A stretch of 23,035 nucleotides of DNA from a virus. The position numbers and the translations under genes are program-made. Below the pieces are notes generated by a model. The model was not told the DNA's origin, ran no database searches, and worked only from the letters and a program-made list of their open reading frames with translations. Below are positions 1-23,035 of this stretch, in pieces. The stretch covers positions 1 to 23,035 of IMG/VR virus record IMGVR_UViG_3300017744_000171; one strand, 5' to 3'. The number at the start of each line of letters is the position of its first letter. Positions within the stretch are counted from its first letter, which is position 1.

Positions 1-122
1 CCATTAGCGTCACGTGGATCATTAAAGTATCCTTTCTCTAAATAGGCATACTGTGGTTCAGGTTTAATTTTAATGGGTTCAAACAACCCCATCTCTATTA
101 AATGTTTTTCTAACTCACTCAT
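1..122 (-). CDS. Partial early protein downstream of the primase (N-terminus only)
   Basis: Only the first 40 or so residues are inside the window, beginning MSELEKHLIEMGLFEPIKIK; the rest runs off the left edge. The ATG overlaps the stop of the primase gene (shared ATGAGTGA, 8 nt), so it is probably translationally coupled to it. In many phages the gene after a stand-alone primase is the replicative helicase, but nothing in these 40 residues shows that. Function unknown. Confidence 0.75.
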   Translation of the reverse strand, partial: MSELEKHLIEMGLFEPIKIKPEPQYAYLEKGYFNDPRDAN

Positions 123-906
123 TTATCATTTCCTTTAGTCTATCTACATCAGAGTCTAACTTATATTTAATGTCATCGTCAAGTCTTAAGGCTTGTACTT
201 TTTTACCTGTCCATGTTTCTACTTCTTGCTTGTACGCTAATGTCTTACTCATGGCGTCAGGGTCTAACCCTATGATAACCTTATGAAAATCTCCTATATA
301 CTCCATCTGCGCTGGGCCTAATGACGTACCAAGAATAGCTAAGCCTGTTGTGTTAGGCATAATCTGAGCTACGATGATAGCACTGATCACATCCTCTACA
401 ACAACACACACATCATTAGATGTACCAAGTACACGTTTGAATACAGATGCCTGTCCTGTGTAGCGAAACCATTTAGGTATGGCCCCATCAAGAGCACGGC
501 CTACTGCATCAATTACTACATTCTTATGCTTGATAGGAAAGACTGCACGCCTATCCTTAACGTCATAGAAGATCTCCTCATTAGTTAAACCCCATCGTCC
601 TAAGAACCTATGCAACAACTGATGTTCAGGCTTAGGATTAACTACATACTCAGGGTAAGGCATAGCCTCTATCTCTTTGCGTGTCTGTCTATCTAAACCT
701 TGCATACGCTTACGTATCTCATCAGCTGTCATGCCAGTAGTAACTGCACCACGTATGCTACAGTCTAACTTGTAGCAGTTGTACATCACAGCACCACCAT
801 CTTTAGTAGCAGTAAAAGTATTCATACCATTACAGACAGGACAGTTCATACGGGTTGTCTCACCCTCACTAAGCATAAGATCCTCTACGTATTTCTTAAT
901 GTCCAT
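115..906 (-). CDS. DNA primase, T7 gp4-like (zinc finger plus TOPRIM)
   Basis: Predicted to make RNA primers at the phage replication fork. The 263-aa product has an N-terminal zinc-binding motif (C22, C25, C44, C49; spacing CxxC...CxxxxC) and a TOPRIM core with the acidic motif VEDVISA (E171, D172) and the DxD-type motif GLDPDA (D215, D217). There is no Walker A motif, so no helicase domain is fused to it, unlike T7 gp4; the helicase would be separate and lie off the left edge. I chose ATG 906 over an upstream ATG at 957 because it follows GGTGGAGC and gives the zinc finger a normal leader. It overlaps the end of the HNH gene by 11 nt and the next gene by 8 nt. The motifs are seen in the sequence; the family assignment is from knowledge of phage primases. 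Confidence 0.88.
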   Translation of the reverse strand: MDIKKYVEDLMLSEGETTRMNCPVCNGMNTFTATKDGGAVMYNCYKLDCSIRGAVTTGMTADEIRKRMQGLDRQTRKEIEAMPYPEYVVNPKPEHQLLHRFLGRWGLTNEEIFYDVKDRRAVFPIKHKNVVIDAVGRALDGAIPKWFRYTGQASVFKRVLGTSNDVCVVVEDVISAIIVAQIMPNTTGLAILGTSLGPAQMEYIGDFHKVIIGLDPDAMSKTLAYKQEVETWTGKKVQALRLDDDIKYKLDSDVDRLKEMINE

Positions 907-1369
907 GCTCCACCTCTTCTCTTTTTCTATCGTGTATCTCACTGTGACAATTAGCACAAACTAATATACACTTTCTTATCTCTTCCTTAACAGACTTTCT
1001 TGAGTAGCCGTGCATCTGACTCAAAGGAAACTTTTTAGAATGCATATGATGAAAGTGTAATGCACTTAAACTTTTTTTGTAACCGCAAACTGAGCAACCA
1101 TATATACTTTTATATCTTTTTATAAAAGCCCTGTTTGCTTCAGAGTTTTCTTTCTTTTGTTTAGCCTTTCTTATCTTTTGTTTCTTTAAAGATTCTGGAC
1201 TTAGCCATTGTTCCAGAGGAACTGAACGATCTCCTGTAGCTATGGTTGTTCTGTAGTAGTATTGCATAAAGAAATAACCATCTTCTCTAAGATCACCATG
1301 TCTTAAGGGTAGACCTAGATAGATTACTTCGTCTTGATTTATTAAACTCTTTGCATACTCACTTTTCAT
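896..1369 (-). CDS. HNH endonuclease
   Basis: Predicted HNH nuclease of 157 aa, probably a free-standing homing-type enzyme. The C-terminal half carries a zinc-binding ββα-metal fold signature: CSVC (C92, C95), the histidine cluster LHFHHMH (residues 104-110) and CANCHSEIH (C138, N140, C141, H142, H146). The N-terminal half has the YYYR...EQWLSPES pattern seen in phage-borne HNH proteins and a lysine-rich linker (residues 62-73). It is wedged between the integrase and primase genes, with a GGAAG ribosome-binding site lying in the end of the integrase gene. Such genes are often mobile and not needed by the phage. Some HNH proteins act in packaging, but this one is far from the terminase genes, so that role is unlikely. 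Confidence 0.85.
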   Translation of the reverse strand: MKSEYAKSLINQDEVIYLGLPLRHGDLREDGYFFMQYYYRTTIATGDRSVPLEQWLSPESLKKQKIRKAKQKKENSEANRAFIKRYKSIYGCSVCGYKKSLSALHFHHMHSKKFPLSQMHGYSRKSVKEEIRKCILVCANCHSEIHDRKREEVEHGH

Positions 1370-1371
1370 AC

Positions 1372-2274
1372 TTACTTCTTCCTATTTGCTAGGGCATTAG
1401 TTGCACCTGTAAGTGTGTTAACTAAGTAAGGCTTAACACTTTGTGGATTACTGTGACCACTGACCTGCATAATACCGAAGGCATCAGCACCACCCTCGAC
1501 AAGTTGCGTGATACCAGTGCGTCTTAAGTCCATAGCAGTTATCTCTGGAGGTAGGTTTGCAGCAACCTTAACCTCATTCACTAGCTTGTGTATATCTCCA
1601 CTTGGATACGGCCTGTAGACCCCGTTGTGTGGCTCCACAGAGGGTGCTACGTACTGCTGGAACCCAAAGTCTTTCTGTTGTTCAGTCAACATCTTACACA
1701 AGCTATCATCTATGGGTAACTTTACTTCAGACCTGCGTTTACTTTGTTCTAACACAAGAGTTCTAGCACCTAAGTCTAGATTGTCCCACTTAAGTGTACG
1801 CATATCACCTACACGTTGCGCCCACTCATATGCCATATGTAATATTAAGCCAATGCTACGCCACTTCCATTGGCTGTAAGCTGTATCTAAGAATGTAATA
1901 ACTTGAGCGTCAGTCCAACGCACCTTACGTATATTATCTTTAGTACGCTGGACTAATGCTACAGGGTTAGTGACCAAAGCCTCATGTCTGATAGCTGTAT
2001 TGAGTACAATACTCAGGCAAGTTGTCATGTAGTTAGCTTGTCTCAAGCCTACATCAGTTAGCCATTTGTCATACGCTACGGTGACATGTTTAAATCGTAG
2101 GTCACGCAGTTTAATGTTACCTAACTGCTTATCATTTTGTACTTTTGTTTTGCACACACGCAGTAAGTTGTAGTCGTAATCTTTTTTACTGCGATAAGAC
2201 AGAGCATGGTACTTAGGTGTACGCACATAGAAGTCACACGCTGCTTCTATAGTATGTGTCTCCTTAAGTTCCAT
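1372..2274 (-). CDS. Tyrosine recombinase / phage integrase
   Basis: Predicted site-specific recombinase of 300 aa. An N-terminal SAM-like DNA-binding region (about residues 8-110) is followed by a catalytic domain with R154 (AQRVGDMRTL), K179 (QSKRRSE), the box-II position as DLRR (D249, R252) where H-x-x-R is usual, H274 (VSGHSN) and the nucleophile Y283 (KPYLV). The Asp for His change is tolerated in some active family members. ATG 2274 was chosen: it follows GGAGAAGGATAAC and overlaps the upstream gene by 11 nt; the longer form from 2433 would run through two upstream genes. Its presence suggests the phage can integrate or resolve concatemers, but I see no tRNA-like attachment site nearby. 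It is co-directional with the replication genes. Confidence 0.88.
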   Translation of the reverse strand: MELKETHTIEAACDFYVRTPKYHALSYRSKKDYDYNLLRVCKTKVQNDKQLGNIKLRDLRFKHVTVAYDKWLTDVGLRQANYMTTCLSIVLNTAIRHEALVTNPVALVQRTKDNIRKVRWTDAQVITFLDTAYSQWKWRSIGLILHMAYEWAQRVGDMRTLKWDNLDLGARTLVLEQSKRRSEVKLPIDDSLCKMLTEQQKDFGFQQYVAPSVEPHNGVYRPYPSGDIHKLVNEVKVAANLPPEITAMDLRRTGITQLVEGGADAFGIMQVSGHSNPQSVKPYLVNTLTGATNALANRKK

Positions 2275-2467
2275 TGTTATCCTTCTCCACAAAACAATCC
2301 CTAACCTCATCCACAGATAGTGCACAAGTAAAACCATTATCTTTGAATGTTGCAACAACTGCTGGGCCATCAGGAAGAATATCCCAATACACATGATACC
2401 CACTGCTCTTCCATCTAACAGGCTTACCTGCATCCAATGCTTGTGTTAGTTCTCGTAACTCCATCAT
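2264..2467 (-). CDS. Small conserved phage protein, unknown function
   Basis: The product is 67 aa (or 66 aa from a second adjacent ATG at 2464). The text MELRELTQALDAGKPVRW followed by a β-rich stretch (YHVYWDILPDGPAVVATF) looks like a small globular domain; I have seen similar short proteins in marine phages but know no function. Ribosome-binding site AAGGAG lies 8 nt before ATG 2467. It overlaps the end of the 34-aa gene upstream and the start of the integrase gene, which suggests coupled translation. Confidence 0.75.
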   Translation of the reverse strand: MMELRELTQALDAGKPVRWKSSGYHVYWDILPDGPAVVATFKDNGFTCALSVDEVRDCFVEKDNNGT

Positions 2468-2568
2468 TTTTCTTTCTCCTTCTTAGGTTTAGGTACTGGA
2501 GACTGTGACCAATCATCACAAGGGTCATCATCCAAGCCACCTTTCTTGTCGCTACTAGTATAGATCAT
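2464..2568 (-). CDS. Micro-gene, 34-aa charged protein
   Basis: Short ORF with a DDD-containing acidic centre (LDDDPCDDW) and a lysine-rich tail (PKPKKEKEK). It begins with an ATGA overlap on the stop of the 23-aa hydrophobic ORF and ends by overlapping the ATGATG start of the next gene. This tight packing is the main argument that it is real. No family recognised. Confidence 0.5.
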   Translation of the reverse strand: MIYTSSDKKGGLDDDPCDDWSQSPVPKPKKEKEK

Positions 2569-2636
2569 AGAATGCCAAACCCCAATGTTAATATGACTAT
2601 AGCCATAACTATTTGCATAATAATAATTATTAACAT
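2565..2636 (-). CDS. Micro-gene, 23-aa membrane peptide
   Basis: Encodes MLIIIIMQIVMAIVILTLGF and three more residues, essentially one transmembrane helix without charged residues. It starts 1 nt after the stop of the preceding 53-aa gene (TGAGATG) and overlaps the next gene by ATGA. There is no strong ribosome-binding site, so it would depend on coupled translation. It could be a membrane-active phage peptide, but the size makes chance hard to exclude. Confidence 0.4.
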   Translation of the reverse strand: MLIIIIMQIVMAIVILTLGFGIL

Positions 2637-2637
2637 C

Positions 2638-2799
2638 TCAAAATATTTGATGGCTGAGATCTCCATTAGCTATACGATGAGTAAGCTCAGCAACTACATC
2701 ACTAAGCTCATCTACATCTTCTCCTATCCATGACGCCTCGTCAATAGTATTAGATATATTATTGTACTCATTCCATTCATCTAATGCATAGTCTGACAT
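2638..2799 (-). CDS. Small acidic protein, unknown (53 aa)
   Basis: Encodes an acidic, mostly helical 53-aa product beginning MSDYALDEWNEYNN. ATG follows GGGGAAGTAGT and lies 1 nt past the stop of the upstream 75-aa gene. It belongs to the same leftward operon. No family recognised; the good ribosome-binding site and gapless packing support it. Confidence 0.65.
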   Translation of the reverse strand: MSDYALDEWNEYNNISNTIDEASWIGEDVDELSDVVAELTHRIANGDLSHQIF

Positions 2800-2800
2800 A

Positions 2801-3028
2801 CTACTTCCCCTCTACAAAATTAATGTGTTCTTTAGCCTTAACCATTTTATTTAACAGCGTAGTCACATGGACTAGGTACTGCGTAGTCTCTGATGAAACA
2901 GTATCATTAACTGAGTACGGATCAAAGTAGTCACCAAACGCTAAGCTTTTCTTACACTCATCTATAATGAAGTCTACTTGTCCTTCAGACAACATACCTT
3001 CCCAAAAAGCTGATGCTGATCCAGACAT
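2801..3028 (-). CDS. Hypothetical phage protein (75 aa)
   Basis: Starts MSGSASAFWEGMLSEGQVDF. I chose ATG 3028 because GGGAGATTAAT precedes it and the upstream gene ends 1 nt earlier; a longer in-frame form would overlap that gene. It looks helical, with a Phe/Tyr-rich middle (FGDYFDPYSV) and a C-terminal helix. No transmembrane segment or catalytic motif was seen. Function unknown. Confidence 0.7.
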   Translation of the reverse strand: MSGSASAFWEGMLSEGQVDFIIDECKKSLAFGDYFDPYSVNDTVSSETTQYLVHVTTLLNKMVKAKEHINFVEGK

Positions 3029-3029
3029 A

Positions 3030-3311
3030 TTAATCTCCCATTCTTTCATTGTGTATGTGTTCATATAGTTCAGGAAATGATACACGTAATTTCCATTCTG
3101 ATGTGTCGATAGCTTTCATATCATCTACACCTAGCTCATATGATTCATGAAGCATGAAGTCTGCATCTTGTATAGTCTTCATGACAAACTTTAGTGTTTC
3201 TATTTGATTAGGCAACAAAAAGTGTGCGGCATTGTTGTATTCTATATTACGGTTGTCCCTATCAATCTCCCACTGTGGGCGTGTATCTTCTACTACTTTT
3301 TTCTTAGTCAT
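3030..3311 (-). CDS. Hypothetical phage protein (93 aa)
   Basis: Charged, mostly helical 93-aa product beginning MTKKKVVEDTRPQWEIDRDN and containing an acidic helix LHESYELGVDDMKAID. Its ATG overlaps the stop of the upstream 42-aa gene (ATGA) and follows AAAGGAC. No motif recognised. Confidence 0.72.
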   Translation of the reverse strand: MTKKKVVEDTRPQWEIDRDNRNIEYNNAAHFLLPNQIETLKFVMKTIQDADFMLHESYELGVDDMKAIDTSEWKLRVSFPELYEHIHNERMGD

Positions 3312-3436
3312 TTTTTCTTAGTCCTTTCATTCATTCTTACTGTTGATCTAGCTATACGGCTATCGGAAGTGATGATGACAACTTTTCCGTCATCACCATA
3401 CACTATATACTTGCCGTTATATTTCTTGATAACCAC
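3308..3436 (-). CDS. Small β-rich protein with GTG start (42 aa)
   Basis: Reads (M)VIKKYNGKYIVYGDDGKVV and then IITSDSRIARSTVRMNERTKKK. The alternating pattern suggests two or three β-strands. GTG 3436 is the only reasonable start; it lies 5 nt past the stop of the upstream gene behind CAGGGTAG. The stop overlaps the next ATG (ATGA). Function unknown. Confidence 0.55.
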   Translation of the reverse strand: MVIKKYNGKYIVYGDDGKVVIITSDSRIARSTVRMNERTKKK

Positions 3437-3441
3437 TACAG

Positions 3442-3681
3442 CTACCCTGCGAAGTGACGTATCCTACGAGAGTTAACTCTATTCATAGCTTTCTCTACGT
3501 AGATGGTGCGTCTACCTAAGTTGTAGGTAGTGAAGCAGTCACCGTGTTGAATGTTATATCCACGACTGCTGGTTGAACGGTTAGGCTTACGCTTACGGGT
3601 CAATCCTTTGAAGCCAAAAAAGTTGAAGCGAAATCCTTTGGTGCCATCATTCAGTGGCTTAGTTGCGATACATGTAAACAT
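3442..3681 (-). CDS. Basic hypothetical protein (79 aa)
   Basis: Very basic product beginning MFTCIATKPLNDGTKGFRFN, with a K/R-rich middle (GLTRKRKPNRSTSSRGYN) and an arginine-rich end (NRVNSRRIRHFAG). This is consistent with nucleic-acid binding, but no defined domain was seen. ATG 3681 follows AAGGAAAATAAT, and the upstream 43-aa gene ends 1 nt before it. Confidence 0.68.
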   Translation of the reverse strand: MFTCIATKPLNDGTKGFRFNFFGFKGLTRKRKPNRSTSSRGYNIQHGDCFTTYNLGRRTIYVEKAMNRVNSRRIRHFAG

Positions 3682-3682
3682 A

Positions 3683-3814
3683 TTATTTTCCTTCCAGTTG
3701 GGTTCGTATTTCAGTAAGTAAATCAATGAGTTGTTTGTTGTTCTTCATGGTGGTGTTAGGTAACACCTTCTCACACATGGCGAGGATCTTTAGGTTTAGT
3801 GCGTTTGTAATCAT
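3683..3814 (-). CDS. Small helical protein (43 aa)
   Basis: Encodes MITNALNLKILAMCEKVLPN and then a Lys/Asn/Gln-rich helix ending LLTEIRTQLEGK. Its ATG overlaps the stop of the 91-aa gene (ATGA), and its stop lies 1 nt before the next start, so it fills the gap exactly. No family recognised. Confidence 0.6.
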   Translation of the reverse strand: MITNALNLKILAMCEKVLPNTTMKNNKQLIDLLTEIRTQLEGK

Positions 3815-4086
3815 GCTAGTCCTCCTTCAATTACGAATAGCTTGGATGCTGCTACATCCTTGCGCTTCATTGGTTTAATTAGTTGATAGCGAAAGTCGTG
3901 GTATAAATCAATGTTATAATCAAATAGCTCTACTGTCGGACCGTCCGTCAGTAACTCAAAGTCATACGTAGGGTATGCATCAGTCAATGTACCTATCATT
4001 ATGTTACCTCCTGCCTCTGACCTGCTGTTGGTCAGGCGGCAAGGTAAGTCAACATCATCTAAGTGTACACACAGTTTGTATATCAT
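3811..4086 (-). CDS. Hypothetical protein carrying an in-frame palindrome (91 aa)
   Basis: 91-aa product beginning MIYKLCVHLDDVDLPCRLTN, β-rich in outline. One copy of the 21-bp palindrome (3932-3952) lies inside the frame and is translated as LLTDGPTVEL. The start overlaps the stop of the upstream gene (ATGA). The frame continues normally on both sides of the palindrome, so the element either was tolerated as a surface loop or evolved in place. Function unknown. Confidence 0.72.
   Translation of the reverse strand: MIYKLCVHLDDVDLPCRLTNSRSEAGGNIMIGTLTDAYPTYDFELLTDGPTVELFDYNIDLYHDFRYQLIKPMKRKDVAASKLFVIEGGLA
3932..3952. repeat. 21-bp palindrome copy 1 (inside the 91-aa gene)
   Basis: Arms ACTGTCGGA and TCCGTCAGT around CCG. 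One T:T mismatch in the 9-bp stem. Translated in frame as LLTDGPTVE on the minus strand. Confidence 0.9.
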
Positions 4087-4379
4087 ACTAACTCCTCATC
4101 TAATATTTCATACTGTTGTTTATACTCATCACTAGCGTATGTCAAGTTAAGACCCATGATAGCCTCACGAATGTAGCTGTCACCCATGTCGTATGAGCCA
4201 TACGTCATGTCTGTCTTGACTGCAACGAACCACCTAGCATATGGGTTTTTGTTCTCGTTAGCAGGTACTTGGTACGTCTTAAGCAAGAGCATCTCTGTCT
4301 CACCGAATGGACCCATGCCTTTGTAGATTGCATATGGGTTATCTTTAGTGCGGGACTTGCCCATTAAATTCTTAGCCAT
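4083..4379 (-). CDS. Hypothetical phage protein (98 aa)
   Basis: Begins MAKNLMGKSRTKDNPYAIYK. The middle has an aromatic-rich β pattern (NPYARWFVAVKTDMTYGSYD) and the C-terminus is acidic. ATG 4379 has a clear AAGGAAG site 7 nt upstream. It is part of the leftward operon, overlapping the next gene by 4 nt. No catalytic motif seen. Confidence 0.75.
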   Translation of the reverse strand: MAKNLMGKSRTKDNPYAIYKGMGPFGETEMLLLKTYQVPANENKNPYARWFVAVKTDMTYGSYDMGDSYIREAIMGLNLTYASDEYKQQYEILDEELV

Positions 4380-4392
4380 GTTATACTTCCTT

Positions 4393-4776
4393 TTATGTTA
4401 CGTGGATTGATCTTGTATTGTTTGCTGAGCTACAGGTTAGAGTAGCAAGCCTACCAAAGTCAATAGGTTTAGCATCGTGCTTAGTTACGAAGCTATCATA
4501 CTTGTATGGGTTATACGTTACCTCCTGTGAATGTTCCCTATGATCAAGGATCTTTGATGCATCCTCTACTAATAAGTTTTGTATCCATCTTCCCCTCACG
4601 AAAGCGTGAACGTTCTTCTTCTTCTCACGCAGTACCTTCTCACGCCCTGCCTTACGTACTACGAACTCAGGATCTTCTATCCATATGTTGCAGACACGAT
4701 CAACTACACGCCCTGTCTTACAGTCACGAACACTGAATAGTTTCTTGTGCAGATTAAAATATACTTCGACTTTCAT
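4393..4776 (-). CDS. Conserved marine-phage hypothetical protein (127 aa)
   Basis: Begins MKVEVYFNLHKKLFSVRDCK and continues to a basic segment REKKKNVHAFVRG (about residues 50-62). I recall similar N-termini in many marine and alphaproteobacterial phages, always without a known function. It is basic in the middle, with no membrane segment. GGAGATGTAGAA precedes the ATG and includes the stop codon of the upstream glycosylase-like gene. Confidence 0.78.
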   Translation of the reverse strand: MKVEVYFNLHKKLFSVRDCKTGRVVDRVCNIWIEDPEFVVRKAGREKVLREKKKNVHAFVRGRWIQNLLVEDASKILDHREHSQEVTYNPYKYDSFVTKHDAKPIDFGRLATLTCSSANNTRSIHVT

Positions 4777-4778
4777 TT

Positions 4779-5393
4779 CTACATCTCCATGATTGACGTT
4801 ACGTGATACGCTGACACTGCATCACCTGTAGGTAGTGACTTATTCATGCCACCCTTCTCAGCTACATAGTTACACCATGTATCCCACCAGTACTCTGCAC
4901 CTTCAAGGCGGCACAGCTTGACGTACTGGCGTATCTTCTTAAGCCTAAGCTCCGGCTTGATCTTCTTGCTTACTTTCAGTGCCGCCTCAGACAATCCAAG
5001 CATACGAATGTTGTGTCTGTCAAGGCAAGCAACCTCAAAGCCACACATCTGAGCGATGAAGCCAGCCTTCACCATACCTATAGATGGAATACGCATGAAC
5101 AGATCTACTACTGCTTGTGCCCCGTCTATAGTGTCAGTGCCTACTGTCTCCTTGATGTTGAGCATGAGCGTATGCAATTCAACCTTGTGATCAAAGGCAT
5201 AGGTAATACCTTTAGCTTTGGCTTCAGACACCCACTTAGATTTGATGCCGTGTTCTCTGATAGAGATACGCTGAGTGTGCACCCTAGATAAAGGCATGTT
5301 GATCGTACATAGAGTGAACTCTACTATGTCATACATGGCATCGGGGGATGTCGTTGCATACTGAGCGATTAGGTTACAGTCACGTTGATACAT
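4779..5393 (-). CDS. HhH-GPD-like protein, DNA glycosylase fold candidate
   Basis: 204-aa product with a helix-hairpin-helix signature RIPSIGMVKAGF (residues 101-112), followed 12 residues on by CLDRHNIRML, where D125 sits at the place of the catalytic aspartate of the HhH-GPD (endonuclease III/MutY/AlkA) superfamily. The lysine of bifunctional enzymes does not align cleanly (GMVKA against the usual GxKTA), so a monofunctional or purely DNA-binding role is possible. There is no iron-sulfur cysteine cluster at the C-terminus. It could repair, or remove modified bases from, phage or host DNA. ATG 5393 follows AAGGAGAGTACACA and is preceded, 29 nt upstream, by a palindrome copy (leader module). 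Confidence 0.7.
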   Translation of the reverse strand: MYQRDCNLIAQYATTSPDAMYDIVEFTLCTINMPLSRVHTQRISIREHGIKSKWVSEAKAKGITYAFDHKVELHTLMLNIKETVGTDTIDGAQAVVDLFMRIPSIGMVKAGFIAQMCGFEVACLDRHNIRMLGLSEAALKVSKKIKPELRLKKIRQYVKLCRLEGAEYWWDTWCNYVAEKGGMNKSLPTGDAVSAYHVTSIMEM

Positions 5394-5422
5394 TGTGTAC
5401 TCTCCTTGTTGTTGTGTTCTCT

Positions 5423-5443
5423 ACTGTCGGACCATCCGACACT
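5423..5443. repeat. 21-bp palindrome copy 2 (leader of the 204-aa gene)
   Basis: Arms ACTGTCGGA and TCCGACACT around CCA; single mismatch at the second stem position. Lies 29 nt upstream of ATG 5393. Confidence 0.92.
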
Positions 5444-5444
5444 A

Positions 5445-5618
5445 CTACCATTTAATTCCAAACTCTTCGCCATCAGGATCATAGCTAATGGCATCGGCAC
5501 CCACATCTTCTGGGTACTTTTCTTTAAGAATTTTTGTAAGGTCAGATTTATTTTCTGCTTTAATTAAAGCTTGAAACATACCGTCCTCTCTTTCAATTAA
5601 TACTTCATAGAATTCCAT
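5445..5618 (-). CDS. Small hypothetical protein (57 aa)
   Basis: Encodes MEFYEVLIEREDGMFQALIK and a further αβ stretch ending DPDGEEFGIKW; acidic. GGAGATTGATT precedes the ATG, and the upstream gene ends 2 nt earlier. A palindrome copy lies 1 nt beyond its stop. Confidence 0.7.
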   Translation of the reverse strand: MEFYEVLIEREDGMFQALIKAENKSDLTKILKEKYPEDVGADAISYDPDGEEFGIKW

Positions 5619-5620
5619 AA

Positions 5621-5950
5621 TCAATCTCCTTTTTTTGTTAATTCATTTTGTATTGTTAAACCTTTTACTAGCATAGCTTCAGCCTCTCTTGTATCACCTC
5701 GTTTCAAAGTGTCAAGTGACCACGCTACCCAGCTTGCAGCTTGAGGTGATAGTAGTTCAGACGTAGGCTCAACACTAGGCTTAGGCTCAGGCTGTACTTC
5801 TACAGCACCTACCTTGTTGTCATTCAAGAAAGCCATAAGGTTAGCTTTATCTACTGGTACTTCAACTGTACGTCTAACCTTGCCTAGCTGCTTACGTGCA
5901 TCAGCTTGAGTGCCAGCCCATTCGCCTTTGTCATTAGTGTATAGCTTCAT
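5621..5950 (-). CDS. Conserved marine-phage hypothetical protein (109 aa)
   Basis: Starts MKLYTNDKGEWAGTQADARK, an N-terminus I recall from several marine podoviruses. The pattern TQADARKQLGKV...VEVPVDKANLMAFLN (residues 14-43) is followed by a Pro/Glu/Val linker (VEVQPEPKPSVEPTSE) and a C-terminal helical hairpin. Its ATG overlaps the stop of the upstream gene (ATGA). Function unknown. Confidence 0.75.
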   Translation of the reverse strand: MKLYTNDKGEWAGTQADARKQLGKVRRTVEVPVDKANLMAFLNDNKVGAVEVQPEPKPSVEPTSELLSPQAASWVAWSLDTLKRGDTREAEAMLVKGLTIQNELTKKGD

Positions 5951-6210
5951 TTGTTTGCCTTTACGTACTCAGTTGCTGCGTTAATAATCTCAGCTAGATC
6001 CTCAGCTCTTACATAGTGAAAGTAGTCAGTCGTGTACGCTACTGCTTCACTGTGCTTGTATAGTCTAGGAAGATGTATTGACCTTCCTGTCTTCTCATCA
6101 AACAGTGCTACCTCACAAAATGTATCGGCTGAGTATTGCGCTATAGATAAAGTATGATGCTCACCTACTGGTAGCCTGACATTGTTTAAGTGTTGTGTTG
6201 GCATTAACAT
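5947..6210 (-). CDS. Hypothetical protein (87 aa)
   Basis: Begins MLMPTQHLNNVRLPVGEHHT; AAAAGGAG lies 7 nt before the ATG (a second ATG follows two codons on). The C-terminal half looks helical (RAEDLAEIINAATEYVKANK). No known motif. It is coupled to the next gene by a 4-nt overlap. Confidence 0.72.
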   Translation of the reverse strand: MLMPTQHLNNVRLPVGEHHTLSIAQYSADTFCEVALFDEKTGRSIHLPRLYKHSEAVAYTTDYFHYVRAEDLAEIINAATEYVKANK

Positions 6211-6223
6211 TTTAGTTCTCCTT

Positions 6224-6637
6224 TTAATCTACGTGAAGCTCAAGTGATGCTTCAACCATCTGATGCCAACCATTAGGCATACAAACATATACGTTGTTGT
6301 CTAATAGGTTAACAACCAAGTCACCTACTGACATGACAGAGTGTTGCATGAGGTGGGTAGTCGTAATGATACCACTACCATAGTTATTACCTTCATCAAA
6401 TATCTCCTCAAGTCTAGTGGATTCCAGACTTTTCTCAGTAGTAGCGTAGTGCATAAACATAGTAGGTTGGTACAAGCTATACATCAAAGCCCTACGTACT
6501 GTATCTTCTGGCCCATCCTCATCTAGCATAGTCACTGTGTCATAGTACGCTGTAGCTAAAGGCCTGTTACGATTTTCGTTTATGATGTCCTTAAGTTCGT
6601 TATCCATAGGACGCTGATATATAAGATAGGATTGCAT
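6224..6637 (-). CDS. Hypothetical protein with palindrome leader (137 aa)
   Basis: Begins MQSYLIYQRPMDNELKDIIN; mixed αβ, acidic. ATG 6637 follows TGGAGAC; a palindrome copy at 6660-6680 lies 22 nt upstream, matching the leader arrangement of the 59-aa gene further upstream. The palindrome also overlaps the 3' end of the upstream 66-aa gene. No family recognised. Confidence 0.72.
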   Translation of the reverse strand: MQSYLIYQRPMDNELKDIINENRNRPLATAYYDTVTMLDEDGPEDTVRRALMYSLYQPTMFMHYATTEKSLESTRLEEIFDEGNNYGSGIITTTHLMQHSVMSVGDLVVNLLDNNVYVCMPNGWHQMVEASLELHVD

Positions 6638-6641
6638 CGTG

Positions 6642-6842
6642 TTAGTCTCCAGTGTTTCTAGTGTCGGACCATCCGACAGTAGCAGTTAATTTGTTAGTGA
6701 CCCCATAAGACAGATGTCGCCTTCGATTGTCAATAGATTTACTACCTCGCAAATCATACAGCATTTGCCTATGCCATACACTACGCCACACCTTATCAGC
6801 ACGTAGTTTTATGCGATTGCGTTTAGTTATTCCTAGAGGCAT
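6642..6842 (-). CDS. Very basic small protein ending in a palindrome copy (66 aa)
   Basis: Arg/Lys-rich product starting MPLGITKRNRIKLRADKVWR, with a further RRRH patch. ATG 6842 shares its A with the stop TGA of the preceding gene (TGATG), favouring this start over an in-frame ATG at 6854. The palindrome at 6660-6680 is translated near the C-terminus as TVGWSDTR. The last ten or so codons may be a by-product of the leader of the next gene. DNA binding is possible from charge alone. Confidence 0.6.
   Translation of the reverse strand: MPLGITKRNRIKLRADKVWRSVWHRQMLYDLRGSKSIDNRRRHLSYGVTNKLTATVGWSDTRNTGD
6660..6680. repeat. 21-bp palindrome copy 3 (leader of the 137-aa gene)
   Basis: Arms AGTGTCGGA and TCCGACAGT around CCA; single mismatch. 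Lies 22 nt upstream of ATG 6637 and within the last codons of the 66-aa gene. Confidence 0.92.
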
Positions 6843-7126
6843 CAGATACCCCATGACTTTTCTATGCCATCAAGATACTCGAATGCATCAGGCTCAAGTT
6901 CAGACCTAACCTTTTGTAAACACTCAATTAATTCATCAAGAGTGGCACCATAGAGATGGATAGAATACTCTGTACCATACTCATCAGGTACAATAGCAAC
7001 CTCCTGCACCTTAGTATCCACCCACTTGTCACCATCATACTTCTTATGTTGAGCAATAGATATTTCTTTGCCTCTATGTTTTATATGAATGTTGTTCATA
7101 TCTAATTCATTATCAAAAGCACCCAT
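6842..7126 (-). CDS. Hypothetical protein (94 aa)
   Basis: Starts MGAFDNELDMNNIHIKHRGK; β-rich first half and a helical, acidic second half (TLDELIECLQKVRSELEPDA). Start and previous stop overlap as TAATG, with GGAGAAGTATA before it. Function unknown. Confidence 0.75.
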   Translation of the reverse strand: MGAFDNELDMNNIHIKHRGKEISIAQHKKYDGDKWVDTKVQEVAIVPDEYGTEYSIHLYGATLDELIECLQKVRSELEPDAFEYLDGIEKSWGI

Positions 7127-7584
7127 TATACTTCTCCTATCTCTAAATCAAAGTCACTAGCACAGCTAAGTAGTGCTGGCTTGATGAACTCATACCATGA
7201 AATGTTTTCGCTTTCATGGTTACGCCAATCACTAGCGTTCCTATCGTGTGTACTTTGTAGTTTAGCCAACAGCAAATACTGATCGTCGGTTAATTTATCT
7301 TGACCAAAAGCTTTTGATAATACTTCTGTTACTCTGGTATCATAATAGCCAATCTCAAACTCGCTAATGCTGGCCTCTTCTAATGCATCACCTTCCAAGC
7401 TTTCATCATAGAGTTCATCAGGTATGAACGCACCTACGACACACTTGTTATCATTACCATCTCTATCAACTCCACGATAGACACACTGCGTACCACCACA
7501 GTCATCAATCATACTATCCATAGAAGGCTCACCCATATTAGCAAAATGCTTGTGGGCTTTATTAAATATATTTTGTAGTTCCAT
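7126..7584 (-). CDS. Conserved phage protein with CxYRG...CxxGxxIPDE pattern (152 aa)
   Basis: 152-aa acidic protein. Residues about 30-60 contain GGTQCVYRG, NKCVVGAFIPDELYD and an acidic EGDALEE segment, a pattern I recall in unrelated phages as a protein of unknown function. Two cysteines flank the YRG turn. Its leader is one of the clearest palindrome modules: palindrome 7614-7634, A-rich spacer, TAGGAGAGTAACG, ATG. The spacer and ribosome-binding site closely match the leader of the 204-aa glycosylase-like gene. Function unknown. Confidence 0.78.
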   Translation of the reverse strand: MELQNIFNKAHKHFANMGEPSMDSMIDDCGGTQCVYRGVDRDGNDNKCVVGAFIPDELYDESLEGDALEEASISEFEIGYYDTRVTEVLSKAFGQDKLTDDQYLLLAKLQSTHDRNASDWRNHESENISWYEFIKPALLSCASDFDLEIGEV

Positions 7585-7613
7585 CGTTACTCTCCTAGTT
7601 GTTGTTTGTTTCT

Positions 7614-7634
7614 ACTGTCGGACCATCCGACACT
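7614..7634. repeat. 21-bp palindrome copy 4 (leader of the 152-aa gene)
   Basis: Identical to copy 2 (arms ACTGTCGGA / TCCGACACT, centre CCA). Lies 29 nt upstream of ATG 7584 and overlaps the stop of the 59-aa gene by 2 nt. Confidence 0.92.
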
Positions 7635-7812
7635 ACATATCGAATCCCATAGCTGAACAATAGTCAGTGACGGACTCATGCTCATCCCTACTATGCTCAC
7701 ACTTAGGACACAAGGCTACATCACCATATGGATCTGTGGTTCCACACCTCACATCATAAGGCTTGTAGTCGTAGCCACTTGGTATTTGATAAGTCACTTG
7801 ATTGTTACACAT
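7633..7812 (-). CDS. Small zinc-ribbon-like protein (59 aa)
   Basis: Starts MCNNQVTYQIPSGYDYKPYD and contains CG (C23), CPKC (C35, C38) and a final Cys in TDYC, so four cysteines could bind a metal. ATG 7812 was chosen over the longer frame from 7863 because TGGAGAGTATAAA precedes it and the extra upstream residues are only the translated palindrome at 7835-7855. Possible role in host takeover through protein or nucleic-acid binding; unproven. Confidence 0.7.
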   Translation of the reverse strand: MCNNQVTYQIPSGYDYKPYDVRCGTTDPYGDVALCPKCEHSRDEHESVTDYCSAMGFDM

Positions 7813-7834
7813 TTTATACTCTCCATTTTTTCTT

Positions 7835-7855
7835 AGTGTCGGACGATCCGTCAGT
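7835..7855. repeat. 21-bp palindrome copy 5 (leader of the 59-aa gene)
   Basis: Arms AGTGTCGGA and TCCGTCAGT around CGA; two mismatches, the least perfect copy. Lies 22 nt upstream of ATG 7812. Confidence 0.9.
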
Positions 7856-7889
7856 AAGATCATCCTAGTTTCAAATTGTCAATAGCTTG

Positions 7890-8087
7890 TTACGCAAACG
7901 ATACCTTAACGACATCACCTTGCGGATTGTACATGACAGACACAGTACGATGCACATTACGAGCACCCATCCATGTATTCCACCATGCATCTGCATCAGA
8001 TTTTGTATCACAAAATAAACTATTGCAATGTAAATCTGTCGTGCTGTCCCAAGCAAAACAAGAATGCGTCGAGTTTAATTTCCACAT
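7890..8087 (-). CDS. Small Trp-rich hypothetical protein (65 aa)
   Basis: Begins MWKLNSTHSCFAWDSTTDLH and includes DADAWWNTWMGARNVHRTVS and a short β-strand end. ATG 8087 was chosen because the upstream 30-aa gene ends 1 nt before it and GGGG lies before the ATG; the longer form from 8099 would overlap that gene. No family recognised. Confidence 0.62.
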   Translation of the reverse strand: MWKLNSTHSCFAWDSTTDLHCNSLFCDTKSDADAWWNTWMGARNVHRTVSVMYNPQGDVVKVSFA

Positions 8088-8088
8088 T

Positions 8089-8181
8089 TTATACCCCATA
8101 ATATCCCATGATAAACAATCCAGCTAGACCACACAAAAACATGGTCCAGCCAACTAGTATTAAAACATCTTCGCTACTCAT
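8089..8181 (-). CDS. Micro-gene, 30-aa membrane peptide
   Basis: Encodes MSSEDVLILVGWTMFLCGLA followed by GLFIMGYYGV: one transmembrane helix with an acidic N-terminal end. It lies 1 nt from both neighbours in the operon with AGGGAT upstream. Small phage membrane peptides can inhibit host functions or assist lysis; nothing here decides. Confidence 0.55.
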   Translation of the reverse strand: MSSEDVLILVGWTMFLCGLAGLFIMGYYGV

Positions 8182-8182
8182 A

Positions 8183-8359
8183 TCAATCAATATCCCTGTC
8201 TTTTAGCTCACGTTCAAGTTCCCTGATCCTATTATACACAGCACCCAATTCCTGATCAGACTTGTTACCTGATACCATATTAAGAACTGTCGTGGCAATA
8301 GCACGTAATTCTTTTAAATTATCTTCAAACAAATCGGCTCGTATTTGTACAGTTTTCAT
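8183..8359 (-). CDS. Small helical protein (58 aa)
   Basis: Starts MKTVQIRADLFEDNLKELRA and ends with a charged helix (NRIRELERELKDRDID) that could form a coiled coil. ATG 8359 has a strong GGAGG 7 nt upstream; the in-frame ATG at 8374 contributes that GGAGG as codons and is less likely. First gene after the terminator at 8386-8407 in the leftward direction. Confidence 0.68.
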   Translation of the reverse strand: MKTVQIRADLFEDNLKELRAIATTVLNMVSGNKSDQELGAVYNRIRELERELKDRDID

Positions 8360-8385
8360 ATCTTTTACCTCCATTATGTAACGCC

Positions 8386-8407
8386 AAAAGCCCCGCCTAA
8401 GCGGAGC
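8386..8407 (-). terminator. Rho-independent terminator after the 188-aa gene
   Basis: In the leftward transcript GCTCCGC - TTAG - GCGGGGC forms a 7-bp stem with one G:U pair and a 4-nt loop, followed by UUUU. It lies 26 nt past the stop of the 188-aa gene and before the ribosome-binding site of the 58-aa gene. The T run is short (four), so it may be leaky. Confidence 0.72.
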
Positions 8408-8433
8408 CTGTGACTGTGTTATGTGAGTTAGGC

Positions 8434-9000
8434 TTAGGCCTTCATCGCCTTGTTGAATGCCGCCTTAGTAATGCCGTGTTCCTGCATCTGAGCCTTGACG
8501 AATTTCGCAAGTTCATCAGCTGTTACAGCCTTCTTACTGTCGGACGGTCCGTCGGTAGCCTTAGTCTCAGGCTTAGCCTTGCCCTTGGATACATTGCCAG
8601 CAGACTTGGGTGCCTTGGGCTTGTCGAGTGCCTTGATCCGCTTACGGATGGCTGAGACGCCTAGGCTGTCAAGTTCGCCTTTGTTGTTGAGCTTTTGGAT
8701 TTTAGCCCAATTTGAGGCCACGAAAACTGTGTCGCTACGGTCCTGCCTAGATATGCCAGCAAGAGGAGACTTGGCAAGCATTTGGCCGAAGAGCTTGTCC
8801 GATTTGTACATAGCACGATGCTGGATCAAGATTTGGCCTAGCTCGTTGAAGCAATCAAGCATGGACGTTTGCAGTAGGTACATCTGATCGTAGATGGCTG
8901 CACCATGCTCAAGGCTGGCTGTCGGTGTGTACTCATCCTTGCCAACACGAATTACGTTGTCGTTTGAAAGCGTAGCTGTTTTTGCGTTTGGTTTAGTCAT
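8434..9000 (-). CDS. Lead gene of the leftward arm, unknown (188 aa)
   Basis: Starts MTKPNAKTATLSNDNVIRVG. Residues about 35-125 are helical (FNELGQILIQHRAMYKSDKL...), reminiscent of phage proteins that pair a helical DUF3102-like region with a DNA-binding tail, but I cannot assign a family. A Lys/Ala/Pro-rich linker (about 127-160) includes a palindrome copy translated as ATDGPSDSKK. The C-terminus (DELAKFVKAQMQEHGITKAA) is a short helical module. First leftward gene, with ACGGAG upstream, its own promoter candidate and its own terminator, so it is probably transcribed early and separately, as expected of a regulator or takeover protein (inference). More GC-rich than its neighbours. Confidence 0.78.
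   Translation of the reverse strand: MTKPNAKTATLSNDNVIRVGKDEYTPTASLEHGAAIYDQMYLLQTSMLDCFNELGQILIQHRAMYKSDKLFGQMLAKSPLAGISRQDRSDTVFVASNWAKIQKLNNKGELDSLGVSAIRKRIKALDKPKAPKSAGNVSKGKAKPETKATDGPSDSKKAVTADELAKFVKAQMQEHGITKAAFNKAMKA
8536..8556. repeat. 21-bp palindrome copy 6 (inside the 188-aa gene)
   Basis: Arms ACTGTCGGA and TCCGTCGGT around CGG; one T:T mismatch and one G:T pair. Translated in frame as ATDGPSDSK in a Lys/Pro-rich linker. Confidence 0.9.
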
Positions 9001-9047
9001 GGTAAAACTCCGTTTTGTTTGTGGCTTGTTGCCGTTTCGATGCCTAA

Positions 9048-9076
9048 GTTCTGCCAGCTGGTCAAAAAAATGTCAA
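9048..9076 (-). promoter_or_regulatory. Candidate leftward promoter
   Basis: On the minus strand TTGACA (9071-9076) is followed 17 nt later by CAGAAC (9048-9053). The -35 is perfect and the -10 is poor, which is not rare in alphaproteobacterial promoters. It is the only good -35 upstream of the 188-aa gene, about 48 nt before its ATG. Confidence 0.45.
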
Positions 9077-9115
9077 CACCTTTTCCTGTGCATTATGCGT
9101 AGGGAAAAGCGGGCT

Positions 9116-9136
9116 ACTGTCGGACGGTCCGTCAGT
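9116..9136. repeat. 21-bp palindrome copy 7 (control region)
   Basis: Arms ACTGTCGGA and TCCGTCAGT around CGG. Lies 40 nt upstream of the leftward -35 box and just left of the 18-bp direct repeats. Confidence 0.92.
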
Positions 9137-9141
9137 AACGA

Positions 9142-9195
9142 GAACGAATCAGGAACATCTCTGGTTTGCTGGTGTTGGAACGAATCAGGAACATC
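9142..9195. repeat. 18-bp direct repeat, 36-bp period
   Basis: GAACGAATCAGGAACATC occurs perfectly at 9142-9159 and 9178-9195, so the start-to-start distance is exactly 36 bp. It sits just right of a palindrome copy in the divergent control region. It could be an iteron, a regulator site or part of an origin. Confidence 0.85.
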
Positions 9196-9196
9196 G

Positions 9197-9560
9197 CCTC
9201 GTGTAGCGTGGGTGTGTGCGTTACGTATGGGTGGGTGTGCCTGTGTGCATGAACATTAGGTGGGTATGGGTGTAGATGTGCATGAAAGCGTGACATTCCC
9301 GCCACACCTGCATATGCGTGTGAAAATGCGTGTATATGTGCGTAAGCGGATGACTAATCCGTATGCAAACCCCATAAAAACAACGACTTAGCCCAGCCTT
9401 GCGCCCAGATGTGCGTGCACAGGCTCATTATGCGAGGCCTTGCGGGGGCCACCACCCCATGCTACGTATACGTATATGTACTCACACACAGAAGTGGTTT
9501 TTAGTTTTGGCTTTTTTGTCATATATACACGCAAAGGTACACACAACGCCCGGAAAATAG
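9197..9560. other. Non-coding GTG/TGCGTG-rich tract of the control region
   Basis: No convincing gene. The left half (to about 9420) is strongly GT-rich on the plus strand, with many GTGTGCG, ATGCGTG and GGGTG words and a 10-bp direct repeat TGTGCATGAA at 9244-9253 and 9277-9286. Further right are a GC-rich patch (9437-9457) and the palindromic TACGTATACGTA (9463-9474). The asymmetric strand composition resembles origin or recombination-prone DNA but proves nothing. Confidence 0.6.
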
Positions 9561-9654
9561 CTGTACAAAGATGATATACTGTAAGATAACGTAACGTAAT
9601 AGTAACAATATGTTACAAAATGTAATATATAATAGAAATACGATAGAGTAGGGC

Positions 9655-9682
9655 TTGACACAGAGCTAAATATGCTTATAAC
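9655..9682 (+). promoter_or_regulatory. Rightward promoter 1 (TTGACA-N16-TATAAC)
   Basis: Perfect -35 at 9655-9660, 16-nt spacer, -10 TATAAC at 9677-9682. The same -10 recurs in the promoters before the terminase genes and before the capsid gene. Transcription would run into the hairpin at 9680-9703. Confidence 0.65.
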
Positions 9683-9703
9683 TGAGCGTAGCGAGGCTTA
9701 GTT
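9680..9703 (+). repeat. 8-bp inverted repeat at the start of the promoter 1 transcript
   Basis: AACTGAGC and GCTTAGTT pair over 8 bp (one G:U in RNA) around an 8-nt loop. There is no T run, so it is not a classical terminator. It overlaps the promoter 1 -10 region and could be an operator. Confidence 0.5.
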
Positions 9704-9898
9704 AAACATTAAGTTAAATAAAATAAAACAATAAAAAAATATTAAACTATAAAGTTAAACTAAAAGTGTTGTAATTTAGTTATTGGACTTAGGAAAAGTG
9801 TAACGTATAGTTAAACTATCTAGTTGACATATACTTTGTATTAGTATATTATTATTTATAATAAATAAAAAGAATATATAAGACTTAAAGTTAAACTA
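9699..9898. repeat. Iterated AGTTAAACTA motifs
   Basis: AGTTAAACTA occurs at 9753-9762, 9809-9818 and 9889-9898, with TAGTTAAACA at 9699-9708 and related TTAAACTA at 9742. The 9809 copy abuts the -35 of promoter 2. Such repeats may be regulator or initiator sites, though AT-rich DNA raises the chance background. Confidence 0.5.
9824..9852 (+). promoter_or_regulatory. Rightward promoter 2 (TTGACA-N17-TATTAT)
   Basis: -35 TTGACA at 9824-9829, 17-nt spacer, -10 TATTAT at 9847-9852: close to the sigma70 consensus. It would give a leader of about 130 nt before the ATG at 9989. Confidence 0.7.
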
Positions 9899-9988
9899 AG
9901 TACCATAATCTTTATCTTATTTGTAATAATGCTAACTTTGTATAAAGTTTGTGGTACAATTTTTCTCTTATATTACATATTGACTAAA

Positions 9989-10243
9989 ATGAAAAAACGT
10001 ATACAACTATATGCAAGTGAAAATGTATTAGAAGAGTTTTATAAAGCCTTAGCAAGTAATGACTCTCGTGCTTTACAACGTGTACACATTCCTAAGAGTG
10101 ATGTATTCTATGTTCGTACTGCTATTGAAATTAATACAGGGGAACGTTACACTTTAGATAGAGTAGAAAGAGCTATGTATCTTGAAGGAATATTAAACCG
10201 TAGAGAAGTTTTAGATCCAGATAGACAAAGAGAGTGGGAATAG
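9989..10243 (+). CDS. First rightward gene, unknown (84 aa)
   Basis: Begins MKKRIQLYASENVLEEFYKA; charged, helical, without membrane segment or motif. ATG 9989 was preferred to the upstream in-frame ATG at 9929 because the added residues would be an isolated hydrophobic stretch from AT-rich leader DNA. No clear ribosome-binding site precedes either start. As the first gene after promoter 2 it may be early; function unknown. Confidence 0.65.
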   Translation: MKKRIQLYASENVLEEFYKALASNDSRALQRVHIPKSDVFYVRTAIEINTGERYTLDRVERAMYLEGILNRREVLDPDRQREWE

Positions 10244-10270
10244 TTTAAAAATTAAATAAGGAATATAAAC

Positions 10271-10708
10271 ATGGCTACAGAAGCAGACATGAAACGTTGG
10301 GAAACTTTAACATCTAGAATTAGTATGGATAACTTTAGAAAAAGAGAAGATGCTATCTTTAAAAGTTACAATGCTGCAGAAAAAGCTCTTTTTAACAAGT
10401 ATGAATCTGCAGAAAAAGCTCTTTTAAAAAAGTTTGACAACTTTGAAAAGTTACCTTCCTCAGTAAGAGCTAATGCAAATAAAGAAGCAAAAAAACTAAA
10501 GTCTTTGTACACTAAAATGTTTAAAGATTTACAATCTAAAACTATATCAAAAGATAAAGTAAATAAAGGTAAAGCTTTAGAAGATGATGCTAATGTAAAA
10601 CGCTATGGTAGAGATGCTATGAAAGGTAAATCTTTTGCTACTATGCGTCCTACTGCTATTAAATCTGGTGCATCAAGACCTCCAACCCAAAAAAATACAA
10701 AGAGTTAA
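10271..10708 (+). CDS. Lysine-rich helical protein with internal repeats (145 aa)
   Basis: Basic product beginning MATEADMKRWETLTSRISMD, preceded by AAGGAA. Residues about 32-60 contain tandem units of 10-12 residues (YNAAEKALFNK / YESAEKALLKK / FDNFEKL), suggesting an extended helix or coiled coil. The C-terminus is a low-complexity Lys/Ser/Pro tail. It may be a DNA-associated or virion-internal protein, but no family is recognised. Confidence 0.72.
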   Translation: MATEADMKRWETLTSRISMDNFRKREDAIFKSYNAAEKALFNKYESAEKALLKKFDNFEKLPSSVRANANKEAKKLKSLYTKMFKDLQSKTISKDKVNKGKALEDDANVKRYGRDAMKGKSFATMRPTAIKSGASRPPTQKNTKS

Positions 10709-10712
10709 AAGT

Positions 10713-10847
10713 ATGTGGAATCTTTTAAGTTTACTAAGTACAGCTAACAGTTTAAACAGTGCAATAGGTTTTGTATATAAACAACTTAAACGTTTAACTA
10801 AGTTTATACTACGTAAAGCATTTCCTACAGTGAAACGTTTCCAATAG
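10713..10847 (+). CDS. Small amphipathic/basic peptide (44 aa)
   Basis: Encodes MWNLLSLLSTANSLNSAIGF and then a basic tail VYKQLKRLTKFILRKAFPTV. A hydrophobic head with a cationic tail could associate with membranes. There is no strong ribosome-binding site (AGAG lies about 10 nt upstream); the start is 5 nt past the preceding stop and its own stop is 2 nt before the next ATG, so the spacing supports it. Confidence 0.55.
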   Translation: MWNLLSLLSTANSLNSAIGFVYKQLKRLTKFILRKAFPTVKRFQ

Positions 10848-10849
10848 TT

Positions 10850-11047
10850 ATGTTTTTATCTATGGTTCTAGTTTGTGCTACTCCTAGTGTTCTATCTTGT
10901 AATATATTTACTAATGTATACGACATCTTTTCTACTAGAGAAGAGTGTTTAGTAGATGCAGTAAACGTCAGAGATGGTTTTTTAAACAAGGGTGCATATG
11001 CAAAGGCAGGATGTGTAAAGCTAGAGCATGAAGGAACAGATACTTAA
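10850..11047 (+). CDS. Small exported Cys-containing protein (65 aa)
   Basis: N-terminal hydrophobic segment MFLSMVLVCATPSVLSC followed by a polar domain with further cysteines (REECLVD, AGCVKL); C17, C34 and C55 could form disulfides outside the cytoplasm. The signal peptide lacks the usual N-terminal positive charge, so export is likely but not certain; VLSC is only a poor lipobox. Similar short exported Cys proteins are common in marine phages. Stop and next start overlap as TAATG. Confidence 0.68.
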   Translation: MFLSMVLVCATPSVLSCNIFTNVYDIFSTREECLVDAVNVRDGFLNKGAYAKAGCVKLEHEGTDT

Positions 11048-11325
11048 TGGCAATAGAATATAGAGGTGAAAAATTTGAAGGTTACAACAAACCTAAGAGA
11101 ACACCTAAACATCCTAAAAAATCCCACGCAGTGCTTGCCAAAGAAGGTGACACCATTAAGCTCATCAGGTTCGGTGAGCAGGGAGCCAAAACTGCTGGTA
11201 AACCAAAAAAAGGTGAATCGGACCGCATGAAGAAAAAACGTGCATCCTTTAAAGCAAGACACGGTAAGAATATCAAAAAAGGAAAACTTAGTGCAGCTTA
11301 TTGGGCTGATAAAGTTAAGTGGTGA
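11047..11325 (+). CDS. Conserved basic phage protein, DUF6321-like (92 aa)
   Basis: 92 aa, strongly basic. The central text VLAKEGDTIKLIRFGEQGAK and the end KKGKLSAAYWADKVKW match, as I remember it, a family spread through cyanophages and other marine phages (DUF6321) with no assigned function. GESDRMKKKRASFKARHGKN suggests nucleic-acid contact. It is more GC-rich than its neighbours in the middle. It starts inside the stop of the exported protein gene. Confidence 0.82.
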   Translation: MAIEYRGEKFEGYNKPKRTPKHPKKSHAVLAKEGDTIKLIRFGEQGAKTAGKPKKGESDRMKKKRASFKARHGKNIKKGKLSAAYWADKVKW

Positions 11326-11331
11326 TAATTA

Positions 11332-11700
11332 ATGCCTGATTTAAGTAAGTCTAAGTTCCATACAAAAGGATATACTATTGCGTCTACGTCTGCTTCTGCA
11401 GATGCAACCGTTGTATATACATGCCCTGCTAACTTTAGTGCCATTACGAGGTACTTGCACATAAGTAATAATAATAGTTCTACTAAAAAAGTGTATGTTC
11501 AGTTTTATCATGCAGGAGATACCGCATATCACTACATAGCTAATGCCCTTAGTATGGCAGGAAACTCCGTAACTAACTTAGTTAATGGAGGTTACTTTAA
11601 TTTACACTCAGGAGATAAGATCGTAGTATATGGCGAGACTGCTAATACTATGGAAGTAATAGTTTCACTAGAAGAATACTATGACCCTAACCGCACATAA
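11332..11700 (+). CDS. β-rich probable virion protein (122 aa)
   Basis: Starts MPDLSKSKFHTKGYTIASTS, with alternating β-strand patterns, Ser/Thr/Asn-rich turns, low charge and no cysteine cluster. The composition resembles head-decoration or tail/fibre-associated small proteins. A related fold is common in marine phage structural modules. The context (just before basic internal proteins and packaging genes) fits a virion role, but no motif proves it. GGTGATAATTA precedes the ATG. Confidence 0.68.
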   Translation: MPDLSKSKFHTKGYTIASTSASADATVVYTCPANFSAITRYLHISNNNSSTKKVYVQFYHAGDTAYHYIANALSMAGNSVTNLVNGGYFNLHSGDKIVVYGETANTMEVIVSLEEYYDPNRT

Positions 11701-11717
11701 ACAAAAAGGAGTATACA

Positions 11718-11909
11718 ATGGCTAAAATGCCTATGGTTAAAAAGAACGGTAAAAAAATCCCTGCATTTGCTGCTGACGGTAAAGGCAAGATGAACAAAGG
11801 TGGCATGGCTAAAAAGAAAAAGCCTGTAGCTAAGATGATGGGAGGCGGTATGGCTAAGAAAAAAGCTGGTGCTTATATGTATGGCGGTATGGCTAAAAAG
11901 AAGAAGTAA
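11718..11909 (+). CDS. Lys/Met/Gly repeat protein (63 aa)
   Basis: Twenty of 63 residues are lysine. The unit GGMAKKK occurs three times (NKGGMAKKKK, GGGMAKKKAG, GGMAKKKK end). The product has no ordered core and is likely to bind DNA or another polyanion; a histone-tail-like role in packing or ejecting phage DNA is inference. A strong AAAAAGGAG site lies 8 nt upstream. Confidence 0.75.
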   Translation: MAKMPMVKKNGKKIPAFAADGKGKMNKGGMAKKKKPVAKMMGGGMAKKKAGAYMYGGMAKKKK

Positions 11910-11957
11910 CTACTACGCATAACGGGATTGCAATCTTGTATGTAGTCTCTTAACATA

Positions 11958-12007
11958 AAACATGGTATAACTGTCCTTGGTAAAATAAAAGGAGTTATAC
12001 CATGTTT
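11958..12007 (+). promoter_or_regulatory. 15-bp inverted repeat that sequesters the DUF1127 start codon
   Basis: AAACATGGTATAACT (11958-11972) and AGTTATACCATGTTT (11993-12007) are perfect reverse complements around a 20-nt loop. In the mRNA the start codon AUG (12002-12004) is fully inside the stem, and AAGGAG (11989-11994) spans the loop/stem border. This would block ribosome access unless opened. As DNA it could instead be an operator. Confidence 0.8.
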
Positions 12008-12142
12008 AAACGATTTATAAAGAGAATACAAGAAAACCAACAGCGTAGAGTAGACTATTGGCTGTTACAAAATATGACAGACAGAGAGCTAAATGACATA
12101 GGAGTATCACGTGGCGAAATCCAACAAAGGTTCTACCGTTAA
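12002..12142 (+). CDS. DUF1127-family small protein (46 aa)
   Basis: Encodes an N-terminal basic helix MFKRFIKRIQENQQRRVDYW and the DUF1127 signature MTDRELNDIGVSRGEIQQRF (residues 25-44; LxDIGxxRxxI core). DUF1127 proteins are short, Arg-rich and abundant in alphaproteobacteria; in Rhodobacter the member CcaF1 binds RNA and affects RNA turnover. The phage copy may interfere with host RNA metabolism (inference). The start lies inside a 15-bp stem, so translation is likely regulated. The 3' end overlaps the next gene by 32 nt in another frame. Confidence 0.82.
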   Translation: MFKRFIKRIQENQQRRVDYWLLQNMTDRELNDIGVSRGEIQQRFYR

Positions 12143-12299
12143 TGCATCAGGTAATTATACACAACCTAAAAAACGAGAACAGATTTTCAATAGAATAAAA
12201 GCTGGTGGTAAGGGTGGAAAGCCCGGTCAGTGGTCAGCCCGTAAAGCTCAGATGGTTGCAAAAGCTTATAAAGCAGCAGGAGGAGGTTACAAGTCATGA
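12111..12299 (+). CDS. Conserved basic phage protein with GGKPGQWSARKAQ motif (62 aa)
   Basis: Uses GTG 12111, behind GGAGTATCAC inside the DUF1127 gene. The C-terminal half contains RIKAGGKGGKPGQWSARKAQ and KAYKAAGGGYKS, a short motif I recall in many marine phages and some cellular and giant-virus proteins, of unknown function. Basic throughout. Stop overlaps the next ATG (ATGA). Confidence 0.8.
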   Translation: MAKSNKGSTVNASGNYTQPKKREQIFNRIKAGGKGGKPGQWSARKAQMVAKAYKAAGGGYKS

Positions 12300-12448
12300 A
12301 GGTAGATGCACCTAAAGGATACCACTGGATGAAACAAAAAGATGGTAGCATGAAACTAATGAAGCACTCAGGTACATTTGTACCACATAAGGGTGCATCA
12401 CTTACAGCTAACTTTCCAGTACAGAAAAAACACGATGTCAAAAAGTAA
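12296..12448 (+). CDS. Small basic protein (50 aa)
   Basis: Begins MKVDAPKGYHWMKQKDGSMK and continues with a short β-like region (GTFVPHKGASLTANFPVQKK). It has the best ribosome-binding site of the area (GGAGGAGG) within the preceding gene, and an ATGA overlap with it. Similar GYHWMK peptides occur in other phages as I remember; function unknown. Confidence 0.72.
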   Translation: MKVDAPKGYHWMKQKDGSMKLMKHSGTFVPHKGASLTANFPVQKKHDVKK

Positions 12449-12695
12449 AAGACAAAAGAGTTTAACTAACTGGACTAAACAGAAATGGACTACTAAAAGT
12501 GGTAAGCCATCAACGCAAGGACCGAAAGCTACAGGGGAACGCTATCTACCTAAGAAAGCTATTAAGTCTCTTAGTGCTGCTGAGTATGCCGCTACAACAC
12601 GATCTAAGCGAAAAGGAAATGCTGCGGGTAAGCAGTATGTGGCTCAACCGAAAAAAATTGCTAAAAAAGTAAAACCATATAGGAAAAAATCATGA
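12435..12695 (+). CDS. Conserved basic protein, DUF5872-like (86 aa)
   Basis: Starts MSKSKRQKSLTNWTKQKWTT and contains TKSGKPSTQGPKATGERYLP, the hallmark of a family frequent in marine phages (my memory links it to DUF5872). Very Lys-rich with a basic tail (KKIAKKVKPYRKKS). It overlaps the previous gene by 14 nt in another frame and has no clear ribosome-binding site of its own, so coupling is likely. Function unknown. Confidence 0.78.
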   Translation: MSKSKRQKSLTNWTKQKWTTKSGKPSTQGPKATGERYLPKKAIKSLSAAEYAATTRSKRKGNAAGKQYVAQPKKIAKKVKPYRKKS

Positions 12696-12766
12696 GAAGA
12701 TATATTAAACGTATTTTACGTGCAGTGTTTAATAGAGATTGTGCATGTAATAAATGTGAATGTTAA
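12692..12766 (+). CDS. Micro-gene, 24-aa peptide with C-x-C-x2-C-x-C
   Basis: Encodes MRRYIKRILRAVFNRDCACN and then KCEC. A cationic amphipathic helix (residues 1-14) is followed by four cysteines (C17, C19, C22, C24) in a symmetric CxCxxCxC spacing able to bind one metal ion. The start overlaps the previous stop (ATGA) with AGGAAAA upstream. Last gene before the promoter at 12774. No family recognised. Confidence 0.55.
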   Translation: MRRYIKRILRAVFNRDCACNKCEC

Positions 12767-12773
12767 AAGGTAG

Positions 12774-12802
12774 TTGCATTTTTGTTACTATTATGTTATA
12801 AC
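12774..12802 (+). promoter_or_regulatory. Rightward promoter before the terminase genes
   Basis: TTGCAT (12774-12779), 17-nt spacer, TATAAC (12797-12802). It lies in a 74-nt gap upstream of the small terminase, whose ATG follows GAAGGC. The -10 is identical to those of promoter 1 and the capsid promoter. Confidence 0.6.
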
Positions 12803-12840
12803 TACATATATTAAAAACATTATTTGAAGGCAATAGATAT

Positions 12841-13218
12841 ATGGCTAAGCAGCTAACCGAAAACCAACAGAAGTTTCTTGAGGCTCTCTTTGATGAGGCA
12901 GCAGGAGATGTTCTTATGGCTAAGCGTATTGCTGGCTATAGTGATGGTACACCTACAAGATCAATTACAGAGGCTCTAAAAGATGAAATATTTGAAGCAA
13001 CTAAAAGCTATATGTCAAGATTGGGTCCAAAAGCTGCTGTTGCTTATGGGTCGGCTTTGGATGACCCTACGCAGCTAGGTGTTAAAGAACGCATGATTGC
13101 AGCAGGTCAAGTGTTAGATCGTTCTGGCCTAGTTAAAACTGAAAAGGTTGCAGTAGAGTCTAGCGGTGGCTTGTTTATATTACCACCAAAGGATTCTAGT
13201 ATAGGCAATGAAACGTAG
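12841..13218 (+). CDS. terS: Terminase small subunit
   Basis: 125 aa. The N-terminus MAKQLTENQQKFLEALFDEA with the helix-turn-helix-like KRIAGYSDG (about residues 28-36) is typical of phage small terminases, which recognise the packaging site and load DNA onto the large subunit. The central helices (YMSRLGPKAAVAYGSALDDP) would be the oligomerisation domain, and the C-terminal VESSGGLFILPPKDS the contact tail, by analogy. Immediately upstream of the packaging motor genes and the first gene after its promoter. Family assignment rests on these patterns and position. Confidence 0.8.
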   Translation: MAKQLTENQQKFLEALFDEAAGDVLMAKRIAGYSDGTPTRSITEALKDEIFEATKSYMSRLGPKAAVAYGSALDDPTQLGVKERMIAAGQVLDRSGLVKTEKVAVESSGGLFILPPKDSSIGNET

Positions 13219-13642
13219 AACTAACTTTCAAAAAACAGAGTTAGGCTACTGGATGTTACCAAAGCCTAGCAACATAAAAAACTGGGAGCGAGTACCAAGA
13301 CTAACAAAGAGATCTGTACCCTTTGGTTATGAAATAGATCCAGAAGATAAAACTTGGTTAAACCCTATCCCTAAAGAATTAGAATTATTAGAGCTTGCAA
13401 AGAAACATTTAAAGCAGTATAGTTACAGGGAAGTATCTGCTTGGTTAACTACTCAATCAGGCAGACGCATAACCCATGATGGACTTAAGAAACGTATAGA
13501 TGTCGAAAGAAGACGTAAATCACTTGCTGCAATTAAACGTAAACTTGCCTTCTGGCTTGAAGAAACGATCCAGCAGTACGAAACGCTCGAAAAAGAAAGA
13601 ATCGGTTACTACACCTACGAAGACGAAAGAATTAAAACCTAA
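13208..13642 (+). CDS. Helix-turn-helix protein upstream of, and possibly fused to, the large terminase (144 aa)
   Basis: Contains ELGYWMLPKPSNIKNWERVP, a conserved block FGYEIDPEDKTWLNPIP (residues 39-55) and a resolvase-type helix-turn-helix SYREVSAWL...RRITHDGLKKRI (about 72-97), then a basic coiled helix. As I recall, such a region can form the N-terminal extension of large terminases in related marine phages. Here it ends in another frame 143 nt into the terminase ORF, so a +1 shift would join them. It overlaps the small terminase gene by 11 nt. It could equally be a separate packaging accessory. Confidence 0.72.
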   Translation: MKRRTNFQKTELGYWMLPKPSNIKNWERVPRLTKRSVPFGYEIDPEDKTWLNPIPKELELLELAKKHLKQYSYREVSAWLTTQSGRRITHDGLKKRIDVERRRKSLAAIKRKLAFWLEETIQQYETLEKERIGYYTYEDERIKT

Positions 13643-15086
13643 GAGTAAAGTATACGCAACTGTAACACCTGCACCTTATGATGTACAGTTTGCTCAAGAT
13701 GTAGTGTTTAAGCCAAACCCCGGCCCTCAAACACAATATCTAGCAGCTAGTGAGCGTGAAGTATTATATGGTGGGGCTGCTGGTGGTGGTAAGAGCTACG
13801 CTACACTAGCTGATCCGTTACGTAACTTAGGTAACAAAGACTTTAGTGGACTACTAGTACGACACACAACAGAAGAACTAAGGGAGCTTATACAGAAAAG
13901 TCAGGAATTATATCCTAAAGCTATACCGGGTATTAAGTGGTCAGAGAGAAAGTCTCAATGGGTCACACCTCAAGGTGGTAGGCTTTGGATGTCTTACCTA
14001 GATAAAGATACAGACGTTATGCGCTATCAAGGACAGGCGTTTAACTATGTAGCCTTTGACGAGTTGACTCAATGGCCTAGTAATTTTGCGTGGGATTACA
14101 TGCGAAGTCGTTTAAGATCAGCATCCCCTGAGTTAGGTTTGTACATGAGAGCTACTACAAACCCCGGAGGCCCCGGTCATGCTTGGGTTAAGAAAATGTT
14201 TATAGACCCTGCGTCACCTAATAATGCGTTCTGGGCTACTAATATAGAAACAGGAGAACCATTACGATACCCTAAAGGTCACACAAAAGAAGATCAACCA
14301 CTATTTAAACGTAAGTTTATACCTGCTAGTTTGTTTGATAATCCTTACCTAGCAGATAGTGGTGACTACGAAGCAATGCTTTTATCTTTACCTGAACAAC
14401 AACGTAAGAGATTGTTAGATGGAGATTGGGATGTAAATGAAGGTGCAGCTTTTCCAGAGTTTAATCGTTCTATTCATGTAGTAGAGCCTTACAAGATACC
14501 TAAAAGCTGGACAAAGTTTAGGGCGTGTGACTATGGTTATGGAAGTTATACTGGAGTTGTTTGGGTTGCAGTTAGTCCTTCTGAGCAGCTAGTAGTATAT
14601 AGAGAGTTATATTGTTCTAAGGTTACAGCTATAGATTTAGCTGATATGATTTTACAAGCGGAGTGTGAAGATGGAGGTATTCGTTACGGTGTTCTTGACA
14701 GCTCTTTGTGGCATAAACGTGGTGATACTGGTCCATCTCTGGCAGAACAAATGATAATGAGAGGGTGTCGTTGGCGTCCTTCAGATAGAAGTAAAGGCTC
14801 ACGTGTAGCTGGAAAGAATGAATTACATCGTAGACTTCAAGTAGATGAGTTTACAGACGAACCTCGTTTGGTTATGTTTAATGATTGTACTAATCTTGTA
14901 GCGCAATTACCTAGCATACCTCTAGATAAACGTAATCCTGAAGATGTTGATACAAATGCAGAAGACCACTTGTATGACGCTTTAAGATATGGTATAATGA
15001 CAAGACCTCGTAGTTCTTTATTTGACTACGATCCTGCAACTTCAAGGTCAGGCTTTCAAGTTTCTGACCCTACATTTGGATACTAA
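13500..15086 (+). CDS. terL: Terminase large subunit (packaging ATPase/nuclease)
   Basis: Motor that translocates and cuts DNA during head filling. The 528-aa frame has Walker A GGAAGGGKS (residues 91-99), Walker B YVAFDE (183-188), coupling motif ATTNPGG (218-224) and an RNase H-like nuclease with D344 (ACDYGYG), D400 (GVLDSS) and D489/D493 (EDHLYDALRYG). The first 50 residues from ATG 13500 are low-complexity and overlap the 144-aa ORF; no ribosome-binding site precedes that ATG and there is no other ATG before the ATPase domain. The natural N-terminus may therefore be supplied by a frameshift from the upstream ORF, or the split may be a sequencing error in the A-rich stretch near 13592. 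Confidence 0.93.
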   Translation: MSKEDVNHLLQLNVNLPSGLKKRSSSTKRSKKKESVTTPTKTKELKPKSKVYATVTPAPYDVQFAQDVVFKPNPGPQTQYLAASEREVLYGGAAGGGKSYATLADPLRNLGNKDFSGLLVRHTTEELRELIQKSQELYPKAIPGIKWSERKSQWVTPQGGRLWMSYLDKDTDVMRYQGQAFNYVAFDELTQWPSNFAWDYMRSRLRSASPELGLYMRATTNPGGPGHAWVKKMFIDPASPNNAFWATNIETGEPLRYPKGHTKEDQPLFKRKFIPASLFDNPYLADSGDYEAMLLSLPEQQRKRLLDGDWDVNEGAAFPEFNRSIHVVEPYKIPKSWTKFRACDYGYGSYTGVVWVAVSPSEQLVVYRELYCSKVTAIDLADMILQAECEDGGIRYGVLDSSLWHKRGDTGPSLAEQMIMRGCRWRPSDRSKGSRVAGKNELHRRLQVDEFTDEPRLVMFNDCTNLVAQLPSIPLDKRNPEDVDTNAEDHLYDALRYGIMTRPRSSLFDYDPATSRSGFQVSDPTFGY

Positions 15087-15088
15087 GT

Positions 15089-17245
15089 ATGGACCCTAAA
15101 GATTTTGACGATAGCTACGAAGAAAACATTGAGTCATCTGAATCCTCTTTTATAGAAGACACAAAGAAAGACTCTCTAGAATCTGATAGTTCAGTAGGAA
15201 CTATTATCTCTTTTGTTGAGAATCGTTTTAAAAAAGCTGAAGACTCTAGATTGCAAGATGAAGAGAGATGGCTAAAAGCCTACCGTAATTATCGTGGTTT
15301 ATATAATCCTCAAGTACAGTTTACTGAAGCAGAACGTTCTCGTGTATTTGTAAAAGTAACCAAGACTAAAACTCTTGCAGCTTATGGACAGATTGTAGAT
15401 GTACTGTTTGGTAATAAAAAATTTCCTATTGTAGTAGATCCTACGAGCTTACCAGAAGGTGTAGCTGATTCCGTACATTTTAGTACAAACGCTGACCCTG
15501 CTGCAGAAGATGCAATAGATAGTATTAAAGAAGCTTTTACTCCCTTTACTAATGAAGAAAGTCGGCTTGCTCCCGGTGAAACAATGCCACAACTCAAAGA
15601 GCGTATGGGTGCTCTAGCTAATAAACTTGAACCTGTAGAAGAAAAGGTTGTTGAGGGACCGGGTACAACTCCTACTGATGTAACTTTTAATCCTGCAAAA
15701 GTTGCAGCTAAGAAGATGCAGAAGAAGATACACGATCAGCTAGAAGAAAGCGGAGCTAATAAGCAGTTACGTCTTGCAGCCTTTGAGTGTTCTTTGTTTG
15801 GTACAGGTATAATGAAAGGACCATTTGCTGTAAACAAAGAGTATCCTAATTGGGATGACAAAGGAAACTATGACCCTACAGTAAAGACTGTTCCCTCTAC
15901 AAGCAATGTATCTATATGGAACTTCTACCCTGACCCTGATGCATCTAACATGGATGAAGCAGAATATATAGTTGAACGTCATAAGATGTCTCGTTCTCAG
16001 TTACGTGCTCTTAAAGGTCGGCCTTTCTTTCGTGATAACGCCATTGATAGTGCTCTCAAGATGGGTGAGTCCTACGAGAAGAAGTGGTGGGGACAAGTCA
16101 TGGAAGATGATGACCACGGCAGTCAAGCTGAACGTTATGACGTAAAAGAGTTTTGGGGTTTTGTAGATCGTGAAGTATTAGAAGAACACGATATAGAAAT
16201 ACCTCGCTCCTTAAAAGATGCAGAACAACTCAATGTAAACTTGTGGGTGTGTAACGGACAAGTCTTGCGTATGGTTATGAATCCATTTAAACCTGCACTT
16301 ATACCTTACTATGCTGTACCCTATGAAGTAAATCCTTATTCATTCTTTGGTGTAGGTATCGCTGAAAACATGGATGACACTCAGACTTTAATGAATGGTT
16401 TCATGCGTATGGCAGTAGACAATGCTGTACTATCAGGTAACTTATTGATCGAGGTTGATGAGACTAATTTAGTGCCGGGGCAGGATCTATCTGTGTATCC
16501 CGGCAAAGTGTTTAGGCGTCAAGGAGGTGCACCCGGACAAGCCATCTTCGGTACATCTTTTCCTAACGTTGCTGGTGAGAATATGCAGTTGTTTGACAAG
16601 GCAAGGGTACTAGCTGATGAGTCAACAGGCTTTCCTTCTTTTGCTCACGGTCAGACAGGTGTGACAGGTGTAGGACGTACTGCTTCTGGTATCTCTATGC
16701 TTATGTCTGCAGCTAATGGCTCTATACGTACTGTTATTAAGAATGTAGATGATTACTTACTCAACCCACTAGGTAAAGCTTTCTTTAGTTTTAACATGCA
16801 ATTTGACTATGACCCTGAGATAAAGGGTGACTTAGAAGTCAAAGCTCAAGGTACTGAGTCACTGATGGCTAACGAAGTACGTAGCCAACGTTTGATGCAG
16901 TTCTTGCAAGTTGCACAGAATCCAATACTTGCACCATTTGCTAAGATGGATTACATCATTCGTGAGATTGCTGTTAGTATGGATCTTGATCCTGAAAAGG
17001 TAACTAACTCAATCCAAGATGCAGCAGTACAGGCTGAGATCCTAAAGGGTTTCCAAGCTCCGCCTGAACCAGCTGCGCCCGGTGCTCCTCCTGCAGGTCC
17101 AGAAGGTGCGCCAGCAGCCACTCCCCCGCCTCAAGGAGCAGGGCCAACAGGTCCACAAGATATGACAGGCGGGGGCGGTGGTAACATTGGAGTAGGTGCT
17201 GCTGCTGTACCGGGTGAGCAAGGCTTTAGTGGGAACGTACAGTAA
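15089..17245 (+). CDS. Portal protein
   Basis: 718-aa protein directly after the large terminase, of the size of podovirus portals, which form the dodecameric DNA entry ring. An acidic Ser-rich N-terminus is followed by a helical domain (RLQDEERWLKAYRNYRGLY), a segment WNFYPDPDASNMDEAEYIVE typical of this class, and a long helix region with QAIFGTSFPNVAGENMQLFD. The C-terminus (about the last 60 residues) is Pro/Gly/Ala-rich low complexity ending GGGGGNIGVGAAAVPGEQGF. Start 15089 lies 2 nt past the terminase stop with only weak GGA upstream. The stop overlaps the next ATG (TAATG). Confidence 0.88.
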   Translation: MDPKDFDDSYEENIESSESSFIEDTKKDSLESDSSVGTIISFVENRFKKAEDSRLQDEERWLKAYRNYRGLYNPQVQFTEAERSRVFVKVTKTKTLAAYGQIVDVLFGNKKFPIVVDPTSLPEGVADSVHFSTNADPAAEDAIDSIKEAFTPFTNEESRLAPGETMPQLKERMGALANKLEPVEEKVVEGPGTTPTDVTFNPAKVAAKKMQKKIHDQLEESGANKQLRLAAFECSLFGTGIMKGPFAVNKEYPNWDDKGNYDPTVKTVPSTSNVSIWNFYPDPDASNMDEAEYIVERHKMSRSQLRALKGRPFFRDNAIDSALKMGESYEKKWWGQVMEDDDHGSQAERYDVKEFWGFVDREVLEEHDIEIPRSLKDAEQLNVNLWVCNGQVLRMVMNPFKPALIPYYAVPYEVNPYSFFGVGIAENMDDTQTLMNGFMRMAVDNAVLSGNLLIEVDETNLVPGQDLSVYPGKVFRRQGGAPGQAIFGTSFPNVAGENMQLFDKARVLADESTGFPSFAHGQTGVTGVGRTASGISMLMSAANGSIRTVIKNVDDYLLNPLGKAFFSFNMQFDYDPEIKGDLEVKAQGTESLMANEVRSQRLMQFLQVAQNPILAPFAKMDYIIREIAVSMDLDPEKVTNSIQDAAVQAEILKGFQAPPEPAAPGAPPAGPEGAPAATPPPQGAGPTGPQDMTGGGGGNIGVGAAAVPGEQGFSGNVQ

Positions 17246-18792
17246 TGGCTGCACTGAGTAGACTTATAGCTAAAGAGCTAAGCTCTGCGTTGGGTATTAC
17301 GGATAACCCTAAGTTTAATCCTATGTTCAAGCAGACAGATGAAGTATTGTCTGACGTAGAAGATCCTAATACATCTACTATAGCTGAGTTCTATAGCCCC
17401 ATAGAGTCTGCTATTGAAAATGCACCTATAGGTAAAAAAGGTACTAGAGGTGAAAACATTGAGGCTTTTGTACGTAAACGTGCTCCTAAAGTTACACAGG
17501 CTGAGTTAGACTATAGAGAGTTTAATTTAGATCCTGCTAGGAATTATACTAGGGGTAATAATAGTGGTGCTATTGACGATGGCATGGAGCCTTTAAATAT
17601 TAAAGCTGTAAAGAAAAAAACCGCTAATCAATCTAGACAGAGACAAAAAGATCTATTAGATGAAGAAGTAGGGTACGAAGAAATTGGCGTTGATGTAGTT
17701 GGAGGCGACTTAGGACTAATGACTCACTACGGCCCTAATAACCTAGCACATACAAGATACAGTGTAAGAGAAACTTCCCAAGATAAAAATGAACTTTCTG
17801 AGTTTTTCTCTACTGAAAACCCTAGAAGACTTGATTCTCTAGCATCAAAATTTGATTCATCAGTAGGTAAAAAATATATCTTAATAGAAGAGCTTCAGTC
17901 TGATGCAATACAAAACATGTCAAAGAATCCTACTAAGGATAGTAAAAAATTTTTGGATACGTTTAAAAAAGAATTTGACTTGCAAATGGATGACATAGCT
18001 TTTGAGCCAGAGTTTGAACTGCCGGGAACATTCTTTGAAGATTATAAAGATTTTGTATTCAATGATTATTTGCCTATAGTTACAAATAAAAAACTTTCTA
18101 GAAAAGAAGTTAACGAGTCCCTATCAAAATTATTTGATGATAGTGGGCTTTTGATGTCCAAAACTGGGGTATATTACCAAGAACCAACAGAGGCTTTAAG
18201 GTATATGTTAAACCTTATGGCTGCTAAAAAACTTAATGTATTTGACTTCTCAGGCAAAGAAAGAATTATAAGTGAAATAATACGGTCTGCAAGAAAGTAC
18301 ACAGCAAAATCTGGATCTATCGTAAGCAAAAAAGATACGCCTATTACAAACTTAACTGATTCAGTAAGAGTGTTATTACAGTCTATCATTGCAGATTCTA
18401 AAGCTAAGGGTATTGATGAGATTGTACTACCTCCTATAGAAAAACTAGCTGAAAAACGTTTTTCTAAAGGATCAGATGAGTATAAAAAAGCTATCACTAA
18501 AGGATCAGGCTTTCACAATACATATGTAATAGCTTTTAAAAAAGCTGTCAAGCAACTTAAAGATGAGCTTGGTAACCAAATTAAAGTAGGCAAAAAAGAT
18601 CTAAAGTATAAAACTTTTGTAAGAGTAAAAACATATGATGAAATAGTAGAAGAAGTTAAAACAGGTAAAAAAGGTTTTCCTCCAACCACGGTACAAGGCA
18701 CATCTATTAACATTAAAGACTTGAAGTTAGATTCTAAAACAAGTAAACTAAGGTTAAACAAAGGTGGTTTAGTCCAGAGGCCTAATAGATGA
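17245..18792 (+). CDS. Polyvalent-type protein next to the portal (515 aa)
   Basis: Residues 60-95 (RGENIEAFVRKRAPKVTQAE) resemble the N-terminal module of large phage polyvalent proteins. IEELQSDAIQ (214-223) matches their IEEIQSD motif, and IIADSKAKGIDEIVLPPIEK (381-400) matches the later conserved helix. In such proteins these regions are linked to effectors packaged with or injected alongside the DNA; the function of this copy is unproven. It has no obvious enzymatic tail and ends LRLNKGGLVQRPNR. It overlaps the portal gene by 1 nt and the next gene by 4 nt, so it belongs to the head operon. Markedly more AT- and Lys-rich than the portal. Confidence 0.68.
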   Translation: MAALSRLIAKELSSALGITDNPKFNPMFKQTDEVLSDVEDPNTSTIAEFYSPIESAIENAPIGKKGTRGENIEAFVRKRAPKVTQAELDYREFNLDPARNYTRGNNSGAIDDGMEPLNIKAVKKKTANQSRQRQKDLLDEEVGYEEIGVDVVGGDLGLMTHYGPNNLAHTRYSVRETSQDKNELSEFFSTENPRRLDSLASKFDSSVGKKYILIEELQSDAIQNMSKNPTKDSKKFLDTFKKEFDLQMDDIAFEPEFELPGTFFEDYKDFVFNDYLPIVTNKKLSRKEVNESLSKLFDDSGLLMSKTGVYYQEPTEALRYMLNLMAAKKLNVFDFSGKERIISEIIRSARKYTAKSGSIVSKKDTPITNLTDSVRVLLQSIIADSKAKGIDEIVLPPIEKLAEKRFSKGSDEYKKAITKGSGFHNTYVIAFKKAVKQLKDELGNQIKVGKKDLKYKTFVRVKTYDEIVEEVKTGKKGFPPTTVQGTSINIKDLKLDSKTSKLRLNKGGLVQRPNR

Positions 18793-18983
18793 AACTACAA
18801 AAGTTAGTAAATGATAAGCCTTTGTGGGATGAGTTCTGCGAAATGCTAGATAATAAGATACTACAAGTGCACAAGAAGATGGAACAAGTCACAACTACAG
18901 ATGATATGTTTCGATGTCAAGGCGAAGCAGCAATGCTACGTAAGCTTAAATATTTGAGGGATGAAGTTAATGGCAATAAATGA
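18789..18983 (+). CDS. Small conserved head-operon protein (64 aa)
   Basis: Helical 64-aa product starting MKLQKLVNDKPLWDEFCEML and ending RKLKYLRDEVNGNK. Similar short helical proteins sit between portal and scaffold genes in other podovirus-like marine phages as I recall; no function is known. ATGA overlap with the preceding gene, 14-nt overlap with the next. Confidence 0.75.
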   Translation: MKLQKLVNDKPLWDEFCEMLDNKILQVHKKMEQVTTTDDMFRCQGEAAMLRKLKYLRDEVNGNK

Positions 18984-20619
18984 GCAGATGGAAATGGCTT
19001 TCATGGATGAGAAGGTAGATCCTGTATCAGGCAATGAAGTTCCTCCGGGGTCTTTACCTGAAGAAGTACGTGATGACATTGACGCTAGGTTAAGTGAAGG
19101 TGAGTACGTTGTTCCAGCTGATGTTGTTCGTTTCTTTGGTGTAAAGTTTTTTGAAGATCTACGTACACAAGCTAAGACAGGTTTAGCTAGTATGGATGCT
19201 GCTGGACGTATTGGTGGTGATCCTGTAGATGTACCTGTCGTTGAAGAAGGTACTGACGTTAGTGAGCAGGACTTAGCTATGTTAGAAAAAGCATTAGCTA
19301 CTTCTGGTCTTAAGGATGGCGGACTTGTAAACAAAACACTAAACTCTATAGCATCACAAGGACAAACTGATCCTCTAGTAAACTCTCGTATGAATGCTAA
19401 AGGCATGACTGTTGGTTTGTATGCAGGAGGTATGACTGAATCTCTATATAATGATACAACTAAAATTGATACTGTCATAGACAAAGTATTAGCTGCTACT
19501 AAAACAAATCCTTCTCTACTAGAAGAATTATCTAAACGTGGCGTCACAATAAATACTACAAAAGCTAATATGAAATCAGATGATATGCAGAAAGCAAATA
19601 GGCAAACTTCAACACTAGCTGAAGGTGGTCTTCTTCCAGAAGGTGCAGAAAATACAAGTTCTAGTTTTAATCCTTTTGAGTATGGCTTAGGGTTCTCTTC
19701 ATTTGGTACTACTGATAATACAGGTGGTAGAGCTACAATAATGGTAGACTATTACAACCCTTCTACTGGTGAAATTATGAAGATTGAACATGATGCTGTT
19801 ACTAATCTTCCTATAGGTACAGTACCTGCAGGATTTATTATGGGAGTACCACCAGCAGTAGAAGCTCCGACAGGAAGAGTAAATAGAGAAGATGACTTTG
19901 AAGTTGATATGGATGCTTGGAAGAATAAGTATACCTACTCAGATCCTGATGCACTTGCAGGAGAAACATTAGGAGCAATTAATAAAGAACAAAGTGGCAT
20001 AAGTAAGTTCTTTAAGAATAGTCCAGTTAATCAATTCTTGCAAGCTACAGCAATAGGAGAATTAAAAAGTAACATTGACTATCTAGAAGCAAGAGGGTAT
20101 AATGCAGATAAAATTGCTGAGATGAAAGCTGCTTTAGCTGCACGTACTAAAAATCGTCTTGGTGATGTAACTAAACTTGGAAGTATTATAAACTATGCCT
20201 TAACTAATACTTCTAATCTTACAAATAAAATACTTGATGAGTATGGTAGTGACCCATTTGAAAAGACTGCAAGTACGGTAGCACCTCCTTTAAGTGAGGC
20301 TGCAGCTAAAGTAGATAAAGACATTACTCAACGTAATAGAGATCGCTCTTCTACAACTGAGAGTACTTCTGAAATGAAAGCTAGATTAAAAAGAAATAAA
20401 GAAGATACTGGTGAATTAAATCAAAAAGATAAAATAGCATTAGCTGCCAAAAGAGAAAAAGTAAAAAAAGATAAAGAAGATAAAATTGAAAAAGCAATAA
20501 CCTCTGGAGAAATAAAAAAAGAACTAGCTCCTACACGTAGTAGACCCGGAGGAGAGTTTGGAATGTATAAAGGCGGCTTGATGCAAAATAAAAAAAGAAA
20601 GAAAAAGAAGAAAAAATAA
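18970..20619 (+). CDS. Large conserved head-module protein, unknown (549 aa)
   Basis: Starts MAINEQMEMAFMDEKVDPVS at ATG 18970, behind GAGGGATGAAG; an in-frame ATG at 18961 is less well placed. Residues 33-65 (VRDDIDARLSEGEYVVPADV and the following VRFFGVKFFEDLR) are a block I recall in many marine phages and metagenomic contigs, always near the portal. The middle is Ser/Thr-rich with Gly-Gly motifs (LKDGGLVNK, LAEGGLLPEG); the C-terminal third is highly charged and ends KGGLMQNKKRKKKKKK. It could be an internal or ejected virion protein; unproven. Confidence 0.75.
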   Translation: MAINEQMEMAFMDEKVDPVSGNEVPPGSLPEEVRDDIDARLSEGEYVVPADVVRFFGVKFFEDLRTQAKTGLASMDAAGRIGGDPVDVPVVEEGTDVSEQDLAMLEKALATSGLKDGGLVNKTLNSIASQGQTDPLVNSRMNAKGMTVGLYAGGMTESLYNDTTKIDTVIDKVLAATKTNPSLLEELSKRGVTINTTKANMKSDDMQKANRQTSTLAEGGLLPEGAENTSSSFNPFEYGLGFSSFGTTDNTGGRATIMVDYYNPSTGEIMKIEHDAVTNLPIGTVPAGFIMGVPPAVEAPTGRVNREDDFEVDMDAWKNKYTYSDPDALAGETLGAINKEQSGISKFFKNSPVNQFLQATAIGELKSNIDYLEARGYNADKIAEMKAALAARTKNRLGDVTKLGSIINYALTNTSNLTNKILDEYGSDPFEKTASTVAPPLSEAAAKVDKDITQRNRDRSSTTESTSEMKARLKRNKEDTGELNQKDKIALAAKREKVKKDKEDKIEKAITSGEIKKELAPTRSRPGGEFGMYKGGLMQNKKRKKKKKK

Positions 20620-20647
20620 TTACCCTCGACAACAACTATAAGGCTAC

Positions 20648-20661
20648 CCAGCTAAAGCTGG
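20648..20661 (+). repeat. Short hairpin before the scaffold gene
   Basis: CCAGCT-AA-AGCTGG is a perfect 6-bp inverted repeat in the 63-nt gap before the scaffold gene. It is followed by CCCC and not by a T run, so it may be an mRNA-processing or stability hairpin rather than a terminator. The scaffold ribosome-binding site AAAAGGAAA lies 12 nt further on. Confidence 0.5.
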
Positions 20662-20682
20662 CCCCACATAAAAGGAAAAATT

Positions 20683-21612
20683 ATGTCTGAACTACAAACT
20701 ATGGAAAAACCAAAGACTGCAGGATTTGTTGATCCAAACTTTAGTAATGCTAACAAGAGACGCATCCAAGAGCAGGAAGACGAACTCAAAGAACTTATGG
20801 GAGAACAGTCCGATGACAGTGAGGAATCCGATGGCAAGACAGCTGCATCAACCCAAGTACAAGATGAAGGTGATACCAAACAAAAAGAAGCCAACGCTAA
20901 AGATGAAGCACAAGAAGACGAAAACTTAAGTAGCGAAGAAAAGACTTATAAGAAACGCTACAGTGACTTGCGTAGTCATCAAAACAAACAAGCAGAAGAA
21001 CTCAAAGCACTTAAAGCTAAATTAGAAAATGCTGAAGAGCGAGGTGATATACGTCCTCCTAAGTCTGATGAAGATATAGAAGCTTGGGCTAGGCAGTATC
21101 CTGACGTTGCTGCTATTGTTGAAAGTATTGCAGAAAAGAAAGCACAAGAAAAGTTTTCTACTGCAGAAGTTCGGCTACAAGAAATTGATCGTATTAGTGC
21201 AGAAGCAGACCGTAAAAGAATGGAAGATGAAATTAGGGCTATGCATCCTGATTTTGATGAGCTTCGTAGCAGTGATGTATTTCATGATTGGGCAGGTGAA
21301 CAACCTAAGTGGGTACAAGATGCCTTATATGAAAACTCTGAAGACCCTGCATCTGTTACTCGTGTAATTGATTTATATAAAGTAGATAAAGGATTAGATA
21401 ATAAAACTAAAAAGAAATCATCTAAGTCTGCAGCTTCAGCTGTTGTAACTAAACGCACAACTAAACCCGACCAAAATGATTCTAATGCAAGTTTTTCTGA
21501 GTCACAAGTACATAGAATGACTGCTGCTCAGTATGAAAAACAATCAGATGCTATTATGGAAGCCATTCGTTCTGGAAAATTTAATTACGATATGACAGGC
21601 GGTGCACGATAA
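20683..21612 (+). CDS. Capsid assembly scaffolding protein
   Basis: 309-aa, acidic N-terminal half (runs of D/E/S at about 40-80), a predicted coiled coil (KKRYSDLRSHQNKQAEELKA, about 89-125), a helical middle (DIEAWARQYPDVAAIVESIA) and a basic C-terminal region. This composition and the position immediately before the major capsid gene are typical of scaffolds, which template the procapsid and then leave. The C-terminus MEAIRSGKFNYDMTGGAR is a likely coat-binding end (inference). No protease motif seen. Confidence 0.85.
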   Translation: MSELQTMEKPKTAGFVDPNFSNANKRRIQEQEDELKELMGEQSDDSEESDGKTAASTQVQDEGDTKQKEANAKDEAQEDENLSSEEKTYKKRYSDLRSHQNKQAEELKALKAKLENAEERGDIRPPKSDEDIEAWARQYPDVAAIVESIAEKKAQEKFSTAEVRLQEIDRISAEADRKRMEDEIRAMHPDFDELRSSDVFHDWAGEQPKWVQDALYENSEDPASVTRVIDLYKVDKGLDNKTKKKSSKSAASAVVTKRTTKPDQNDSNASFSESQVHRMTAAQYEKQSDAIMEAIRSGKFNYDMTGGAR

Positions 21613-21626
21613 TAGTAAATAAAGCA

Positions 21627-21654
21627 TTGACATCTATAGTCTACTTAGTATAAC
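21627..21654 (+). promoter_or_regulatory. Promoter before the major capsid gene
   Basis: TTGACA (21627-21632), 16-nt spacer, TATAAC (21649-21654): same design as promoter 1. It would start transcripts near 21661 and give the capsid gene its own supply, with a structured leader of about 210 nt. Confidence 0.68.
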
Positions 21655-21874
21655 TATAGGTGTCTTTACAATAAATTGTAAGCCTCTCGTAAAAAAGACT
21701 ACCTTACAATTAAGACAATACTACCTCGCTAAGTCTAAACACACCAATAATAAGACCTACCTAAATAAGTATAGGCCCGTATAGACCCTTATATGCACCC
21801 TAAAAAGTTTAGCCTCTTATCGGTTAGTTTAGCTTATTAAACATAAGCCAAACACCAAACGGAGGATTTATCTC
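21655..21874 (+). promoter_or_regulatory. Structured 5' leader of the capsid mRNA
   Basis: No ORF seen. TTACAAT-AA-ATTGTAA (21666-21681) is a perfect 7-bp hairpin; ATTGTAAG (21675-21682) also pairs perfectly with CTTACAAT (21703-21710), so the two folds exclude each other. A third hairpin GCTTAT-TAAAC-ATAAGC (21832-21848) lies close to the ribosome-binding site ACGGAGG. The leader may control stability or translation of the capsid mRNA. Confidence 0.55.
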
Positions 21875-22948
21875 ATGGCTTTTACAACCGCAACAGGTTA
21901 CGGCAATTTACCAAATGGTAATTTTAGCCCAGTAATCTATTCTAAAAAAGTACAGCTTGCATTCCGCAAGTCAACTGTCTGTGGTGATATAACCAACTCA
22001 GACTATATGGGCGAGATTGCCGCACAAGGCGATACCGTCAAGATTATCAAAGAACCAGAAATTTCTGTCTCGCAGTATGCGAGGGGTACGAACGTGACCG
22101 CACAGGATTTACAGGACGAAGACTTCTCCTTAGTCATTGATAAAGCTAACTATTTTGCTTTTAAGATGGATGATATTGAAGAAGCACATTCTCATGTAAA
22201 CTTCATGGATCTTGCAACCAACCGTGCTGCATATCGTTTAGCTGACAATCATGACCAAGAAGTTTTAGGTTATATGGCTGGTTATGCACAGTCTTCATTG
22301 CACTCACAAGCTGATGCACTGAACTCAACTGTAAACGGTACTAAAGCAGTATCGACTGCTGGGTCAAATGAGTTGCTATCATCTATGCAGCTTCATAAAG
22401 GTGACTTCGGGAATATTACTACAAGCTCTGCAGGAACACACTCTATTCCTCTGGCTGCACGTTTACCGGGCGCAACAGCTTTGCCAACAGCAACGGCTTC
22501 ACCAGCAATGGTTGTAGCACGTATGGCTCGTTTACTTGATCAACAGCAAGTAGATAAGCAAGGACGTTGGTTAGTAGTAGATCCAGTATTTATGGAAATC
22601 TTAGCTGATGAAGATTCACGCTTTATGAACGCAGATTTCGGTGAATCAGGTGGATTGCGTAATGGTCTTGCCGTTAACAACTTCCACGGCTTCCGTGTAT
22701 ACTCCTCGTCTAATTTACCAGCAGTAGGTACTGGACCGGGAACTACAGGTTCTGCAAACCAATTGACTAACTTCGGTGTTATCGTAGCTGGTCATGATTC
22801 TGCTGTAGCAACTGCAGAGCAGATCAATAAAACAGAAACATACCGTGACCCTGACAGCTTTGCTGACATCGTTAGGGGTATGCATCTATACGGTAGGAAG
22901 ATTCTTCGTCCTGAAGCAATCGTAACTGCTCGTTATAACGCAGCTTAA
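21875..22948 (+). CDS. Major capsid protein
   Basis: 357 aa, starting MAFTTATGYGNLPNGNFSPV; GGAGG lies 9 nt before the ATG. The order of patterns (N-arm with YSKKVQLAFRKSTVCGDITN, then GDTVKIIKEPEISVSQYARG, then a helix with LADNHDQEVLGYMAGYAQSS, then WLVVDPVFMEILADEDSRFM and a final GMHLYGRKILRPEAIVTARY) is that of HK97-fold coat proteins of marine phages. It directly follows the scaffold gene. It is more GC-rich with a stronger ribosome-binding site than its neighbours, as expected for a highly expressed gene. Assignment rests on pattern and synteny. Confidence 0.9.
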   Translation: MAFTTATGYGNLPNGNFSPVIYSKKVQLAFRKSTVCGDITNSDYMGEIAAQGDTVKIIKEPEISVSQYARGTNVTAQDLQDEDFSLVIDKANYFAFKMDDIEEAHSHVNFMDLATNRAAYRLADNHDQEVLGYMAGYAQSSLHSQADALNSTVNGTKAVSTAGSNELLSSMQLHKGDFGNITTSSAGTHSIPLAARLPGATALPTATASPAMVVARMARLLDQQQVDKQGRWLVVDPVFMEILADEDSRFMNADFGESGGLRNGLAVNNFHGFRVYSSSNLPAVGTGPGTTGSANQLTNFGVIVAGHDSAVATAEQINKTETYRDPDSFADIVRGMHLYGRKILRPEAIVTARYNAA

Positions 22949-22962
22949 GGGAGATATAAACT

Positions 22963-23035
22963 ATGGCTACTTATGACATGACTTCCAGTGATACTGCTGG
23001 CGTTGGAGCAAACGTTCTTGCTGTTCCAACTAACG
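22963..23035 (+). CDS. Partial gene after the capsid gene
   Basis: Starts MATYDMTSSDTAGVGANVLA behind AAGGGAGATATAAACT and runs off the right edge after 24 residues. In this position phages usually have a further structural protein or a head-tail connector; the fragment is too short to tell. Confidence 0.7.
   Translation, partial: MATYDMTSSDTAGVGANVLAVPTN

What the first reader, a model, noticed from the sequence alone, without database searches (positions are those of the whole stretch)
5393..7855. Shared leader module: palindrome, A-rich spacer, GGAGA, ATG at exactly 22 or 29 nt
Four genes (starts 5393, 6637, 7584, 7812) have a palindrome copy whose end is 29, 22, 29 and 22 nt before the ATG. 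In the 29-nt pair the spacer and ribosome-binding site are also nearly the same (AGAAACAAACAACAACTAGG against AGAGAACACAACAACAAGG, then AGAGTA). Fixed spacing to the start codon points to action at mRNA level or at a promoter just upstream, for example a 5' stabilising hairpin, an RNase site or a translational operator bound by a phage protein. With the terminator at 8386 isolating the lead gene, these modules may also be where downstream transcription restarts.
Basis: partly seen in the sequence, partly recalled or inferred. Interest (0 to 1): 0.8.

Follow-up and report, generated by a model that had tools for sequence, protein, structure and literature searches.

The report
Dispersed phage operators with matching regulator
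A group of marine phages scatters a near-palindromic DNA signal through its early genes, often just before gene starts; the signal's sequence changes in step with the first gene of the operon, so it looks like the docking site of a phage-encoded gene regulator rather than an RNA hairpin.

Summary
In detail: seven ~23-bp near-palindromes (core CGGAYNRTCCG; 7 found, 0.04 expected), four of them just before SD-ATG with gaps of 21/28 nt. The mRNA-level reading is not supported. Sites of this family also lie upstream of the lead promoter's -35 box (31 of 31 loci measured, centre about -73 to -88) and inside reading frames, where one was gained by in-register substitutions. Arms pair no better with their own partner than with other copies' arms (4.14 vs 4.32 of 6), and G-U mismatches (24) equal A-C mismatches (25). 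Leader spacing in relatives runs 20-47 nt, so 22/29 is not a rule. Outer arms are lineage-specific and change together. The sites track the lead gene (window 8434-9000), the only early gene shared by all carriers. In one natural experiment, codons 1-110 of the lead gene diverged and all five sites examined switched their centre from 3 to 4 nt. HMO-2011 and CRP-1/CRP-345 carry analogous sets with other sequences around their lead genes. Best reading: dyad operators of a phage-encoded regulator, probably the lead protein, working like mycobacteriophage stoperators. Binding and roadblock action are inferred, not shown.

The parts
9115..9137 (.). Site 1: TACTGTCGGACGGTCCGTCAGTA, upstream of the lead-gene promoter (centre about -85)
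9071..9076 (-). TTGACA (-35-like) of the lead-gene promoter
   Evidence: a TTGACA lies 36-52 bp after the site centre in all 31 loci measured
8434..9000 (-). Lead gene (188 aa), candidate cognate DNA-binding regulator; unknown family
8535..8557 (.). Site 2: inside the lead gene, in the predicted disordered linker
   Evidence: CRP-1 and CRP-345 also carry a site inside their lead gene
8386..8409 (-). Intrinsic terminator-like hairpin after the lead gene
7834..7856 (.). Site 3: leader of gene 7633-7812 (21 nt before ATG)
7877..7882 (-). TTGACA upstream of site 3 (site centre would lie near +1)
7613..7635 (.). Site 4: leader of gene 7126-7584 (28 nt before ATG)
6659..6681 (.). Site 5: leader of gene 6224-6637 (21 nt before ATG)
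6728..6733 (-). TTGACA upstream of site 5 (site centre would lie near +27)
5422..5444 (.). Site 6: leader of gene 4779-5393 (28 nt before ATG)
3931..3953. Site 7: inside ORF 3811-4086, in frame; present at the orthologous codons in the lineages aligned except the L132 type

Best explanation
The palindromes are a dispersed set of double-stranded-DNA operators (half-site TANNNT-CGGAY around a 3-nt centre) for a dimeric sequence-specific regulator encoded by the phage, most probably the lead gene at 8434-9000. One site upstream of the lead promoter and one inside the lead gene would autoregulate the regulator. Sites in the leaders of downstream early genes, placed after secondary promoters or straight after the lead-gene terminator, would block initiation or read-through elongation, as stoperators do. 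The early operon could then be silenced while the lead gene, cut off by its terminator, stays expressed, which suits phages that carry an integrase. SHOWN here: the site family, its positions, its confinement to the early region, concerted lineage-specific change, co-occurrence with the lead gene, and absence of RNA-type covariation. INFERRED: protein binding, dimerisation, identity of the binder, and repression or roadblock as the direction of action.
For: Copy number above chance. Sites confined to the early region in records up to 52 kb. One set of outer arms per lineage on a constant core. Site upstream of the -35 box in all 31 lead-gene loci measured. In-gene sites: one gained by substitutions without indels, with Leu to Arg; another kept in frame while its arms follow each lineage. 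Own arms pair no better than other copies' arms (4.14 vs 4.32, P 0.001 in the opposite direction) and GU 24, AC 25. The lead gene is the only early gene shared by all carriers; L137, L156, L158, CRP-2 and CRP-603 lack both. L173/L175 against L132/L171: lead codons 1-110 70% identical, codons 111-197 98.9%; all five sites examined change centre from 3 to 4 nt within conserved flanks, up to about 0.9 kb from the lead start. Motif distance follows lead N-terminal distance (rho 0.33, Mantel P < 0.001; C-terminal 0.23). TTGACA enriched upstream of leader sites. HMO-2011 and CRP-1/CRP-345 carry analogous dispersed palindromes around their lead genes.
Against: The lead protein has no Pfam, PHROG or PDB relative and no recognised DNA-binding fold; its model is moderate (pLDDT 77, pTM 0.53). 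Another phage or host protein could be the binder. The Mantel correlation is modest, not corrected for shared ancestry, and broken by the window group and L183, which share arms with only 39% lead identity. The natural experiment is one event seen in two partial contigs. The lead-promoter site at about -80 is not a classic repressor position. No binding, expression or lysogeny data exist.
Confidence: 0.62

Rival explanations
1. RNA-level element: the palindrome folds as a hairpin in the 5' leader and stabilises, processes or translationally controls the mRNA.
For: Four of seven window copies lie just before SD-ATG; in some relatives the SD abuts the arm. A 7-bp stem with a triloop can form.
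Against: The site upstream of the -35 box would not be in the lead mRNA. In-gene copies. No arm covariation, GU 24 and AC 25. Ordinary folding energy. Variable spacing.
Confidence: 0.1
2. Dispersed dyad operators, but for another protein (a host regulator or another phage gene); the lead gene is only one of its targets.
For: All dsDNA arguments apply equally; the lead protein has no recognised DNA-binding domain.
Against: The lead gene is the only early gene shared by all carriers. Its N-terminal half and the site centre changed together. Very different motifs in related phages argue against one host factor. No lead-gene relative was confirmed in bacterial genomes, so the gene is not a captured host regulator of known species.
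Confidence: 0.17
3. Activator or antiterminator sites: the lead protein loads at its promoter-upstream site and at downstream sites to let RNA polymerase pass terminators.
For: Site at about -73 to -88 of the lead promoter; the first leader site often follows the lead-gene terminator closely.
Against: The first leader sites lie after, not before, the terminator, and leader sites are 20-47 nt before an ATG, which leaves little room for an activated promoter downstream.
Confidence: 0.08
4. Mobile or selfish palindromic repeat (REP/RPE-like) without a regulatory role.
For: Multi-copy, partly inside genes in flexible regions.
Against: An in-gene copy arose by in-register substitution; arms and centre change in concert at conserved places; copies are clustered in the early region of records up to 52 kb.
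Confidence: 0.03

Closest known systems
Stoperators of Cluster A mycobacteriophages (L5, Bxb1, TipsytheTRex; PMC6550527, PMC9283540)
   Same: Many dispersed sites in short intergenic spaces plus promoter-linked operators; site motif differs by lineage and tracks one phage protein; site near the regulator gene.
   Different: L5 sites are 13-bp asymmetric, bound by a monomer with an HTH and a second DNA-binding domain, more than 20 per genome. Here sites are ~23-bp dyads, 5-8 per record, only in the early region, some inside genes; the candidate protein has no recognised HTH; no binding or silencing data.
SPBRE / MrpR of Bacillus phage SPbeta (PMC10516654)
   Same: A dispersed repeat first recognised in silico, later shown to be the site of the master repressor.
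   Different: 15-bp motif in promoter regions; MrpR has a tyrosine-recombinase fold, whereas the lead protein is small, helical and unrelated by sequence search.
Start-associated sequences (SAS/ESAS) of Cluster K mycobacteriophages (PMC3203893)
   Same: Repeated elements near start codons of a subset of genes; ESAS are inverted repeats upstream of the start; possible binding sites.
   Different: SAS is GGGATAGGAGCCC near the start, proposed for translation initiation; here sites also lie upstream of a promoter and within genes.
Palindromes of HMO-2011 (GTCCG-N4-CGGAC) and CRP-1/CRP-345 (GTCCAA-NN-TTGGAC), found here
   Same: Upstream of the lead gene and in leaders of the early operon; CRP-1/345 also inside the lead gene.
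   Different: Different core sequence and centre length; CRP-1/345 also have copies in the integrase gene and further downstream; homology of the CRP-1 lead protein to the window's is not significant.

Membership tests
Cluster A stoperator system | Many dispersed copies of one motif, largely in short intergenic spaces, plus promoter-linked operators | tested here: met
   sites at the lead promoter, leaders and in genes of the early region
Cluster A stoperator system | 13-bp asymmetric site oriented with transcription | tested here: not met
   ~23-bp near-palindrome
Cluster A stoperator system | Motif differs by lineage together with the phage repressor | tested here: met
   (candidate protein; binding unproven)
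Cluster A stoperator system | Repressor with HTH plus Stoperator domain | tested here: not met
   No Pfam or PDB match for the lead protein
Cluster A stoperator system | Bound protein blocks transcription elongation | not testable with these tools
   needs binding and transcription assays
Cluster K SAS/ESAS | 13-bp GGGATAGGAGCCC next to start codons | tested here: not met
   Motif is CGGAYNRTCCG-based; window sites also at 9115 (upstream of a promoter), 8535 and 3931 (in genes)
RNA leader hairpin (boxB-, RNase- or operator-type) | Compensatory covariation between arms of the same copy | tested here: not met
   own-arm pairing below cross-copy pairing; GU 24, AC 25
RNA leader hairpin (boxB-, RNase- or operator-type) | Element lies within the transcript | tested here: not met
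   the lead site lies upstream of the -35-like box in 31 of 31 loci (leader copies themselves may be transcribed)
RNA leader hairpin (known Rfam family) | Match to an Rfam model | tested here: not met
   none in the window
SPBRE / MrpR | Regulator of tyrosine-recombinase fold | tested here: not met
   Lead protein has no integrase-family match and is a 188-aa helical protein
Mobile palindromic repeats (REP/RPE) | Copies present or absent as insertions | tested here: not met
   in-gene copy gained by substitution in register
Dimeric-regulator operator (general) | Dyad site at promoters, with site and regulator changing together | tested here: met
Dimeric-regulator operator (general) | Direct binding of the regulator | not testable with these tools
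   needs EMSA, ChIP or DAP-seq

The most novel reading that the evidence does not exclude
The lead proteins of these marine phages are a new family of DNA-binding regulators without a recognised DNA-binding fold. Each lineage uses its own palindromic site code, written at dispersed places (promoter-upstream, in the lead gene, in leaders, within other genes), and the code, down to the number of bases at the dyad centre, is rewritten in concert when the N-terminal half of the regulator changes. This would be a fast-evolving immunity or silencing code of HMO-2011-type phages, analogous to stoperators but independent of them.
Probability: 0.42. Interest if true: 0.75.

Novelty: new variant of a known kind. 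Interest (0 to 1): 0.6.

Why it matters
HMO-2011-type phages are abundant in the ocean (PMC6918029, PMC9038755), and a term search of the papers on them found no transcription regulator described. This work names a candidate regulator and its sites, including in cultured phages (HMO-2011, CRP-1, CRP-345), so lysogeny, immunity and early-gene control become directly testable. The dispersed sites also give a natural series on how a regulator and all its sites change together, including a switch in half-site spacing.

Tried and rejected
RNA hairpin, translational operator or processing site: rejected on arm-pairing and GU/AC tests, position upstream of the -35 box, in-gene copies, spacing and Rfam. 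N4-type hairpin promoters: considered because of the triloop; no RNA polymerase gene is annotated in the stretches of CRP-2, HMO-2011 and CRP-603 read, so not pursued. Mobile element: rejected. Host regulon: weakened; the genome-contig scan with the lead alignment confirmed no relative. Fold and profile searches for the lead protein gave nothing firm; two weak DUF3102 matches in the viral library are only a lead. A de novo search for similar palindrome sets in CRP-2, CRP-603, CRP-3, CRP-212, HTVC033P and ctYwJ313 found none above shuffles, so the system is not universal in the group; CRP-13 has three close tandem copies of another palindrome. Most single matches of the viral contigs pattern scans are probably chance.

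Full report
What is there. The window (IMG/VR record, 23,035 bases) belongs to the HMO-2011-type marine podoviruses: its terminase is 73-81% identical to those of Roseobacter phages CRP-2, CRP-207 and CRP-603 and of Puniceispirillum phage HMO-2011. The early operon runs on the minus strand from about 9.1 kb to the left end. Seven near-palindromes of 23 bp lie at 3931, 5422, 6659, 7613, 7834, 8535 and 9115; the pattern GWCGGAYSRTCCGWC matches 7 times against 0.04 in shuffles. Four sit in leaders, 21 or 28 nt before the ATG. One lies upstream of the lead-gene promoter, one inside the lead gene and one inside ORF 3811-4086.

Relatives. Searches with gene 4779-5393 and with the lead protein gave about 60 contigs. 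In carriers the 11-nt core CGGA-YNR-TCCG stays constant, while the outer arms are one set per lineage: TACTGT (window), CGTTGT, TATCTT, TACTCT and others. Each record has 5-8 copies where complete enough, and in records up to 52 kb they are clustered in the early region. Orthologous places are kept across lineages: upstream of the lead promoter, in leaders, and inside the homologue of ORF 3811-4086. Leader distances are not locked: 78 leaders give centre-to-ATG 20-47 nt.

DNA, not RNA. (1) In all 31 loci where both could be located, window included, the lead site lies upstream of a TTGACA, with its centre 36-52 bp before it, so it would not be in the lead mRNA. (2) In 88 distinct copies the arms of one copy pair slightly worse with each other (4.14 of 6 outer positions) than with arms of other copies from the same genome (4.32; permutation P 0.001 for the lower value), and G-U and A-C mismatches are about equal (24, 25). 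An RNA stem would show the opposite on both counts. (3) Copies occur inside genes. In the L139 lineage one was gained in the homologue of gene 4779-5393 without any indel, turning GLSE into GRSED. (4) Leader hairpins fold no better than shuffles and Rfam has no match. Related sequences inflate the permutation test, so I rely on the direction of the result, not on its P value.

The partner. The lead gene (188 aa) is the only early gene shared by all carriers compared. It is absent, like the sites, from L137, L156 and L158 and from the isolates CRP-2 and CRP-603. A natural experiment ties the two together: between L132/L171 and L173/L175 the lead gene is 70% identical over codons 1-110 but 98.9% identical over codons 111-197. 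All five sites examined in L173/L175 have a 4-nt centre (CTGA or CAGA) where L132/L171 have 3 nt, although the sequence next to the sites is conserved (nearly identical at the first leader), up to about 0.9 kb from the lead start. Motif distance also follows N-terminal lead distance (rho 0.33, Mantel P < 0.001) more than C-terminal distance (0.23), without correction for shared ancestry. The predicted structure is helical with a disordered linker (residues 130-155) and a C-terminal helical pair. No PDB, Pfam or PHROG relative was found.

Promoters and terminators. TTGACA lies 25-85 bp upstream of 25 of 63 leader sites (4.7 +- 2.0 expected), which would place site centres from about +1 to +43. 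-10 boxes were not modelled, so these promoters are only likely. A terminator-like hairpin follows the lead gene in 20 of 25 loci, often just before the first leader site.

Other phages. HMO-2011 carries GTCCG-N4-CGGAC exactly five times in 55 kb, all within 4 kb around its lead gene and four of them in leaders. Its lead protein is a distant relative (HMM E 1.4e-6; hhalign 90%). CRP-1 and CRP-345 carry GTCCAA-NN-TTGGAC upstream of the lead gene, inside it, in leaders, and also in the integrase gene and further downstream. Their lead proteins are 52% identical to each other, but the link to the window's is not significant.

How it most likely works. The anatomy fits a phage-encoded dimeric regulator that controls its own gene and silences downstream early genes at dispersed sites, by blocking secondary promoters or elongating polymerase. 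The nearest experimentally known systems are the stoperators of Cluster A mycobacteriophages (PMC6550527, PMC9283540), SPBRE/MrpR of SPbeta (PMC10516654) and, for the start-associated placement, SAS/ESAS (PMC3203893). It works like a stoperator system but is not filed as one: the sites are dyads and the protein lacks the known domains. Binding, dimerisation and direction of control are inference. In the papers on the group that I searched by term (PMC6918029, PMC9038755, PMC12629253) the word promoter does not occur, and palindromes are not mentioned in the two where I searched for them.

Noticed in passing
9139-9205: Direct repeats around AACGAATCAGGAACAT (TGATTCGTT on the minus strand) upstream of the lead promoter, recurring in several relatives; perhaps sites of a second regulator.
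   Followed up: no
L206/L207 (HMO-2011) and L210 (CRP-1): A TTTAGTGAA(A)GT-TATAT element precedes leader palindromes in HMO-2011 (near 30 and 1215) and CRP-1 (near 1020); promoter-like.
   Followed up: no
6642-6854 (-): Short ORF whose DNA holds a TTGACA before the next leader site; TTGACA also occurs at this kind of place in other lineages although the peptides are little alike.
   Followed up: partly
all palindrome copies: Arms of one copy match each other less than arms of different copies, chiefly at the third arm position; perfect palindromes seem to be avoided.
   Followed up: partly
L219/L213 (CRP-13): Three copies of a TAGTTTAAT-type palindrome about 31 bp apart.
   Followed up: no
896-1369 (-) and 1372-2433 (-): HNH endonuclease-like gene next to a tyrosine integrase gene.
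   Followed up: no
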